The position numbers and the translations under genes are program-made. Shown piece by piece: positions 1 to 64,000 of a stretch of 64,000 nucleotides of DNA (its first letter is position 1; each line of letters opens with the position of its first letter). Source of the stretch: Gemmatimonadaceae bacterium (GTDB taxonomy: Bacteria; Gemmatimonadota; Gemmatimonadetes; Gemmatimonadales; Gemmatimonadaceae); NCBI GenBank assembly GCA_037721215.1, contig JBBJNV010000002.1, positions 1 through 64,000 on the forward strand. The letters are read 5' to 3'. The notes under the pieces are model-generated. The model saw only the letters and a program-made list of their open reading frames with translations, had not been told where the DNA came from and searched no databases.

Positions 1-64
1 GCCCGTTCGCCCGTTCGCCCGTTCGCCCGTTCGCCCGTTCGCCCGTTCGCCCGTTCGCCCGTTA
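1..64. repeat. Octanucleotide tandem repeat (GCCCGTTC) x8
   Basis: Eight head-to-tail copies of GCCCGTTC fill the first 64 bases. Seven are perfect and the last ends in A. The array begins at the window edge, so more copies may lie to the left. It is intergenic, downstream of the minus-strand M48 protease gene. A unit of this length without spacers is a VNTR or microsatellite, not a CRISPR array, and is a likely site of slippage variation. Confidence 0.95.
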
Positions 65-199
65 CCCGGTACCCGTTCCTTCGTTTCCCGTCTCCAGTTT
101 TCCGTTGCCCGTCTCCAGTTTTCCGTTGCCCGTTTTCGGGTGGCGGGCAGCCGATCAACGGGTAGCGCTCAGCCAAGGAACGGGTACCAGGTAACGGGC
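57..199. repeat. Inverted repeat (21 bp arms) enclosing a 21-bp tandem duplication
   Basis: Bases 57-77 and 179-199 are reverse complements at 20 of 21 positions, with about 100 bp between them. Inside, a 21-bp unit at 87-107 (CCCGTCTCCAGTTTTCCGTTG less its last base) is repeated exactly at 108-128. The right half continues with AACGGG-type words complementary to the octamer array. The block could fold into a long hairpin and might act as a terminator for the leftward protease gene or as a remnant of a small mobile repeat. No protein-coding signal was seen in 1-249. Confidence 0.7.
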
Positions 200-249
200 A
201 GACCGGTAACAGGTTACAGGCGAACGGAGTAGTCGGCCCCGGCCTGTAC

Positions 250-1077
250 TTACCTCACAACTCTCCGAAACCTCTCCGCTCCAAGATCCCCGCCAGCGCC
301 GCCATTCGTGCGGATCAGCTCCTCAAGGCGCGCCATACGGTTGTCAGGGTTTGGATGAGTGCTGAAGAACTCCGGTTGGCGCCCGCCACCGCCGCCCTGA
401 GCGAGCACATTCATCAAGCTGATCATTCCGGTCGGATCGTAACCCGCCTGCTTCATAAATTTCACTCCAAGCGCATCGGACTCTAGTTCGTCGTTTCGCC
501 CGTAACGCATCGAGACAAGCTGGCCCACGGCAGCCGCTATTGCAGCCGTGCTCGCGCTGGGATTCTGCGGATCGTATGTGGCCACTCCAACGGCGCCCAC
601 CAATCCCTGGGTCAACTGCTGTTTGGCCAGGTGCTCCGCTCCGTGTCTCGCCATCACATGGCCAATCTCATGACCGAGCACTCCCGCAAGCTCCGCCTCG
701 TTTTTCAGCTTCGTGAGCAGGCCCATCGTGATCGACACCTGCCCGCCCGGGAGCGCAAACGCATTGATCGTCTGCGGGTCACGCAGAACATGAAAATCGA
801 ACTTGTAGGGAGTGGCCGCAGACCCCGCCTGGCGAGCCACTTTTTGGCCCACCTGCTCGACGTAGTTGCTGATTTCCGAATTCTGCACCTCGCCACCGAA
901 CTGCGCTCCCATCTCCGGCATCGCCTGGAGGCCGAGCGCAACTTCCTGCTCCTGGCTGATACTCACGCGCTGGACTTCGCCGGTAATCTCGTTCGTCGAG
1001 CTCGACGAGAAATACGTCGCCGCGGAAATGGCAGCGATTACGAGCGCAATGATGATACGGGGGCCAAAGCTTCGCAT
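250..1077 (-). CDS. M48 family metalloprotease, membrane-anchored (Oma1/BepA-like)
   Basis: Predicted zinc endopeptidase of the M48 (HtpX/BepA/Oma1-like) family, probably periplasmic and involved in envelope protein quality control. The zinc motif HEIGH is at residues 136-140 and the glutamate ligand lies in the E-S-D-A-L-G segment near residue 199. The protein starts with a hydrophobic signal or anchor segment (residues about 6-22). I chose the ATG at 1077, which directly precedes this anchor; an upstream in-frame start at 1215 would add 46 residues of low-quality sequence overlapping the divergent gene. Length 275 aa fits single-domain family members. The family is confident; the substrate is unknown. 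Confidence 0.9.
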   Translation of the reverse strand: MRSFGPRIIIALVIAAISAATYFSSSSTNEITGEVQRVSISQEQEVALGLQAMPEMGAQFGGEVQNSEISNYVEQVGQKVARQAGSAATPYKFDFHVLRDPQTINAFALPGGQVSITMGLLTKLKNEAELAGVLGHEIGHVMARHGAEHLAKQQLTQGLVGAVGVATYDPQNPSASTAAIAAAVGQLVSMRYGRNDELESDALGVKFMKQAGYDPTGMISLMNVLAQGGGGGRQPEFFSTHPNPDNRMARLEELIRTNGGAGGDLGAERFRRVVR

Positions 1078-1223
1078 CGGTGTGCTCCGGTTGAACGGGG
1101 GGCAGCGGCTCGGGAAGACAACACTCAGGAAAGCAATGCGTGTGCCGGAAAAATGTAGCACGAAGCAGTCGCAAAGCCGGCGCGAGATTCGCGGCGGATT
1201 GCGTGACCGGTACATTCAAGCCG

Positions 1224-1808
1224 ATGGGAGACATCGCAAGAGACAACAGCGAGCGGCTTCGTCGGCGCCTGGCAGCGGGATTGAAAGTGCGCGAGCCCGC
1301 GGCATTCGTGCGGCTCGCCCGGTCTGTCCTCGACATGGCGCTGATCACTGGCGTAGTTGCACGTCTCTATCGCGCGCTGATTCTCACGCGGCCGGGTGCC
1401 GGAGGCGGGCTTTATGTCGCCGTCACGTTCACCCTCGGCGCGATCTTCCTGCTGGCGATGACCACCGCACACCTCAGCCGGTTTCCGCTCAAACAGTGGA
1501 TCTGGCGAGCTCCTGCATTCGCGGCGCTCGCCGGAGCGTTCGAAATGCTGACGAGCCTCGCACTCATCGCTGCCCGGCGCGAGCCCCTCGGCACCGGCGC
1601 GGCCTCAATGTCTGACTGGCCGGCAATGGCGGCACGGACGATCGGCTGGAGGATACTTGCGATATCGCTTTTCGCACTGATACTCGCCGGAATTGTCAAA
1701 TGGGTGCGCTACATCCTCCTCAGGAAAGGACATTCAGCATGGAGCGCAGGGTCGGTCAGAGCGGGAATTCCGGGCGAGCGCTTCATCGAACGACGGCGGG
1801 ATCGATAG
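1224..1808 (+). CDS. Hypothetical multi-pass membrane protein
   Basis: About 194 aa with roughly four hydrophobic segments (near residues 36-50, 61-82, 95-117 and 145-170) and a basic, arginine-rich C-terminal tail. I do not recognise the family. The start is uncertain: ATG 1224 is preferred because upstream codons (from 1140) give cysteine- and arginine-rich sequence overlapping the divergent protease promoter region. It is divergent from the M48 protease and lies 92 bp before the bacilliredoxin gene. Codon use and hydrophobic pattern look like a real gene, but no function can be offered. Confidence 0.6.
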   Translation: MGDIARDNSERLRRRLAAGLKVREPAAFVRLARSVLDMALITGVVARLYRALILTRPGAGGGLYVAVTFTLGAIFLLAMTTAHLSRFPLKQWIWRAPAFAALAGAFEMLTSLALIAARREPLGTGAASMSDWPAMAARTIGWRILAISLFALILAGIVKWVRYILLRKGHSAWSAGSVRAGIPGERFIERRRDR

Positions 1809-1840
1809 GCGTCGCCCCGTCAACCATTTACTATTAGAAC

Positions 1841-1885
1841 AACAGCACGCAACACATTGGAGATGGAAGAACAGCACGCAACACA
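1841..1885. repeat. 16-bp direct repeat upstream of the bacilliredoxin gene
   Basis: AACAGCACGCAACACA occurs at 1841-1856 and again, exactly, at 1870-1885, 29 bp apart, immediately before the AGAGG ribosome-binding site of the gene at 1901. It may be a tandem duplication or a pair of binding sites for a regulator. Only the repetition itself is directly seen. Confidence 0.55.
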
Positions 1886-1900
1886 CTGAGAGGAATAAAC

Positions 1901-2344
1901 ATGTACGATGAGAGAATGGTCACGCCGATGCGGCAGGAACTAACCCGGCTTGGCGTGCAGGAAATGCGAACCCCCGATGAAGTGGACGCGAAGCTCCGCG
2001 ACACGAAGGGTACGACACTGGTAGTGGTGAACTCGGTCTGCGGCTGCGCGGCGCGCAACGCCCGCCCCGCTGTAGCGTCGGCGATCCAGCACACAGTCAA
2101 GCCCGACGCGATGACGACGGTCTTTGCGGGACAGGATGTCGGCGCCGTACAGCGAGCGCGTGGCTATTTCACCGGCTATCCGCCGTCGTCGCCGCAGATC
2201 GCTCTGCTGAAGGACGGGAAAGTCGTGTTCATGCTCGAGCGGCACCAGATCGAGGGTCGGACGGCAAACGAGATCTCCGCCGATCTCACCGGCGCGTTCG
2301 ACAAGTATTGCGAAACACCGGCTTCTGCCCAGGCGATGGCCTGA
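1901..2344 (+). CDS. BrxA/BrxB family bacilliredoxin (YphP/YqiW, DUF1094)
   Basis: Thioredoxin-like disulfide protein of 147 aa, matching the usual family length. The hallmark C-G-C motif is at residues 47-49 in S-V-C-G-C-A-A, after a V-V-V-N strand. In Firmicutes such proteins remove bacillithiol from mixed disulfides; in other phyla the thiol partner is not settled. A good ribosome-binding site (GAGAGG, 7 nt before ATG) supports the start. It is a single gene, convergent with the ABC permease 3 nt downstream. Confidence 0.9.
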   Translation: MYDERMVTPMRQELTRLGVQEMRTPDEVDAKLRDTKGTTLVVVNSVCGCAARNARPAVASAIQHTVKPDAMTTVFAGQDVGAVQRARGYFTGYPPSSPQIALLKDGKVVFMLERHQIEGRTANEISADLTGAFDKYCETPASAQAMA

Positions 2345-2347
2345 CCT

Positions 2348-3634
2348 TCAGTTGGAGTAGCTGATCCAGCGCCCGAGCTCTCTGAACGTCGGGCGCTTCC
2401 CGTACATCAGCATTCCTACTCTGTAGATTCGCGCCGCCAGCCACACGGCGCCAAGGCACGCGAGTATCAGCGCCGCGATCGTTCCCGCCAGCTCGTACCA
2501 CGGAACAGTACCCAGGCTCAGCCGCAACGGCATGATGATTGGCGACGAAAAGGGAAGCCACGACATTACCTTCGCCAGCGTCGACGTCGGGTTCACGATG
2601 ATCGGATTGATGAGAACAGCGGTAGCGACGAGCATGATCATCAATGGCTGCGCCGCCTGCTGCGCCTCCTGGTCGCTGTTGACCATGGCCCCCACTGCCG
2701 CGTAGAGCGATGCGTAGAAGATAAATCCGAGAATGAAGAAAACGAGCAGCAGCAGTGCCAGCACCACTGTTATCTCCGGAAGAGAAAACGGCGTGGTAGT
2801 GATACCAAATCGCGCCAGGAGCGGTTCACGCAACCGGAATATCAGGATCGATGTGGCAATCCAGATCACCTGTTGCGTGAGGCCTACGGCACCGACTCCC
2901 AGTACCTTGCCCGCAAGCAGTGTCTCTGGTCGAACGCTCGATACCACGACTTCGGCAACGCGGTTGGTTTTTTCCTCGAGCACGCCGCGCATGACGTTCT
3001 GGCCGTAAAGAACGATCGACACATACAACAGCGCCGCAATTATGCCGGCGAAGATAATGCTGACGACTCCCGAGCCTCCCCGACCTTTCTCGGTAATCCG
3101 CTCCGTTCGCAGTTGCAGCGGAATGAACGTCAGGTCGCGCACCTGGCTTGAATCGATTCCTGCGTTCTCAAGGCGCTGTCCGAGCAGGGCTTCCCGTACC
3201 GCGGCGCGCAACCGTTCCATATCCGGAATAGACGTCGCGTTTCGGCCGGCGTACAGAACTTCTTCGCCGTTAAGCGCGCGCGCGTCGACCCTGACATAAC
3301 CGCTGACCTGATTCGCCATTATCTGGCGGGTGGCCGTGCTCTCGGCGCGGGAAAGTTCTGCCGGGTTTACCACCACGACCTGCGGCGGAACGAAGCCGGG
3401 TGGGCGCCCGCGGCTCAGCGACTCTGCAATCCGCTGCCCGAACCCGGTCGTAGTGGCATCGAGTATCCGCGTATTCGTGAACTCGGCCGGCGACTTACTC
3501 CGTTTGGACATCACCGCGGGGATGATCATGATCGACCCGAAGAACAGCGGGCCGAACACGGTAGCGATGATGAACCACTTCGTGCGCACGCGCTCGATGT
3601 ATTCGCGCTTGACGATCGCCCATAGCTTAGCCAT
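2348..3634 (-). CDS. ABC-2 type transporter permease (NatB-like)
   Basis: Membrane subunit of an ABC exporter, 428 aa. The N-terminus (W-A-I-V-K-R-E-Y near residues 5-12, followed by the first transmembrane helix at about 20-42) is typical of ABC-2 NatB/YhaP permeases. An extracytoplasmic domain of about 140 residues follows, then five or six helices in the C-terminal half. It is transcribed after the ATPase gene and its start codon overlaps the ATPase 3' end by 8 nt, so the two are translationally coupled. NatAB in Bacillus exports sodium; the substrate here cannot be inferred. Confidence 0.88.
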   Translation of the reverse strand: MAKLWAIVKREYIERVRTKWFIIATVFGPLFFGSIMIIPAVMSKRSKSPAEFTNTRILDATTTGFGQRIAESLSRGRPPGFVPPQVVVVNPAELSRAESTATRQIMANQVSGYVRVDARALNGEEVLYAGRNATSIPDMERLRAAVREALLGQRLENAGIDSSQVRDLTFIPLQLRTERITEKGRGGSGVVSIIFAGIIAALLYVSIVLYGQNVMRGVLEEKTNRVAEVVVSSVRPETLLAGKVLGVGAVGLTQQVIWIATSILIFRLREPLLARFGITTTPFSLPEITVVLALLLLVFFILGFIFYASLYAAVGAMVNSDQEAQQAAQPLMIMLVATAVLINPIIVNPTSTLAKVMSWLPFSSPIIMPLRLSLGTVPWYELAGTIAALILACLGAVWLAARIYRVGMLMYGKRPTFRELGRWISYSN

Positions 3635-4625
3635 GTCCGGTCATCCCCGTTTCAACGCCGCCTGTCCATGGACCTTCACCCGGGGCGCGGGGAGTTGCGC
3701 CCACCTTCTCAAGGAATATCTGGTGCAGTGATGGCTGTACTATCTCGAACCGGTTGACGATTGCGCCGGCGCCGACGACCCGCTGCAAAAGGGCCTGTGC
3801 GTCGGCCCCTGCCGCGAGCTCGACCTCGAAGAACCGGTTCGAATCATCCACGCGATCGACCAGCGATCTGTCGGCCAGGATCGAGCTAACCTCGGCGGAG
3901 GGTGATCCGCCGAGCGACAGCGCGACGTTCCGTGTTCCGTGGCTGTGCTTGATGTCCGTTATCGACCCGTCGAGCACCTTTTCGCCCCGGGCAATGATAC
4001 ACACCGAGTCGCAAAGGCGCTCGGCGTTGTCCATGAGGTGAGTACTGAAAATGATGGTCTTGCCGCGTTGCTTGAGCTCGACAATGGTGTCCTTGAGCGC
4101 CTGCGCGTTGATGGGGTCGAGGCCGCTGAACGGTTCGTCGAGGATCACGAGATCGGGATCGTGGAGCAGGGTGCCGATAAACTGTACCTTCTGCTGCATG
4201 CCGCGCGAAAGCTCGTCGATCTTGGACAGCCCCCAGTCTTTCTCCGCGGTCTTCAGATCGAATCGCTCCATCCATTCCGTGATGCGTGATTCAGCATCAG
4301 CGCGCTTCATCCCTTTCAGCTCGGCGAGAAAGCGCAGAACGCGGCGAACCTGCATCTTGCGATAGAGACCACGCTCTTCGGGAAGGTAGCCGATGCGGTC
4401 GGTAATTCCGGGGTCACTAGCCGGCCGCCCCAGGATCCGGATGGTGCCCTTATCGGGAGCGATGATGTTGAGGATCATCCGGATGGTGGTGGTCTTTCCC
4501 GCTCCATTGGGGCCGAGCAGTCCGTAGACCGCACCCTTCGGCACCCGCAATGACAGGTCGCTCACGGCCACGTGCTCGGCGTATCGTTTGCCGATGTTGT
4601 CGATCTCTATCGTGTAGTCAGGCAT
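3627..4625 (-). CDS. ABC transporter ATP-binding protein (NatA-like)
   Basis: Nucleotide-binding subunit partnering the downstream permease. The 332-aa protein has Walker A GPNGAGKTT (residues 38-46), signature L-S-R-G-M-Q-Q, Walker B L-V-I-L-D-E-P and a switch histidine in F-S-T-H. The C-terminal 90 residues resemble the DUF4162 extension common in NatA-type ATPases. ATG at 4625 was chosen because the conserved ABC domain begins 5 residues later; the reading frame extends 99 nt upstream without conserved sequence. Confidence 0.92.
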   Translation of the reverse strand: MPDYTIEIDNIGKRYAEHVAVSDLSLRVPKGAVYGLLGPNGAGKTTTIRMILNIIAPDKGTIRILGRPASDPGITDRIGYLPEERGLYRKMQVRRVLRFLAELKGMKRADAESRITEWMERFDLKTAEKDWGLSKIDELSRGMQQKVQFIGTLLHDPDLVILDEPFSGLDPINAQALKDTIVELKQRGKTIIFSTHLMDNAERLCDSVCIIARGEKVLDGSITDIKHSHGTRNVALSLGGSPSAEVSSILADRSLVDRVDDSNRFFEVELAAGADAQALLQRVVGAGAIVNRFEIVQPSLHQIFLEKVGATPRAPGEGPWTGGVETGMTGHG

Positions 4626-4675
4626 GCAGCGGGGGGACGAGCCATGTGGTTTCGTGCGTGGTGGGAGCGTACAAT

Positions 4676-4767
4676 ATAGGCGTGCCCTCAAAGCGATGCG
4701 GATGACGCTGCAGCATTCCCTCATAGGCGTGCGCTCTATGCCATGCGGATGACGCTACGGCGATCCC
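4676..4767 (+). repeat. Imperfect 45-bp direct repeat spanning the start of the MOT1 gene
   Basis: Bases 4676-4720 and 4723-4767 match at 37 of 45 positions. Both copies carry ATGCGGATGACGCT. In the second copy this is the annotated start of the transporter. In the first copy an 18-codon ORF opens at 4696 and ends with TGA at 4750-4752, overlapping the second in-frame ATG (4749) of the transporter as ATGA. The duplication may thus have created a short translated leader coupled to the transporter gene; the coupling is inference. Confidence 0.6.
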
Positions 4768-5933
4768 CCGATGCTCCTGCCGGGCGACTTGCGTCGAGTC
4801 GCATCCGTTTCGATCGCAACGAGCTGGCGGGGGCCTTTGGAGACATCGGCACCGACTTGCCGCTCATCATCGGGATGATTCTCGCGTCCGGGATGGACAG
4901 CTCGAGTGTGCTCGTGATGTTCGGGCTGATGCAGTATTTTACGGCGGTCAGTTACGGGATGCCGATGCCCGTCCAGCCGTTGAAGGCGGTGGCGGTACTG
5001 GTGATCACGCAGAAGATCGCGCCGGGGATCATCTACGGCGGCGGGCTTGCGATTGGCGTCGTGATGCTGGTGCTCACGCTTACTGGCGCGATCGGCTGGC
5101 TCGTGCGCGTCGTGCCGCGGTGTGTGGTGCGCGGCCTTCAGTTCGGGCTCGGAATACAGCTATCGCTGCTGGCGCTTCGCGATTACGTGAGGGCTGACGG
5201 GATTCCCGGATACATGCTCGCTGGTGTCGCATTCGTGTTGATCGTTGCGCTTCTGGGGAATCGCAGATTTCCGCCGGCACTGTTCGTAATCACACTGGGT
5301 GTGATTTACGCCCTCGTATTCAAGTTGGGTGCGGCTGACATCGCTGGCGGCGCCGGGTTCAGTCTGCCGCGGCTCCAGGTGGTAACGATGGACGATGTCA
5401 TCGCCGGGTTTCTGCTGTTGACTATTCCGCAGATTCCGCTGTCACTCGGGAATTCGGTGCTGGCGACCCGCCAGATCGCAGAGGATTTGTTTCCGGAACG
5501 GAAGATCGGGGTGCGACGGCTGACGTTCACATATGCTGCGATGAACCTGGTAAATCCGTGGTTCGGGGGAGTTCCGACTTGCCATGGGTCGGGGGGGCTT
5601 GTGGGGCACTACACGTTTGGGGCGAGGACCGGCGGCTCGATCATCATCTATGGGTCGCTGTTCGTTACGCTGGGATTGTTCTTCGCCAGCGGATTCGAGA
5701 AAGTGGTGCAGGTGTTTCCGTTGCCGGTGCTCGGGGTGTTGCTGTTTTTCGAAGGAGCGGCGTTGATGCTGTTTGTGCGGGACGAAGCTGCAGATCGTAG
5801 CAATTTCTTCATCGTCGTGATGACAGGACTGATAGCGAATGGGCTCCCATACGGTTATGCGGCGGGGCTGGTGATCGGGACTGCGGTTTATTATGTCCGC
5901 AGGCCCGTAAGGCGTGACGGAACCGGGGATTGA
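4743..5933 (+). CDS. Putative molybdate/sulfate transporter, MOT1 family
   Basis: Integral membrane protein of 396 aa with 10-12 hydrophobic segments. The MOT1 hallmarks are present: G-D-I-G-T-D-L-P-L near residues 33-41, P-M-P-V-Q-P-L-K-A-V near 74-83 and the loop P-T-C-H-G-S-G-G-L-V-G-H near 279-290, followed by F-G-A-R-T-G-G. MOT1 proteins are molybdate importers related to SulP transporters. Molybdenum genes elsewhere in the window (xdhC, MobA-like gene, xanthine dehydrogenase) fit molybdate as substrate. The start is uncertain because it lies inside a duplicated sequence (ATG 4743 or 4749). Confidence 0.85.
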   Translation: MRMTLRRSPDAPAGRLASSRIRFDRNELAGAFGDIGTDLPLIIGMILASGMDSSSVLVMFGLMQYFTAVSYGMPMPVQPLKAVAVLVITQKIAPGIIYGGGLAIGVVMLVLTLTGAIGWLVRVVPRCVVRGLQFGLGIQLSLLALRDYVRADGIPGYMLAGVAFVLIVALLGNRRFPPALFVITLGVIYALVFKLGAADIAGGAGFSLPRLQVVTMDDVIAGFLLLTIPQIPLSLGNSVLATRQIAEDLFPERKIGVRRLTFTYAAMNLVNPWFGGVPTCHGSGGLVGHYTFGARTGGSIIIYGSLFVTLGLFFASGFEKVVQVFPLPVLGVLLFFEGAALMLFVRDEAADRSNFFIVVMTGLIANGLPYGYAAGLVIGTAVYYVRRPVRRDGTGD

Positions 5934-6096
5934 TGACGTTGCGGCTGATGACATTGAAAAACCGGCCGCGGTCCGCAGCCGTTCGAGCGGAAATACGATC
6001 TTGCTCCGTCCTGTATCCCGCGCCAATGTAGCTGTTTCCGACGATTTCAATCCGAGCCTGGCTCGGAGCGTTCCCTACTCAAGTCTTCTGGTCCCG

Positions 6097-6366
6097 ATGG
6101 ACGCGAGCATTTCACCGACAGACGACGAGTTGATGATCCGGGCTCAGGGCGGTGACGGCCTGGCGTTCGAGCAGATTTATGGTCGCTACGAGGCGCGGGT
6201 TTACGCTTTTCTCTGGCGTATTACTGCAAACACGGCGCTCGCCTCCGACCTGAGGCAGGATGCGTTTTTCACACTCTGGCAGAATCGACATAACTGGAAA
6301 GACGGCGGATCCGTCAGCGCCTACTTGGTCGTACTCGGAAGCATTGTAACGACGCCGACTTCCTAG
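6097..6366 (+). pseudogene. Truncated ECF-type RNA polymerase sigma factor (region 2 only)
   Basis: From ATG 6097 the sequence reads as a normal ECF sigma region 2: D-D-E-L-M-I-R-A, A-F-E-Q-I-Y-G-R-Y, V-Y-A-F-L, then L-R-Q-D-A-F-F-T-L-W. Homology stops after G-G-S-V-S-A-Y-L at about 6327, where such proteins go on to R-N-L-A-L-D and region 4. Twelve unrelated codons and a stop follow. With no region 4 it should not recognise a -35 element. The AlbA_2 gene starts 14 nt after this stop, so a DNA segment probably inserted here. The rest of the sigma gene was not found in the window. Confidence 0.75.
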
Positions 6367-6380
6367 TATACTTCTGAGCT

Positions 6381-7739
6381 ATGGATCTGCACGAAGTTTT
6401 ACGGCGCAACGAGGGCAAGACCCTGGAGTTCAAGCGCGATCTCTCGTCGCCTGATGCCGTGCTCCGGACGGCTGTTGCGTTCGCCAATACCGCGGGCGGT
6501 ACTCTGCTGATCGGTATCGAAGATCGAACAAGGCGCGTCCGTGGAATCAGTAATCCACTCGAAATGGAAGAACGCCTCGCAAATATTGTGAGCGACTCTG
6601 TCGCTCCTCACCTGCTTCCTGAAATTGCTATTCTGCCTTTTCGAAGGACACACGTTGTCGCGGTGCAGATTTTTCCGAGCGGCTCGAGACCGCATTATCT
6701 CAAGCGGATGGGGTTACAGAATGGCACATACGTAAGGGTTGGTTCAACCAATCGCCGTGCCGACTCCGAGCTAATCTCCGAGATGCAGCGATTCGCCCGC
6801 GGGGAATCGTTCGACGAGCGACCGATGCCGGATCTGGACTCGGAAGTGATCGACTTCCGAGTTGCTTCCGAGTCGTTTGCCCAGATTCGACGGCTCACCC
6901 GGCGCGACCTCAGGACGCTCGGACTTGTGAGCGCGTACCAAGGGCGTATCGTGCCAACAGTCGGCGGCTTGGTTCTTTTCGGAAATGAACGCCTGAGCCA
7001 TTTTCCCGACGCCTGGATCCAGGCGGGGCGGTTTGACGGGAGGAACAAGTCTACTATCCTCGATCAGGCGAGTTTGCGATTGCCTCCGATTCAGGCGATC
7101 GAGGCCGCCGTTGAATTCGTCGAAAAACACTCGGCGCGTGGCGTCAGCATTGGCGCAGTTCGCCGAATGGAGCGATGGAGCCTTCCCCCGGTGGCCATAC
7201 GGGAAGCTGTCGTGAATTCGGTCGCACACGCGGACTACTCTCAGCGAAGCGGGCCGATCCGGCTCGCGATATTCGACGATCGGCTTGAGATCGAGAATCC
7301 GGGGTTGCTGCCCTTTGGCCTGACCGTGGCCGACCTGGAGCACGGCGTGTCGAAGCTTCGGAATCGTGTGATCGGCCGCGTGTTCCACGAAGTCGGCCTG
7401 GTCGAGCAGTGGGGAAGCGGGATTCAACGGATGAACGCTGCCTGTCGCGATGCCGGGCTGGCCCAGCCGATTCTTGAGGAAATCGGCAATCGTTTCCGTG
7501 TCACACTGCCCATTGGAACAACCCGAAGGCCCAATGTTGATTCCAGAGACGGGGAAATACTCGAGCTGGTCAATGTGCCAGAAGGCCGAGCGACCCGGGA
7601 GATTGCCGATCACATTGGGCTGACGCCCCGAGCGACGCGCACACGTCTTTCGGCGCTTGTTGACCTTGGTCTGGTCAAAGAGATTGGAAGCGGGCCCCAA
7701 GACCCACGACGCAGGTATTTCCGAACAGAGAACAGCTGA
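6381..7739 (+). CDS. AlbA_2 (Schlafen-like) domain ATP-binding protein, putative transcriptional regulator
   Basis: A 452-aa protein of the COG2865 type. Residues about 10-125 form the AlbA_2 domain (E-F-K-R-D-L, then A-F-A-N-T-A-G-G-T-L-L-I-G-I-E-D). The middle and C-terminal part (about 255-375) is a divergent GHKL-type ATPase with R-E-A-V-V-N-S-V-A-H-A-D-Y and N-P-G-L-L-P. The last 60 residues form a winged-helix segment (T-R-E-I-A-D-H-I-G-L-T). Such proteins are common on genomic islands and some act in defence or regulation. Its position at the broken sigma gene suggests acquisition by transfer. Confidence 0.88.
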   Translation: MDLHEVLRRNEGKTLEFKRDLSSPDAVLRTAVAFANTAGGTLLIGIEDRTRRVRGISNPLEMEERLANIVSDSVAPHLLPEIAILPFRRTHVVAVQIFPSGSRPHYLKRMGLQNGTYVRVGSTNRRADSELISEMQRFARGESFDERPMPDLDSEVIDFRVASESFAQIRRLTRRDLRTLGLVSAYQGRIVPTVGGLVLFGNERLSHFPDAWIQAGRFDGRNKSTILDQASLRLPPIQAIEAAVEFVEKHSARGVSIGAVRRMERWSLPPVAIREAVVNSVAHADYSQRSGPIRLAIFDDRLEIENPGLLPFGLTVADLEHGVSKLRNRVIGRVFHEVGLVEQWGSGIQRMNAACRDAGLAQPILEEIGNRFRVTLPIGTTRRPNVDSRDGEILELVNVPEGRATREIADHIGLTPRATRTRLSALVDLGLVKEIGSGPQDPRRRYFRTENS

Positions 7740-7912
7740 CAATCAGCGAGGACTCGCTGGCCAGAAGGGCAATCGGATTTCTCGTGGTCGAACCATGAAC
7801 CTGCTCGCTGCGCTTTCAGCTCGGCGATCCAACCACGGCCGTCCCGACGTTTATAAACATGGGATCCCATACAAATACCGCGGCTTGCTGTATCGGCGGG
7901 CGCCCACCGACC

Positions 7913-8368
7913 TCAGGGCGTCGCCGGTATCGCCGCCTCAGCCACCGGAACATTGAACGGATCGCACCACACGAGTACCCAGGTGTAGCTCGCCCCTGCA
8001 GGCAATGCAAACGTGTAGCTTTGCGCACCCCTGTTTGACCGCAACGCCGAAATCCTGAGAGGACGCCCGGTATTGGCGTTGTTGGTGGTGTTCACGTATA
8101 TGAACGGTCCGGGCACCGCGTCTACCGAAAAATCATCACCGAAGTCGAGCCGTCCCACCCCATTGGCAACGGTGAAACGCACGCTGCCGTTGCCCCGATG
8201 CCCGACACCGACAAACGTGCCCGTTACGCCCGCTGTGGCGGCGGGCGGCGGGGCAACAACACCGGGCTCGACCGGCATCGCGTTCGGCGCGGTGGGCGGA
8301 GTCGCGGAATTGCACCCCGCAAAAATGCCCGCGGTAATACATGCAGCGATCACTCTGTAATGGCTCAT
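7913..8368 (-). CDS. DM13-domain lipoprotein
   Basis: A 151-aa secreted protein. Residues 1-19 form a lipoprotein signal peptide with lipobox G-I-F-A-G-C, Cys19 being the lipidated residue. After a proline/alanine linker, residues about 48-148 resemble a DM13 domain: G-T-F-V-G-V-G, a L-D-F-G-D-D-F strand, V-Y-V-N type strand, and the terminal W-V-L-V-W-C-D-P-F-N-V-P-V-A-E-A-A. DM13 domains carry a conserved cysteine proposed to act in redox chemistry; that cysteine is present in W-C. The 173 bp between this gene and the AlbA_2 gene show no recognisable feature. Confidence 0.75.
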   Translation of the reverse strand: MSHYRVIAACITAGIFAGCNSATPPTAPNAMPVEPGVVAPPPAATAGVTGTFVGVGHRGNGSVRFTVANGVGRLDFGDDFSVDAVPGPFIYVNTTNNANTGRPLRISALRSNRGAQSYTFALPAGASYTWVLVWCDPFNVPVAEAAIPATP

Positions 8369-8452
8369 CGGTCTACTCGTTGGTGGGTATCACACAGGTA
8401 ACGCGCGAGATCGCTCATTGGTTCCCGCGCAACGCGCGCAAAAACTCTGGTG

Positions 8453-9107
8453 TCATGGAGCCACCCACTCCAGGCGCCGGAGCTCACCGACTGCCCGCGC
8501 CCGGGTCTGATCAGTATCCTGCATCACACCAACAGCGGTAATTGGGGGCGGCCTCCGGCGCCAGATCCGCCGATAGTCGGCGAACGGCTTCACCGTGTTC
8601 TCCCCCCAACGCCCGACATCCGAGTTGCCCCCTACCCGGATCACATGGAGTTTATCGGACACAAAGCTGGGGCGCGTAGTCATTCGGTTCAGACGTCCCG
8701 AAGGTATAGAAAATGACGCGGCTCGATCCGCCGAAAAGCCCGGGTTTTCCAAATACGACATAGACCCGCAGTGGAGAATCATCGGTTTTTTCCTGACGAA
8801 GATCCGCGCCTTGGGGAGCCTGCACAACTCGCCACGACCAGCTCAGCAAGCCCGGAGCTTCCGTCAGCGGAGTGGGCAGCTCACGATAAAACCACGCCGC
8901 GCGACCGGCTCCCTGAACTCTGAGTACGGGCCCTTCGCCGTCGTTGCGCACCTCGATTTCGGGTGCCGACTGGCCGCGGATGTTACGAACTTTCCATCCA
9001 GGGGGGAGCCCGGCCCTGAGAGGCGCGTTCGCCAGCGACAGAATGGCAAACGGCTCGGCCAGCAGGACGCCCAGTAAAACCAGTACTAACCGTATCATGG
9101 CATCCAC
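8453..9107 (-). pseudogene. DUF3047 family secreted protein, interrupted by a +1 frameshift
   Basis: The first frame (from 9107) gives a signal peptide (residues about 4-27) and W-S-W-R-V, S-R-V-I-F-Y-T-F-G segments typical of DUF3047, then stops at 8652. The family C-terminus continues in another frame down to 8453: P-S-F-V-S-D-K-L-H-V-I-R-V-G-G, E-N-T-V-K-P-F-A-D-Y-R-R, and A-V-G-V-M-Q-D-T-D-Q-T. The frames join at a four-G run (8669-8672 on the plus strand); three Gs would restore a protein of about 217 aa, the usual family length. Either a recent mutation, a phase-variable homopolymer or a sequencing error. Confidence 0.8.
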
Positions 9108-9117
9108 AGAGCGATGG

Positions 9118-10611
9118 TCACCGCACTATCCGAAAAAAGAATCGAAACAACCCGAGCACGCGCGGAGTCAGCTTGCGCTTCCGCCACGCATCGGCCGCTT
9201 TGCGAATCACTTCCGCGTGAGTGGGATACGGGAAGATCGCGGCTCCGATCGCAGAGAGTCCGAGCCCCTGCTGCATTGCCATCGACAACTGGGCGATGAT
9301 ATCGCCAGCATGATCCGCAACTAGCGTCGCGGCCACGATCCGGTCGGATCCCTTGTGGAGATGAACCCGCAGGAATCCCTCGTCGTCGCCATCGAGCCGG
9401 GCGCGATCGACGTCGTGAAGGGGAATGGTTACCGCCTCGAATTCATCGCCACCGGCGTTCACCGCCTCCCACTTCATCCCCACATGCGCCAGCTCAGGCT
9501 GCGTATAGGTGCACCACGGAATCACGAGATCAGTCACCTTCTTCCGGCCGAAAAAGAGCGCGTTCTGCACGACCATGCGGGCGTGAGCATCAGCCGCATG
9601 AGTGAATGGCGACAGGGCGGTGATATCCCCGACTGCAAACACCCGCCGATTCGTTGTGCGCAGCCGCCCATCGGTGATGACTCTCCGTTCGTCGAAATCG
9701 ACCCCAGCGGCATCAAGCCCAAGATCCTCGACATTCGGTACGCGTCCACTGGCGACGAGGATTGCGTCTGCCTCCACCTGTTCAGAGCGTCCATTGCGGG
9801 TGACGTGCAGCACGACCGGATTACTGCCAACGACCCGTTCCATCGTGGTACTCGTCAACAGTCGAACCCCGTCTCTCGCCAGCGCCGCCGAAACTACCCC
9901 CGCGGCTTCCGGGTCATCCTTCCCCAGAAGGGTGTCGCCTTGTTCCACTACGGTGACAGCGCTACCGAATCGCGCGAACGCCTGGGCAAGCTCGCATCCA
10001 ATCGGCCCGCCGCCAATAACGGCGAGTCGCCGCGGAACCTCGGCCAGCGAGAAAATAGTCTCATTGGTGAGGAAACCGGATTCAGCAAGGCCGGGGATCG
10101 GCGGGATGGCAGGCCGCGTACCGGTAGCAATGACGGCACTACGAAAACAAAGGTCCTGCCCGTCCACTGCGATCGTGTCGACGCCGGTGAAACGCGCCTG
10201 TCCGAAGAAGACATCGACGCCCAGGTCGCGGAACCGCGATGCACTGTCCAGGCCACTGATGTCAGCGCGGATCTGCCGCATCCTTCGCATAGCGGCCGCG
10301 AAGTCCCGCTGACCCGCAACATCGGGTCCCCCGAAACGCTCATGCGCCGTAGCTGCCGCATGCCATGCGCGTGCTGCTCGCAACAATGCCTTCGACGGCA
10401 CACATCCAACATTGAGGCAATCACCGCCCATCCAGTGGCGTTCTATCAGCGCCGTCGTCGCACCCAGGCCTGCTGCAATAGCCGCGGTGACGAGGCCGCC
10501 TGTACCGCCCCCAACCACGACCATGTGATACCTGTCCTTCGCGCGCGGATTCTCCCAACCCGGCGGATGCACATTCGCGATCCGTGCCTGCTCGGCCGCA
10601 TTATCCTGCAT
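9118..10611 (-). CDS. FAD-dependent pyridine nucleotide-disulfide oxidoreductase (MerA/dihydrolipoamide dehydrogenase-like)
   Basis: A 497-aa flavoprotein of the class I disulfide reductase family. The FAD-binding glycine motif G-G-G-T-G-G is at residues 34-39 and the redox pair is in G-G-D-C-L-N-V-G-C-V-P-S-K (Cys65 and Cys70). A second dinucleotide fold, I-G-G-G-P-I-G-C-E-L-A, follows near residue 200, and the dimerisation domain starts about residue 370. No N-terminal HMA domain is present, so it is not classical MerA; proteins of this kind are often paired with TVP38/TMEM64 membrane proteins, as here. The substrate is unknown. Its 5' end overlaps the upstream gene by 11 nt. Confidence 0.88.
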   Translation of the reverse strand: MQDNAAEQARIANVHPPGWENPRAKDRYHMVVVGGGTGGLVTAAIAAGLGATTALIERHWMGGDCLNVGCVPSKALLRAARAWHAAATAHERFGGPDVAGQRDFAAAMRRMRQIRADISGLDSASRFRDLGVDVFFGQARFTGVDTIAVDGQDLCFRSAVIATGTRPAIPPIPGLAESGFLTNETIFSLAEVPRRLAVIGGGPIGCELAQAFARFGSAVTVVEQGDTLLGKDDPEAAGVVSAALARDGVRLLTSTTMERVVGSNPVVLHVTRNGRSEQVEADAILVASGRVPNVEDLGLDAAGVDFDERRVITDGRLRTTNRRVFAVGDITALSPFTHAADAHARMVVQNALFFGRKKVTDLVIPWCTYTQPELAHVGMKWEAVNAGGDEFEAVTIPLHDVDRARLDGDDEGFLRVHLHKGSDRIVAATLVADHAGDIIAQLSMAMQQGLGLSAIGAAIFPYPTHAEVIRKAADAWRKRKLTPRVLGLFRFFFRIVR

Positions 10612-11284
10612 CGCTCTCTCCGAGCGCGCGCTTGCCCGCCCGAGCCGCGATAACAGCCACCGCTACGGTCGCCAGCAGACCAAGCGCAAGGACGAGATAG
10701 TATTCGGGACCACGCTCGACGTCGCGTCCACCGAGTGCCGTCAGGTCACCTGCAAGTTTCCCATAGTAGACGTAGAGCAGCGTTCCCGGAATCATGCCGA
10801 CCGAGCCGAGGAAGTAGGGAAGGAAACCCACCTTCGAGATTCCGAGCGCGTAATTCAACGCGTTGAAAGGCAGGAGTGGTGACAGCCGCATCAGCACGAC
10901 CATCTTCCCGCCTTCCTTCTCGATGATCTGGTCGATGCGCTGAAATCGTTCGTTCCCTGCAAGCTTTTTCTCCACGACCGGCCTCGCGATATAGCGCGCG
11001 ACGAGAAACGCCGCGGCCGCTCCCAGAGTCGCGCCGATGAAGACATAGATCGTACCCCGAACGAGCCCGAAAATCGCCCCTGCCGCCAGCGTGAGGATCG
11101 AACCCGGCACGAACGCGACCGTCGCTGCGATGTAGCCCGCGATGAATACAACCGGGGCGAGGGGTCCGAGGCTCTCGACCCACATTGCAAAATTCTGAAG
11201 AGGTTCGGCGGCAACGCGGCCGAGCATGAAAAGCAGAGCGATGACGGCGAGGGCGATCGCGCCGCCAACCAGCCAGCGTTTCAT
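10601..11284 (-). CDS. TVP38/TMEM64 family (DedA-superfamily) membrane protein
   Basis: A 227-aa inner-membrane protein. It has an N-terminal helix (residues 5-23), the conserved VTT-domain core with F-V-P-G-S-I-L-T-L-A-A-G-A-I-F-G (about 58-73), the segment V-V-L-M-R-L-S-P-L-L-P-F-N-A-L-N-Y (about 130-146), G-T-L-L-Y-V-Y-Y-G near 170, and a final helix. The family is linked to lipid or undecaprenyl-phosphate handling in other bacteria. It is the first gene of a two-gene operon with the flavoprotein, whose start codon it overlaps. Confidence 0.88.
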   Translation of the reverse strand: MKRWLVGGAIALAVIALLFMLGRVAAEPLQNFAMWVESLGPLAPVVFIAGYIAATVAFVPGSILTLAAGAIFGLVRGTIYVFIGATLGAAAAFLVARYIARPVVEKKLAGNERFQRIDQIIEKEGGKMVVLMRLSPLLPFNALNYALGISKVGFLPYFLGSVGMIPGTLLYVYYGKLAGDLTALGGRDVERGPEYYLVLALGLLATVAVAVIAARAGKRALGESDAG

Positions 11285-11297
11285 CCGGTGAACCCGC

Positions 11298-11966
11298 TCA
11301 CCCGCCTTTCTTCCCCCAGACCTCTTTCAGTCGGTTGTCTCTTCCGCACCGGCTGCGGTAGAACTTGTACCGGACTGGATTCTTCACGTAATAATTCTGA
11401 TGGTATTCTTCGGCAGGGTAGAAGGTGGTTGCAGCGACGATCTCGGTCACGATCGGCTGCTTGAACCGGCCGGACTGTTCGATAGCTCGCTTCGAAGCAT
11501 CGGCGGCGTTGCGCTGATCCGCACCATGATGAAAGATTGCCGACCGGTACTGCGATCCCGCATCGCAGAACTGGCGATTCGGTGTGAGGGGGTCGATGTT
11601 GCGCCAGAATACATCGAGGAGTCTGGCGTAGCTGATTTTGGCCGGATCGTATTTCACCTGGACTACTTCGGCGTGGCCGGTGCCACCGGCGGAAACCTGG
11701 TCGTAGGTGGGATTGGCCACGCTTCCCCCGATGTAGCCCGAGGTTGTCGATACTACCCCATTGAGCTTGTCGAAGGGGGGCTCCATGCACCAGAAGCAGC
11801 CGCCGCCAAACGTCGCAACCTGCAGCGCCTGGGCGTTGGCAGGAGTGTCGCGGGAGAACTGCTGTGCTCGAGCCTCGCCGGCACTCCCGCTCGCAAGCGT
11901 AACCATCAGCAAACCGACAGCTCCGTTAAGGAAACTTCTTCGTTCCAGAAATGTTCGTCGTTCCAT
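11298..11966 (-). CDS. msrA: Peptide-methionine (S)-S-oxide reductase MsrA, exported
   Basis: Repairs methionine-S-sulfoxide in proteins. The 222-aa product has a twin-arginine-like or Sec signal (E-R-R-S-F-L-N-G followed by a hydrophobic stretch, residues 7-34), so it probably acts in the periplasm. The catalytic motif G-G-G-C-F-W-C-M-E-P holds Cys57. Conserved G-Y-I-G-G, G-H-A-E-V-V, Q-Y-R-S-A-I and a C-terminal resolving cysteine region follow. ATG 11966 is chosen for its AAGAGG ribosome-binding site 5 nt upstream. It is divergent from the ynjF-like fusion gene. Confidence 0.93.
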   Translation of the reverse strand: MERRTFLERRSFLNGAVGLLMVTLASGSAGEARAQQFSRDTPANAQALQVATFGGGCFWCMEPPFDKLNGVVSTTSGYIGGSVANPTYDQVSAGGTGHAEVVQVKYDPAKISYARLLDVFWRNIDPLTPNRQFCDAGSQYRSAIFHHGADQRNAADASKRAIEQSGRFKQPIVTEIVAATTFYPAEEYHQNYYVKNPVRYKFYRSRCGRDNRLKEVWGKKGG

Positions 11967-11997
11967 TGTTGCCTCTTCTCGTAATTCGTTATGACTT

Positions 11998-12012
11998 AGC
12001 ATGACTCATGCT
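11998..12012. promoter_or_regulatory. Perfect 7-bp palindrome in the msrA / ynj-like divergent promoter region
   Basis: AGCATGA-C-TCATGCT is a perfect inverted repeat with one central base. It sits 32 bp upstream of msrA and 115 bp upstream of the fusion gene, where an operator controlling either direction would be expected. No regulator gene lies next to it. Binding function is inference. Confidence 0.4.
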
Positions 12013-12126
12013 TAACGCCCCAGTACTGCTATCGGTTCCCTCGGCCGCCTCCGTTTCCGGAACGATTTTCACTCACCGCGGGTTCAGCTGTCGTCGGCCG
12101 GCGCCTAATTTCCGCAAATTCGACCC

Positions 12127-15100
12127 ATGCTTGACCCGGTTCTGAGGAAAGTGAAGGATCGCGTGCTCGGAGGTGTCGCACGTGCGCTCGGCGAGTGGCT
12201 AAGTCCGAACGCCTGCTCGCTGCTATCTCTTGTTGCAGGCGGGGCGGCGGTTCTGGCCGCGTTCCGCCTGGCGTATCTAGCGGCACTGGGTCTTTGGCTA
12301 TTGAATCGGCTCCTCGACGGGCTCGATGGTTCGATTGCCAGAGTTCACGGGCGACAAACCGACTTTGGAGGTTATCTCGACATCCTCATCGACTTCGCGA
12401 TATACGCCGCGGTGCCCGCCGCGATCGTACTGGGCATGCCGCGCAACGATAACGCATATGTGGCACTGGTGGCGCTGCTCAGCAGCTACTTCGTGAACGC
12501 GGCATCGTGGATGTACCTGTCGGCGATTCTCGAGAAGCGAGGTCGTGGAGCCGCCGCGCAGGCCGAACAAACTACAGTGACCATGCCGCAGGGGCTGATT
12601 GGTGGGAGCGAGACCGTAATCATGTACACCGTCTGGTTGCTCGTTCCAGGATATATCACGAGCCTCATGTCTGTCATGGCGGTGCTGGTCGGACTCACAA
12701 TTCTGCAGCGGATTGTATGGGCGTCCCGCAATCTGGCGACGATGTCGCCTCCCGCGACGGAGGCGGTGGCCAACAAACTTCGCGGCATCGTTGCCTGCGG
12801 AGCGATCCTGTGTGTCAGTTTCGTGACTCCGAGTACGATTGAAGCACAGCAGAATGCTTTCGTCGTTGGGGCCATCAGGTCGTCGACTGGCGCGCCTGTC
12901 AGCTCAGCGAGCGTCCGAATCACGATTCCATCTCGGGCGAGCGAACTCGCCGCCGTCGTCCCCGTAGCCACTGACGGCTCTGGCCGATTCAGACTGTCGG
13001 TTCCAGGCTCTGTCGCAGGAACAATCACTTTCACTGCGCCTGGTTTTCAGCCCGCCAGTATCGCTCTTTCACCTCTGGCGACCGGCGCCACGCGAGAGGT
13101 GACGGTCGTGCTTTCACCCGTTTTTGCGCTTGACGCAGTGACGGTAGTCGCGGCGCCCGAGCGTCCGTTGCTCAACACCAGAGACGCAGTTACCGGAGGC
13201 TCTGTCGAGACGGCGGAGCTGCAGAGTCTTCCATCCGATGCGCGTAATCCAATCTCACTTGCGTTCACGATCCCCGGCGTTGCTCAGGCCACGGGCTTTT
13301 TCGGCGATGCGCCGCTGCTCACCATCAACGGTGCCAACTCGCTCTACACCCAATACAACATCGACGGGCTCGATAACAACGAGGGCTTTCTTGGCGGACC
13401 GCGCGTCGAGTTTCCGCTCGCTGGGATGCGCCGGCTGACGGTTCACGCCAACAGCTACTCGAGCGAGTGGGGACGCAGCTCCAACGGCGTGGTGAACATC
13501 GAGTCCCGGGCCGGTACGACTCGGCGCGGTGGCGAGATTTTCGGCTATAGCCGGCCAGGCATTCCGGTCGACGCAAGGCCGCGTTTTGCACCGGCAGGTA
13601 TCGATCCCGATGGCTTCCGGCGCACGCAGGTGGGTGGCGCAATCGGCGGCCCCCTCGTGCGCAACCGTACTTTCGCCTTTGCCACAGCCGAGTATTCCAG
13701 CGAGAGCGAGGACAGAATCGGATCGACCGCCCAGACGATGTTTCTGGGAACCGAGCTGAGGGAGACTCTGAAACTCTTCGCGCGTATTGACCACGGCTGG
13801 TCGTCGTCGCAGACGACTACGCTGAGGTTTGCGTCCAGCGACGTCAGTCGCGCAGGGCAGGGGGGCGGAACGGTGGTGCCCGAGGCAGACATCACGACGC
13901 GACGCATCGGATCGATCACGTCAGTCACCCATGCGAGCGCATTGCGGAGTGGCGATGCAACCAACTCGCTTTCCGCTCAACTTGGCACCTTCCACTGGTT
14001 CTTCCCGCCCACCCAAAGCGGCTTCGCGACGCCGCAGGTCACGATCGTTGCGCCCGATTCCCTGACGGTGCAGGCAGTGGTTGGATCGAGCAACTTCATA
14101 TTCAACGAGCGTGAGACCCAGCTCCAGCTTCGCGACGTGTTCGAGACACGGGTCGGCGAGCGGCATTCGCTTCGCATCGGCGCCGACGTTACAGCGAGCC
14201 GGTTTCGGCTGGATGCATCGGGCACCAATCCCCGAGGTGCGTACACGGTCATCAACGATGGCAACATTACTCCGACCGGACTTTTCGTTTCGATTCGCGA
14301 TGTGCCCGCTGACGTACGGGTGCTGAGCTACACGATTGACGCGAATCCGCAGCAGGTGAACCTCACCCAGACTCTTTACGCCGCATTTGTCGAGGACGTG
14401 TGGAGAATTACACCGTCCATTACGGTAAACCTTGGGTTGCGATGGGATTACGATGACATCACGTCCCGCGGGGCCAGTACGCCGGACCTCGACAATTTTC
14501 AGCCACGCGCGAGCTTCAACTGGTTCGCGACTCCCGAGACTGTGATTCGGGGCGGCGCGGGGATCTACACCGGTAAATTCCCGTACGCTGTTTATTCAGA
14601 CGCTGTCCAGTTTGGCCCTGAGGGGAACTCGGTCGTAACGCTGCGTGGCCGTCAGTTTCCTCCACCGCGCCTGGGCGAAGGACCGACGGCGGGTCAGCTC
14701 GGAGCGCTTCGGGGCATGTTTCCCCCCCGCGAGATTCGCGAGACGTTCGCACTCGGCCTCGAGCAGCCCGAGAGCCGCCAGCTGTCGCTCGGTTACCAGC
14801 GGCTGCTCGGCGCCTCGTGGGGACTGTCGGTGGACGCAGTTGTGATCGACACGCGAAATCTGCCCCGCTCGTTCGATCTGAATCCGAACCTCCGCGCCAG
14901 GACCGCTGCAGATACGGTGAACCGAGCACCTGAGACCGGTGATGCATTTCGGCCGGTGACGCCCGCAACCAACGCGTTTCGGCGGCTTACCACCACCGAA
15001 TCAGGCGGACAGAGTAACTACGCTGGCCTTTACACGAATGTCAGGCGGCGCATCACCGACGGTACGGCGCTCGAGGCAACCTGGGTATGGTCACGGGCAC

Positions 15101-15621
15101 GCAACAATACCGAAGACATCAACTTCAACGCGTCATACGCGAATGACTTCGACGCCGAGTGGGCCGATGCGATCAACGACCGTCGTCACAAGGTGTCGCT
15201 GAGAGGAAGTCGTCAGGTCCTTCGACGAGTGCTGTTGGGGGGCATCGTCGATTATCAGACCGGCACACCCATCAACCGGATAGCCCTCTTCCGCGATCTG
15301 GATGGATCGGGCGACATTTTTGGTAATGGATTCGTCGGTAACTACGATCGTTTCGCTGGAGTTCCACGAAATGGCGAGCGGTTGCCGGCCTCGACGCAGG
15401 TTGCGCTGAGTGTGGATTATGGAGTGCCGATCGGGATTGGCGCGCTCGACCTGAGAGCGGATGTCTTCAACCTGTTCAACACCCGCGTCGTATCAGGATT
15501 CGCAAACGGAATCCCCGGCGGCGGACCTCGTACGCAGCTGGGACGGCCGGGCGATCCCGTTGTCTTCAGGAACGCCGGGCCATCGCGACAGGTTCAGTTC
15601 TCGGCTCGATACTCATTCTGA
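12127..15621 (+). CDS. YnjF-like CDP-alcohol phosphatidyltransferase fused to an Oar-like TonB-dependent receptor
   Basis: One uninterrupted 1164-codon frame holds two proteins. Residues 1-205 match the CDP-alcohol phosphatidyltransferase fold, closest in my memory to E. coli YnjF: N-R-L-L-D-G-L-D-G near 60-68 and the full catalytic pattern D-x2-D-G-x2-A-R-x8-G-x3-D-x3-D at 64-89. Residues 217-240 form a signal peptide-like helix ending T-I-E-A. Then come a carboxypeptidase-regulatory-like domain (about 243-320), a TonB plug (about 345-450, with Y-N-I-D-G-L-D-N-N-E) and a long beta-barrel ending in Y-S-F. An ATG at 12742 (codon 206) could start the receptor separately, but no good ribosome-binding site precedes it. 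A ynjB-like gene follows 35 bp later. Confidence 0.85.
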   Translation: MLDPVLRKVKDRVLGGVARALGEWLSPNACSLLSLVAGGAAVLAAFRLAYLAALGLWLLNRLLDGLDGSIARVHGRQTDFGGYLDILIDFAIYAAVPAAIVLGMPRNDNAYVALVALLSSYFVNAASWMYLSAILEKRGRGAAAQAEQTTVTMPQGLIGGSETVIMYTVWLLVPGYITSLMSVMAVLVGLTILQRIVWASRNLATMSPPATEAVANKLRGIVACGAILCVSFVTPSTIEAQQNAFVVGAIRSSTGAPVSSASVRITIPSRASELAAVVPVATDGSGRFRLSVPGSVAGTITFTAPGFQPASIALSPLATGATREVTVVLSPVFALDAVTVVAAPERPLLNTRDAVTGGSVETAELQSLPSDARNPISLAFTIPGVAQATGFFGDAPLLTINGANSLYTQYNIDGLDNNEGFLGGPRVEFPLAGMRRLTVHANSYSSEWGRSSNGVVNIESRAGTTRRGGEIFGYSRPGIPVDARPRFAPAGIDPDGFRRTQVGGAIGGPLVRNRTFAFATAEYSSESEDRIGSTAQTMFLGTELRETLKLFARIDHGWSSSQTTTLRFASSDVSRAGQGGGTVVPEADITTRRIGSITSVTHASALRSGDATNSLSAQLGTFHWFFPPTQSGFATPQVTIVAPDSLTVQAVVGSSNFIFNERETQLQLRDVFETRVGERHSLRIGADVTASRFRLDASGTNPRGAYTVINDGNITPTGLFVSIRDVPADVRVLSYTIDANPQQVNLTQTLYAAFVEDVWRITPSITVNLGLRWDYDDITSRGASTPDLDNFQPRASFNWFATPETVIRGGAGIYTGKFPYAVYSDAVQFGPEGNSVVTLRGRQFPPPRLGEGPTAGQLGALRGMFPPREIRETFALGLEQPESRQLSLGYQRLLGASWGLSVDAVVIDTRNLPRSFDLNPNLRARTAADTVNRAPETGDAFRPVTPATNAFRRLTTTESGGQSNYAGLYTNVRRRITDGTALEATWVWSRARNNTEDINFNASYANDFDAEWADAINDRRHKVSLRGSRQVLRRVLLGGIVDYQTGTPINRIALFRDLDGSGDIFGNGFVGNYDRFAGVPRNGERLPASTQVALSVDYGVPIGIGALDLRADVFNLFNTRVVSGFANGIPGGGPRTQLGRPGDPVVFRNAGPSRQVQFSARYSF

Positions 15622-15656
15622 TCCTGCGTATTGCTGCGAACGCGGGTACTTCCCCG

Positions 15657-16871
15657 TTGATTGCTCGAGGCGTTGCGATTGCAGCAACGTCGCTTACGAT
15701 GGCTTGCGGGGGCGAGTCGTCGAAGCGTCAGATATCCGAATCCAGCCCATGGGACAGTGTCGTCGCGCAAGCACGCGGGACGACCGTGCAGTGGCGGATG
15801 TGGCGCGGTGATCCCTCGATCAATGCCTACATCGACCGCTGGGTTGCTCCGCGGCTGGCGCGCGATTACGCGATTACGCTCACCACCGTCGATGGCCAGG
15901 GTCCGGCGATCGTCAACCAGCTCGTGGTGGAGCGGGAGGCGCGGGCGCGCGGATCCGCTGACCTCATCTGGATCAATGGTGAAACCTTCAACAACCTGCA
16001 GAAGGAGAAGCTGCTCTACGGACCGTGGGCTCACCGCCTTCCAGCCGCCGCTTATGTGGACAGTTTGTCGCCAATCGTGATGCGCGATTTCGAGGAGCCC
16101 ACCAGAGGCTTCGAGTCCCCATGGGGCCGCGTTCAGTTTACGCTGATCTACGATTCAGTGCGAACCCCCCTTCCACCTCGCACTATCGCTGATCTCGGCC
16201 GGTGGATTCGCGCGAACCCCGGACGGTTCACGCACGATCAGCAGTTCACCGGAACCACTTTTCTCAAGTCGGTGATGTATGCGGAGAATGGCGGAGTCAA
16301 AAAATTCGAGGGTGGGTTCAGCGACGAACGCTATGCGGAAGGAAGCCTGCGATTATGGAGCTGGCTGGACGGCGTGCGTCCTTTCTTCTGGCGGCGAGGA
16401 AAGACTTACCCGGCCGGAGTCGCCGACCTCCACCGGCTGTTCGCCAATGGTGAAGTCGATTTCACGATGTCGTACAACGAGAATGAAGTAATCACCAAGG
16501 TTCGCCAGGGCGTACTTCCACGGACCGCCCGCGCACTGGTACTTCGCGACGGGAGCATTGCCAACACTCATTTCGTTGGGATACCATATAATTCCCCGAA
16601 CCCTGCGGGAGCGATGGTTGTCGCCAACTTTCTCCTCTCCCCCGAGGCGCAACTGGAAAAATTGCGGCCGGAAGTCTGGGCCGATGGAACGGTGCTCGAT
16701 GCCGGGAAGCTGCCTCGGGAATTATCTGCCCGTTTCGCTGCCATGCAGACCGATGTGCGCGGGGTTCCGCGCGACACGCTGAGGCGCTACGAAGTGCCCG
16801 AGGTCGCACCGGTATACACCGAGCGCATTGCGAGGGACTGGAAAGCGCGGGTCCGCGCGAACACGAGGTGA
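15657..16871 (+). CDS. YnjB-like ABC transporter substrate-binding lipoprotein
   Basis: A 404-aa extracellular solute-binding protein of the YnjB (COG4134) type. The N-terminus is a lipoprotein signal with lipobox L-T-M-A-C (Cys17). Conserved YnjB-like segments include A-D-L-I-W-I-N-G-E-T-F near residue 100, a stretch F-E-S-P-W-G-R-V-Q-F around 150 that is typical of the family, and N-S-P-N-P-A-G-A-M near 315. The start is a TTG at 15657; no closer ATG precedes the signal peptide. It lies between the fusion receptor and the permease genes, as first component of the inner-membrane importer. Confidence 0.85.
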   Translation: MIARGVAIAATSLTMACGGESSKRQISESSPWDSVVAQARGTTVQWRMWRGDPSINAYIDRWVAPRLARDYAITLTTVDGQGPAIVNQLVVEREARARGSADLIWINGETFNNLQKEKLLYGPWAHRLPAAAYVDSLSPIVMRDFEEPTRGFESPWGRVQFTLIYDSVRTPLPPRTIADLGRWIRANPGRFTHDQQFTGTTFLKSVMYAENGGVKKFEGGFSDERYAEGSLRLWSWLDGVRPFFWRRGKTYPAGVADLHRLFANGEVDFTMSYNENEVITKVRQGVLPRTARALVLRDGSIANTHFVGIPYNSPNPAGAMVVANFLLSPEAQLEKLRPEVWADGTVLDAGKLPRELSARFAAMQTDVRGVPRDTLRRYEVPEVAPVYTERIARDWKARVRANTR

Positions 16872-17791
16872 ATGGCTCCGAGAGCGCTCAGGAGCACTTG
16901 CACGAAATGTCTTCGGTATTGGCCACAGAGACACAAAGACACGGAGAAGGCAGACAACGGCTCGGGCTGCTCGTGGCTCTACTGGTCGCAGGTCCGGTAA
17001 TCGCCGGCATCGTTTACGCGGTGCTGGCGGCGTTGGGAGTGACCGGGCCCGGTGCCAGGGGACTTTCCCTGCGGCACATCGAAAACGTACTGTCGGACCG
17101 AGTCACCTGGATTGCTCTGCTTTGGTCAGTCTGGATTGCCTTTGCGTCGACCGCGCTCGCGACTACCCTCGCAATAGCTGCCGCAACGCTGTTTCGCGGC
17201 GCGCGCGGTGGCGACCGGTTTGCACGAATGGTCGCGGTGGTGCCTCTCCCCGTCCCTCACGTCGTGGCCGCTTTGTGCGGCGTACTGATACTCAGCCAAA
17301 GCGGCCTTCTGGCACGTCTGGCCTTCGCCGCAGGCCTGCACGCATCTCCGGCAGACATGCCGGAACTGACAAACGACAGCTACGGCATCGGGCTGATAAT
17401 TGCCCTCACCTGGAAGGAGTTCTCCTTTCTCGCGCTGGTTGCCTTTTCCGTGATCGCTGGCCGTGGTGCACAACTGGAGGAGACCGCGCGTAGCCTTGGG
17501 GCGGGGACGCTGCAGACTTTCAGAGCGGCGACTCTGCCGTTGCTTTGGCGCGGCCTGCTCCCGTCGATCATCGCGGTATTCACGTTCGTGGCCGGCAACT
17601 ACGAAACGGCGGCGTTGCTCGCGCCCAGCTTTCCGCTTGCGCTGCCGTTGTTGACGATGGAGCGCTACACAGATTCGTCGCTCGACATGAGGGGAGAAGC
17701 GTTCGTTCTCGTCCTGCTGGCTACAGCACTCGCGTTTTGTGGTGTCGCGCTACACCAGCTGACGGCGAACAGAGAAATCACCGATGAATGA
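16868..17791 (+). CDS. ABC transporter permease, YnjC N-terminal-half-like
   Basis: A 307-aa permease with about six transmembrane helices and a binding-protein-dependent transport domain; the E-A-A-like loop reads E-E-T-A-R-S-L-G-A-G (about residues 200-209). In E. coli YnjC is one protein with two permease halves; here the halves are separate genes. The frame opens with GTG at 16868, overlapping the binding-protein stop as GTGA. An ATG at 16907 is an alternative. The N-terminal stretch A-T-E-T-Q-R-H-G-E is encoded by a widespread intergenic-type repeat, so the true start could lie further downstream. Confidence 0.85.
   Translation: MNGSESAQEHLHEMSSVLATETQRHGEGRQRLGLLVALLVAGPVIAGIVYAVLAALGVTGPGARGLSLRHIENVLSDRVTWIALLWSVWIAFASTALATTLAIAAATLFRGARGGDRFARMVAVVPLPVPHVVAALCGVLILSQSGLLARLAFAAGLHASPADMPELTNDSYGIGLIIALTWKEFSFLALVAFSVIAGRGAQLEETARSLGAGTLQTFRAATLPLLWRGLLPSIIAVFTFVAGNYETAALLAPSFPLALPLLTMERYTDSSLDMRGEAFVLVLLATALAFCGVALHQLTANREITDE
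16919..16949 (+). repeat. CCACAGAGACACA...GACACGGAGAA-type dispersed repeat inside the permease 5' end
   Basis: The sequence TGGCCACAGAGACACAAAG continuing into ACACGGAGAAGGC resembles a purine-rich repeat seen in many bacterial genomes, usually between genes, whose translation gives T-E-T-Q-R-H-G-E. Here it sits between the two candidate start codons and the first transmembrane helix of the permease. Recognition is from memory of the repeat, not from a database search. Confidence 0.5.
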
Positions 17792-18620
17792 CAGAGCTGA
17801 CCAGCTTGCCGCGTGGCGGCGGGTAAAAGGCGTTTCGTCGTTATCACGTGCCGCACTCACAACGGTACTTGCCTTCGCGACCCTGCTGCCGGTCGCATTT
17901 CTCATCGCGTTATCAATTAGCGGCGAATGGTTCTATCCAGCCTTGCAGCCCGGCCGGTGGACGGACGCCAACTGGGCAGTGCTGGGGCAGAACGGTGCCG
18001 CGGTCGCGCGTGCAGTCTGGACGAGCACTGCTCTGGCCCTTGGGACAGGCTGCATCTCTGCAGTCGCGGGGCTGTTGGCGGGACGCGAGATCGCGATGTT
18101 GAGTGGGCCCCGCAGGCAGATCGCGGTCGCGCTTGCGTTTCTACCGGTCGCCATACCCCCGCTGGCGTTGTCGATTGGACTGCAGTACTCATTCTTGCGA
18201 CTGGGACTTGGCGGACGGTTCGCGGGAGTGCTGTTTGCTCACATCGTGCCGGCGCTCGGCTACACGACTCTCTTCTTCATCGGAATTTTCGCCGTATTCG
18301 ATTCCCGGGTGGAAGATGAAGCGCGCTCACTCGGCGCGAGTCCGCTCGATGTGTTGCGCCGGGTGACGTTGCCACTTCTTCGCCGGCCCCTCATCGAGGC
18401 GTTCGCGCTCGGCTTCCTCGTTTCGTGGGCGCAGGTTCCGTTGACACTGCTGATCGGGCAGGGTCTCATCACCACGCTGCCCCTCACTCTGATGTCTTAC
18501 GTGAGCGCGGGCCAGGATCACCTCGCGGCTACCGCCGGACTCATGCTTACAATCCCGCCACTTGCGTTACTCCTGGCGGCAGGCGTCGCGGTGCGTCGGC
18601 TCAAAGTGGTGATAGCCTGA
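17784..18620 (+). CDS. ABC transporter permease, YnjC C-terminal-half-like
   Basis: A 278-aa permease with six hydrophobic helices. The cytoplasmic coupling loop is E-D-E-A-R-S-L-G-A-S-P-L-D-V-L-R-R-V (about residues 175-192), the E-A-A motif that contacts the ATPase. Its ATG overlaps the upstream permease by 8 nt, and the ATPase frame begins at its stop codon, so all importer genes are tightly packed in one operon. Together with the preceding gene it would form the heterodimeric channel. Confidence 0.88.
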   Translation: MNDRADQLAAWRRVKGVSSLSRAALTTVLAFATLLPVAFLIALSISGEWFYPALQPGRWTDANWAVLGQNGAAVARAVWTSTALALGTGCISAVAGLLAGREIAMLSGPRRQIAVALAFLPVAIPPLALSIGLQYSFLRLGLGGRFAGVLFAHIVPALGYTTLFFIGIFAVFDSRVEDEARSLGASPLDVLRRVTLPLLRRPLIEAFALGFLVSWAQVPLTLLIGQGLITTLPLTLMSYVSAGQDHLAATAGLMLTIPPLALLLAAGVAVRRLKVVIA

Positions 18621-19654
18621 CAGGCCCCGCGCTCGAGATCCGTAATGTCGACGTGCGGATGGGTGGGCACCGCATTCTGCGGAACCTCACACTACAGGTC
18701 GCGCGCGGAGAGCGGTTTGTAGTCGTCGGACCATCGGGCGCCGGCAAGACGACAATGCTCCGCGCTATCGCCGGATTCGTCGCTCCGCATTCCGGAGAGA
18801 TCAGAGTTGCCGGCCGCGATGTGGTCGCGCTACCGCCCGAGAAACGCGACGCCGTGTACATGCACCAGACCCCCGTTCTATTTCCGCACCTCACGGTTTT
18901 CGAGAATGTCGCATTTCCGTTGCGGGTGCGGCGCGTGCCTGCCGATGACATTCGCGAGCGGGTCAGCGCTTCTCTGGAAGCGATGAAGATGGCTGAGTTT
19001 CGTAATCGAATGCCCCGCACACTGAGCGGTGGCCAGCGACATCGCGTCGCCCTAGCCCGTGCAATCGTCGCGAGGCCCGCATTGCTGCTTCTCGACGAGC
19101 CTTTTTCGGCGCTCGATCCCGCACTGAAGCGTGACATCCGGGCGGCTCTGCTCGCTGCACATTCGCAGTACGATCCGGCGTTGATCGTCGTCACTCACGA
19201 TTTCAGCGATGCCGCTTACATCGCTGACCGGATCGGTGTCCTGCTCAACGGCGAGCTGGCCCAGATAGCGTCTCCGGCGGAGCTCTTCGCACGTGCCGCG
19301 TCACTCGACGTCGCGCGGTTCCTCAACATCGCCAACGAAATTCACGGCCGTGCTGATGGCGTTGGGCATTTCTCGTCGGCATTCGGCAGCCTTCATGCCG
19401 CTGATGGAGTTGCAGCAGGGCCGGCGGTGGCCGTCTTCAATCCCGTTGCCGTCCGGCTTGGCGTGGTGGGCGGGACACCGGCGCGGGTCGTCGAGGTTCG
19501 CGTGCATCCGGAGCATACGACGCTGCTGTTGAGTACCCTGGGAGGAACCGTCGAGGCGGCGTGTCCGGTTGGTGGATCATTCGCTGTCGGAAGCTCTACG
19601 ACGATTGTACTCGACTGCTCGAGGGTCGCGGTATTCCCGACGGGGCAAAGATGA
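18617..19654 (+). CDS. ABC transporter ATP-binding protein, YnjD-like
   Basis: ATPase of the ynj-like importer. Conserved sequence starts at A-L-E-I-R-N, followed by Walker A G-P-S-G-A-G-K-T-T, signature L-S-G-G-Q-R-H-R-V-A-L-A-R, Walker B L-L-L-L-D-E-P-F-S-A-L-D and the switch histidine V-V-T-H-D-F. The last 100 residues form a TOBE-like regulatory region. The start is a problem: no ATG, GTG or TTG occurs in frame close to the domain. CTG 18617, overlapping the permease TGA, is the only near-cognate candidate; the next true start would be 18425, deep within the permease gene. Confidence 0.85.
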   Translation: MTGPALEIRNVDVRMGGHRILRNLTLQVARGERFVVVGPSGAGKTTMLRAIAGFVAPHSGEIRVAGRDVVALPPEKRDAVYMHQTPVLFPHLTVFENVAFPLRVRRVPADDIRERVSASLEAMKMAEFRNRMPRTLSGGQRHRVALARAIVARPALLLLDEPFSALDPALKRDIRAALLAAHSQYDPALIVVTHDFSDAAYIADRIGVLLNGELAQIASPAELFARAASLDVARFLNIANEIHGRADGVGHFSSAFGSLHAADGVAAGPAVAVFNPVAVRLGVVGGTPARVVEVRVHPEHTTLLLSTLGGTVEAACPVGGSFAVGSSTTIVLDCSRVAVFPTGQR

Positions 19655-19708
19655 TCCGACAACGGCGTACAGCGCTTGCGCACTTTTTCAAACGGACCAC
19701 ATGAGTGT

Positions 19709-21409
19709 TTACCGAACGTCGATGATCCGCGAACTGTTGACCGAACCCCGTCCCGGCGGGGTGGCCTCGAGTTTCAAGATGTACTTGCCCCGCGGAATCA
19801 GCGACAGGTCGAGAGTCACACTTCGCGTCGCTATGCCACCAAGCGATGGCATCTCGCGCCACGCAATGCTGATAGGGCTCGCCCTTCGCCCGAGCCCTAT
19901 CGACTGTGCGATTCGCCGCAGGCTTCCCTCGGTGATGCGTGCAAGAGTGAGCGATACGGGCAGCGCGCTGTCAGCTCTTGCAAGCCCGTAGATCTCCCAG
20001 TAGAGACCGAGTTTCCCCTTTGAATCTGCAGTGAGATTCCCGCGCGCGGTGGAACGCGCCATCGCGAGATCCGAAACGTCGCCCGCGGGAGGGTCGAACA
20101 GCAGCACGTCAGACACCGCGACGCCGCCGGGTCCCAGTGGCGGAAGGTTTACACTCTGCCGCGCGCGCGCCGCTTTTTTCCCGTCGACGCTCAGTATTTC
20201 GAGGCTCAACAGATGGGCAGTACTGTCCACGAGCGCAACGAATGATCCCCGGGGGGAGCCCTGCTCAACTACGAGCGGTCTGGCTCTCTCGTCGCGAGAG
20301 AGAGCAATGGCTGATCGCAGCGGGCCCACCCGAAACACCGAATCGCCGGACACATCGTACGCGACAACGACCTGTGTGGAATCTCCGCGCCTGAAGAGCG
20401 CGATCTGCGGAATGATTTCAACGAACTCGCTCGCGAGCTTCGGCGCATACCGCTCGGGCGAGCGCCACTGCTTGAAATTCCACGCACCGCTGCCGATTGC
20501 AGTGATAGGCTCGAACCGGTTGACGGCCGGGAAGAAGTGATAGTTCGGCATCGCTTCGTGACCGGAGATCACGCCGCCATTTTGCGTAATGCCGGAAGCT
20601 GGCACGCGCGTCCAGTATCTAGCCCAGCCATATCTCAGAACGAGTTCGCGCAGATCGTCATCCCATTGTGTATCCCACCCCGCGCGCGTGTCCGCCAGTA
20701 TTCTGCTCATGGTCAGACGGGCGTAATGCTCCGCCTGCCTGTCGTTACCGGCAATCGTGTGGAAGGGATCTGCCAGCCACCACGCGCGGGCCGCAATGTC
20801 CTCCCGCTCGCCGCACCCCACGGCCTTGTACCGCTTGCGCTGGGCGGCGTCGAGGAGCATCGAAATGTCAGTCCAGCTGCAGCGCTCTACCTGGGGCATC
20901 GCCGCCAATGCAAGCGCGAACGCACTGTCGGCAAGGTTGCCGGCATTGGTCTCGTGAAGCACCAGCCCGCGCAGGGCGTCACACCACCATTGGTCAGACT
21001 GGCATTCAACGGCAGCGCGCAGAGCCGACGCCGTGTCGCGGGATTCGAGCAGGTAACGCACTCGCTGGCCGGTAATCCACCCATCGCGGGGAGAGCGCTC
21101 CGCCGCTTTCCGAAGCGCTTCGATCAGCGTCGCACGTGCCTTGCTGATCGGCTTCGGCTCAGGTGGCTCAGTATGTTCGGTGTCGTTCCACTGGCAGAAC
21201 CTGCCAACCTGCATCTCGCATCCGACGGCCGAGCCCTGAAGGCTCGACGGCAGATGCATGCGGCGGACCTGCTCGAACGCCGCCTGCGCCCTAGTTACGC
21301 GCCGGCGGGTCTCGACCGAGTCGCGGCGGTTTTGCTGTGCTTCGGTCGTCGCCGCGAAAGTAACGAGAAGACTTAAAACACCCAGGATTGACCGGGATAA
21401 CAACGCCAT
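19709..21409 (-). CDS. Hypothetical secreted protein with tetratricopeptide-like and GWxTD-like segments
   Basis: A 566-aa exported protein with a clear signal peptide (M-A-L-L-S-R-S, hydrophobic core, T-T-E-A-Q; cleavage near residue 25). The region around residues 75-210 is alpha-helical and alanine-rich with several cysteines (possible TPR-like repeats). Around residue 255 the sequence G-W-D-T-Q-W-D-D-D-L-R-E-L-V-L-R-Y-G recalls GWxTD-type proteins of this phylum. The C-terminal 250 residues look like beta-sandwich domains. I do not recognise a named family. It is convergent with the ynj-like operon and could be co-transcribed after sufU (72 bp gap). Confidence 0.65.
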   Translation of the reverse strand: MALLSRSILGVLSLLVTFAATTEAQQNRRDSVETRRRVTRAQAAFEQVRRMHLPSSLQGSAVGCEMQVGRFCQWNDTEHTEPPEPKPISKARATLIEALRKAAERSPRDGWITGQRVRYLLESRDTASALRAAVECQSDQWWCDALRGLVLHETNAGNLADSAFALALAAMPQVERCSWTDISMLLDAAQRKRYKAVGCGEREDIAARAWWLADPFHTIAGNDRQAEHYARLTMSRILADTRAGWDTQWDDDLRELVLRYGWARYWTRVPASGITQNGGVISGHEAMPNYHFFPAVNRFEPITAIGSGAWNFKQWRSPERYAPKLASEFVEIIPQIALFRRGDSTQVVVAYDVSGDSVFRVGPLRSAIALSRDERARPLVVEQGSPRGSFVALVDSTAHLLSLEILSVDGKKAARARQSVNLPPLGPGGVAVSDVLLFDPPAGDVSDLAMARSTARGNLTADSKGKLGLYWEIYGLARADSALPVSLTLARITEGSLRRIAQSIGLGRRASPISIAWREMPSLGGIATRSVTLDLSLIPRGKYILKLEATPPGRGSVNSSRIIDVR

Positions 21410-21481
21410 CGCGCTCTCCGCTTATTACCAACGATGTTGCGGGGACCAGCGGGATTCAAGTCTCGCGTGCTGGCGTTGCCG

Positions 21482-21934
21482 TCAGACCGGCCGCTGCTCC
21501 AGCGCAGCCTCGAGCGCATTCCATGCCAGCAGCGCGCATTTGACCCTGGCCGGGAACTTTGCCACCCCGCTCAATGCTCGAAGCGAACCCAGCGAGTTGT
21601 CGTCAACGGCCGTTGCATCCCCCATCACCATCTCGCGAAACCGGGCCCGCAAGGCATCGATGTCCCCCGCGCTCCGCCCCTTTATGAGCTGCGTCATCAT
21701 CGACGCCGATGCCTGTGATATCGAACATCCGCGTCCCGAGAAGCTGAGGTCGCGTATCGTCTCACCTTCGAACGCGACATGCAGCACGATTTCATCGCCG
21801 CAAAGCGGATTCTTCATCGTCACCGAGGCATCCGCGCCGTCGAGGTCGCCCTTGTTTCGCGGACGGCGGTAATGATCGAGGATCATCTCCTGGTACAGCC
21901 CGGCAACCTGGGCCGCGCGGTCAGACAGCGGCAT
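21482..21934 (-). CDS. sufU: SufU iron-sulfur cluster assembly sulfurtransferase/scaffold
   Basis: A 150-aa IscU/NifU-N fold protein. Zinc/sulfur ligands Cys45 and Asp47 (N-P-L-C-G-D), Cys70 (G-R-G-C-S-I-S) and Cys133 (R-V-K-C-A-L-L-A-W) are all present. The 18-20-residue insertion between the second and third cysteines (residues about 83-105) separates SufU from IscU. It accepts sulfur from SufS and its start overlaps the sufS 3' end by 14 nt. Confidence 0.93.
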   Translation of the reverse strand: MPLSDRAAQVAGLYQEMILDHYRRPRNKGDLDGADASVTMKNPLCGDEIVLHVAFEGETIRDLSFSGRGCSISQASASMMTQLIKGRSAGDIDALRARFREMVMGDATAVDDNSLGSLRALSGVAKFPARVKCALLAWNALEAALEQRPV

Positions 21935-23135
21935 GGCCGAAGATCTCCCGCGCCTTCAACACGCCTTCGATGAGGGCGTCGGTATCTGATTCATCGTTGT
22001 ACACATAGAATGACGCGCGAGCCGTAGCGGGAATGTCGAGGCGTCTCATCAGCGGCTGGGCGCAGTGGTTGCCGGCGCGTATGCAGACATCGTCGCCGTC
22101 GAGAATGGTCGCGAGATCGTGTGGATGTACATCGCCCAGGGTGAAGCTGATCACTCCACTTCGATGGGGCGGCGGAGGGCCGTACACGCGTACGTCATCG
22201 ATTTCGCCAAGCCGCGCATATGCATCCGCCACGAGCCGCTGTTCATGCCGCAGCACCTCATCCATTCCAATGCTGTCCAGATAGCTCGCGGCGGCGGCCA
22301 GACCCACCGCGCCAGCCGCGTTCGGTGTTCCAGCCTCGAATTTGTGGGGGAGCTCGTTCCAGGTCGTACTCTGATCATGGACGAATTCTATCATGTCACC
22401 ACCCGTCTGCCACGGCGGCATCCGTTCCATGATCTCGCGTTTTCCAGCGAGTACACCAATGCCCATCGGCCCGCACATCTTGTGACCGCTGAATGCATAG
22501 AAATCGACGCCAAGCGCGTCGAAACCGACCCTCAGATGAGGGGCGCCCTGTGCGCCGTCGCAGACGATCAGCGCATCAGTGTGTTCGCGCACAAGGGCGA
22601 CGATCTCGCGGACCGGATTGATGGTACCAAGGGCGTTGGATACATGGTTGAACGCCACGACTTTCGTGCGGCTCGAAAGCAGGCTTTCGAGACAGTCGAG
22701 GTCGAGCTTTCCCTCGGAGGTGGGCTCGCAAATCCTGAGGGTCGCTCCCTGGCGAATAGCGAGCTGCTGCCAGGGTACGAAGTTGGCATGGTGCTCGAGG
22801 GCGGTGACCACGATTTCATCGCCCCTGGCGATATGCATGGGACCCCATGCATTCGCGACGAGGTTGATGGCCTCTGTAGTACCGCGGGTAAAGATCAGGC
22901 ACGCAGGATCGTTTGCGCCGATGAACTGCGCGACGCGCGTGCGCGCTCCGTCGTAGCAGTCCGTCGCCGCAACCGACAAAGCGTACGCGCCGCGGTGGGG
23001 ATTGGCGTAGCTGGTCTCGTAAAATTCGCGCATTGCGTCCAGCACGATCGACGGTTTCTGCGATGTCGCCGCAGAATCGAGGTAATGCAGCCCGGGATTG
23101 CGGACAAGGAGCGGGAAATCAGCGCGGCGGCTCAT
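21921..23135 (-). CDS. sufS: Cysteine desulfurase SufS (SufS/CsdA type)
   Basis: PLP enzyme that takes sulfur from cysteine for Fe-S assembly. The 404-aa product has D-S-A-A-T-S-Q-K-P near residue 20, the PLP lysine in F-S-G-H-K-M-C-G-P (Lys219) and the catalytic cysteine in I-R-A-G-N-H-C-A-Q-P (Cys358), the group II pattern without the long IscS loop. ATG 23135 is preferred; an upstream GTG at 23165 lies in a GTGGCCC tandem repeat and adds nothing conserved. It is transcribed after the Rieske gene and before sufU. Confidence 0.94.
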   Translation of the reverse strand: MSRRADFPLLVRNPGLHYLDSAATSQKPSIVLDAMREFYETSYANPHRGAYALSVAATDCYDGARTRVAQFIGANDPACLIFTRGTTEAINLVANAWGPMHIARGDEIVVTALEHHANFVPWQQLAIRQGATLRICEPTSEGKLDLDCLESLLSSRTKVVAFNHVSNALGTINPVREIVALVREHTDALIVCDGAQGAPHLRVGFDALGVDFYAFSGHKMCGPMGIGVLAGKREIMERMPPWQTGGDMIEFVHDQSTTWNELPHKFEAGTPNAAGAVGLAAAASYLDSIGMDEVLRHEQRLVADAYARLGEIDDVRVYGPPPPHRSGVISFTLGDVHPHDLATILDGDDVCIRAGNHCAQPLMRRLDIPATARASFYVYNDESDTDALIEGVLKAREIFGHAAV

Positions 23136-23158
23136 ATCAAACCGGAGGGCTGAAATCG

Positions 23159-23182
23159 GGGCCACGGGCCACGGGCCACGGG
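23159..23182. repeat. Heptamer tandem repeat (CCACGGG) x3 upstream of sufS
   Basis: GGCCACGGGCCACGGGCCAC and the bases that follow contain three head-to-tail CCACGGG units, directly upstream of sufS. A short imperfect hairpin (GGGCTTTT around 23197-23207 against AAAAAGCCC around 23228-23236) follows between this repeat and the Rieske gene and could act as an attenuator; that part is inference. Confidence 0.7.
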
Positions 23183-23283
23183 CCGGAGCGGTGGGCTCGG
23201 GGCTTTTAACGTCAACTCCGTGGGGTGAAAAAGCCCGGGGCTCGGGCTTGGTGAGCCGGAGCAGGGAGCTACTGCAAACTCGC

Positions 23284-23631
23284 TCACGGGGTCAACCCGT
23301 TTCGCAGAGCACCGACGAGAACCACTCCATTCTCGATACGTACGTCGAACAACGGCAATGCCTCGCTTGCCGGCCCTTGCCTTACGGCGCCGGTAGCGCA
23401 ATCGAATCGAGCTCCGTGCCACGCGCACTGAATGGTGCCGTCCGGAAGCACATCCCCCAACGACATGTCAAAATCCTGGTGAGTACACCTGTCGGCTACG
23501 GCGCTGATTCGACCCCCGTGCTTTATAAGGCAAATCCGCTCCCCACCCGACTTTACGACGCCAAGCACACCCTCATCAGGAATATCGTGCAGCGCCGCGA
23601 CGGATTCGAAGTCAGATAAATCACTCAATAA
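23284..23631 (-). CDS. Rieske [2Fe-2S] ferredoxin-like protein
   Basis: Small electron-transfer protein of 115 aa with both Rieske boxes: C-T-H-Q-D-F and, about 20 residues later, C-A-W-H-G-A-R-F. It resembles the ferredoxin component of non-heme dioxygenases, which are often found inside suf operons. The TTG at 23631 is preferred because AGGAG lies 7 nt upstream; an ATG at 23715 would extend the protein by 28 residues of unconserved sequence. It heads the leftward sufS-sufU transcription unit. Confidence 0.88.
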   Translation of the reverse strand, partial: LLSDLSDFESVAALHDIPDEGVLGVVKSGGERICLIKHGGRISAVADRCTHQDFDMSLGDVLPDGTIQCAWHGARFDCATGAVRQGPASEALPLFDVRIENGVVLVGALRNGLTP

Positions 23632-23749
23632 AGTGCTCCTGGTCCCACTTTCCGCAGAACCAGCCAAGGGGGCGCTGAATCGGCTCGTAAAGCCTCCTAA
23701 GTGCTTGGTGTCCATAAACTTGGATGTGTAGCAGCATGTCCCGGTCTGC

Positions 23750-23778
23750 TTGACTATCCCGACAAATTCACTTAGGAT
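23750..23778 (+). promoter_or_regulatory. Predicted sigma-70 promoter of sufBCD
   Basis: TTGACT (23750-23755) and TAGGAT (23773-23778) are separated by exactly 17 bp and lie about 40 bp before the sufB start. This is a near-consensus housekeeping promoter. The 188 bp between the divergent Rieske and sufB starts should also hold the leftward promoter and any Fe-S regulator site, but none could be named. Confidence 0.7.
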
Positions 23779-23819
23779 TCAATCTACGTTACGAAGTGCT
23801 GTAACACCAAGGAGTTAGC

Positions 23820-25256
23820 ATGAGCTCGGCAATAGAATCGCTGGTCAATAAAGAGTATTTGTACGGATTCGTGACAGATGTCGAAACTGACACTATCCCC
23901 CGCGGGCTCGACGAGGACGTAGTACGGTTGATTTCGGCGAAGAAAAACGAGCCGAAATTCATGCTCGACTGGAGGCTCAAAGCCTACCGCCGGTGGCTGA
24001 CGATGAAAGAGCCACACTGGGCGAACCTCAGATACGCCCCGATCGACTACCAGAATATTATCTACTACTCGGCGCCAAAAAGCGTCAAACCGCTCCAGAG
24101 CCTGGACGAAGTCGATCCCGAGCTCCTCCGCGTCTACGACAAACTCGGCATCTCGCTGACGGAACAGAAGAAGCTGGCCGGCGTCGCCGTCGACGCGATC
24201 TTCGACAGCGTTTCAGTCGGCACAACGATGAAGGCAGAGCTCTCGAAGCACGGCATCATCTTCGGCTCATTCGGGGAAGCGGTTCAGAACCACCCCGAGC
24301 TGATCGAGAAATACCTTGGTACCGTCGTCCCCCACAGCGACAATTTTTTCGCGGCCCTGAACGCAGCGGTGTTCAGCGATGGATCGTTCTGCTACATCCC
24401 GAAAGGCGTCAAATGCCCGATGGAGCTGTCCACCTACTTTCGCATCAACAGCGCTGATACCGGCCAGTTCGAGCGTACGCTGATCGTGGCTGAGGAAGGC
24501 GCGTCGGTAAGCTATCTCGAAGGATGCACGGCACCCAAGCGCGACACCAACCAGCTCCACGCCGCAGTGGTCGAGCTGATCGCGCTCGACAACGCGTCAA
24601 TCAAATACTCCACGGTGCAGAACTGGTACGCCGGAGATGCGGAAGGGAAGGGCGGTATCTACAACTTCGTCACCAAGCGAGGAAAGTGCGCCGGCGTGAA
24701 CTCGAAGATCTCATGGACTCAGGTCGAGACGGGGTCCGCGATCACGTGGAAATACCCCAGCGTGATTCTCCAGGGTGACAACTCCACCGGTGAGTTCTAC
24801 TCTGTCGCCGTCGTGAACAACCATCAGGCAGCCGACACGGGCACCAAGATGATTCACATCGGGAAGAACACCAAGAGCACCATCATCTCGAAGGGAATTT
24901 CAGCCGGGCAGGGGAACAACAGCTACCGCGGACAGGTCAAGATCATGCCGCGCGCCGCAAACGCCCGCAACTACACGCAGTGTGACTCGATGCTCATCGG
25001 TAATCGCTGCGGGGCTCATACCTTCCCGTACATCGAGGTCCAGAACAATACCGCGATGCTGGAGCACGAAGCATCGACGTCGAAGATCGGCGAGGATCAG
25101 ATTTTCTATTGCAAGCAGCGCGGGCTGAGCACAGAGCACGCGATATCCCTCATCGTCAGCGGATTCTGCAAGGAAGTGTTTCAGAATCTGCCGATGGAGT
25201 TCGCGGTAGAGGCGCAGCAGCTTCTCGGGATAACTCTCGAGGGCAGCGTCGGGTAG
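23820..25256 (+). CDS. sufB: SufB, Fe-S cluster assembly scaffold
   Basis: Core scaffold subunit of SufBC2D, 478 aa. Conserved features include the N-terminal helical region, [16 protein letters not shown] near residue 195, S-Y-L-E-G-C-T-A-P near 235, and the C-terminal [20 protein letters not shown] stretch, whose cysteine corresponds to the sulfur-accepting or cluster-ligating site of the family. AAGGAG is 5 nt before the ATG. It is the first gene of sufBCD. Confidence 0.96.
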
Positions 25257-25352
25257 CTCAGCGGGACGACATGAATTCCCGCCTGCGCGGGGCATAACCG
25301 CCGACTCGCCGACTGCGAGTTTGTTTACGGAAGACCAATCACCAAGGCATCA

Positions 25353-26102
25353 GTGCTCGAAATCAGAAATCTTCACGCCGCTATCGGCGAGAAGGAAATA
25401 CTCAAGGGAATCGATCTCACCGTAAATGCCGGTGAGATTCATGCCGTAATGGGGCCCAACGGCTCCGGGAAAAGCACGCTTGCACAGGTGCTGGCCGGTC
25501 ACCCGGGATACGAGGTCACCGAAGGCACGGTGCGCTACGACGGCCGCGATTTGCTGGAGATGGATCCAGAGGTCCGCGCGCAGGAAGGAATATTCCTCGC
25601 CTTCCAGTACCCGATCGAGATCCCCGGCGTCACCAACGCCTATTTTCTGCGGTCCGCGTACAACGAGATCCGGAAGTCAAAGGGACTCGAAGAGCTCGAC
25701 CCACTCGAGTTTCTCGACCTGATGGAAGAGAAGACGAAAATTGTGGAGATGGACCAGTCGATGATGAGCCGGTCAGTCAATACCGGTTTCTCCGGCGGTG
25801 AGAAGAAGAGGAACGAGATTCTGCAGATGGCGGTGCTCGAGCCGCGGCTCGCCATTCTCGACGAGACGGATTCGGGACTCGACATCGACGCCCTCAAGAT
25901 TGTTTCCCGCGGAGTCAATGCATTGCGGCGGCCGGATAACGCGACGATCGTCGTCACGCACTACCAGCGGCTGCTCAACTATATCGTGCCCGACTACGTG
26001 CACGTTCTCGCCGGCGGACGCATCGTGAAGTCGGGCGGGAAGGAGCTCGCCGTCGAGCTCGAAGAGCGCGGCTACGACTGGATTGCCGGAGTTGCGGCGT
26101 GA
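25353..26102 (+). CDS. sufC: SufC, Fe-S assembly ATPase
   Basis: ABC-type ATPase of the SufBC2D complex, 249 aa. Walker A is G-P-N-G-S-G-K-S-T (about residues 34-42), the SufC-specific signature is F-S-G-G-E-K-K-R-N-E, and Walker B is A-I-L-D-E-T-D-S-G-L-D. The start is GTG at 25353; the 96-bp gap from sufB holds no other gene. The stop codon overlaps the sufD start as GTGA. Confidence 0.96.
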   Translation: MLEIRNLHAAIGEKEILKGIDLTVNAGEIHAVMGPNGSGKSTLAQVLAGHPGYEVTEGTVRYDGRDLLEMDPEVRAQEGIFLAFQYPIEIPGVTNAYFLRSAYNEIRKSKGLEELDPLEFLDLMEEKTKIVEMDQSMMSRSVNTGFSGGEKKRNEILQMAVLEPRLAILDETDSGLDIDALKIVSRGVNALRRPDNATIVVTHYQRLLNYIVPDYVHVLAGGRIVKSGGKELAVELEERGYDWIAGVAA

Positions 26103-27454
26103 CTGAAGTTCTCACCGCGCCGGTGGAATTGCAGGCCGATGAGAATTCCGGCAGCTCAGTGCCGGCGTACCGCGCTGACTTCGACGCTCTGCACGCTAAC
26201 AGCGGCGGCAGCGAGCCTTCCTGGCTCACAATCCTCCGTGAGTCGGCGATGGGCGAGTTCGAGACGACTGGATTTCCGACAATGCGCGATGAAGATTGGC
26301 ACTTCACAAGTGTCGCGCCAATAGCCAGCCGCAAATTTCATCTCGCTGTGAGCGCCGGCGAGGTCAGCGTGGTGGATGTAGAAGGATTTTCGTTCGGCCA
26401 GACCGACTGGCATAATCTCGTCTTCGTCAACGGACGCTTTCGCGCCGGTCTTTCTGGCCAGACACTTCCGGAAGGTGTCACCGCCGAATCGCTTGGCGAC
26501 CTGCTGAGAGACGGAGATTCTGCGATCCTCGAACGGCACTTCGCAAAAATCGCCGCCCCGCCGAGCGGCGCCCTCACGGCGCTCAACACTGCATTCGCGT
26601 ATGATGGTGCAGTGATCCGCGTTCGCGCAGACGCCGTCGCAACAACGCCTATCCACCTGATTTTCATCACGACCGCAGGTGCGACCGGCGGAGCCACACA
26701 TCCGCATAATCTCTTATTTGCGGAGCGCCATTCCAGTGCCACCGTCATCGAGAGTTATGTCTCGCTCGGCGACAGCGAATATTTCACGAACGCTGTGACG
26801 GAAGCCTACGTTGCCGATGGTGCGCGGTTGAACCACTACAAGCTCCAACTCGAAAGCGAGAGCGCATTCCACGTCGGCACCATCCAGGTTCACCAGGCGG
26901 CGAACAGCCGTTACGAATCCTTCTCACTGGCGACCGGGGCAGCACTCTCGCGTACCAACATCTACACGAAACTCGATGGCAACGCTGCGGAATGCGTCCT
27001 GAACGGGCTTTACATGGTGAATGGCACTCAGCACGTCGATCATCAAACGAGCATCGAGCACGTCGCGCCCAATTGCCCGAGCCATGAGTTGTACAAGGGA
27101 ATTCTCGATGGCCGGTCGCACGGAGTGTTCAACGGCAAGGTGTACGTCCACCCCGAAGCGCAGAAGACGGACGGCAAGCAGAGCAACAACAACCTGCTGC
27201 TTTCAGAACACGCGCGCATCGACACAAAGCCGCAGCTCGAGATTTTTGCTGACGATGTGAAGTGTACCCACGGCGCCACTGTCGGACGGCTCGACGAAAC
27301 AGCCATGTTCTATCTGAGAAGCCGCGGGATCGGCGTGGCTCAGGCGCGCCGGCTGCTCACCTACGCTTTCGCTGCCGACGTTCTCGAAAAGATGGAGCTC
27401 GAACCGCTGAGGCTCGCGCTCGAGCGCCAGGTTCTGGCGCGCTTTACCGCATGA
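26099..27454 (+). CDS. sufD: SufD, Fe-S cluster assembly protein
   Basis: SufB paralogue in the SufBC2D scaffold, 451 aa. The N-terminal half is family-variable, with W-H-F-T-S-V near residue 66. The C-terminal half shows N-G-L-Y-M-V-N-G-T-Q-H-V-D-H-Q-T, H-G-V-F-N-G-K-V-Y-V-H and Q-S-N-N-N-L-L-L-S, followed by the H-G-A-T-V-G-R-L-D segment containing the functionally important histidine. Its GTG start overlaps sufC. Its 3' end overlaps the convergent FHA gene by 11 nt. Confidence 0.95.
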   Translation: MTEVLTAPVELQADENSGSSVPAYRADFDALHANSGGSEPSWLTILRESAMGEFETTGFPTMRDEDWHFTSVAPIASRKFHLAVSAGEVSVVDVEGFSFGQTDWHNLVFVNGRFRAGLSGQTLPEGVTAESLGDLLRDGDSAILERHFAKIAAPPSGALTALNTAFAYDGAVIRVRADAVATTPIHLIFITTAGATGGATHPHNLLFAERHSSATVIESYVSLGDSEYFTNAVTEAYVADGARLNHYKLQLESESAFHVGTIQVHQAANSRYESFSLATGAALSRTNIYTKLDGNAAECVLNGLYMVNGTQHVDHQTSIEHVAPNCPSHELYKGILDGRSHGVFNGKVYVHPEAQKTDGKQSNNNLLLSEHARIDTKPQLEIFADDVKCTHGATVGRLDETAMFYLRSRGIGVAQARRLLTYAFAADVLEKMELEPLRLALERQVLARFTA

Positions 27455-27959
27455 CCAGGAAATAGTAGGCAGCGGCAGCCAGGATAATCGCGACAACGAC
27501 CAGCATCGGAAGGGCGCTGGTCTTTTGTTTCGGTGTGAACGTTCCGCCGAGAATCGGGTTGGTTATCGTTTCGCGCCGGGTTAGAATGTCGGCGTCGTGG
27601 CCCTCCGCCGTTGGGGGATCGACCACCGATACACCAAGGGGCAGCTTCGACCGGCGAAAGGTGAACTCCACCAGACCAACATCGATGCGATCGCCGTCTG
27701 CGAGCTGGTGTGGAGCAGTAACGGCCTCACCATTGACCCGCGTTCCCGTCGCCCCCGACGTATGCAGCACATACTCGGCTCCTTCGGGTCGCAACTCGGC
27801 ATGAACCCTGGAGACCGACGGTTCGCGAATGACAATGCTGTTCTCCGCCCCCCGACCGATCGTGAACGCGGCATTGCTCAAACGGTAAGCTCTGCGCTCG
27901 AGCTCGTAAACAACGTATGCGACCGCTTTGTTAGGGTCTGATTTAACACTGCTATCCAT
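27444..27959 (-). CDS. FHA-domain protein with C-terminal membrane anchor
   Basis: A 171-aa protein with a forkhead-associated phosphothreonine-binding domain at residues about 20-100: I-G-R-G (33-36), S-V-S-R-V-H-A-E-L (48-56) and T-R-V-N-G near 72. A linker follows, then one C-terminal transmembrane helix of about 20 residues (M-L-V-V-V-A-I-I-L), leaving almost nothing outside. It is thus a tail-anchored cytosolic phosphopeptide reader, which implies Ser/Thr kinases in the genome; none is in this window. Confidence 0.88.
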   Translation of the reverse strand: MDSSVKSDPNKAVAYVVYELERRAYRLSNAAFTIGRGAENSIVIREPSVSRVHAELRPEGAEYVLHTSGATGTRVNGEAVTAPHQLADGDRIDVGLVEFTFRRSKLPLGVSVVDPPTAEGHDADILTRRETITNPILGGTFTPKQKTSALPMLVVVAIILAAAAYYFLVMR

Positions 27960-28072
27960 TGGGATCCTGTCTGCGGGTTTGCGACGCGACTCAAATATGC
28001 ACTATTCAGGCGCCACGCCGGAGCAGGCGAATGAAGTATTCACACATGCATGCCGGATTTTCGCCGCGGCGG

Positions 28073-28588
28073 TCAAGGTCTGGGAGCGTCGGACAAATGC
28101 TCCTGAATCACAACCCACCGGCCCCCGCGATTGACGAACGCCGCTGTCCATGCACCGCCGATTACATGTGGCAGATCGTGCGGATTCAGGTGCGGAATAC
28201 GATAGCTCGCCGTCATCACGGCAGCATTGGAGCCGAGTACGTCGACATGCATCGATGTCCATTCCCACTTCGGGTTCTTCATGTTTACGCCGACATACCT
28301 CCAGAACGATTCAATCTGCTTCTCCAGCGCGGCACGCGTTGTCGAGACCTGGCCGCTGCTGGTGGAATAAACCGGGCCGTGATCCGGATAGAGGCTCATC
28401 ATCCTCGGAACGGGGCCCGGCCGGCTAAGATCATATGCGTTCGTCACGAGACTACGGAGCGAATCGGCAATGGCAGTGCGCTCGGCAGGCGTGACCGTGC
28501 CGCCGCGCGGGTTCTCGCAGGCCGCCGGCGCCAGAACTGCACAGCCCGTCAGCAACGCAATTGAGCGAACAAGTCTTGGGGATTTCAT
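28073..28588 (-). CDS. Lipoprotein with NTF2-like (SnoaL/DUF4440-type) domain
   Basis: A 171-aa exported protein. The signal peptide ends in a lipobox (V-L-A-P-A-A-C). The remaining 145 residues fit the NTF2-like fold: an alpha-helix with A-I-A-D-S-L-R-S-L, a S-L-Y-P-D-H-G strand, and the C-terminal strands A-A-F-V-N-R-G-G-R-W-V-V-I-Q-E-H-L-S-D. Enzymatic or binding role unknown. ATG 28588 is chosen since the signal peptide begins there; an in-frame start 42 nt upstream exists. Confidence 0.75.
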   Translation of the reverse strand: MKSPRLVRSIALLTGCAVLAPAACENPRGGTVTPAERTAIADSLRSLVTNAYDLSRPGPVPRMMSLYPDHGPVYSTSSGQVSTTRAALEKQIESFWRYVGVNMKNPKWEWTSMHVDVLGSNAAVMTASYRIPHLNPHDLPHVIGGAWTAAFVNRGGRWVVIQEHLSDAPRP

Positions 28589-28779
28589 GGTGTTATCGCG
28601 GAAGATGACACTGTCCTCAGGTTGAGACAAACAATGTCACTATTGCAGGACGTTATCCCGGTCCACAGGTTATGTTCACGGGGAAGCTGCAATGGCTCGG
28701 CCGTTGCAGGCATCGCTTGGAGGCAGCCGTGCCGCACGCGTCAATGTGCGGAGGCAAATAAAAGGGAATCGGAGGAACC

Positions 28780-29406
28780 GTGCGGACGATCGTGAAGCTG
28801 GCATACGCTGCTGGCGCGCTGTTGATGGCAGGCTGTAGCCGTGGTGACACCGGGATGAACGACGAGCTCAGGAAAGATCTCGACCGCGCGTGGGCGTCCG
28901 ATGCAATAAACCTCGCCGGATCTGACCAGAACGTCCCGCAGCGAGTTGTTTCAGCTATCGAGCGGACCGCATTGCCTGCGCCAAGAAAGGTTGCTCCCTC
29001 GCAGCGTGTTGCCAGGTACCGGCCGGCGCGGCGAAATCCAGCGCCAGTTGAGGTGACGCAAGCAGATGTTGCCGAGGAGCTTGAAACGGCGCCCGTCGAA
29101 GTGTCGCCCGCACCTGTCGAGCCGGCTCCGGCAGCCACAGCGAGTTTGCCGAGCCCGAGGCCAAGGCCGGTTGGTGGTCCGGATGATGGTGGCGGCGACA
29201 TCGGGGGCGGGGGTATCGATCGTGGACGTGTTCTGGGCGGCATCATTACCGTCGTTTTGCAGGGCGGGGGAGTTGATGGAGACAACTGTGACGAACACAT
29301 GCAAGGCGGTCGGAGGGGGCGTGCTGGCCGGATTGGTGGCGGCATGATCGCCATTAATAACCGCATCCCTATTCAAGGTACGTTTCCGGGACGAACCCGG
29401 TTTTAA
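28780..29406 (+). CDS. Hypothetical lipoprotein, proline- and glycine-rich
   Basis: A 208-aa protein starting at GTG 28780. Lipobox L-L-M-A-G-C places the lipidated cysteine at residue 19. The mature part has a charged helical segment, a proline/alanine/valine linker (P-V-E-V-S-P-A-P-V-E-P-A-P) and a glycine-rich C-terminus (G-G-G-D-I-G-G-G-G). It is low-complexity and unlike any family I know. The next gene codes for another lipoprotein of similar build, so the two may be a tandem pair with related roles. Confidence 0.65.
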   Translation: MRTIVKLAYAAGALLMAGCSRGDTGMNDELRKDLDRAWASDAINLAGSDQNVPQRVVSAIERTALPAPRKVAPSQRVARYRPARRNPAPVEVTQADVAEELETAPVEVSPAPVEPAPAATASLPSPRPRPVGGPDDGGGDIGGGGIDRGRVLGGIITVVLQGGGVDGDNCDEHMQGGRRGRAGRIGGGMIAINNRIPIQGTFPGRTRF

Positions 29407-29487
29407 TGATTTCCTTAGCTCACGCGGCGCCCCGGTGAAATCACCGTGGCGCCGCGTGTTGCTTTCAGGCCACTTCGGTACAATAAA

Positions 29488-30438
29488 ATGAAACTGCGAA
29501 CTCATGCGGCAATGATTCTGGTTGCGGGCGCGTCACTGCTTGGCGCCTGCTCGGACAAAGGCAAATCAGGCGATGTACTGGCCAGCGACACGAGTCTCTC
29601 GCGTGATCTTGCACTCGCGAACGAAGACACGCTGGCGCAGCCTCAGCTGACGGACATGCCCGTGACCGCGGCGCCCGCCAGCGCCGAAGCTGAGAATGAT
29701 GTGCCCACAACGGTTCGTCGTCCGGGAGTGCCTTCCCGGCAGCCGGCTGGAAGTCCGGCTGGAACTATCGGACAACCGCGCGTGCAATCGCGGCGACCCG
29801 CCGCGCGTCCTCGTCAGGCACCACCTGTTACTGGTGAAGCCCCAACTGGCGAAACAGTGACCGCAAGCGGAAATGCGGTATCCTCCGGTGAACGTGGGTC
29901 CGAGCGTCCGCTGGGAGTAGTGGCTGCGGGATCGGAGCTGACTTTGTCATCGGGCCAGAGAATCTGCACGAACACCAATCGGGTTGGCGACCGGTTCACC
30001 GCCCAGCTCGCTGAGGCGGTAATGGGTGAAAACGGCGCGATCATTCCTGTTGGTGCAACGTTGGTGGGTGAGGTCTCATCGTTGAGCAAGAGCAGCGGCG
30101 ACGGTGACAAGATCGAGATTGGGCTTCGAGTGGAATCGGTGGAGTTCGGAGGGAAGACGTATCCGATCAGCTCCCAGGTCACCTACGCTCAGGTCGACAA
30201 GGTGCGGGCCGAATCGCGCGGAGACGATGCGAAGAAGGTCGCGACCGGGGCAGCGATTGGTGCGGTGCTCGGTCAGATACTCGGCGGAAAGACGAAATCG
30301 ACGGTGATCGGAGCGGCGGGCGGCGCTGCGGCGGGCGCTGTTGTGGCCGGCAGAAATGCCGATTACGATGGGTGCGTGCCCGATGGCGGCCGAATCACGG
30401 TAAGACTCACGCAGCCGCTTACCATTCAGGTCACCTGA
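29488..30438 (+). CDS. Lipoprotein with C-terminal glycine-zipper segment
   Basis: A 316-aa protein. Lipobox S-L-L-G-A-C lies near residue 20. A low-complexity P/A/R/T-rich linker (residues about 55-135) leads to a globular domain (L-S-S-G-Q-R-I-C-T-N-T-N-R-V-G-D-R-F, then V-G-A-T-L-V-G-E-V) that recalls TrbI/VirB10-like beta-barrels. Near the C-terminus the stretch G-A-A-I-G-A-V-L-G-Q-I-L-G-G followed by G-A-A-G-G-A-A-A-G-A-V-V-A-G is a glycine zipper. ATG 29488 precedes the signal peptide. A strong terminator follows 9 bp after the stop. Confidence 0.75.
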   Translation: MKLRTHAAMILVAGASLLGACSDKGKSGDVLASDTSLSRDLALANEDTLAQPQLTDMPVTAAPASAEAENDVPTTVRRPGVPSRQPAGSPAGTIGQPRVQSRRPAARPRQAPPVTGEAPTGETVTASGNAVSSGERGSERPLGVVAAGSELTLSSGQRICTNTNRVGDRFTAQLAEAVMGENGAIIPVGATLVGEVSSLSKSSGDGDKIEIGLRVESVEFGGKTYPISSQVTYAQVDKVRAESRGDDAKKVATGAAIGAVLGQILGGKTKSTVIGAAGGAAAGAVVAGRNADYDGCVPDGGRITVRLTQPLTIQVT

Positions 30439-30447
30439 AATCCGCAG

Positions 30448-30494
30448 AAATAAAAGAGCCGCCATCCCACTTGGGGATGGCGGCTCTTTTATTT
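30448..30494. terminator. Bidirectional intrinsic terminator, 21-bp perfect stem
   Basis: The arms at 30448-30468 and 30474-30494 are perfect reverse complements with a 5-base loop (ACTTG). Each arm ends in an A/T tract, giving a T-rich tail in both directions. It lies between the convergent lipoprotein gene (ends 30438) and esterase gene (ends 30500), so it can stop both. Confidence 0.95.
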
Positions 30495-30499
30495 CCTCT

Positions 30500-31735
30500 C
30501 TAGCGCTTCATCGCCGTCGAATCGCGAGCGGGAGGGCTCATCGACCTGCCCGGTGCTCCTGCCGGCGCGCCAGGTGTATTCGCTCCCATATTTCCTGACG
30601 CTGGGGTTGCGGCGCCCGTTCTGACGGCGCCGAATGCATTCTTGAGCGCATTGCCGGCCATCGTCTGCGCCTCGCGCGCTTCGTTCAGCACTGCTCCCAT
30701 GCCGAAGAATTCATGGTTTACGCCAGCGAACGTACGCTGCTCGACGGCGACACCCGCCGCGCGCAGCTTTTCAGCCAGCTCCTCTCCATCGGAACGGAGG
30801 GGATCGATCTGGGCGTTGATGATTGTCGTCGGCGGAAGACCACTGAGATCGGCCGCGACGAGGTTGATTCGCGGATCCTGGGTCTGGGAAGGATCGGCGA
30901 AGTAGTGCTTTACGAACCATGGCACCATCGCCCGGTTGAGTGGTTTTGCGTTGGCGTTCTCCGTGTACGAAGCGCTCACCGTGTCGCCGCCAGCTACCGG
31001 GTACACGGCGATGATAGCGGCTGGCAGTTTCGTGCCTTTCTGCTTTGCCGTCATCGCCGTCGCTACCGCCAGATTGCCTCCGGCGCTTTCGCCGGCGACT
31101 GCGACCTTATTGGGATCGCCCTTGATCGACGCCGCGTTCTTGATTGCCCACTGATATGCGGCATAGGCATCGTCGTGAGCCGCAGGAAACTTGTTCTCGG
31201 GTCCGAGGCGGTAGTCCACGGAGACGACAACCGCGTTCGCGCTTTTCGCGATTCCGCGAGCGCCGCCGTCATAGACTTCCTTGCTTCCGATTACCCAGCC
31301 ACCACCGTGGTAATAAACCACTACTGGAAACGGCCCGGTGCCTGCCTTCGGCGTATAGATGCGAACAGGCAGCGAGCGGCCATCGACCGAGATGTTGCGA
31401 TCGGTCGAGCCGACAGCCGGGTCGGGGGCGGTCGACTTGCCCTGAGCCTTGAGAACTGCCATCACCGCATTGGTGGGTGTGGGCTGCTTGCGCGCTTCAC
31501 CGGGGGAGAGGCTCTCGATCGGCTTCCCGCCGAGTCCGCCGAGAGTATCGAGGACCGCCTGCATTTCGGCGTTGGCCGTTGCAGGCGGCATTGCCGGCCC
31601 GTCGCTGGTACCAGGGACGGGAGGCGGGCCGGCAGCGGCAGTGGAGTCGACGCCATCGTCAGATTTTGTGCTGCAGGCGAGAGCGACGGACGCCGCTGCC
31701 GCGAGAAAAAACCTCGTGGTCATGCGTTTCAGCAT
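30500..31735 (-). CDS. Alpha/beta hydrolase (HSL-type esterase), exported lipoprotein
   Basis: A 411-aa esterase of the hormone-sensitive-lipase family. The lipobox V-A-L-A-C puts Cys21 at the mature N-terminus. The oxyanion motif H-G-G-G is at 143-146, the nucleophile Ser217 in G-E-S-A-G-G, the acid Asp311 in D-P-L-R-S-D-G-E and the base His341 in N-H-E-F-F-G. About 85 residues of linker precede and a proline/glycine tail follows the catalytic domain. GAGGAG 5 nt before ATG supports the start. Its natural substrate is unknown. Confidence 0.9.
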   Translation of the reverse strand: MLKRMTTRFFLAAAASVALACSTKSDDGVDSTAAAGPPPVPGTSDGPAMPPATANAEMQAVLDTLGGLGGKPIESLSPGEARKQPTPTNAVMAVLKAQGKSTAPDPAVGSTDRNISVDGRSLPVRIYTPKAGTGPFPVVVYYHGGGWVIGSKEVYDGGARGIAKSANAVVVSVDYRLGPENKFPAAHDDAYAAYQWAIKNAASIKGDPNKVAVAGESAGGNLAVATAMTAKQKGTKLPAAIIAVYPVAGGDTVSASYTENANAKPLNRAMVPWFVKHYFADPSQTQDPRINLVAADLSGLPPTTIINAQIDPLRSDGEELAEKLRAAGVAVEQRTFAGVNHEFFGMGAVLNEAREAQTMAGNALKNAFGAVRTGAATPASGNMGANTPGAPAGAPGRSMSPPARDSTAMKR

Positions 31736-31891
31736 TGATACTCCTCTAAATGATGTGACAGGCGGCGCAGAGCGATCCGTCGCTGTGGGCGTGCTCCGCC
31801 GCCGAGTAGGATGGAGGGTACAGACAGTGCATACAGCAGGCCGCAGGAGCGCGTCTCGAGGTGGAAGACAGGATCGGCGCCAGTCAAGATT

Positions 31892-32824
31892 TCAGAACGA
31901 TGCCGCCTCCCGGAGATGCCTGTCGTACGGAGTGGGCGCGGTTCCCGCTCGACTGCGCTGCCACCCCCGGAAAGGCTTGTTGGGCATCCAGAAGCACTCT
32001 TTGAGAGTGGAGTCGGCGAGGGCACTGCGCCAGCCGCCGCGACCCGGCGCAACGCAATCCGTTTCCCCCATAAACGGATTGGACCGGCTTCCAATGTTCT
32101 GCAGCTTCGTCCGTACTGGAAACCGTATCCTCAGACGATTGCCGTCGCAGGTATCGAACAGCCAGAAGCCGGAGTCGCAGCTCGCGCGAGTCGGATACGC
32201 GGCATGCGAGCCGCGCGCGATCCATACCACGGGCGTATTGAATCCTTCCGGACTTTCAATCCACTCGAACTGTTGCAACCCGGTGCCACGGTACCACTTG
32301 CACCGCCCATCCGAATTTCCGAGGCAGTGGGCGGACAGGAATATTCCTCGCACGTCCCACTTTTTTGCATTGTGATCGAAGTCCAGCTCCACGATGATGA
32401 ACTCCGAATCGCCCGCATGTCCTTCACACATTTCCCTCACGAGTACGCACTTTGGTCCACTCCATCCGCAGTCTACATAGTACGCCGGCAGATACGCGAT
32501 TCTGATCTGGTGAGTGTCGTTGCTTCGCTGAACCGCGTAGAGATACTCGCCGCCGGGCCGGGCGGGAGAGACGCTGCGATCGAATCCGCAGGCGGCGGGA
32601 TCGACCCAAAGCATTGGGGCAAACGCGACGGCCAGCTCATGTTCGCACCGATCGTCAAGGCCGTCCTTATCCTGATCGTCACTCCCACGCTCACACTGCG
32701 CTGGCGATAAACCAGGTGCGGTGTTCGGCGCTGCAGATTGGCGCGAGCCCTGTGATCGCAATGGCCCGCAACACAAAATGAAAACGCCTGCCAGGATAGG
32801 GAGCTTACCGGGGAGGTAGGTCAT
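31892..32824 (-). CDS. Secreted protein with calcium-binding-type repeat and Vps62/NPP1-like domain
   Basis: About 310 aa with a signal peptide (L-P-G-K-L-P-I-L-A-G-V-F-I-L-C-C). An acidic D-D-Q-D-K-D-G-L-D-D segment (about residue 50) is a thrombospondin-type-3-like Ca2+ loop. The rest, with F-A-P-M-L-W-V-D, Y-L-Y-A-V-Q-R, V-E-L-D-F-D-H and W-I-A-R-G-S-H-A-A-Y-P, resembles the layout of Vps62-related or NPP1-like secreted proteins, including the G-S-H-A-A-Y-P signature. Fourteen or so cysteines suggest disulfides. ATG 32824 is chosen because the signal peptide starts there; the frame extends to 32896. Confidence 0.7.
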   Translation of the reverse strand: MTYLPGKLPILAGVFILCCGPLRSQGSRQSAAPNTAPGLSPAQCERGSDDQDKDGLDDRCEHELAVAFAPMLWVDPAACGFDRSVSPARPGGEYLYAVQRSNDTHQIRIAYLPAYYVDCGWSGPKCVLVREMCEGHAGDSEFIIVELDFDHNAKKWDVRGIFLSAHCLGNSDGRCKWYRGTGLQQFEWIESPEGFNTPVVWIARGSHAAYPTRASCDSGFWLFDTCDGNRLRIRFPVRTKLQNIGSRSNPFMGETDCVAPGRGGWRSALADSTLKECFWMPNKPFRGWQRSRAGTAPTPYDRHLREAASF

Positions 32825-32956
32825 TCTGAGTGTCCACGGTATTCCGCATCCATTCTTAATGGTGCGGCGTTGTGGGCGGAACTGCCAGTCAGTCATGGGT
32901 CAGTTGCAATGTGGCACTCATTTATCGCGTAACAGGAGTGGGGATCGAGGACCCTT

Positions 32957-33101
32957 GCGGATCCAGGACCAAACGCCATTGACGATCTGCGACTAATTGC
33001 GGATTCCGGATGGGGCCCGTGGCCGGGTGCGCGTTCCTCTTTGTTTGTTCTCGATCCTCAGTAAGTCGTCAATCGTCGATGGCCGTTAGTCCTGGATCCG
33101 C
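32957..33101. repeat. Long inverted repeat (37-bp arms) upstream of thiC
   Basis: Arms 32957-32993 and 33065-33101 are reverse complements at 30 of 37 positions, beginning with a perfect 13-bp GCGGATCCAGGAC. The spacer is 71 bp. It sits between the divergent secreted-protein gene and the thiC promoter and resembles a degenerate MITE or a REP-like hairpin. The remaining bases from 32825 to 33138 show no gene. Confidence 0.65.
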
Positions 33102-33138
33102 ATAGCCCTCAATTCGCGGTCCTCCCCAGTCTCTCTCG

Positions 33139-33167
33139 TTGTTCACTCTTGCGCCTTGAGTTAGGAT
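33139..33167 (+). promoter_or_regulatory. Predicted sigma-70 promoter of thiC
   Basis: TTGTTC (33139-33144) and TAGGAT (33162-33167) are spaced by 17 bp. Transcription would start close to 33173, right at the beginning of the TPP riboswitch, which independently supports the call. Confidence 0.7.
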
Positions 33168-33172
33168 TGAAT

Positions 33173-34690
<1,518 letters not shown>

Positions 34691-34718
34691 CCGTACGGCC
34701 CTTCAGCAAACACAACGC

Positions 34719-34759
34719 GGGTCCGGTGGCGGGGTGTAACCCTTCCGCCGCTGGGACCC
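34719..34759 (+). terminator. Possible terminator hairpin after thiC
   Basis: GGGTCCGGTGGCGG (34719-34732) pairs with CCGCCGCTGGGACCC (34745-34759), about 13 base pairs with two G-T wobbles and one bulged G around a 12-base loop. It begins 29 bp after the thiC stop. There is no long T tract, so it would be an imperfect terminator. A second small palindrome (CCGCTGGGACCCAGCGG) overlaps its right arm. Confidence 0.45.
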
Positions 34760-35373
34760 AGCGGAGTTGCGGTAGACGAGGTGGGGTCAGCAGCTCGCGG
34801 GTCAAATACCTGCTTTCCATGCTCTTCGCTCTCGCCGGATGCCTGCCGGCAAGTGCCAGCACACCCCCGGCCGCCGTTCCTGTTCCCGCCCCGCTGAGCC
34901 AGGCCGACATCGACTATTTCGCGAATCACGAATTGATGGTACCCGTGGATGGTGTCGTGGCGGAGGCGTTGCGCGATTCGTTTAACGAAGCGCGCAGCGG
35001 CGGCAGGTATCACCGCGCAATCGACATTTTAGCGCCCCGCGAAACCCCGGTTGTGGCCGCGGCATCAGGCCGGGTGATCAAGCTTCGGCAGAACGCGGCC
35101 GGGGGAATCACTGCCTACCTCGTGGATGCTGAAGGGCGCTATATGTACTATTACGCGCATCTCGCGGGGTACTCGGATGAGATCACGGAAGGCCTCGAGG
35201 TGAAACAGGGGTTCGTGATCGGATTTGTGGGAACGAGCGGGAATGCGCCGCCGGATACTCCCCATCTTCATTTTCAGGCCATGCGACTCGCGGATGGCCA
35301 GAAGGATTGGTGGAATGGCACACCGGTTGACGTACGTCGGTTCATGACCAGGAGAGGGCAGGCACTGCAATGA
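34726..35373 (+). CDS. M23 family metallopeptidase, lipoprotein (LytM-like)
   Basis: Cell-wall endopeptidase domain at the C-terminus: H-R-A-I-D (first zinc ligands), G-R-V-I-K-L and H-L-H-F-Q near residue 190, so the catalytic set is intact. The membrane-targeting part R-V-K-Y-L-L-S-M-L-F-A-L-A-G-C is a lipobox signal. The start is unsure: GTG 34726 gives the basic N-region but lies inside the post-thiC hairpin; ATG 34819 would leave a very short signal. Its stop overlaps the next gene as ATGA, and the two are co-transcribed. Confidence 0.85.
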   Translation: MAGCNPSAAGTQRSCGRRGGVSSSRVKYLLSMLFALAGCLPASASTPPAAVPVPAPLSQADIDYFANHELMVPVDGVVAEALRDSFNEARSGGRYHRAIDILAPRETPVVAAASGRVIKLRQNAAGGITAYLVDAEGRYMYYYAHLAGYSDEITEGLEVKQGFVIGFVGTSGNAPPDTPHLHFQAMRLADGQKDWWNGTPVDVRRFMTRRGQALQ

Positions 35374-35723
35374 AAGGAAGCGAGCGTGCGGAATTAAGAG
35401 CTCAGGCGCATCATTTGAGCGCGACGGTCCATGTCGGGCAGCATGGATTGTCGCCCACGCTGATCGCATCGCTCGATGACGCATTGCGAACGCATGAGTT
35501 GGTGAAGGTGAAGCTTGGAAAGAATGCCGAGATGAAGCCCGGAGAGGCCGCTGCACAGTTGTCCGAGGCGACAGCGGCCGAGGTCATACAGGTTATTGGC
35601 CGGACGGCGACGTTCTACCGGGAAAATCCGGAATTGATCAAAAAGAAATTGGATCTTCGCGACGATGAGTCGCGGAACGAGACCGCCCCAGCTAGATCAC
35701 CGGGAAAAAGAGGTCGGCCGTGA
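35370..35723 (+). CDS. YhbY-like (CRM domain) RNA-binding protein
   Basis: A 117-aa protein whose first 95 residues are a CRM domain: L-R-A-Q-A-H-H-L, the G-Q-H-G-L-S loop, H-E-L-V-K-V-K-L-G and I-G-R-T-A-T-F-Y-R. YhbY associates with the pre-50S ribosome. A basic tail (P-G-K-R-G-R-P) is added. ATGA overlap with the M23 gene, and its stop overlaps the redoxin start as GTGA, so the three genes form one operon. Confidence 0.9.
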   Translation: MKGSERAELRAQAHHLSATVHVGQHGLSPTLIASLDDALRTHELVKVKLGKNAEMKPGEAAAQLSEATAAEVIQVIGRTATFYRENPELIKKKLDLRDDESRNETAPARSPGKRGRP

Positions 35724-36199
35724 GCGATCCAACGCGGATTTTCGAGGTAGGCGATTCCGTCGACGCCGGCTCCGGGTCAGAACATCCTGCCTTTGCCGCG
35801 ATCGCAGACGCGCGCGGAAAGAACGCGATCGTGCTCTACTTCCTTCGCGCATTTACATGAATGGGCTGCATCGCGCATGCCGCTCAGTTGGAGCGGGAGA
35901 GCAATCAGATCGGGCAGGCAGGAGCGAAAATCATCGCGCTTGGACCGGGCAGCGACGGCAGCGCAGAGCGCTTGTCCAAGCTACTCGGCCTGCACTTCCC
36001 GCTGTACGGTGACCGACGTGCAGCGGTATTTGGAGCGTTCGGCTTCCGCCGCGTGCTCGCCGTGGTGCAACAGAGCGGCGCGGCGGTCATCGATCGCGAT
36101 GGCGTGCTACGCTATATCCACCGCACAGGAAACTTCATGGATGCGCTGCACCTTGATGACATCATGAAGACACTGACCCCTAGTAGCGCTCGTAAATGA
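35720..36199 (+). CDS. Probable selenocysteine-containing redoxin (peroxiredoxin/thioredoxin-fold), UGA at codon 47
   Basis: Read through one in-frame TGA (35858-35860), the frame from GTG 35720 gives a complete 159-aa redoxin: strand N-A-I-V-L-Y-F-L-R-A-F-T, then U-M-G-C, helix I-A-H-A-A-Q-L, strand K-I-I-A-L-G, L-H-F-P-L-Y-G-D, and V-I-D-R-D-G-V-L-R-Y-I-H. In cysteine homologues I recall the motif as F-T-C-P-V-C, so TGA replaces exactly the first cysteine of C-x-x-C. Both sides of the TGA are coding, in frame and family-like. GTGA overlap with the yhbY-like gene supports the upstream start. Without recoding, only 112 residues from ATG 35861 would be made, lacking the first strand and active site. 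A nonsense mutation is the alternative. Confidence 0.8.
35861..35896 (+). promoter_or_regulatory. Candidate bacterial SECIS element
   Basis: Right after the TGA the mRNA can form a perfect 6-bp stem, CCGCTC (35880-35885) with GAGCGG (35891-35896), capped by the 5-base loop AGTTG. The loop starts 25 nt after the TGA and has G as its second base followed by U. These values lie in the range I recall for bacterial SECIS elements (short apical loop, G in the first two positions, about 16-37 nt from UGA). The lower part (GCAT/ATGC at 35868-35880) may extend the fold. Confidence 0.6.
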
Positions 36200-36599
36200 G
36201 AGTCACCCCATCGTCGACCACCCTCAGGGTATTCCGGTCAACTGAGCCATAGTAGGTTCGCCCTGTGTTGTCCTGAAAGGTGACCTCGCCGTTCCTGTAC
36301 TCGTAGTAACCGTTGGTCGAGCTCGAGCTGGTGTTGGCTGATCCGTTGACGATTTCGCGAACGATTCCCGCTTCACTGAACGTCCCGTCACGGCTGAACG
36401 TGAAATTGGCGTTCAACACCTCGAGCCGGTATCCAGGTTCCTGATAAAGCACCGCCGGCAACCTGCGTCCATTCACGGTTACCAGCTCATACGTTCCTGA
36501 CACAGAGTCTTGCCCGGGGCCGAGAGCGTCTCCGACACTGCAAGCGCCCAGGAGCACGATTCCGAGCAGCGCAACGCCCAACGACAATCTTTTTCGCAT
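36180..36599 (-). CDS. Hypothetical lipoprotein
   Basis: A 139-aa exported protein. M-R-K-R-L-S-L-G-V-A, lipobox V-L-L-G-A-C (Cys about 18), then a beta-rich domain: S-G-T-Y-E-L-V-T-V-N-G-R-R-L-P, F-T-F-S-R-D-G-T-F, Y-Y-E-Y-R-N-G-E-V and G-V-T-L-I-Y-E-R-Y. Similar small lipocalin-like lipoproteins are common in this kind of genome, but I cannot name a family. ATG 36599 has GGAG six nt upstream; ATG 36605 is too close to it. Its 3' end overlaps the redoxin gene by 20 nt. Confidence 0.75.
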   Translation of the reverse strand: MRKRLSLGVALLGIVLLGACSVGDALGPGQDSVSGTYELVTVNGRRLPAVLYQEPGYRLEVLNANFTFSRDGTFSEAGIVREIVNGSANTSSSSTNGYYEYRNGEVTFQDNTGRTYYGSVDRNTLRVVDDGVTLIYERY

Positions 36600-36994
36600 C
36601 TTCATCTCCGATGGTGAGCGACGGACGGGGCATGCCAGCGATGGTCGACAAGTCCTGATCAGGCAGGCCGCTTGCAGTCCTTCCGAACACATGCATGCCG
36701 AGCACTGTGGCATAGGAGGGGCCATCGCTAAGTCCGGGCGCGAGCATGTGCAAGCGACTGGATACAAACGAGTTGCGCGGCGCGGCCTGCCGCGTTGGGG
36801 ATACCGGTGTCATCCCGCCGGGACGCCAGAGTGTGCAGCGTGTCATCGCAATGGGACACTCGCTCCAGGACGACACGCGCTGCGTTGATTCCGCGAAGAA
36901 TCGTGTGCGGTAAGAAGGGGTGAACCCGGTTGATATTAGTGTCCACGGGTCTATTTTTCGCATACGACAGATCGTGGATCCCTGAGCCCATTCA
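36600..36994. other. Intergenic stretch, no supported gene
   Basis: About 395 bp between the divergent lipoprotein and ferredoxin genes. Short frames here have atypical composition and no recognisable domains. It should contain the two divergent promoters, but none stood out clearly. Confidence 0.5.
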
Positions 36995-37258
36995 ATGCCT
37001 TACGTCATTACCGAAGCATGCAAGGATACGAAGGATAGAGCGTGTGTCGATGTATGCCCGGTCGACTGTATATACGAAGGCGCCGAGCAGCTCTACATTC
37101 ACCCTGACGAGTGCATCGATTGTGGCGCGTGCGAGCCTGAGTGTCCGGTGACGGCGATTTTCCCGGAGGAAGACGTTCCGGCGAACATGATCCAGTTCGT
37201 GCAGATAAACCGGGAAGTATTCAAGAGTCCGGATCCGCCGGGTAAGCCGAACCGCTAG
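36995..37258 (+). CDS. Ferredoxin family protein (7Fe/8Fe type, FdxA-like)
   Basis: An 87-aa electron carrier. The first cluster set is C-K-D-T-K-D-R-A-C-V-D-V-C-P-V-D-C (residues about 9-25) and the second is C-I-D-C-G-A-C-E-P-E-C-P (about 40-51). The spacing is that of FdxA-like ferredoxins with one [3Fe-4S] and one [4Fe-4S] cluster. The C-terminal A-N-M-I-Q-F-V-Q-I-N is also typical. It is a single gene, convergent with the methyltransferase gene. Confidence 0.92.
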   Translation: MPYVITEACKDTKDRACVDVCPVDCIYEGAEQLYIHPDECIDCGACEPECPVTAIFPEEDVPANMIQFVQINREVFKSPDPPGKPNR

Positions 37259-37277
37259 GGCGTTCGACGACCCATTT

Positions 37278-37301
37278 CCGACGTTCGACGTACGACGTCG
37301 G
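37278..37301. terminator. Possible hairpin between convergent genes
   Basis: CCGACGT (37278-37284) and ACGTCGG (37295-37301) are perfect reverse complements around a 10-base loop. The surrounding bases repeat TTCGACG-type words. It lies between the ferredoxin stop and the methyltransferase stop and may end transcription from either side, although it lacks a T tract. Confidence 0.4.
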
Positions 37302-37322
37302 GGGACGACTTTTGTGGGACGA

Positions 37323-37946
37323 CTACCTCAACAAGTCTTTCGCGACAAAAGCCGCGATCAGTATTGCGTACTGGAGAAAGGTGCTGATCTCGCTGCGCCA
37401 CGCCTCGCCCCAGTTTGCCTGGCCTGCGAGCGGGTACTCAGGCTTTGTCGGAATCCATCTCGGTACGCAGCGTTTGTAGTCGAGATACGTGCGGCCAAAC
37501 GTAGTCTCCAGAACACCCTCTTCGTATCGCACGATCAGGCTGTATTCCGCGGCAAAAATCAACACGGCGGCGGGAAGAAACCAGAGAACTCCGGAAATGG
37601 CGACGAACCCCATCCACACGAGAAAGTTGCCGTTGTAGAGAGGGTTGCGGGTCCACCCGAAGACACCATGCGTGACGAGCTTCTCCACGTTGCGGGAGCG
37701 CCGGCGAGTGGTTGTGCCGGCGACAGCCACTCCGGCAAGGCGATACAGCTCCCCGGCCGCGATCAGGAATCCTCCAATGATCCAACGGCTTGCGGATGCG
37801 TCACCTTCTGCCAGCAGTGGAATGGCCAGAAACAGCACCGGCAGCCAGCTGCGGTACCGGAACAGAACCGCACCGATGCGCGCCGCGAGCGTCGTTTCCG
37901 CGGTGCTGACTTCCACTACTCCCAAGGAGAAAAAATCTCCCGCCAC
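37323..37946 (-). CDS. Isoprenylcysteine carboxyl methyltransferase-like (ICMT/PEMT family) membrane protein
   Basis: A 207-aa integral membrane methyltransferase with four or five helices. The family signature is present: V-T-H-G-V-F-G-W-T-R-N-P-L-Y-N-G-N-F (about 90-107), then E-Y-S-L-I-V-R-Y-E-E-G-V-L-E-T-T-F-G-R-T-Y-L-D-Y and V-P-R-W-I-P. Bacterial members methylate lipids or other small acceptors; the acceptor here is unknown. It overlaps the 3' end of the upstream thioesterase by 31 nt, so the two are probably one operon. Confidence 0.85.
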   Translation of the reverse strand: MAGDFFSLGVVEVSTAETTLAARIGAVLFRYRSWLPVLFLAIPLLAEGDASASRWIIGGFLIAAGELYRLAGVAVAGTTTRRRSRNVEKLVTHGVFGWTRNPLYNGNFLVWMGFVAISGVLWFLPAAVLIFAAEYSLIVRYEEGVLETTFGRTYLDYKRCVPRWIPTKPEYPLAGQANWGEAWRSEISTFLQYAILIAAFVAKDLLR

Positions 37947-38311
37947 TCGTCCGGCACGGGGATCGGCTTACCCTCAGGGCTTATCGTGACGTAAACGATT
38001 GTCGCATCGCAGACGAGAGCCTGTTTCTGATTGTGCGCGGTCTGTCGCACCGAGAAACTCGTATTCCCAATCGACACGAGCCCTGTCGTGATGTTGAAGT
38101 CGTCGCCCGGCATTGCGGACGTGCTGTATGAAGCCTCGATATGACGCACCACCGCCCACTGGTTGCGCGTGATGTAGTCCGCGAACGACAGATGCTTCTC
38201 CAGCGCCGCCCAGCGGGCACGCTCCAGCAGCGTCAGCATGTAGGCGTGATTGACGTGCCCCGCGGAGTCGCAGTCGCTGGGGTAGATATGTATGGTCAGT
38301 TTGTCAGACAT
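37916..38311 (-). CDS. Acyl-CoA thioesterase, 4HBT hotdog family
   Basis: A 131-aa hotdog protein. The N-terminal Y-P-S-D-C-D-S-A-G-H-V-N-H-A-Y-M-L-T-L-L-E motif carries the catalytic Asp and the H-V-N-H turn of the YbgC/4-hydroxybenzoyl-CoA thioesterase group. I-E-A-S-Y and V-Y-V-T-I are typical later strands. Between a PLP enzyme and a methyltransferase on the same strand with overlaps on both sides (16 and 31 nt). Confidence 0.88.
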   Translation of the reverse strand: MSDKLTIHIYPSDCDSAGHVNHAYMLTLLERARWAALEKHLSFADYITRNQWAVVRHIEASYSTSAMPGDDFNITTGLVSIGNTSFSVRQTAHNQKQALVCDATIVYVTISPEGKPIPVPDEWREIFSPWE

Positions 38312-39306
38312 CGTGAGTCGAAAGTTAACCAGAACAGAGTAGTGCCCTGCGCAGTGCGCGCTTCATCGAGTGCTGCCGCGAACGCCTTTGCGCTGTAGGT
38401 GCCGTCCAGCCGGATTCCGGCAGCACCCTGCAGCATTGCCGATGCCTCGGTTGCCGCCTGCAGAGGACGACCGTAGGCCCCGCCATAGACATGGTGCGCG
38501 ATTCTGAAACGCCGGGAATCGACATCCGGAAGATGTTCGCCGGTAAGCCGCTCGATGAGCTTGGCCGTATTGCGCGCGAGGTTCAGAACGCGCCGCCGGT
38601 GCACGAAGAATCTTGGCCCGACGCGCGCACCCACCACGTCGATACGTAACCCGGCAATCTCGAGACCGAGCGCCAACCCCGCGGCAGTCCCACCACTCCC
38701 CAGCGGCAGGACAATCTGATTCGGCAGTGGCAGATCGCCCGCGGCGATCTGGGCGGCGAGCTCGAGGCCGGAGTTCACATGCCCCAGCACCCCGACGGGG
38801 GAGCTGCCGCCGAGGGGTATGTAGTGCTCGCTGGTCATCCGGGCGCGAAGCTGCGCGGTCGCCATCGCAACCACCGCGCTTCGTCCAACGCGAGACCGGG
38901 GCGACGCAGTCGCAATGCGCGATGCCACGAGATCGGCCACAGGATTCATGTCGTGAGTCCATCGCAATGCCGTCGTGGTCGCGCCTATTCTGGCGGCGCA
39001 AATCGCGGTGGCTAGCACATGCGTGGAGCCTGCTCCGCCAACGGTGACTACAGCATCGCCCCGACGGACGCTTCCCAGCAGGAACTCGAGGGCGCGGACC
39101 TTGTTACCCCCGCAGCGGGGGGCGTTGAGGTCGTCTCGCTTGATCCAGATATCACCGCCAGTGCCGAATGCGGGCAACAGCTGTACGGGCGAGGGAAGGA
39201 TACACAAATGCGCACGCGGCACGTTGCGGAGACCGGGAAATCGATCGCACAGAGGTATCTCGCTCTCTCCGGTTTCCGGCAAATGATCGGCCCCTGTCGT
39301 GTGCAC
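38296..39306 (-). CDS. PLP-dependent ACC deaminase / D-cysteine desulfhydrase family enzyme
   Basis: A 336-aa fold-type II PLP enzyme. P-S-P-V-Q-L-L-P near residue 40, then I-K-R-D-D-L-N-A-P-R-C-G-G-N-K-V-R with the PLP-binding lysine, and L-G-S-G-G-T-A-A-G-L near 200 that binds the phosphate. The arrangement is that of D-cysteine desulfhydrase (DcyD) and ACC deaminase; the two cannot be told apart here. First gene of the leftward three-gene set with the thioesterase and methyltransferase. Divergent from RNase D. Confidence 0.85.
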   Translation of the reverse strand: MHTTGADHLPETGESEIPLCDRFPGLRNVPRAHLCILPSPVQLLPAFGTGGDIWIKRDDLNAPRCGGNKVRALEFLLGSVRRGDAVVTVGGAGSTHVLATAICAARIGATTTALRWTHDMNPVADLVASRIATASPRSRVGRSAVVAMATAQLRARMTSEHYIPLGGSSPVGVLGHVNSGLELAAQIAAGDLPLPNQIVLPLGSGGTAAGLALGLEIAGLRIDVVGARVGPRFFVHRRRVLNLARNTAKLIERLTGEHLPDVDSRRFRIAHHVYGGAYGRPLQAATEASAMLQGAAGIRLDGTYSAKAFAAALDEARTAQGTTLFWLTFDSRCLTN

Positions 39307-39337
39307 CTGTCCTGTTCGAATCAGCTAGATTGGCCGC

Positions 39338-40480
39338 ATGACTGCATCGGAATCGGAAGCGCTTCTGTATCTGGACAACGAGGAAACAACCCGGAATTTT
39401 CTGGATGATATTTCAGCCGTCCGCGAAATCGCCGTCGATACGGAGGGCGCGAGTTTTCACCGGTTCATCGATCGAATCTATCTCCTGCAAATCAGCACGC
39501 GCCAGCGAAGCGCGATCATCGACCCACTTCCCCTGGGAAAGCTCGACGGTCTCGGCAATCTTTTGCAGGACAAGAAAGTGGAAGTCGTGTTTCATGACGC
39601 CGACTACGACCTGCGGCTGCTACACCAGGATTATGGGTGGAACGTCAACCACATTTTCGACACGCGGATTGCGGCACAGTTGCTGGGGATCAAGGCGTTC
39701 GGGCTTGCTGCCTTGCTGGAGCAATTCTTCGGGGTGAAGCTGGACAAGAAGCATCAGCGCGCCGACTGGTCGCTCCGGCCGCTCCCGCCGGGCATGCTCG
39801 ATTATGCTGCGCAGGACACACGTTATCTGCTGGAGCTGCGAGACCAGCTCAAGTCACGCCTCGAGAAACTGGAACGATGGGAATGGGCACGTGAAGAGTT
39901 CGCGCGCCTCGAGGGAACGAAGTGGGAGGGCGACGAAAATTCTGACGCATTCCTCAGAATCAAGGGCGCGCGCGATCTCACCCGTCGTGAGCTTGCGTTG
40001 CTGCGCGAGCTGGTACCATGGCGGGATTCCGTCGCGCGTGATATCGACCGCGCAACCTTCAGGGTGATGGGTAACGAGGTGCTGCTCGATATCGCGCGGA
40101 TTGCACCGAAGACCGCCAGGGACCTTTCGGGTCTCAAAGGAATGCCGCGTGGTATCCTCGATCGCGGCGCGACGGCGATTCTCTCGGCGGTGCAGCGCGG
40201 GCTGGAGGTCACCGAGGAGCACCTTCCAAAATTCCCCCGGGCGCCGAAGTGGGAGCGTGAAGATGACTTCGATGACCGGGTCTCGAGGTTGAAATCAGTG
40301 CGCGACGCCGCCGCAGCCCGGCTGCAGCTCGACCCGGGTGTCCTCTGTTCGCGCGAGCGGCTGGAAGCAATAGCGCGACGGCGGCCTGACACTACCGGAG
40401 ATCTGGGCGATATCCCCGGGCTTCGAAAGTGGCAGATCGGTGAGATGGGGGAAGAGTTCGTCGGAGCGTTGAAGGTCTGA
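39338..40480 (+). CDS. rnd: Ribonuclease D
   Basis: 3'-5' exoribonuclease in tRNA 3' maturation, 380 aa. DEDD exonuclease residues: V-D-T-E-G (Asp34, Glu36), F-H-D-A-D-Y-D-L-R-L-L (about residue 91) and Y-A-A-Q-D-T-R-Y-L-L (Tyr and Asp near 154-158). HRDC-like helical domains fill residues about 200-380, including L-R-E-L-V-P-W-R-D and P-G-L-R-K-W-Q. Length and order agree with RNase D. Confidence 0.93.
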   Translation: MTASESEALLYLDNEETTRNFLDDISAVREIAVDTEGASFHRFIDRIYLLQISTRQRSAIIDPLPLGKLDGLGNLLQDKKVEVVFHDADYDLRLLHQDYGWNVNHIFDTRIAAQLLGIKAFGLAALLEQFFGVKLDKKHQRADWSLRPLPPGMLDYAAQDTRYLLELRDQLKSRLEKLERWEWAREEFARLEGTKWEGDENSDAFLRIKGARDLTRRELALLRELVPWRDSVARDIDRATFRVMGNEVLLDIARIAPKTARDLSGLKGMPRGILDRGATAILSAVQRGLEVTEEHLPKFPRAPKWEREDDFDDRVSRLKSVRDAAAARLQLDPGVLCSRERLEAIARRRPDTTGDLGDIPGLRKWQIGEMGEEFVGALKV

Positions 40481-40514
40481 CTAGTCGCGACGTCTGCCCG
40501 GATCGGGCGCGCGG

Positions 40515-41579
40515 TCAGCGCTTTTCGAGCGGCGTTGCGGGGCTGACTTTCTTACCTGTCATATCACTCCCGAGCACAATTCCCCCGCCGCTTTCCCATC
40601 GGCCGACAGCGACCAGGCGGCCGGGTTCGCGAGCCGGCATCTCGAGGCCGGGCATTCTTATCTGCCACTCGTCTATCAGCCAGGCTCCCGACGCCATCCG
40701 CCGGAAGCGGGTAAAGCCCCCCGCCCCATGCCGCTCGAGCACGCCCACATTCACGTATTGAAACTTCATTTCGCGCAGCTCGGCGGTGCCTTCATCCACC
40801 CACATCGCACCGGCAATGTCCGACGTCTTGCGGCCTCGAACAGGCTCGAACGCCACTCCAATCTGACCCGGCCGCCGCTTCTCCCGTACTACGCGGAAAC
40901 AGTGTGTTTCTGCAAACTCTCTGGATAAAAAGACCGTCTCGTCGGGGCCAAAGAATTCCCAACCGCTGAACATGTCGCCCTGCACGTAACCCTTGCTGGC
41001 GAGCGTCGCTGGATCGATTGCCCCGAAGGGCTTGTTGTCCGAGATCAGGACGACGGTCGTATCGTTTGACAGGATTGTTTCACCTGGCCCGATACGGCGC
41101 CGATACGTTCGGGCATGAGCGAGTCCGGTGAGATCGTGGGCGGTCAGCTGACTAGCGTTGAGAGCCGTCTCGATCTGCTTCCATACAACGGCAACCGTCT
41201 CGGGGTTCTGGTCGATCGTCCGGCATGTCGACTTTGCCGTAACGAGGACAGACTTGAGCGTGACACGGCGGCTGTCAACCCGGAGTACCAGCTCACCCAC
41301 GTTGGGAACGGGTACAGGATCCGAGACAAATGGCAGAAATCCAATCCTCCGAACGCGCACGCGGTACGTGCCTCGAGGCGCCGAAAACCTTCGCAGGCCC
41401 GATGCGGAGCTGATCCCCTCTGCGACAACCCGGTCGTTCATGTCGACGAGTGCCACCAGAGCGCCCGCAGTGGAATTACCCGAAGTCGATACCACCCGAA
41501 TGCTGACTTCGCTGGCAGGTGCCTGTGCCGGCAGCACAGGTGCAAACAACAGCCCTAACAGGGCGGCGGCGGCTTTCAC
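40515..41579 (-). CDS. Secreted protein with carboxypeptidase-regulatory-like domain
   Basis: A 354-aa exported protein with a signal peptide (residues 1-19, ending P-A-Q-A). Residues about 24-110 form a CarboxypepD_reg-like Ig fold (G-A-L-V-A-L-V-D, G-T-Y-R-V-R-V-R-R-I-G-F, then V-T-L-K-S-V-L-V-T-A). The rest (V-W-K-Q-I-E-T-A-L, R-T-Y-R-R-R-I-G, M-W-V-D-E-G-T-A-E-L) matches a layout frequent in Gemmatimonadota and Bacteroidota proteins of unknown role. Its stop is 35 bp from RNase D (convergent). Confidence 0.75.
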   Translation of the reverse strand: MKAAAALLGLLFAPVLPAQAPASEVSIRVVSTSGNSTAGALVALVDMNDRVVAEGISSASGLRRFSAPRGTYRVRVRRIGFLPFVSDPVPVPNVGELVLRVDSRRVTLKSVLVTAKSTCRTIDQNPETVAVVWKQIETALNASQLTAHDLTGLAHARTYRRRIGPGETILSNDTTVVLISDNKPFGAIDPATLASKGYVQGDMFSGWEFFGPDETVFLSREFAETHCFRVVREKRRPGQIGVAFEPVRGRKTSDIAGAMWVDEGTAELREMKFQYVNVGVLERHGAGGFTRFRRMASGAWLIDEWQIRMPGLEMPAREPGRLVAVGRWESGGGIVLGSDMTGKKVSPATPLEKR

Positions 41580-41589
41580 GCGCGTCTCT

Positions 41590-42012
41590 CTAAAATCCCA
41601 GGTACGCCCTCACCCGCGGTTCCATTTTTTCAGGAGTCCAGAACGGCGTCCAGACCAGATTCATGTTCACGTTTTCCACACCCGGCAGCGTCTTGATCTC
41701 GCGCTCTGCATCGCCCATGATCTCCGGGCCCGATGGGCATCCTGGCGAGGTCAGGGTCATGTCGACCTTTACATCCGCGCCGTTCACATCAATGGCGTAA
41801 ACAAGGCCCAGATCGAGAATATTGAGGTTGAGATCGGGGTCCTTGACGCGGCGGAGAGCGAGCTTGACCTGGTCTTCGCTGACGACGCCGGCAGGCCGGA
41901 CAGGTTCGTCGCCGGTGAGAACACTCAGCGGAATGGCACGCTCCTCAGCGATCGTATCGTCCACGATGGCGGGACGTGTGCCCGGCAGGGCGTCGGGATG
42001 ATGATTGCTCAT
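41590..42012 (-). CDS. DUF59 / MIP18 family Fe-S assembly factor (SufT/PaaD-like)
   Basis: A 140-aa protein whose last 100 residues are a DUF59 domain: A-L-R-R-V-K-D-P-D-L-N-L-N-I-L-D-L-G-L-V-Y, T-L-T-S-P-G-C-P-S-G-P-E-I with the conserved cysteine, and N-L-V-W-T-P-F-W-T-P. Such proteins help deliver or mature Fe-S clusters; SufT is the suf-linked form. It is apart from the suf cluster here, located between a hydrolase and a secreted protein gene on the same strand. Confidence 0.9.
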   Translation of the reverse strand: MSNHHPDALPGTRPAIVDDTIAEERAIPLSVLTGDEPVRPAGVVSEDQVKLALRRVKDPDLNLNILDLGLVYAIDVNGADVKVDMTLTSPGCPSGPEIMGDAEREIKTLPGVENVNMNLVWTPFWTPEKMEPRVRAYLGF

Positions 42013-42021
42013 CGCCGGAAT

Positions 42022-43590
42022 CTACCTGCGGTTCGTTGTACGGGCCCTTTTCACCGGTGTCTTCGAACTCGAGCGCTTCGACGACCTTGCCTTGGCCGAG
42101 GCGGCGCGGCTCGAGGTGCCGCGGGCCTTTACAACCGACTTCTTTGTGGCCGCGCGCCTTCTGGCGGCAGTGGAAGCCTTGCTGTTCCGGGACTTCGCGG
42201 CGGCGCTCCGGCTCGCCTTGCTACCCTTCGACTTCGAGGCGGCGCTGCGGGCCTTGCTGCTCCGCGATGACCTCGACGATGCCGATCTCCGGCTCGCCGT
42301 CGAGCATTTCACCCGCGCGCGCCTGCTCCGCGATGACCTCGAGCGGGCGGCCCTGACGCAACGCACCGGTTCCGGCTTCGGGCGGGTCCACCCCACCTGA
42401 CCGTCAGCGCGGAAGGCATTCGGCATCGCCAGAACAGGCGTCGGTCCATCGAGGACCGCCAATACGGCGGCGTCCGAGAGATCGGAGCGGATGTCTGCAA
42501 TGATCTTCCCAGGGCGTTGCGCCTTCGACGCATGAACCCGGTTGGTGAGAAGAACCACGAACATCTCGCGATCAGGATCGATCCAGATGGATGTACCCGT
42601 GTAACCTGTGTGCCCGTACGCCCGCTCGGTGAGGTAGCGCCCGGATCCGTAGTCACCATCAGCCGTGTCCCATCCAAGGGCACGGTGACCTGCGGCGCGA
42701 CGAATGAACAGCGACACTGTCGAATCACTGAAAATTTCGACGCCGTTGTACCGGCCGCCGTTGAGCATCATCTGCGCAAAGATCGACAGGTCGGCGGCAG
42801 TGCTGAACAGGCCCGCGTGTCCTGCGATGCCGCCGAGCGCATAAGCGTTCTCGTCGTGCACCTCGCCCTTGAGAGGGTATCCGCGTGGCGGTGTGACTTC
42901 GGTGGGGGCGGTACGGTAGCGCACCGAATCGGGCGGGCGATAGAAGGTATCGTTCATGCCGAGCGGTCCGAACACCCGGCGTCCGAGGAAGGTATCGAGC
43001 CGCTCGCCAGCGACAGCCTCGACGACCATTCCAAGCACGTCTGCTCCGAGATCGGAGTACACATAGCCCTGGCCCGGCGCGTAGGAAAGCGGGGTTTCGA
43101 GCACCATTTCCCGCGCTTCCTGCGGGCTGCGCGCGCGACGCCACAAATCGCGGCCCGCGGGCAGGCCCGAACGGTGAGTCAGCAGATCGCGAACCGTCAC
43201 CAGATCTTTCCCGCCGCCGGAAAACGACGGCAGATATCTGAAAACGGGTGCGTCGAGATCCACTTTCTTCTCGTCGAAGAGAATCATGACAGCGGTGGTC
43301 GTCCCGACAACTTTGCTTAGCGAAGCAATGTCATAGATGGTGCGGTCGGCGGTGACCGCAGAGCTGACCGGCGACCATGAGAGGTTGCCGAACCCTTTCT
43401 CCCACACCGCTGCGCCCTTGCGGCCGACAACTACCGACGCACCGGGATAACCGCCTGCGGCAATACCCCGCTGCACGACGCGGTCGATCGACTCGAGACG
43501 AGTGGCCGACATGCCTACAGCATCGGGTGCCTTGGATGGCAAACCGTCACTGGAAGCCAGCGTGAGTGCGGTTACTATGACCTTCAGCAA
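42022..43590 (-). CDS. Serine hydrolase (class C beta-lactamase-like) with long basic Ser/Arg/Lys/Ala tail
   Basis: A 522-aa protein. Residues about 30-395 form a penicillin-binding/beta-lactamase-like hydrolase: S-L-S-K (Ser90, Lys93), Y-S-D at 178-180 in place of Y-x-N, and G-H-T-G near 326-329. Residues 411-522 are a low-complexity strip of serine, arginine, alanine and lysine with repeats such as S-S-R-S-S-K-A-R-S-A, looking like a histone H1-type tail. The start is TTG with AAGGAG six nt upstream. The N-terminus is only weakly signal-like. The tail could bind DNA, anionic polymer or lipopolysaccharide; that is inference. Confidence 0.85.
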   Translation of the reverse strand: MLKVIVTALTLASSDGLPSKAPDAVGMSATRLESIDRVVQRGIAAGGYPGASVVVGRKGAAVWEKGFGNLSWSPVSSAVTADRTIYDIASLSKVVGTTTAVMILFDEKKVDLDAPVFRYLPSFSGGGKDLVTVRDLLTHRSGLPAGRDLWRRARSPQEAREMVLETPLSYAPGQGYVYSDLGADVLGMVVEAVAGERLDTFLGRRVFGPLGMNDTFYRPPDSVRYRTAPTEVTPPRGYPLKGEVHDENAYALGGIAGHAGLFSTAADLSIFAQMMLNGGRYNGVEIFSDSTVSLFIRRAAGHRALGWDTADGDYGSGRYLTERAYGHTGYTGTSIWIDPDREMFVVLLTNRVHASKAQRPGKIIADIRSDLSDAAVLAVLDGPTPVLAMPNAFRADGQVGWTRPKPEPVRCVRAARSRSSRSRRARVKCSTASRRSASSRSSRSSKARSAASKSKGSKASRSAAAKSRNSKASTAARRRAATKKSVVKARGTSSRAASAKARSSKRSSSKTPVKRARTTNRR

Positions 43591-43739
43591 ATCCAGCTCC
43601 TTAACTTCTTCTCAGTACCTGCCGCATCAGTGCAAAGTTCCAGACATGATGCCATGCCGGTTCCGCCGAACGGCTCCCCATACTACAAGGCTGACGACCT
43701 GTCGCTCGCGGCGTCACCCGTCATAGTAATACAAGGACC

Positions 43740-43766
43740 GGAATGCGCCATGTTTAGTTACGCGGT
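43740..43766 (+). promoter_or_regulatory. Possible ECF-type promoter upstream of the sigma operon
   Basis: GGAAT (43740-43744) and CGGTC (43762-43766) recall the GGAAC / CGTC elements bound by many ECF sigma factors and often used for self-activation. The sigma gene starts 117 bp downstream. The spacing of 17 bp is within range, but the match is weak. Confidence 0.25.
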
Positions 43767-43882
43767 CAGGTGATGTGCGGATTCGTGCACGGGGCGCCAA
43801 GCAGGGGTCGCGGGGCGGATGACGGTGCCGATTCTGACTGGCAACTTTGCGTTGCGGCAAGGTGACTAATCTTTCATACGGG

Positions 43883-44455
43883 ATGCAGACCGACGAGTTG
43901 GAACTCCGGCGCGCCATGAAAGGCGACGAAGCGGCGATGCGGCAGCTATGGCTGCGGCACTCACCACACATCGACGCTGTCGTGCGCCGTCTGTGCGGGG
44001 ACCATGATGTTGCGGCAGACGTGGCGCAGGATGTATGGATTCAGATCTTCCGTGCGCTGCCGGGGTACCGTGGCGAGTCCCAGTTTGGTACCTGGGCTCA
44101 TAGAATAGCGGTGAATCGCACGCTGAATGCTCTCCGCAAGGTCAAGCGGCTGGCGAAGCTGGAGACCGATATCGAGGATGACAGTGCTTCTGTCGAGGGC
44201 GATACCGATCGCACTTTTCTCGCGGATTCCATTGATGAGGCGATGGTTCAATTGTCACCCGGTGCGAGGATGGTTTTTGTGCTGCATGACATCGAGGGCT
44301 ACACACACGAAGAAATTGGCGACAAGCTCGGCATTACGTCGGGCGGATCGAAGTCGCAATTGTTCAAGGCGCGCGCCAAGCTTCGCCGGCTGTTGGCGCA
44401 CCTGGTAGATGAATCAACGGCCGGCATTGGAAGGACGCATGTTGCCCCTGTCTGA
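43883..44455 (+). CDS. RNA polymerase sigma factor, ECF subfamily
   Basis: A 190-aa ECF sigma. Region 2: R-A-M-K-G-D-E-A-A-M-R-Q-L-W, then A-A-D-V-A-Q-D-V-W-I-Q-I-F-R-A-L-P-G-Y-R-G-E-S-Q-F-G-T-W-A-H-R-I-A-V-N. Region 4: L-S-P-G-A-R-M-V-F-V-L-H-D-I-E-G-Y-T-H-E-E-I-G-D-K-L-G-I-T. ATG 43883 is used; the frame extends upstream to 43847. Followed by an overlapping gene for a likely membrane partner, the usual sigma/anti-sigma order. Confidence 0.93.
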   Translation: MQTDELELRRAMKGDEAAMRQLWLRHSPHIDAVVRRLCGDHDVAADVAQDVWIQIFRALPGYRGESQFGTWAHRIAVNRTLNALRKVKRLAKLETDIEDDSASVEGDTDRTFLADSIDEAMVQLSPGARMVFVLHDIEGYTHEEIGDKLGITSGGSKSQLFKARAKLRRLLAHLVDESTAGIGRTHVAPV

Positions 44456-45104
44456 AAACGCATTGGATGAACTGGTTGCCCGTGAACGCGAGCGAGGCGC
44501 GCCACCGCTCACCGAGTGGGCGCCACTCGCGCAGCGCCTGCGCGAGGAAGGTCTGATCGTCGATACCCCGCGTGGGCGTCCGGTCGCTGCACGTTATTGG
44601 CGCCAGGCGGCCGCGGCTGTTTTCCTCGCGGCAGGGGGTCTCGCCGCTGGACGGATCACTGCGGGTGCTCCTGTCATGCCTGCCGCGTCGGTCGAGGTTG
44701 CTTCCCAACCGCGTGCTCAGTCGGCGCAGTCCGCTCAAGCCGGCTCGTATTCGTCGGTAAGGCCAGACGCCGGTGCCGCGCTGGCGGCAGCGCCGGTTCA
44801 GGAGTTCAGAACCCCCGAGGACGCCTGGGAGGTATTGAACCGTGCAGGCGAGGAGTACCAGCGTGCATCAGCGTATCTGTCGGCGAGCAATGTCGAAGTG
44901 CCAGTGCCTCAAAGTTCTTCTGCCTACAGAACGAGGCTCGCCGCCCTGGACAACGTGATGTCGGAAATGCGCGACGCACTCAAGGAAGCGCCGCAGGATC
45001 CGGTAATCAACCAGTATTATCTGGCAACAGTTGGCGCGCGCGAAGCAACCTTGCGGCAGCTCGGGACGACGCTGCCGGCCGGCGCGAAGCTCATTGGGTT
45101 CTAA
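44439..45104 (+). CDS. Probable anti-sigma-type membrane protein, partner of the ECF sigma
   Basis: A 221-aa protein with one transmembrane helix (residues about 51-66, A-A-A-A-V-F-L-A-A-G-G-L-A-A-G). The cytoplasmic N-terminus (A-L-D-E-L-V-A-R-E-R-E-R-G) is short and acidic, and the outer part is alanine-rich, with a helical E-D-A-W-E-V-L-N-R-A-G-E-E-Y-Q-R-A segment. Its start overlaps the sigma gene end by 17 nt. No zinc-finger H-x3-C-x2-C motif is seen, so anti-sigma function rests on position and topology. Its TAATG stop overlaps the next start. Confidence 0.7.
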   Translation: MLPLSENALDELVARERERGAPPLTEWAPLAQRLREEGLIVDTPRGRPVAARYWRQAAAAVFLAAGGLAAGRITAGAPVMPAASVEVASQPRAQSAQSAQAGSYSSVRPDAGAALAAAPVQEFRTPEDAWEVLNRAGEEYQRASAYLSASNVEVPVPQSSSAYRTRLAALDNVMSEMRDALKEAPQDPVINQYYLATVGAREATLRQLGTTLPAGAKLIGF

Positions 45105-45919
45105 TGGAAAGGATGCTGGGAATGCGAGTTAACCGATATCTGATTGCAACGGGGCTGGTCTCGCTGGTGTCGTTTGCGCCGTCGGTAACTCATGCGCAAA
45201 GAGAGACGAAACGCGGGTGGGTCGGCATCGCCTATACCACCGGTATCGGGCAGACAGACCGCAACGGTGCCATGGTGTTCACGGAATATCCGGTGATCGA
45301 GTCAATCGAGGCCGGCTCGCCGGCTGAACGAGCTGGCCTGCAGGCGGGAGATCTTATAGTGTCGCTCGACGCTCAGGACCTGCGAAAGAATCCGATGCCG
45401 CCCAACATGCTCGAGCCCGGCCGGCGAATTGTTTTCCGTTTCAGGCGCAATGAAGTTGCGAGAACGAGCACGGTTGTCGTTGCCCCACGGCCGGGCGGAA
45501 CGGCGGAACGGACGGTATTCAACTTCATTCAGCCGGTACCGAACCAAGTGCCGCGCGTCAACCCTGCACCGGGCCGGGCGCTTCGTGTCACAATCCCGAC
45601 GCTTCCCGGGGGAAGTCCCGCTCCCTTCGCATTCGCTCCCAACATTGGCGTTGCGGGCGCAGTGGTCACCGAGCTCAATAACGATCTGCGCGAGCTTCTC
45701 GAACTCAGAACTGAAGGTGTCTTTGTGGTGAACGTCGCGCTGGGTACCCCGGCCAGCGAATCGGGACTTCGCAGCGGCGATGTGATAGTGATCGCGAACC
45801 GGGGGGCGGTGCGAAACCCTGGAGAGTTGATCGGCATCATGCGCGCGGCGGACGACAAATCAGTCCGGCTGGAAATCATCCGCAAGAAAAAGCCGCAGCT
45901 GATCATGCTGGACTGGTAA
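45104..45919 (+). CDS. Exported protein with two PDZ domains
   Basis: About 271 aa with a signal peptide (V-N-R-Y-L-I-A-T-G-L-V-S-L-V-S-F-A-P-S-V-T-H-A). PDZ 1 includes I-E-A-G-S-P-A-E-R-A-G-L-Q-A-G-D-L-I near residue 75, PDZ 2 includes A-L-G-T-P-A-S-E-S-G-L-R-S-G-D-V-I near 220. There is no protease domain. In this position it may sense or bind periplasmic peptides upstream of sigma release, as PDZ proteins do in RseP/DegS pathways; this is inference. ATG 45104 overlaps the previous stop; ATG 45122 is an alternative. Confidence 0.85.
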   Translation: MERMLGMRVNRYLIATGLVSLVSFAPSVTHAQRETKRGWVGIAYTTGIGQTDRNGAMVFTEYPVIESIEAGSPAERAGLQAGDLIVSLDAQDLRKNPMPPNMLEPGRRIVFRFRRNEVARTSTVVVAPRPGGTAERTVFNFIQPVPNQVPRVNPAPGRALRVTIPTLPGGSPAPFAFAPNIGVAGAVVTELNNDLRELLELRTEGVFVVNVALGTPASESGLRSGDVIVIANRGAVRNPGELIGIMRAADDKSVRLEIIRKKKPQLIMLDW

Positions 45920-45922
45920 CGA

Positions 45923-46858
45923 TCAGTCCAGTTTCTGCTTGTCCGATACGAGTGAGTAATGGATATATAGCGCGGCAGCCGCGCCTCCTGCCGCCGCAGC
46001 GATAGCCATTTGCGGGCCGGGCACGATATCGCCCGCTGCAAAGACGTTCCTCACTGATGTGTGGTGTTTTTCGTCAATGACAATCAGACCGTTCTCGTCC
46101 CGCTCGCATTTCAGATCGACCCCAAGGTCGTCAGCGGGCCGCTGGCCGATGGCGAAGTAGAGCCGTTCGCAGTCGAGCTGCATCCCCGATTCGAGATCGA
46201 GACAGCGAATCTCCCGATTATTTGAATTGGCGGCTACCACCGGCTCCTCGAGCACAGGAATGTTCAGCGCTTTCAGTTGATCGAGCTCCTGTTTGTCGAT
46301 GTCGGCGGGCTCCCCGTTGGTGCAAATGACGATTTCTTTTGTCCAGTTATGGATGGAAAGCGCCATGCCGACCGCTTTCCGGCCGGTGCCGATCACTACC
46401 GTTTTCTTGTCCGTGGTTTCGAAACCGTCGCAATCCGGACAGACGTGAACTGTCTCGCCATAGCAGTCACGCAGACCATTGATGCGGGGCCAGACGTCCT
46501 TGATGCCAAACGCGAGCAACAATCGCCGCGCGGTGAACTCAGTGCCTTTTTCAAGGGTGAGGACGAACTGCTCGCTGTTTGTGTTGGTCACCTTGGTAAC
46601 AGTGTCGGCGATCATTTTTGCACCGAAGCGCTCAGCATCTTCACGCCCGCACCGGCGCAGGTCGGGCGACTTTATTCCCTGCGATCCGAGGAAACCGTTG
46701 ATACCGCGGGTTTCCCAGTTGCGCGGATCGCCCGAGTCGACGACAACGACTCTGCGGAGATATCGCGCGAGCCAGAGCGCCGCGGAGAGGCCGGCGGGGC
46801 CGCCGCCGATTATAGCGACATCGTAATCCGAATTGCTGGAAGATTGGATATCAGGCAT
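45923..46858 (-). CDS. Thioredoxin reductase-like NAD(P)/FAD-dependent oxidoreductase
   Basis: A 311-aa flavoprotein of the TrxB/AhpF superfamily. FAD motif G-G-G-P-A-G-L-S-A-A near residue 18, redox pair C-P-D-C (Cys140, Cys143) in H-V-C-P-D-C-D-G-F-E, NADP fold V-I-G-T-G-R-K-A-V-G-M-A near 155, and G-D-I-V-P-G-P-Q-M-A near 275. ATG 46858 is used because G-G-G-P-A-G begins 18 residues later. It overlaps the MobA-like gene by 8 nt, so it is the last gene of the xdhC operon. Confidence 0.88.
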   Translation of the reverse strand: MPDIQSSSNSDYDVAIIGGGPAGLSAALWLARYLRRVVVVDSGDPRNWETRGINGFLGSQGIKSPDLRRCGREDAERFGAKMIADTVTKVTNTNSEQFVLTLEKGTEFTARRLLLAFGIKDVWPRINGLRDCYGETVHVCPDCDGFETTDKKTVVIGTGRKAVGMALSIHNWTKEIVICTNGEPADIDKQELDQLKALNIPVLEEPVVAANSNNREIRCLDLESGMQLDCERLYFAIGQRPADDLGVDLKCERDENGLIVIDEKHHTSVRNVFAAGDIVPGPQMAIAAAAGGAAAALYIHYSLVSDKQKLD

Positions 46859-47519
46859 CTTCGGACGCACGTGCAAAAAGAAGTCCGTCCGATGCGAACC
46901 TTGCTGCGTCGGAGGGAACGTCAACGTCGAGTGCAGCAGCTTCGAGCGGAACCCGCTTTACTGCGCTTGCATGCTCGCGCAGCCATTGCCCCGCGCCGGT
47001 ACCGCCTGTCATTCGCATAAGGCTAGCGATGTGCTCGCGGCCAAACACCGCGGGAACGCCGATCGTGTTCCGATAGCCTGCGGCAACCAGGCGGGCATCT
47101 TCGTCGAAGCCGGCCATCAGCGTTCTGAGCGCGCACGCGTCGACATGCGGCTGGTCGGCCAGGGTTACGAGGACGCCGTCGAGGGCAGGGGTCTTCAGCG
47201 TCACGCCGCTGGCCATTGCGGCGTCGAACAATACGCGCAGTCCGGTTCTCAGCGATGATGCAAGTCCCGATGCCCAATCGTGGTTCACAACCACTGTCAC
47301 GCGGCCAAGTCCCAAGAGTGCAGGCGCAACCATGTCGGCGTTCGCGCCAATGACGACCACTACCGGGTTCGCGCCGGCATCGGCCGCCGCCTTCGCGGCC
47401 CGGCGCACGAGGGGCACACCGTCGAATTCAAGGAGCTGTTTCGGCGAGCCGAAACGTGTAGCTGCTCCGGCTGCGAGGACAACGGCTCCGATGAATGGCG
47501 TGGAGGGCTTGGTGATCAG
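46851..47519 (-). CDS. MobA-like nucleotidyltransferase (molybdenum cofactor cytidylyltransferase type)
   Basis: About 222 aa with the NTP-transferase signature L-A-A-G-x-A-T-R-F-G-S-P-K-Q-L-L near residue 14-30, then V-V-V-I-G-A-N-A-D, N-H-D-W-A-S-G-L-A-S-S-L and A-D-Q-P-H-V. This is the MocA pattern: it adds CMP to molybdopterin for xanthine dehydrogenase-type enzymes. No ATG, GTG or TTG is available close to the domain; CTG 47519, with GGAG five nt upstream, is the best start candidate. Sits right after xdhC. Confidence 0.85.
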   Translation of the reverse strand: MITKPSTPFIGAVVLAAGAATRFGSPKQLLEFDGVPLVRRAAKAAADAGANPVVVVIGANADMVAPALLGLGRVTVVVNHDWASGLASSLRTGLRVLFDAAMASGVTLKTPALDGVLVTLADQPHVDACALRTLMAGFDEDARLVAAGYRNTIGVPAVFGREHIASLMRMTGGTGAGQWLREHASAVKRVPLEAAALDVDVPSDAARFASDGLLFARASEDA

Positions 47520-47560
47520 AAGCTCTCCGTTGGTCAGCGTCTTGTGATTGCGAGCGGCAT

Positions 47561-48709
47561 TCAGGTCGCGCCTTGCGGTTCCATCGAGGGGGCCGGGTGG
47601 AGTGATCCGCGCCGGTCGCGCAGATGACCACCGGCGCGGTCGTTTGCGACTGCCTGCACTTCGGCGATTATCGCGAGAGCGATTGCCTCGGGGCCGTCGC
47701 CACCGATATCCAATCCAACTGGAGCGAAGAGCGAGCCATCGGCAGCGACCGGATGCAAGCCGCGAGCGACGAGCTCGGCGAGCATGCGCTGGGTGCGTGC
47801 GCGCGGTCCCAGCACGCCAACGTAGGCGACGCCGGCGGTGAGCAGTGCCTGCACGTAATCGAGGTCGCGCGAGAAATGATGCGACACGACGACGGCGGCG
47901 ATTCTCCCGGTCAGCGCGACCGTATCTGCGAGCTTGAGCGCGTCGGTGCATTCGACAACGCGCGCTCCGGGAAACCGGGCGGGACGGGTTGCGTCAACCT
48001 CGCGATGGTCGACTACCACCACCTCCCAGCCGAGTTGCGAGGCGAAAGTGGCGAGGGGCAGCGCATCGGGGCCGCTGCCGCAGATCAGGAGTCTGATCGA
48101 CGGGGCCACGACTTCGAACGCGACCTCGACTGTGCCGTACTCCCGCACCAGTCCGCGCCGGCCAGCGGCGAGGGCTTCGTCAGTGGCCGACGCCGCATTG
48201 GCCAACACGACTCCGTCTCCCCAGTCGCCAGTCGTTTGAGAGGTGCTGCCGGTTATCAATGTGTGCGCTCCGATGGCCGGGGCACCGGTATCAGCGGTCG
48301 AGACTATTACAGTAGCGAGCACTGTCGGTAAATCGGCGTCGAGGGCATGCCCAATGATCGACGCCAGGGAATTCGCGTCAGCCGCTGAGAGTGGCTCGAG
48401 CAGCACTTCGATCAATCCATTGCAGCCAAGTCCAAGTCCCCACGGCGCGTCGTCATCGTTGCGCGTGTCGTAGCTGACGACTTCCGCGCGCTCGCTCGCG
48501 TGTACGCGACGGGCGTGCTCGGCGATGTCGGATTCGAGGCAGCCGCCGCTGACAAGTCCCACTGTGGAGCCGTCGGCGTGAACCACCATGCGCGCGCCGA
48601 CTCCGCCGTAGCTCGAGCCGGTGACGCGGACGACCGTCGCGAGGACAACGGGGTCGCCGAGCTGCGCGGAATAGATCAGTGCATCGACTACGGATCGGTG
48701 TGTTGGCAT
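47561..48709 (-). CDS. xdhC: XdhC family molybdenum cofactor maturation protein
   Basis: A 382-aa XdhC/CoxF-type protein. The N-terminal XdhC_CoxI segment shows G-S-S-Y-G-G-V-G-A-R-M-V-V and S-G-G-C-L-E-S-D-I. The Rossmann-like C-terminal domain shows L-I-C-G-S-G-P-D-A, V-V-D-H-R-E, S-H-H-F-S-R-D-L and Y-V-G-V-L-G-P-R-A-R-T. It brings sulfurated molybdenum cofactor to xanthine dehydrogenase-like enzymes. First gene of a three-gene leftward operon. Confidence 0.92.
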   Translation of the reverse strand: MPTHRSVVDALIYSAQLGDPVVLATVVRVTGSSYGGVGARMVVHADGSTVGLVSGGCLESDIAEHARRVHASERAEVVSYDTRNDDDAPWGLGLGCNGLIEVLLEPLSAADANSLASIIGHALDADLPTVLATVIVSTADTGAPAIGAHTLITGSTSQTTGDWGDGVVLANAASATDEALAAGRRGLVREYGTVEVAFEVVAPSIRLLICGSGPDALPLATFASQLGWEVVVVDHREVDATRPARFPGARVVECTDALKLADTVALTGRIAAVVVSHHFSRDLDYVQALLTAGVAYVGVLGPRARTQRMLAELVARGLHPVAADGSLFAPVGLDIGGDGPEAIALAIIAEVQAVANDRAGGHLRDRRGSLHPAPSMEPQGAT

Positions 48710-48971
48710 CTGGGAATGGCGTCAAGCCGGGGTTTCGGGACTTGCAGATCGGCGTTGCAATTTGACGGAGGATACTGGGGTCGTCCAGCGAGCGAGTACG
48801 CTGCCGGCCCAAGCCGATGTTCGGACGACGTTGATCTACGCTCGCGTCCCTGCTAGCGCCCAAGCGATTCCGCATGGACTTCGAGCCTGGCCGCGCCGGA
48901 GACGCTGCAGACCAGAACCGGCCTCGCTGGTCATGTCTTTTGACGCAGGAAGTAGTCTCATGGTAGGCAGC

Positions 48972-49008
48972 TTGCGGCGGCCGAGTCACGGACTTACATT
49001 GTAAGTCC
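48972..49008 (+). promoter_or_regulatory. mazEF promoter with overlapping palindromic operator
   Basis: TTGCGG (48972-48977) and TACATT (48995-49000) are 17 bp apart and make a plausible promoter. A perfect 8-bp inverted repeat GGACTTAC-ATT-GTAAGTCC (48990-49008) covers the -10 box, 17 bp before the antitoxin start. Autoregulation by the MazE or MazEF complex at this site is the likely reason. The 260 bp between xdhC and this site show nothing else. Confidence 0.6.
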
Positions 49009-49024
49009 CGTTTCGGGATGTCTT

Positions 49025-49270
49025 ATGCGCTCCAGAATCGTTCGAATTGGCAATTCCCAAGGTGTCCGCCTCCCCAAGCTGTTGATCGAGCAGGCCGGCC
49101 TCGAGGAGGTGGTGGAGCTTTGCGCCGAGGCGGGACAGATCGTGATCGCTGCACCCCGGAAGGCCCGCGCCGGCTGGGCCGAGGCCGCGCAGCGAGCCCG
49201 AGCGGCGGGCGCTGACGTGCTTGAGCCAACTGGCGCCACCCAGTTCGATCAAACCGAGTGGGAGTGGTAA
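49025..49270 (+). CDS. MazE-type antitoxin (AbrB/SpoVT fold)
   Basis: An 81-aa protein. The first 45 residues form a swapped-hairpin AbrB domain: I-V-R-I-G-N-S-Q-G-V-R-L-P-K-L-L-I. The acidic/tryptophan-containing C-terminus (T-Q-F-D-Q-T-E-W-E-W) should wrap around the toxin. It overlaps the toxin gene by 13 nt and sits after the palindromic operator. Confidence 0.92.
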   Translation: MRSRIVRIGNSQGVRLPKLLIEQAGLEEVVELCAEAGQIVIAAPRKARAGWAEAAQRARAAGADVLEPTGATQFDQTEWEW

Positions 49271-49605
49271 AGCCCGTCGTCCGCCTCCCGAGTCGCGGCG
49301 ACGTATTTCTGGTCGCGCTCGACCCCACGCGAGGGAGCGAGATTCGAAAGACGCGTCCGTGCCTGATTGTCTCACCGGATGAGCTCAATCATCATCTGCG
49401 CACGACGATCGTTGCCCTCCTCACGACGGGCGGGCATCGGTATCCCTATCGCGTGCCGTGCCGCTTTCAGGGCAAGTCCGGCGACATCGTCCTGGATCAA
49501 CTGAGGACGGTCGATCACGAGCGTCTGCGAAAGCGACTCGGGACCGTGACCCCGCAGACGCTCACCGCCGTGCTCCGGGTGTTAGCTGAACTGTTCGAGA
49601 TCTAG
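49258..49605 (+). CDS. MazF/PemK-type mRNA interferase toxin
   Basis: A 115-aa toxin of the PemK/MazF fold. Residues R-G-D-V-F-L-V-A-L-D-P-T-R-G-S-E-I-R-K-T-R-P-C-L-I-V contain the conserved G-S-E-x-x-K-x-R-P. T-T-G-G, D-I-V-L-D-Q-L-R-T-V-D and L-A-E-L-F-E complete the family pattern, so the toxin appears intact. Start GTG or ATG within the antitoxin gene. It faces the VapC-like gene 27 bp downstream. Confidence 0.92.
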   Translation: MGVVKPVVRLPSRGDVFLVALDPTRGSEIRKTRPCLIVSPDELNHHLRTTIVALLTTGGHRYPYRVPCRFQGKSGDIVLDQLRTVDHERLRKRLGTVTPQTLTAVLRVLAELFEI

Positions 49606-49632
49606 CTCACGTCAGCTCAAGCTTTCCTTTTT

Positions 49633-50049
49633 TCAATCACCCCTGTAAGTGGAAAGAAATTCGGCCGGTGACACCGCGACCGTCGGAAAACTCTCGCAAA
49701 GACGCCTGTCGCTGGTGACGAGTGGAATTGAGAACGACTGCGCCAGCGAAATGTATTCCGCATCGTATGCCGAGCAGCGCGATGTCGCAACGAGGTTCAT
49801 CACGGCAGCACTCGACACCTGTGTTTCGCCTCCGGACAGCCTGGCCTCAGCCGCGAACGTGACGTCGATACAACGCGCCACCGTTAATTCGTCGCGCAAA
49901 AGGTATTTGCGAAGGACGCTCCGAAACTCACTCCGCCACAATGGCGGAACGAGCCAGACGTCGTCTGCCATCGCAATCCGCCGCGCAAGCTCCGTTTCCG
50001 GCGTTGTCAGGAAGAACTGCACTATCAACGTGCAGTCCGACACTATCAA
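49633..50049 (-). CDS. VapC-type PIN-domain toxin
   Basis: A 138-aa PIN ribonuclease with Asp5 (I-V-S-D-C), Glu41 (W-R-S-E-F), Asp97 (A-Y-D-A-E-Y) and Asp115 (V-T-S-D-R-R-L), the acidic quartet of active toxins. It follows its antitoxin with an ATGA overlap (50046-50049), and converges with MazF. The residue after D5 being Cys is unusual but not disabling. Confidence 0.9.
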   Translation of the reverse strand: MIVSDCTLIVQFFLTTPETELARRIAMADDVWLVPPLWRSEFRSVLRKYLLRDELTVARCIDVTFAAEARLSGGETQVSSAAVMNLVATSRCSAYDAEYISLAQSFSIPLVTSDRRLCESFPTVAVSPAEFLSTYRGD

Positions 50050-50285
50050 CGCCGGCCTTCGTCACGCGCGGCAATTATTTCTTCGGCTGTGGTATGAATC
50101 CCGATTTCGTTTCGCAAACGGTCAGCTTCACGCAGGAAGCGTCGCGTGTCTTCACCGCCGCCGGCGAGGGATCGCTCAAGACGATAGAGCACTTCACCGT
50201 TCAAACTGCGACGGTGTGCCGCCGCCTGCTTCTTCAGTTCTGCAACCAGCGGCTCGGGAACGCCTTTAACAGTCAGATTGGCCAT
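50046..50285 (-). CDS. FitA/VapB-like ribbon-helix-helix antitoxin
   Basis: A 79-aa protein. M-A-N-L-T-V-K-G-V-P-E-P-L-V-A-E-L-K-K-Q-A-A-A-H-R-R-S-L-N-G-E-V is the FitA-type RHH domain. The C-terminal arm (E-I-G-I-H-T-T-A-E-E-I-I) should bind the PIN toxin. GGAG lies 6 nt before the ATG and CATAAT (minus strand, about 50306-50311) may be its -10 box. Confidence 0.92.
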   Translation of the reverse strand: MANLTVKGVPEPLVAELKKQAAAHRRSLNGEVLYRLERSLAGGGEDTRRFLREADRLRNEIGIHTTAEEIIAARDEGRR

Positions 50286-50757
50286 AGTAACTCCAAAATG
50301 TGAGCATTATGGAACCTAAATGGCTCCAAAGGCAGGCGCAATTAGATTATGGCTCCTGAGCCGATGGATTCAGGGTCGTCCAGCCTCATGTTGGGCTGGA
50401 GTCATCCTTCGCCCGTCGGACTTCGCAGTGAAGGCAGCGTCACTAGCCGCGCCGACGCGATCGCCGGAGGAGCGCGAGGCTCGGCGTGCGCTTTCTTCAA
50501 CCGGGTAGCGTGATCACCACGCAGGACCTCGACGCATGGATGCGTCGGGCTCGCGTTCGGCTGCGGAAGCCAGGTTGTTGAAGCAGGCTGACCGCGTCAT
50601 CGAGTGAGCGAATCGGGGCGACGATTCACTCCCGACAACATGGGCCGGGCAACTCCGGGATTTCAAAATGCCGATCCCCGATTCCGGGTGGCCGATCATT
50701 TCGAATGAGGAAATGCAACGCGACAGCCAGTCACTCGCAGTGATACATTTCGGCCCA
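50286..50757. other. Intergenic stretch with short frames of unclear origin
   Basis: About 470 bp without a convincing gene. The part next to the antitoxin is A/T-richer (AATGTGAGCATTATGGAACC) and probably holds its promoter. The rest contains broken short frames and looks like decayed DNA at the edge of the accessory segment. Confidence 0.45.
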
Positions 50758-51305
50758 ATGAAATCCGTCGTGACCGTAGCCGTGTTGACCGTGGCCCTCG
50801 GCACATCCGCATGGGCGCAGCAACCCGCGGCAACCACTCGCCGCACCTGCCGCAGGACGGTTGGCCGCCCTGGCGCTGGCGTGCGTCCAGAAGGAATACC
50901 CGAACAAGATCGCCCATGTTCTGAATTCCCCCGAAGATGTTAAGGCGCCGCATGAACTGACGCCCGCGTTCTACGGGTGCTACGACTGGCATTCGTCGGT
51001 CCATGGCCACTGGCGCGCCTGGTCCGCGCGTTTCCCAAGGCGCTATTCGCGACCGATGCGGTCGCAGCACTCAAGGCGAATCTCACCCCGGCCCGCATCG
51101 CCGGCGAGGTGGCATACTTGAACGCCCCCGGACGCGAATCGTTCGAACGCCCCTACGGTTTGGCCTGGCTGCTGCAACTGGGCGCCGAACTGCGTGAATC
51201 ACAGACGCTGATGCGGCTGTGTTATCGGCGACGTTGAAACCCCTCGAAGCAGCGGTTGTCGCGCGGCTCAAGGCATGGCTGCCGAAACTCGCATACCCCA
51301 TAGGA
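50758..51305 (+). pseudogene. Decayed DUF2891 family protein
   Basis: A signal peptide starts at ATG 50758 (S-V-V-T-V-A-V-L-T-V-A-L). DUF2891 sequence then appears in shifting frames: K-E-Y-P-N-K-I-A-H-V and F-Y-G-C-Y-D-W-H-S-S-V-H-G-H-W (about 50890-51012), A-L-K-A-N-L-T-P-A-R-I-A-G-E-V-A-Y-L and F-E-R-P-Y-G-L-A-W-L-L-Q-L (about 51000-51190), and L-K-P-L-E-A-A-V-V-A-R-L-K-A-W-L-P-K-L (to about 51300). At least three frameshifts are needed and the C-terminal half is gone, so it cannot be functional. Confidence 0.8.
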
Positions 51306-51309
51306 AAAT

Positions 51310-51562
51310 CCTCGATGGTACAGGCGCGAGGCTGGGACTGCAACTCCCCATCTCTCTCGGTGGCGAGATTGCCGGAACAATCGAGGAGATCGGCGATGAT
51401 GTCAGAGATTTCAAGGAGGGTGATGCGGTTTATGGCATGGTGGCCTCTGGAGGCTACGCCGAATACGCGATTGCCAGAATTGGGGAGGTGGTGCCCGAAC
51501 CGCAAAGTCTCGATTTCGAGAAAGCGGCGGCGATTCCGCTCGGCGGGTTGACTGCATGGCAG
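51310..51562 (+). pseudogene. Fragment of a zinc-type alcohol dehydrogenase/quinone oxidoreductase
   Basis: About 80 codons matching the N-terminal GroES-like domain of NADP-dependent quinone oxidoreductases: L-G-G-E-I-A-G-T-I-E-E-I-G, F-K-E-G-D-A-V-Y-G, G-G-Y-A-E-Y-A and A-A-A-I-P-L-G-G-L-T-A-W-Q. It begins where the DUF2891 remnant ends and stops abruptly before the cofactor domain. Two unrelated gene pieces are joined head to tail, a sign of repeated deletion or insertion. Confidence 0.75.
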
Positions 51563-51755
51563 TCGAGAGCTCTGCCCGCGTCACGTCGTAACCAAGGTTG
51601 AACTCCGGCACCCATCCGGCTGTCCCCGATAATGTCCTCACACGTCGCATGATCGCATGCATCGGTTGGGGCTCCTTAACTGGAGACCTGATGGGCTTGG
51701 AGTAAACGCGCGCTGAATTCCGATGCTCCGGTCTTGCGCGTCGAGTACGCGAAGA

Positions 51756-51935
51756 GGCGGGCGCCCCCGTTTCGTCCTTGCGAAAGCGCGCATCGAATGG
51801 CGACAGATCAATCGCGCCGGTGAGGAGGTAATGGACCGCGTGTTCGAATGTCCCGGGGGTCAGCTGCCGGGTCAGGTCGACCGGCAGGAATCGCGGCGAG
51901 GCAACCACCACCGAAATCCTGACCTCACTACGCAC
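51756..51935 (-). mobile_element. IS1182-like transposase, N-terminal remnant
   Basis: Sixty codons read like the start of an IS1182/IS5-superfamily transposase: F-L-P-V-D-L-T-R-Q-L-T-P-G-T-F-E-H-A, I-D-L-S-P-F-D-A-R-F and D-E-T-G-A-P-A. Similarity ends there and the catalytic part is missing. No terminal inverted repeats were found. It explains the rearranged state of 50300-52000. Confidence 0.7.
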
Positions 51936-52035
51936 CTGGCAGACAAATCGCTGGCGCTCATTTCGGCGTCGTGACAGCTTTTCCTAACAACCTCAACAGT
52001 CGCTGAAGCTGCCAAGCGATCGAAGGATACAAACC

Positions 52036-52545
52036 ATGAATGACCCCGTTTCAACTCCCTCCGCGCCGCCGTCCAAAATCCAGAGGGTTCACGTGGGAAT
52101 CGCCGTCGCGCTGGTACTGGGAGCGATCTTTTACGGCGTCGGATTATCGCAGGGCCGCGCTCAATTGGCGGCGCAGAGAACGGAATCGGACGGCCAGATC
52201 CAACGCTTGCAAGCGCAGGTGGATTCCGGCAAACAGCAAGTCGCGGCGGCTCAGAACCGCACCCACCTGGATCAAGCCCGCGCCAATCTCTATCGCACCG
52301 CTCTCGATTTGGAGCGGCGCAACTTCGGCACTGCCAACACGCATTTGCAGGAGAGCGCCGCGATGCTGGATCGAGTTCAGGGCAGCGGCAATCTGGACAT
52401 GGCGCGATTGGGCGCGCTCAAAGAGAATCTCGCCAAAACCGACATCAACGTCGCCACCGATTTGGAAGGTCAACGCAAGAGGGTGCTCGATTTCGCCGGA
52501 CTACTCGAAAACCTCACCCCGGGCCAGCCGGGCCAAAACCGATAG
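52036..52545 (+). CDS. Hypothetical membrane-anchored coiled-coil protein
   Basis: A 169-aa protein with one N-terminal transmembrane helix (residues about 20-38, V-G-I-A-V-A-L-V-L-G-A-I) followed by a long heptad-rich stretch (Q-I-Q-R-L-Q-A-Q-V-D-S-G-K-Q-Q) to about residue 155. Ribosome-binding site GAAGGA precedes the ATG. No family recognised. With the antiporter downstream it shares a codon style richer in TTG and A-rich codons than the rest of the window, which suggests common foreign origin. Confidence 0.65.
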   Translation: MNDPVSTPSAPPSKIQRVHVGIAVALVLGAIFYGVGLSQGRAQLAAQRTESDGQIQRLQAQVDSGKQQVAAAQNRTHLDQARANLYRTALDLERRNFGTANTHLQESAAMLDRVQGSGNLDMARLGALKENLAKTDINVATDLEGQRKRVLDFAGLLENLTPGQPGQNR

Positions 52546-52982
52546 CGTTCGAAAAACCAACCTTGCCGGGCTTTCATGGCGACAAAGCGCGCATCAGCGA
52601 GTGCGACACGACGCAGCGATTCGAGAGTTGGGATGAAATCGGCAAGTTGGGGGCGATTGCTGTGACTCGTACCGGCTCGAATCGGTTTTCGATGCAGGAA
52701 ATGCGGCACGCGCGCCAATTTGGCAAACGAATCGTGGCAAAGCGAACAAGCCGTTGTCACGGGCGCCACGACGACGTAAAAGGCCAAATGCGAATACTCG
52801 CTCGACGCCCATTAAATTATCGCCCGCGCCACAAAAACTAGAAGCACCACCATGAACTGGACAACAGTCTTTGGTCGCCGACGTGCAGTTCGACTTCGCG
52901 TGGATGTCGGCGTGCTTCGGCGCTCTCAAATGGCCGCTGGTGTTCGGCTCATTCAAAGCGGCAACGTACAGTCTTCTAAAGC
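52546..52982. other. Intergenic stretch before the antiporter, no supported gene
   Basis: About 437 bp. Frames on both strands up to 120 codons exist, but they have unnatural residue composition and no family resemblance. No terminator or tRNA was recognised. Confidence 0.45.
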
Positions 52983-54221
52983 ATGCAACTTTCCATTGAA
53001 AACATCGAAATTTTGCTCCTCGTTGCCGCAGTCGTGGCGATGCTGGCGCGGCGACTTCGCCTGCCTTATACCATCGGGCTGACGCTCGCGGGGCTGGCGT
53101 TGGCGCTGTTCAATAGCACGCTCAATGTCGAACTCACCAAAGAACTGATCTTCACCGCGTTTTTGCCGCCGCTGATTTTTGAGGCGGCATTCCATATGCA
53201 CTGGCGCGAACTCAAACAAGACCTCGCGCCCGTATTGGTTTTAGCCACAATTGGAGTACTCGTGGCGGCGGCTATCACGGCGGCAGGCATTTATTTTGTG
53301 GCCGGTTGGCCCCTCGCCGCCGCGTTGTTGCTGGGCGTCCTGATTTCCGCGACCGATCCGGTTTCGGTGATTGCGACGTTCAAGGAAGCGGGCGTCAAGG
53401 GGCGTTTGCGCTTGTTGGTCGAGGCCGAAAGTTTGTTCAACGACGGTACCGTCGCGGTGATTTTTGGCGTCGTGCTGGCGGCCACCGCAAGTGCCGCGAC
53501 TGTTGGCTCGGCCTCTTACGGCGGCGCGGCCAACTTGAGCGCGCTCGGCGTGGCACAGAGTTTCTTCGTCACCTTCTTCGGCGGCATCGCGTGCGGTGCG
53601 CTCGTCGGCGGCGCGGCATTGCTGCTGGCGGGGCGCACAGAGGACCACTTGATTGAAATCACCTTCACTTCGATTGCGGCTTACGGTTCGTTTCTGCTGG
53701 CCGAGCATTTTCATTTGTCCGGCGTTCTGGCGACGCTGACGGCGGGCGTTTTCATCGGCAACACCGGCTCGCTTGGCGCCATCACCGACAAGGGCCGCGA
53801 AAGCGTCGAGGCGTTCTGGGAATACATAGGCTTCGTCGTCAATTCCTTGATTTTTCTCCTCATCGGCTTGCGTCTGGGACTGGAAAAACTCTCCGCCGTG
53901 TGGCTGCCCGCACTGATTGTCATCGTGTTCGTCACTCTTGGCCGCGCGGTCGCGGTGTATGCGTGCTGCGCGCTGTTTCGCCGCTCGAAGTTGCGCGTTT
54001 CGCGCCCGCATCAGCACGTTTTGTTTTGGGGCGGTTTGCGCGGCGCGCTGGCTCTGGCTTTGGCGCTCGGACTGCCGAATGAGACACCACTGCACGACGA
54101 AATTATTTCAGTCGCCTTTGCTGTTGTCGCGTACTCGGTGATTGTCCAAGGCTTGACGATGACGCCGCTCTTAAGACGACTGGGCGAAATCGCGCCGCGT
54201 GAAGCATTACGCAAGCCATGA
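52983..54221 (+). CDS. CPA1-type Na+/H+ antiporter (NhaP-like)
   Basis: A 412-aa cation/proton antiporter with 12-13 helices. Family motifs: F-L-P-P-L-I-F-E-A-A near residue 60, S-A-T-D-P-V-S-V-I-A near 120 with the N/D-D-like ion-site aspartate, E-A-E-S-L-F-N-D-G-T near 145 and a W-G-G-L-R-G-A-L-A-L-A-L near 345. There is no long cytoplasmic tail. ATG 52983 follows an A/T-rich leader. Stop overlaps a small ORF as ATGA. Confidence 0.92.
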   Translation: MQLSIENIEILLLVAAVVAMLARRLRLPYTIGLTLAGLALALFNSTLNVELTKELIFTAFLPPLIFEAAFHMHWRELKQDLAPVLVLATIGVLVAAAITAAGIYFVAGWPLAAALLLGVLISATDPVSVIATFKEAGVKGRLRLLVEAESLFNDGTVAVIFGVVLAATASAATVGSASYGGAANLSALGVAQSFFVTFFGGIACGALVGGAALLLAGRTEDHLIEITFTSIAAYGSFLLAEHFHLSGVLATLTAGVFIGNTGSLGAITDKGRESVEAFWEYIGFVVNSLIFLLIGLRLGLEKLSAVWLPALIVIVFVTLGRAVAVYACCALFRRSKLRVSRPHQHVLFWGGLRGALALALALGLPNETPLHDEIISVAFAVVAYSVIVQGLTMTPLLRRLGEIAPREALRKP

Positions 54222-54337
54222 AACTGCGCATGATACAGTTCGTCTTAGCCGATCCGTTATGGCTTGTGCGGCTGGTGATGACGGTGAAGTCGATTGTCTT
54301 CTTGCTCACCTTCAGCGTGCTGATGCAAACTTCGTAA
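54218..54337 (+). CDS. Small membrane-type ORF (39 aa) coupled to the antiporter
   Basis: ATG 54218 overlaps the antiporter stop (ATGA) and the frame runs 39 codons to TAA 54335-54337. The product has M-I-Q-F-V-L-A-D-P-L-W-L-V-R-L-V-M-T-V near the start, then V-F-L-L-T-F-S-V-L-M: two hydrophobic stretches with positive charges at the ends. Overlap and composition fit a small membrane protein, but no family is known. It may equally be the remains of a longer gene. Confidence 0.4.
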   Translation: MKLRMIQFVLADPLWLVRLVMTVKSIVFLLTFSVLMQTS

Positions 54338-54470
54338 TCAGGAACCTCGGCTTGTCTCGCTGATGGGGTCGCCTTTCGGCGCCCGTGGCCCCTCCAATGC
54401 AATGGGGTTCCGGATACACCCCGACGCGAACTCTCACGCGACGGCGCCCTTCACCACGCACCGGACCTGA

Positions 54471-55412
54471 ATGTCCGAAGTCTGGCAGAGTTTTTCACGG
54501 ATGGGCGCCGATTTGGTAGCCGCGTTGCCGCGCCTGCTCGTCGGCGTGATCGCGCTGGTGGCGGCAGTCGTCGTCGGCCGACTGATCCGAGCGGGAGTTC
54601 GCCGGTCGGCCGCGAAGCGGCGCGAGCACTACAGCCTGCAGATCGCGCTTGGACGCATGGCGATGGTTGCCGCGGTGCTGCTCGGATTGCTTATCGGCGT
54701 CACGGTCGCGTTCCCGACGTTCACACCGGCCGACATGATCAGCGCCCTCGGCATCGGCGGCATCGCCGCCGGCTTCGCGTTCAAGGATATCTTCCAGAAT
54801 TTTCTCGCGGGCATCCTCCTGCTCATCACCAAGCCGTTCATCGTCGGCGACCAGATCGCGTTCGGAGATTATGAGGGCGTGGTCGAGGAGATCCAGACAC
54901 GCGCAACGTTCATAAAGACGTACGATGGGCGCCGCGTTGTGATTCCCAACGCGGATCTCTTCATCAACCCGGTCATCGTCAACACCGCATTCGCAAAGCG
55001 GCGAATGCAGTACGACATCGGCATCGGCTTCGGCGACGACATCGATAAAGCGAAGCAGATCATTCTCGGCGTGATGCGCGATGCGGACGGAGTGTCTCCG
55101 GACCCGCTGGCGGACGTCATCGTGGTCGGCCTGGGCGAGGCGACGGTGAACCTGCGCGCGCGCTGGTGGAGCGACTCCCGCATCGCCGACGTGCTGCTGG
55201 CGCAGGACCGCGTGCTCTCCGAAACAAAGCGGAGGCTGCAGGCGGCCGGCATCGACCTTCCTTTCCCGACGCAGCAGATCCTGTTTCACGATCAGACCGA
55301 AGAGACCGACGGCGACCGAACGCGTCAGCGCGAGGGCTGGCCGCCATCCGCCACCGGCAATCCGGCGCCGCGGGCCGCCGCACAGCGCGATCCAGAACGC
55401 GGGGGACCGTGA
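54471..55412 (+). CDS. MscS family mechanosensitive channel
   Basis: A 313-aa small-conductance channel with three N-terminal transmembrane helices (about 15-40, 60-80, 88-115), the third being the pore helix with I-S-A-L-G-I-G-G-I-A-A-G-F-A-F-K-D-I-F-Q-N-F. The MscS beta domain follows (G-D-Q-I-A-F-G-D-Y-E-G-V-V-E-E-I, R-R-V-V-I-P-N-A-D-L-F). A proline/arginine-rich 30-residue tail is extra. GTG of the next gene starts two bases after the stop, so both are co-transcribed. Confidence 0.92.
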   Translation: MSEVWQSFSRMGADLVAALPRLLVGVIALVAAVVVGRLIRAGVRRSAAKRREHYSLQIALGRMAMVAAVLLGLLIGVTVAFPTFTPADMISALGIGGIAAGFAFKDIFQNFLAGILLLITKPFIVGDQIAFGDYEGVVEEIQTRATFIKTYDGRRVVIPNADLFINPVIVNTAFAKRRMQYDIGIGFGDDIDKAKQIILGVMRDADGVSPDPLADVIVVGLGEATVNLRARWWSDSRIADVLLAQDRVLSETKRRLQAAGIDLPFPTQQILFHDQTEETDGDRTRQREGWPPSATGNPAPRAAAQRDPERGGP

Positions 55413-55413
55413 T

Positions 55414-56718
55414 GTGAGAGTGACTCTTCTCAAGTACTGGGACCGCCTTCTCGGCAGCTTCTGGTTTGTGCCGATGATCATGGCCGGCGCGGCAGTCGCA
55501 TTGGCCAACGCGACCGTCGCCCTGGACAGGGCGGCGACGGCCGACTGGGTGAGCGCCCAGAGCTGGGCGTATAGCGGTAGCGCGGAAGGTGCGACCGCCG
55601 TGCTGGGCACCATCGCCAGCTCGATGATTGCCATCGCTGGGGTGGTGTTCTCGATGACCTTGGTGGCGCTGTCGCTCGCCTCATCGCAACTCGGTCCCCG
55701 GCTGTTGCGCGGTTTCATGGCTGACAAGGCGACCCAGGCAGTGCTCGGCACATTCGTAGCCACGTTTCTCTACTCTCTGTTCGTGCTCCGTTCCATCCGC
55801 CGAGTGGACGAAGGCCTCTTCGTTCCTCATCTATCCGTCGCGTTTGGAGTGCTGTTCGCGGTCACGAGTGTGGGGGTGTTTGTCTATTTCATTCATCACG
55901 TCGCAGTCTCCATACACGCCGACAACGTCGTTGCGCGGGTCGGCGCGGAGTTGGCGGAGCGTATCGAGCGTCTGTTCCCGGAAACGATCGGCCAAGGTGC
56001 GCATGGCCCCGCGGATTTGCCCGAGGCGTTCGCCCGCGATTCATGCTCGGTCGGCGCGGCCGAAGATGGTTACGTTCAACTGATCGACAGTGACGCCCTG
56101 CTGGCTCTGGCTGTTGAAGGAGACCTGGTTCTCCGAGTGGAGCGGCGCCTTGGACATTTCGTCGTCAAAGGCAGCCCGCTGGCGCTGGCCTGGCCCGGCA
56201 AACGGGTGAACGAACGCATCCAGGCCCGGATCAATGCGGCGTTCGTCGTCGGCAATCAGCGCACGCCTGTCCAGGATGTCGAGTTCGCCGTCAACCAGCT
56301 TGTCGAGATCGCAGTCCGCGCCCTCTCGCCCGGCATCAACGACCCCTTCACGGCAGTGGCCTGCATTGACCGCCTGGGGGCCGCGTTGTCGCGCTTGGCG
56401 CAGTGTGAGATGCCATCGCCCTGTCGCCATGACGGCGAAAACAAGCTGAGAGTTGTTGCGCCGGTCACTGAGTTCGCCGACTTCGCCGACGCAGCATTCG
56501 ACCAGGTGAGGCAATACGCCCGCTCCAGTGCGGCGGTGACTATCCGTCTCCTGGAGACGATCGCGGTGGTGGCGGATTTCGCGCATCGGCCGGAGGATCT
56601 TGCCGCGCTTCGGCGGCATGCTGAAATGATCGCACGGGGGAGTCTGGAAGGATTGCCGGAGCAGGAGGATCGCCACGCTGTCGAAACTCGATACCTGGCA
56701 GCGATGGAATCGCTCTAG
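55414..56718 (+). CDS. DUF2254 family membrane protein
   Basis: A 434-aa membrane protein with four helices in the first 165 residues (F-W-F-V-P-M-I-M-A-G-A-A-V-A-L-A, S-S-M-I-A-I-A-G-V-V-F-S-M-T-L-V-A-L-S-L-A-S-S-Q-L-G-P-R-L-L). The large C-terminal part is cytosolic or periplasmic and holds the R-T-P-V-Q-D-V-E-F-A-V-N-Q-L-V-E-I-A-V-R-A-L-S-P-G-I-N-D-P-F-T-A motif that identifies DUF2254. Function unknown; coupling to MscS suggests an osmotic or envelope stress setting. Confidence 0.88.
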   Translation: MRVTLLKYWDRLLGSFWFVPMIMAGAAVALANATVALDRAATADWVSAQSWAYSGSAEGATAVLGTIASSMIAIAGVVFSMTLVALSLASSQLGPRLLRGFMADKATQAVLGTFVATFLYSLFVLRSIRRVDEGLFVPHLSVAFGVLFAVTSVGVFVYFIHHVAVSIHADNVVARVGAELAERIERLFPETIGQGAHGPADLPEAFARDSCSVGAAEDGYVQLIDSDALLALAVEGDLVLRVERRLGHFVVKGSPLALAWPGKRVNERIQARINAAFVVGNQRTPVQDVEFAVNQLVEIAVRALSPGINDPFTAVACIDRLGAALSRLAQCEMPSPCRHDGENKLRVVAPVTEFADFADAAFDQVRQYARSSAAVTIRLLETIAVVADFAHRPEDLAALRRHAEMIARGSLEGLPEQEDRHAVETRYLAAMESL

Positions 56719-56909
56719 ATTCGAGGAAAAGATCGGCACTGAATGCTAATGGTTAAACGGCTACCACGTGGGTGCCATGAGTCGCCTCAAAGGGCCTGTG
56801 ATGTGTTGGTCAAGGTTGGGGTACATTGCACGGTACGCCGCCCGCCAGTGGCGGTGTGCCGCCGCCTCAGTCGAAGGAAGTGAAAGGGTAATGCAGATCA
56901 CATCAATTA

Positions 56910-57305
56910 ATGGCTGAATATCTGCTCGGACCGGAAGTCCGGCGGATGGTGACCACGCACCTGGCATCCATGGATCACATGGAGGTGCTTGTTCAGCTGT
57001 ATGATAGAGCGCCCGCTGCGATTGCCTCGACCGAGGTCACCCGCCGTCTTGGGCGTCCGCCGGAACTGGTCGAGACCGCACTCGGTGATCTGGTGGAAGG
57101 CGGCCTCGTAGCCAGTGTCGCGTCGGGCTCCGGGGCCAACGAGTTCAAGTACGATCCGAGCTCTCAATCACTTCGCAACGCGGTGGAGGAGCTAATGACT
57201 ATGTACAAAGAGCGTCCGGTAACTCTCATACGGGCGATATACGACCGGCCGGCAGAGCCTGTCATTTCCTTTGCGGAAGCATTTCGCGTGCGTGCCGGCA
57301 ACTGA
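56910..57305 (+). CDS. Hypothetical protein, winged-helix-like, before two DUF5985 genes
   Basis: A 131-aa protein. The middle (I-A-S-T-E-V-T-R-R-L-G-R-P-P-E-L-V-E-T-A-L-G-D-L-V-E-G-G-L-V) has the layout of a winged-helix DNA-binding domain of the MarR type. Its last 40 residues are helical. It shares the TGATG overlap with the following DUF5985 gene, so the three genes form an operon, and it may regulate it. An 8-codon ORF (56891-56917) overlaps its start region; no strong ribosome-binding site is visible. Confidence 0.7.
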   Translation: MAEYLLGPEVRRMVTTHLASMDHMEVLVQLYDRAPAAIASTEVTRRLGRPPELVETALGDLVEGGLVASVASGSGANEFKYDPSSQSLRNAVEELMTMYKERPVTLIRAIYDRPAEPVISFAEAFRVRAGN

Positions 57306-57565
57306 TGGCACTTTTCATTTATGCGCTCTGTGCAATCACGAGTCTGGCCGCCGCGGTTCTACTCTACCGCGGATTTCGCCAGTCGGGCGCACGCCTGCTC
57401 TTGTGGAGCGCGCTGTGTTTTGCCGGCTTTTTTCTCAACAATATTTTGTTGATAGTGGACACACGCGTGCTCCCGGATCAGGACCTGTCGATTCTCCGAT
57501 CACTTCCGTCGCTCGCGGGAATATCGTTTCTGCTTTACGGGTTGATCGCGGACTCGCAGGCATGA
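57305..57565 (+). CDS. DUF5985 family small membrane protein
   Basis: An 86-aa protein with three hydrophobic helices; L-L-Y-R-G-F-R-Q-S-G-A-R-L-L-L-W-S-A-L-C-F-A-G-F-F-L-N-N identifies DUF5985. The ATG overlaps the stop of the previous gene and its own stop overlaps the next ATG. Function unknown. Confidence 0.85.
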   Translation: MALFIYALCAITSLAAAVLLYRGFRQSGARLLLWSALCFAGFFLNNILLIVDTRVLPDQDLSILRSLPSLAGISFLLYGLIADSQA

Positions 57566-57849
57566 GGGGGGACATGACTGGAGTTTCGAGCCTCGTCTCG
57601 GGAGCCCTGGTGATGGGCTACCTCGTCGCGGCGACTTTCTTCCTTCGTTTCTCACGGAGAACGGGAGACAGGCTTTTCACGTTTTTTTCCGTTGCGTTCG
57701 TTCTTCTCGCGGTTCACCGCCTCGCGCTCGCGCTCGTCACCGACGTGGCGGCGAACGCAATCTGGCTCTACGTGTTGCGCCTGCTCGCCTTCCTGATCAT
57801 CCTCGCAGCGATTGCGGATAAGAACCGGGCCGCGCGGCATTCGAGTTGA
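57562..57849 (+). CDS. DUF5985 family small membrane protein, second copy
   Basis: A 95-aa protein with three helices: L-V-S-G-A-L-V-M-G-Y-L-V-A-A-T-F-F-L-R-F, then R-L-F-T-F-F-S-V-A-F-V-L-L-A-V-H-R-L and W-L-Y-V-L-R-L-L-A-F-L-I-I-L. It is diverged from the preceding paralogue and overlaps it as ATGA. The pair may form a heterodimer in the membrane. Start ATG 57562 gives M-R-G-D-M; the ATG four codons later is possible. Confidence 0.8.
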   Translation: MRGDMTGVSSLVSGALVMGYLVAATFFLRFSRRTGDRLFTFFSVAFVLLAVHRLALALVTDVAANAIWLYVLRLLAFLIILAAIADKNRAARHSS

Positions 57850-58368
57850 ACCATTCGATAAAGGCGCGTATCGGGTGCATCGCCTGAACGAGAACGATGC
57901 GGCGCTCTTACAGGTAGGCCGGCATTATTCTAGTGGAGAAGTGGATCGTCACCCTGCGGGCGTGATTCGCCGCTTCTCCCTATCGCAACCCTTGTAGCGA
58001 CTCACCATCGAGCGCACCGTCTCGCGGCCCGGAAACTGTCGTTGGACCGCACCCCTAACAGCGACAACCCGGGTGTACTGAGGTCGATCTCCAGTACGTG
58101 CATCCGCCACGGTCCGCGGTTGACCACAAGACTGCGATGAATGAACCCCGGCGCCACGGCTTCGACTTTCCCATCCGGCGCAACACTGCACTTCTCGCGG
58201 CCTCGATGGCGATGCTCTCGGCAACGGTCCGAGTTGGGGCTAGCTGCGCTGACCTGGGCGCCGCTACCATAGCGCTCGCGCCAATTGTGTTCATATTGGT
58301 CTCAAGCTGCTCGCGGGCACTGCCGCAGCCCGGATATCTTGTCGCGCCGACCCAACCTCGAGGTTCTG
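57850..58368. other. Intergenic stretch, no supported gene
   Basis: About 519 bp. Frames occur on both strands, but with no recognisable domain and with shadow-like composition. The last part is the upstream region of the muramidase gene. Confidence 0.45.
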
Positions 58369-59625
58369 ATGCCGCTGCGTGTCTCTCTCGTTGCCTTCGT
58401 TTTCGTTGCATGTGCGCATCCAGCCTCCGGAGTGCGTCAGCAGAATCCGCCGACCGCAGCGCGTCAACAGACTGGCAGTGTAGTGCCGGGTGTGGAGGTT
58501 CTTCTCCGCGATTCCATCCACCTGTTGACGGGCAAGCGGGTCGGGCTCATCACCAATGCCTCGGGGAAAGACCGAAAGGGCACCAGCACCATTGACCTGA
58601 TCCACCGCGCTCCTGGAGTGAAGCTCGTTGCGCTGTTCGGGCCGGAACATGGCCTGCGTGGTGCGGCCGAGGCCGGAGTTCCGATCGCGAACGCGGTCGA
58701 TTCGGCGACTGGCGTGGTCATATACTCACTTTACGGAGAGACACGCACCCCCAGTCCGGCGATGCTGGAGCCGCTTGATGTTCTCCTCTACGACATCCAG
58801 GATGTGGGAGCCCGAGTTTACACCTACCAGTGGACGATGGTGATGGCGGCGGCGGCCGCGAAAAAAGCGGGCAAGCCGTTCATCGTGCTCGACAGGCCCA
58901 ATCCAATCCGTGCCGACAGGTTCGAGGGCAACGTTCTGGATCCGAGGTTCGCCTCGTTCGTGGGTTACCAGCCCGTCCCCCTGCGATACGGCTTCACCGC
59001 GGGTGAGCTGCTGCGTTACCTCGTAGGCAGGAAGCTCATCGATGCCGATGTCACCGTGGTACCCATGGACGGTTATCGCCGCTCGATGTGGTGGGAAGAA
59101 ACCGGAATTCCATGGATCAATCCGTCGCCCAACCTGCGGACGATGGATGCCACTGTTCTCTACCCCGGCACAGTGATGTTCGAAGGGACGAACGTTGCGG
59201 AGGGCCGCGGCACCGAGGATCCGTTCCGGTTCGTGGGAGCGAGCTGGATGACCGACGCGGCAGCGATCGCGGACGAACTCAATTCGAAGGCGCTGCCGGG
59301 TGTGAGGTTCTCCGCCGCGACGCGAAAGATCACGCCTACCGCCCGGAAGTTTCCCGGGGAGACGATCCCGATGATCGAGGTGACCGTTACCGATCGCGAC
59401 AAGGTCAGCGGGGCCGAGGTCGGCGCGCACATGCTGCGTGCGATCTACAAGCGTCACACGCGCGAGTTCACCTGGCGGCTGCCCCAGATCGACCGGCTTG
59501 CGGGTACTGACGAGCTTCGAAAGGCAGTGGAACAGGATGGCGGAGTAGAGCGGCTCCTTGCGCAGTGGAGAAGGGAATCGGCCGCCTTCGAAGTCGAAGC
59601 GCGGCCGTTCCTGATCTACAGATAA
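58369..59625 (+). CDS. NamZ-like exo-beta-N-acetylmuramidase (DUF1343)
   Basis: A 418-aa exported glycosidase. The signal peptide is M-P-L-R-V-S-L-V-A-F-V-F-V-A-C-A-H-P. DUF1343 landmarks: G-K-R-V-G-L-I-T-N-A-S-G, L-F-G-P-E-H-G-L-R-G-A-A, D-V-L-L-Y-D-I-Q-D-V-G-A-R-V-Y-T-Y, L-D-R-P-N-P-I, and P-G-T-V-M-F-E-G-T-N-V-A-E-G-R-G-T near residue 270. NamZ cuts terminal MurNAc residues from peptidoglycan fragments, which points to wall recycling. ATG 58369 is used because it starts the signal peptide. Confidence 0.9.
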   Translation: MPLRVSLVAFVFVACAHPASGVRQQNPPTAARQQTGSVVPGVEVLLRDSIHLLTGKRVGLITNASGKDRKGTSTIDLIHRAPGVKLVALFGPEHGLRGAAEAGVPIANAVDSATGVVIYSLYGETRTPSPAMLEPLDVLLYDIQDVGARVYTYQWTMVMAAAAAKKAGKPFIVLDRPNPIRADRFEGNVLDPRFASFVGYQPVPLRYGFTAGELLRYLVGRKLIDADVTVVPMDGYRRSMWWEETGIPWINPSPNLRTMDATVLYPGTVMFEGTNVAEGRGTEDPFRFVGASWMTDAAAIADELNSKALPGVRFSAATRKITPTARKFPGETIPMIEVTVTDRDKVSGAEVGAHMLRAIYKRHTREFTWRLPQIDRLAGTDELRKAVEQDGGVERLLAQWRRESAAFEVEARPFLIYR

Positions 59626-59751
59626 AGGAGTTGTGCCAGGCGCGTCGGACTTGCGCGGCCGCCGCCGCAGTCTCTCAGTCGGCACGGGCCCATTCGCAGT
59701 CGGGTTTATCAGCCCCCCATTATCAGTCAGAAAATGCCAGCGCTACTCCGA

Positions 59752-61458
59752 CTATCTGGCAGCAGCGTGTAACAGCCAGCCATTGGGGTCAACCTGCACG
59801 CCGGTAACTGGCCCTGATGTCTTGAAGCGAAATACTTCACTGCGTGCGTTCACCTGCACTCGCTGCGACGAGGTGGTGCCGGCGGCGGAAACGGCTAGCT
59901 CCAGGGGAAAGCGGAAGGTGGGCCATGCCGCTTTCTGGGTCTGATTGACCGTAACAACCGCCTCGCGGGCGGCCGCATCGTAGCTATGGGTGACCGCCAG
60001 TATGGGATGGCCGGGACGATAGACCCACTGCTGGAAGAACCAGCCAAGATCGCGTCCGGATTCTTCCTCAAGAGCGCGCTGCAGGTCGGGGGTGCGTGCA
60101 TTGCCGTGGGCGAAGCGGCGGTAATATCGGCGGATCCCCGAGAAGAAGACTTCATCGCCCAGCAAACCGCGCAGCATATGAAGAACGGCGCCGCCCTTGT
60201 TGTAGGAATTTGCGTTGAGCAATGCCACCAGGTCGTTTTTCGGTACCGCGGTGGTGTCGACGATGGCGAGGTCGGTGACTGGTGAATTGAGGTAACCCTG
60301 CCAGGACTCGGTAGTCAGTTTCCGGAAGCGGGCGAGGCCGTCGGCGCGTTCAAAGAACTGGTTGCCGAAGTAGGTGGCGAAGCCTTCGGAGAGCCAGAGG
60401 TGGCTCCAGTGTCCGGGTGTCACGGCATCGCCGAACCATTGGTGTGCGATCTCGTGCGAGACGGTTGATTCCGCCAGCGTGTTCTTGCTGAGCGCAGTCT
60501 CCGAATAGAAGATGGCTCCGGCGTTCTCCATCCCGCCAAAGCGAGTCGCGGACTGGACATTGGCCAGCTGCGGGTACGGGAAGGGCGCCACCAGGTTGGC
60601 GAAGTGTGCGATCATCTGGCCGGAGCGGCGGAAGATGTTAGCGTTGTTGAGGCTGTCCTGGGGGAACGCATAGTAGCTGACCGGTACACAGCCGTTGTGA
60701 GGGGGGGCAGCCCCACCTGGCGCGCAGCGATCGGTGACGCCGATGGCGAAGTCGGCCGCACCGATGACCATGAGATACGCCGGAATGGGCTGGTCGATCC
60801 GCCACTTCCAGGTGCGCTTCTGCTCGGTGAGGGCCGCGCCTTCCATCAAGCCTGTGCGCACTCCGTTGGCAATGACTTCCCAGGCTGCGGGGGCGGTAAC
60901 CGTGTAGTCGACTGTGGCCTTGTCGCTGGGATGATCGATGACCGGAAACCAGAAACGCGCGCGATCGGGCCAGTTGTCGGCGAAGGCGCCGCGCGCTCCG
61001 TGCACGTTATTTCGAATGATGAGGCCATCGTCGGGCTCGCCGTCGTAGAGCACGGTAACGTGCAGCGTATCTCCCGGGCGCGCATCGTGTAGCGGGAAGT
61101 GAATGCGGGCGGAATCCTGGCGGAAGGACACTGCCCGGACGCTCGCGCGGCGCGCCTGAGTGGTCACGGTGCGCACGCGCAGGCCGGTAAGATCGAGCCA
61201 GACCGAATCGAGTGGAGCTGTGATCAACAGATCGGCGCGGGTACTGGCGGTGATGTGCTTGCCGGTGTCGGGCAGCTCGATCGTGATGGCGTAGTGGATG
61301 GCATCGACGCCGGATTGGTATGGTCCGGCGGGCGGCACGATGCCGACCCGCGTGGCCCGAGGCTCCGGCCGATCGAGGGGTGGCACCCTGACGCTTCCGG
61401 CGCATCCGGCCAGGATTGTGAGCGCGGCAGTGATGGCGGCTGCCTGTCTGCAAATCAT
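59752..61458 (-). CDS. M1 family metallopeptidase, lipoprotein
   Basis: A 568-aa aminopeptidase-like zinc enzyme. Lipobox L-T-I-L-A-G-C near residue 19. The substrate-binding motif G-G-M-E-N-A-G is at 308-314 and the zinc motif H-E-I-A-H at 335-339, with the second glutamate about 20 residues downstream (L-S-E-G-F-A-T-Y). AGAGGA upstream of ATG 61458 supports this start. Convergent with the muramidase gene. Confidence 0.92.
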   Translation of the reverse strand: MICRQAAAITAALTILAGCAGSVRVPPLDRPEPRATRVGIVPPAGPYQSGVDAIHYAITIELPDTGKHITASTRADLLITAPLDSVWLDLTGLRVRTVTTQARRASVRAVSFRQDSARIHFPLHDARPGDTLHVTVLYDGEPDDGLIIRNNVHGARGAFADNWPDRARFWFPVIDHPSDKATVDYTVTAPAAWEVIANGVRTGLMEGAALTEQKRTWKWRIDQPIPAYLMVIGAADFAIGVTDRCAPGGAAPPHNGCVPVSYYAFPQDSLNNANIFRRSGQMIAHFANLVAPFPYPQLANVQSATRFGGMENAGAIFYSETALSKNTLAESTVSHEIAHQWFGDAVTPGHWSHLWLSEGFATYFGNQFFERADGLARFRKLTTESWQGYLNSPVTDLAIVDTTAVPKNDLVALLNANSYNKGGAVLHMLRGLLGDEVFFSGIRRYYRRFAHGNARTPDLQRALEEESGRDLGWFFQQWVYRPGHPILAVTHSYDAAAREAVVTVNQTQKAAWPTFRFPLELAVSAAGTTSSQRVQVNARSEVFRFKTSGPVTGVQVDPNGWLLHAAAR

Positions 61459-61719
61459 TCGGCTTCCTCTTTCATAGTGAAAGCGGGTCCCGACGCTTGA
61501 ATTCAGACGCGTCAACCCACTTTGGACAATCTGTGGGCCAGGAAATTCAATCGCCCCCGTGGGAGTATGCGGTGCGCTGCGGAGGGCGGCAACCGATCTT
61601 CGGGGTGAGGGGCGACGCTTACTCGCGTTGCGCACGCCAAAGGCCCCGGCCACGCACCGAACGCGAGAATGCGCATCCCCACACTCACAGGAGCGCGGTC
61701 ATGGCGAAGGCGACGGACG

Positions 61720-61977
61720 CGAGAGCGCGTGCGCGCCGCGTTTGTGGATGCGCTGCTCGACCTGATCCCGGTGCTGCCGTTCGGCCTCACGGAAGCTCGC
61801 CGTCACTCGGCGTTGTGGGCCGACCTCGTTCGGGCAGGCACCATCATCGGACCGCACGATCCCCTGATCGGAGCTACCGCGCTTGCTCACGGTCGCGCTC
61901 TGGCCACGCTCAACCAGCGGGAATTCGCGGGTGTTCCTGGCTTGCGGCTCGTTCCCCTGGAGAAATTCCTTCGCTGA
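61720..61977 (+). pseudogene. VapC-type PIN toxin, C-terminal remnant
   Basis: About 80 codons match the C-terminal two thirds of VapC proteins: A-F-V-D-A-L-L-D-L-I-P-V-L-P-F, A-R-R-H-S-A-L-W-A-D-L, G-T-I-I-G-P-H-D-P-L-I-G-A-T-A-L-A-H-G and L-N-Q-R-E-F-A-G-V-P-G-L-R. The first 40-50 residues with the essential Asp are missing and no antitoxin precedes it, so it is a dead toxin, distinct from the intact module at 49633. Confidence 0.75.
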
Positions 61978-62108
61978 CAATGCTCCTGATGGCACTGGCC
62001 CCGAATGAAGTCAGATGTTTAGCCGGGAGCGCTCATTCAAATTGCGGCCAGGAAAGTGCGTGAGAGCCTGCCATCGGCTGCGCCCTTACAACTACTGAAG
62101 GAGAACGG

Positions 62109-62369
62109 ATGGACCTACTTACCTGGCTAATAGTCGGATTGATCGCAGGCGTTCTCGCATCTCTGGTTATGGGCGGGACGGGCTACGGTCTGATCGGGGA
62201 CATCGTCATCGGAATCGTTGGCGCTTTCGTCGGAGGCTGGCTGTTCAGCGCAACGGGGGTAACAGTCCCGCTTGCCGGACTGCCCGGCACGATACTGGTC
62301 GCGTTCGTAGGAGCGGTAGTGCTGTTGTTCGTCATCAGGCTGATCAGGCGCGGTAGCGCGAGACGCTGA
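62109..62369 (+). CDS. GlsB/YeaQ/YmgE family stress-response membrane protein
   Basis: An 86-aa transglycosylase-associated-type membrane protein with three glycine-rich helices: I-V-G-L-I-A-G-V-L-A-S-L-V-M-G-G, G-D-I-V-I-G-I-V-G-A-F-V-G-G-W-L-F and G-T-I-L-V-A-F-V-G-A-V-V-L-L. AAGGAG (62098-62103) is well placed before ATG 62109. Often general-stress induced in other bacteria. Confidence 0.92.
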   Translation: MDLLTWLIVGLIAGVLASLVMGGTGYGLIGDIVIGIVGAFVGGWLFSATGVTVPLAGLPGTILVAFVGAVVLLFVIRLIRRGSARR

Positions 62370-62654
62370 CACCCGGTCAGCCGGGCTTTCACGACCGTCC
62401 CAGACGTCCGCGGGTGCCGGTGACTGGCGAGGTGTATTGACCAGGAGGTCTAAGCCAATCATTTCGGCGTTGAGCGCCCGACGCAGGAACTGTTGCCCAT
62501 TTTGTGGGCGGAGCCGGCTCAGCGCATCGGTGAGATCGTATCAGGTAAGCGTGCGATTACTGCGGACAGTGAAGTGAACTGCATCTTCCCGTCGTCCACG
62601 CAAGGCGGCAAGTTGCGCTGATTGCGGCACAGACCCCCAAGGCCACAGCACTCA
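62370..62654. other. Intergenic stretch before xanthine dehydrogenase gene
   Basis: About 285 bp. The bases CCCGGTCAGCCGGGCTTTCACG (split over 62371-62392) contain a short CCCGG/CCGGG hairpin after the stress protein gene, perhaps a terminator. Nothing else is recognised. Confidence 0.4.
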
Positions 62655-64000
62655 ATGTCAGCAGTCGGCAACAGCGTCGCGCGCAAAGACGGAATCGGGA
62701 AGGCCACCGGTGCCGCTCTCTACGCCGACGATATCGTATTTCCAGGCATGATCCACGGCCGGACAATCCGATCGACGATCCCGTGTGGCCGCATTCGCTC
62801 CATTCGGTACGACTTCGACACCACCGGCTTCACAATTGTCGACTTCCACGACGTACCATCGAAGAACATCGTCGACCTCATGGTGCAGGACCAGCCATTT
62901 CTGGCCGAGCGGGAAGTGCGGCACATGGCGGAGCCGATCGTGCTGCTGGCGCACGAAGATCGCGAAACACTGAACGCGGCAAAGGTCACGATCGAGTACG
63001 AAGAAGATCCGCCGCTGTTCGATCCCGAACTCTCGACGCAGATATTCAAGACGGTGGAAATTCTGAAGGGCGACGCGGCCGGCGCATTCGCATCCGCAGA
63101 CATCGTCGTCGAGGGGACGTACCGTACCGGCCACCAGGAGCATGTGTACATCGAACCCAACGGAGTGATAGCGGTTCCTGAAGACGGTGGAATCGCAATT
63201 CACGGCTCGGTGCAATGCCCCTTCTACGTGATCAAGGCCCTCCGCTGCCTGCTGGGCTCCGCGCACCCGAACGTACGGGTCATACAGACGGAAACCGGCG
63301 GTGGATTCGGCGGAAAGGAAGAGTATCCGTCGATGATCGCGGGACACGCGGTGATGCTCGCGATGAAGTCCGGACGTCCGGTAAAAATCATCTACGATCG
63401 CGCGGAGGACATGGTCGCCACCACCAAGCGCCACCCGTCGATAGTACGGCACCGTACCGGTGTCATGCGGGATGGGCGGCTCGTCGCAATGGATATCGGT
63501 GTGCTGCTGGACGGCGGAGCGTACGTGACACTGAGCCCGACGGTGCTGTCACGCGGGTGCATCCACGCGGCCGGTCCGTACCGCTGCGACAACATCCGCA
63601 TCCACGGGACCACGGTCTTCACCAACACTCCCCCAAACGGTGCGTTCCGTGGGTTCGGCGCGCCGCAGACGGAGTTTGCCGTCGAAGTCCACATGGACCG
63701 CATCGCTGAAACACTTGGCATGGATCCCGTCGAGCTGCGCAGGATCAATGCACTCCGCCCGGGCGATACCACGGCCACTGGTCAGACACTGCGCGAGGAT
63801 TGCAGCGCACTGATGGTGCTCGAGGAAGCTGTCGAGCGCACTGATTTTCTCCGAAAGCGTCAGGAATATAAGGGATCCCATAGATCGATCGGGCTCTCGC
63901 TGTTCTACCACGGAGCCGGATTCACCGGCGCGGGCGAACGGAATCTGAAATCGAAAGCGAGGCTGGAGCTAACACCCACAGGCGTGCGCATCGCGACCGG
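62655..64000 (+). CDS. Xanthine dehydrogenase-type molybdopterin-binding subunit (partial, runs off the window)
   Basis: The frame is open from ATG 62655 to the last base, over 445 codons without a stop. It begins with G-I-G-K-A-T-G-A-A-L-Y-A-D-D, the hallmark of the aldehyde oxidase/xanthine dehydrogenase a/b hammerhead domain (to about residue 110). The molybdopterin-binding part follows with Q-T-E-T-G-G-G-F-G-G-K-E-E near 215 and N-G-A-F-R-G-F-G-A-P-Q-T-E near 332. Hydroxylates purines or related heterocycles. FAD and Fe-S subunits are not immediately upstream and would have to follow or lie elsewhere. The MobA-like and xdhC genes in the window fit its maturation. Confidence 0.9.
   Translation, partial: MSAVGNSVARKDGIGKATGAALYADDIVFPGMIHGRTIRSTIPCGRIRSIRYDFDTTGFTIVDFHDVPSKNIVDLMVQDQPFLAEREVRHMAEPIVLLAHEDRETLNAAKVTIEYEEDPPLFDPELSTQIFKTVEILKGDAAGAFASADIVVEGTYRTGHQEHVYIEPNGVIAVPEDGGIAIHGSVQCPFYVIKALRCLLGSAHPNVRVIQTETGGGFGGKEEYPSMIAGHAVMLAMKSGRPVKIIYDRAEDMVATTKRHPSIVRHRTGVMRDGRLVAMDIGVLLDGGAYVTLSPTVLSRGCIHAAGPYRCDNIRIHGTTVFTNTPPNGAFRGFGAPQTEFAVEVHMDRIAETLGMDPVELRRINALRPGDTTATGQTLREDCSALMVLEEAVERTDFLRKRQEYKGSHRSIGLSLFYHGAGFTGAGERNLKSKARLELTPTGVRIAT

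Follow-up and report, generated by a model that had tools for sequence, protein, structure and literature searches.

A Predicted Prx-Like UxxC Selenoprotein in a Gemmatimonadaceae Genome

Locus and Reading Frame

The window, a 64,000-nucleotide stretch of DNA from a Gemmatimonadaceae bacterium, contains a predicted gene for a Prx-like, redoxin-fold selenoprotein at 35720..36199 on the forward strand. The gene opens with a GTG start preceded by a Shine-Dalgarno-like AGAGG, ends at the TGA stop 36197-36199, and translates into 159 residues with a single internal TGA at codon 47 (35858-35860). Two Pfam domains span this TGA when it is read as Cys, namely AhpC-TSA (PF00578) at residues 29-133 (3.5e-12) and Redoxin (PF08534) at residues 22-136 (5.8e-8). 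Selenocysteine (Sec) is predicted at residue 47 (35858..35860, forward strand), the first position of a UxxC motif, on the basis of a TGA in all six loci and of Cys codons aligned in SelL-related proteins. The second residue of the motif, Cys50, is encoded by TGC at 35867..35869 on the same strand and forms an invariant alignment column. Residues 46-50 therefore read T46-U47-M48-G49-C50, within an extended motif TUMGCIAH. With an AhpC-TSA score of 46.8 bits against a gathering score of 26, and with Sec in UxxC (UMGC), the protein has the features by which Prx-like UxxC selenoproteins are recognized. The original prediction had described one redoxin frame interrupted by a single TGA and a T-U-M-G-C motif, and both descriptions are accurate to the base.

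The selenoprotein gene follows a yhbY-like gene (CRS1_YhbY, CRM domain; 35370..35723, forward strand; Pfam PF01985, 1.2e-26), which in turn overlaps, as ATGA, with a peptidase M23 gene (34726..35373, forward strand; Pfam PF01551). The GTG start of the selenoprotein gene and the stop of the yhbY-like gene share the four bases GTGA (35720-35723), confirming the overlap with an operon neighbour that had been proposed. In the same-genus homologue (L024, genome G012), the yhbY-like gene is again the neighbour and is again adjoined by the M23 gene, the M23-yhbY pair being retained beside the selenoprotein gene. Within about 1.5 kb on each side of yhbY (less at one locus), no redoxin was detectable in 13 further congeneric species in which yhbY was located, which marks the selenoprotein gene as accessory.

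Two further elements flank this stretch. A TPP riboswitch (33169-33287, forward strand, 63.3 bits) precedes an open reading frame (ORF) at 33278-34690 on the forward strand that resembles thiC by eye, upstream of the M23, yhbY-like, and selenoprotein genes. On the other side lies a convergent ORF (36180-36767, reverse strand), by eye a gene for a small lipoprotein, whose tail covers the final 20 bases of the selenoprotein gene.

Selenocysteine Machinery of the Host

The host genome assembly comprises 3.50 Mb in 45 contigs and is 96.6% complete. The original prediction held that the host must possess selA, selB, selC, and selD, and all four are present: selA scores 527 bits, selB 341 bits (cut-off 242), selD 362 bits, and tRNA-Sec 70.5 bits, with the anticodon tca (UCA) assigned by ARAGORN. 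The host selD (contig C32 of the host genome G000; L017:1504-2538, forward strand) has an in-frame TGA of its own in the context G-U-A-S-K (RCAG-U-ASKMGPG), and its sequence predicts that SelD is itself a selenoprotein. The TGA-bearing selD is directly followed by selC. This arrangement suggests that Sec is really used in this genome. Formate dehydrogenase, sought as a second host selenoprotein, gave no match above the cut-off in the genome. A search around the window covered 199 genomes and found selA in 142, including all four that carry the selenoprotein gene (G000, G012, G175, and G186).

Homologues and Conservation of the In-Frame TGA

Of 18 other genomes of the genus, a stop-tolerant protein search found one with the gene (G012, 53% identity); it also recovered the gene in two genomes from another genus of the order, G175 with one copy and G186 with two. 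The G012 homologue appears to lie on the same contig as L029, from a Gemmatimonadaceae MAG (JACCRF010000022.1). A scan of an 84,980-species genome collection added one Gemmatimonadetes MAG (L030) and returned no homologue outside the phylum, using two short peptide patterns that could miss diverged members, and a plasmid collection gave no match. The gene is rare: among 395 genomes from the phylum, 4 have it at E <= 1e-12. One match of the stop-tolerant search, in G143, resembled a homologue and was rejected as a BCP-type TPGC peroxiredoxin without the TGA.

The five further loci, from four Gemmatimonadota assemblies, are 29-52% identical to the window protein. In all six loci, from five assemblies in total, TGA occupies the identical aligned codon and there are zero other stops; Cys50 and the QQSG segment at residues 117-120 are likewise invariant. 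Both before and after the TGA, third codon positions account for most of the differences between species. Comparison of the window gene with that of G012 gives an NG86 dN/dS of about 0.29 both upstream (0.54/1.85) and downstream (0.41/1.45), rough values given that dS is near saturation. The homologues thus show coding conservation on both sides of an in-frame UGA, as is required of a selenoprotein gene. Decay elsewhere in the gene, which had been named as an observation that would count against Sec, has left no sign in the close homologues, as these keep both the frame and the TGA.

Distant homologues from the same phylum, all of them SelL-related redox proteins, carry TGC or TGT at the position aligned with Sec (L064-L067 and L070-L072). 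Their sites read FLRHSGCIFC, FLRHHGCTFC, FFRFATCPFC, and FYRFATCPVC. No close homologue with Cys at site 47 was found, the Cys forms all being more distant relatives. The proposal that TGA stands where homologues have Cys is consequently upheld for the related SelL-related proteins and lacks a counterpart among close homologues. Otherwise, the family profile A1 reaches mostly BCP/PrxQ-type proteins with TPGC-like sites.

A Putative SECIS Hairpin

A putative bacterial SECIS hairpin is predicted to fold at 35880..35896 on the forward strand, with a stem formed by 35880-35885 and 35891-35896 around the loop AGUUG at 35886-35890 (CCGCUC-AGUUG-GAGCGG). The second base of this loop is G, and the loop starts 26 nt downstream of the UGA. 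These are features sought in a bacterial SECIS, namely a stem-loop just 3′ of the UGA whose small apical loop contains G, and the predicted element would be a putative binding site for SelB. Both loop and stem are kept in the six loci: AGUUG is unchanged in each, and the stem, 5-6 bp in length, reads CGUCC/GGACG in the other sequence group. At stem pairs 26/36 and 27/35 both partners are exchanged (C-G/U-A swaps), amounting to two double compensatory changes, and the codons at these pairs change as well, from GCU (Ala) to GUC (Val) and from GAG (Glu) to GGA (Gly).

Over these six loci, which represent about two sequence groups, the cells of the hairpin are paired in 88.9% of cases, compared with 31-61% for slid partners; the covariation score is reached by one of 500 shuffles. 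Relative to shuffles, the 48-nt region has an ordinary folding energy (z about -0.5), and a comparable hairpin follows 2.7% (at least 6 bp) to 8.8% (at least 5 bp) of all TGAs in the window. Thus, the hairpin is persuasive through its conservation and compensatory change alone.

Decoding of UGA Codon 47

The Sec machinery, the TGA in six loci, the conserved hairpin, the Cys of distant relatives, and the lack of a conserved restart make it highly probable that UGA codon 47 is decoded as Sec, with insertion in vivo presumed from these features. The Cys equivalence, drawn from sequence comparison with distant relatives, is the weakest of these five lines. The apparently broken gene is almost certainly intact.

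If the UGA were instead a real stop, a protein of 112 residues would start at ATG 35861 and the upstream 46 codons would be a leader or remnant. The ATG directly after the TGA does open a 112-aa ORF in the window, and GTG follows the TGA in the same-genus homologue. However, the codon after the TGA reads ATG, GTG, CAG, AGC, AGC, and CAG in the six loci and is therefore not conserved as a start, making the restart product unlikely; as the codon is no start in four of the six, the candidate restart at ATG 35861 was rejected. The upstream half also encodes the fold's first beta strand and shows purifying constraint, and a protein restarted there would be missing the first active-site residue as well as residues 36-46, so that true termination at codon 47 is very improbable. 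A pseudogene, or a sequencing or assembly error in which an ancestral Cys codon (TGC/TGT) became TGA by a point change, would fit the TGC and TGT found at this site in distant relatives, and TGC to TGA takes a single change. Yet the same TGA recurs in five independent assemblies at 29-52% identity, the frame is otherwise undamaged with third-position bias on both sides, and the Sec machinery is complete. On the strength of the recurrence across independent assemblies this explanation was rejected, and its probability is close to nil.

Conservation of the frame implies read-through of some kind, which would also be satisfied if UGA were read by suppression as another amino acid, such as Trp or Cys. 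Against this, TGA serves as the ordinary stop that ends both the selenoprotein gene and yhbY, the genome encodes SelB and a dedicated tRNA-Sec, the gene has a positioned hairpin, and relatives have Cys at the aligned residue; a reading other than Sec accordingly has only a slight chance of being correct. In Sec decoding, SelB and tRNA-Sec(UCA) would read the codon-47 UGA under the direction of the downstream hairpin.

Structure and Possible Chemistry

An AlphaFold2 model of the protein (pLDDT 85, pTM 0.83), obtained with the six-member alignment and with Sec given as Cys, places residue 47 between a strand (36-41) and a helix (48-59), the usual active-site position of the thioredoxin fold. The best PDB matches to the model are BCP/peroxiredoxins, and ResA follows further down. 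The fold is shared with BCP/PrxQ peroxiredoxin and ResA structures (PDB 3drn, 5enu, and 4nmu) at a TM-score on the query of 0.62-0.73, whereas identity is 19-26% and the window protein differs from the peroxiredoxins in having UxxC for TxxC and Ser for the active-site Arg.

It is unlikely, though by a smaller measure than for the decoding alternatives above, that the selenoprotein works as a peroxiredoxin-type peroxidase with Cys50 or Sec47 as the peroxidatic residue, a distinction that concerns chemistry only and leaves Sec decoding unaffected. Prx/BCP proteins are the top matches by both fold and profile, and Cys50 aligns with the BCP-type peroxidatic Cys after one deletion. However, the canonical signature of TxxC or TxxU with a conserved Arg is not found, since T46 lies four residues before Cys50 rather than three, and in the 3drn alignment Ser119 occupies the position of the peroxiredoxin active-site Arg. 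With this signature absent, a UxxC selenol/thiol-disulfide oxidoreductase is preferred to a canonical peroxidase. The protein is thus reasonably likely to be a UxxC disulfide oxidoreductase, possibly peroxidase-like. Located just before the active-site helix, Sec47 would pair with Cys50 as U-x-x-C and attack the oxidized substrate, either a disulfide or a peroxide. Cys50 would then resolve the intermediate, and a thioredoxin-type system may re-reduce the enzyme.

Relation to Known Selenoprotein Families

SelL contains two Sec residues, in a UxxU motif. Position 50 of the window protein is TGC, encoding Cys, and is Cys in all six loci, so the UxxU arrangement is not found here. The window protein stays below the cut-off of every NCBIfam model. 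The best match is NF040769 (SelL-related redox protein), which is matched by six of the six members, with Cys or TGA at the corresponding position; however, the window protein scores 45.8 bits against a curated cut-off of 120 and is therefore not a member. NF053656 (TUGYCR thioredoxin-fold (seleno)protein) likewise combines T-U-x-x-C with a thioredoxin fold and weakly matches two of the six members (4.6e-5), whereas the window protein gives no match at E 0.01 and carries TUMGCIAH instead of TUGYCR.

Selenoproteins of the Prx-like and redoxin types with UxxC are already on record (PMC13188914; PMC9312934; PMC2398784; PMC1088965). Two reviews list as predicted families a "Prx-like thiol:disulfide oxidoreductase" (PF00578, UxxC/UxxU) and a "Redoxin family protein" (PF08534, UxxC; PMC13188914; PMC9312934), the former dating to papers of 2005-2006 (PMC1088965; PMC1794560). 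The Prx-like PF00578 selenoproteins resemble the window protein in having an AhpC-TSA domain, Sec at the first position of UxxC, a downstream bacterial SECIS, and Sec/Cys pairing within the family (PMC1088965; PMC1794560; PMC13188914). They differ in their hosts, of which those named include Geobacter, other Deltaproteobacteria, and marine metagenomes; the representative WP_010940744.1 was compared by description only. The "Redoxin family protein" selenoprotein (MBA3499694.1 in PMC9312934; HEU0032618.1 in PMC13188914), also compared by description only, shares the Redoxin fold and UxxC, and it is possibly the same family as the window protein.

The protein had been put forward as a probable new selenoprotein, which stands for the gene and fails for the kind, given the UxxC Prx-like and redoxin selenoproteins already catalogued. 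The window protein adds a member, probably of an unmodelled subfamily, to a known kind of selenoprotein. More tentatively, and with the balance slightly against it, this may be a distinct Gemmatimonadota subfamily of Prx-like UxxC proteins, in which the close homologues all have Sec and none Cys, the Prx catalytic signature is missing, and QQSG is invariant; such a subfamily may catalyse a redox reaction unlike those of known peroxidases or ResA-like reductases.

Routine annotation would truncate this gene or call it a pseudogene; the Sec reading rescues it and documents the use of Sec in Gemmatimonadota, a name absent from the two selenoproteome reviews searched for it. It also provides a small family with Sec in every close homologue found and a compact putative SECIS, while the picture of how Sec is encoded is unchanged.

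Further TGA-Bearing Redox Proteins

Several other redox proteins with an in-frame TGA were observed. A Prx-like candidate selenoprotein, FLRHFG-U-MFC, is encoded at L061 (G126:C68:1105-1380, reverse strand), where a strong hairpin (CGGUGC-AGGU-GCACCG) follows the TGA. Two SelL-related or AhpC-TSA-like genes, L068 (G149:C99) and L073 (G313:C52), each have just one in-frame TGA, located at the position of the first active-site Cys or adjacent to it, with the sites HAA-U-PFC and ADW-U-PFC, respectively; in L068 a small hairpin follows the TGA. Distant AhpC/TSA matches with one TGA also occur in G228, G233, G211, G307, G337, G329, G036, G102, G068, G180, and G235, and these may be further selenoproteins, such as TxxU peroxiredoxins.
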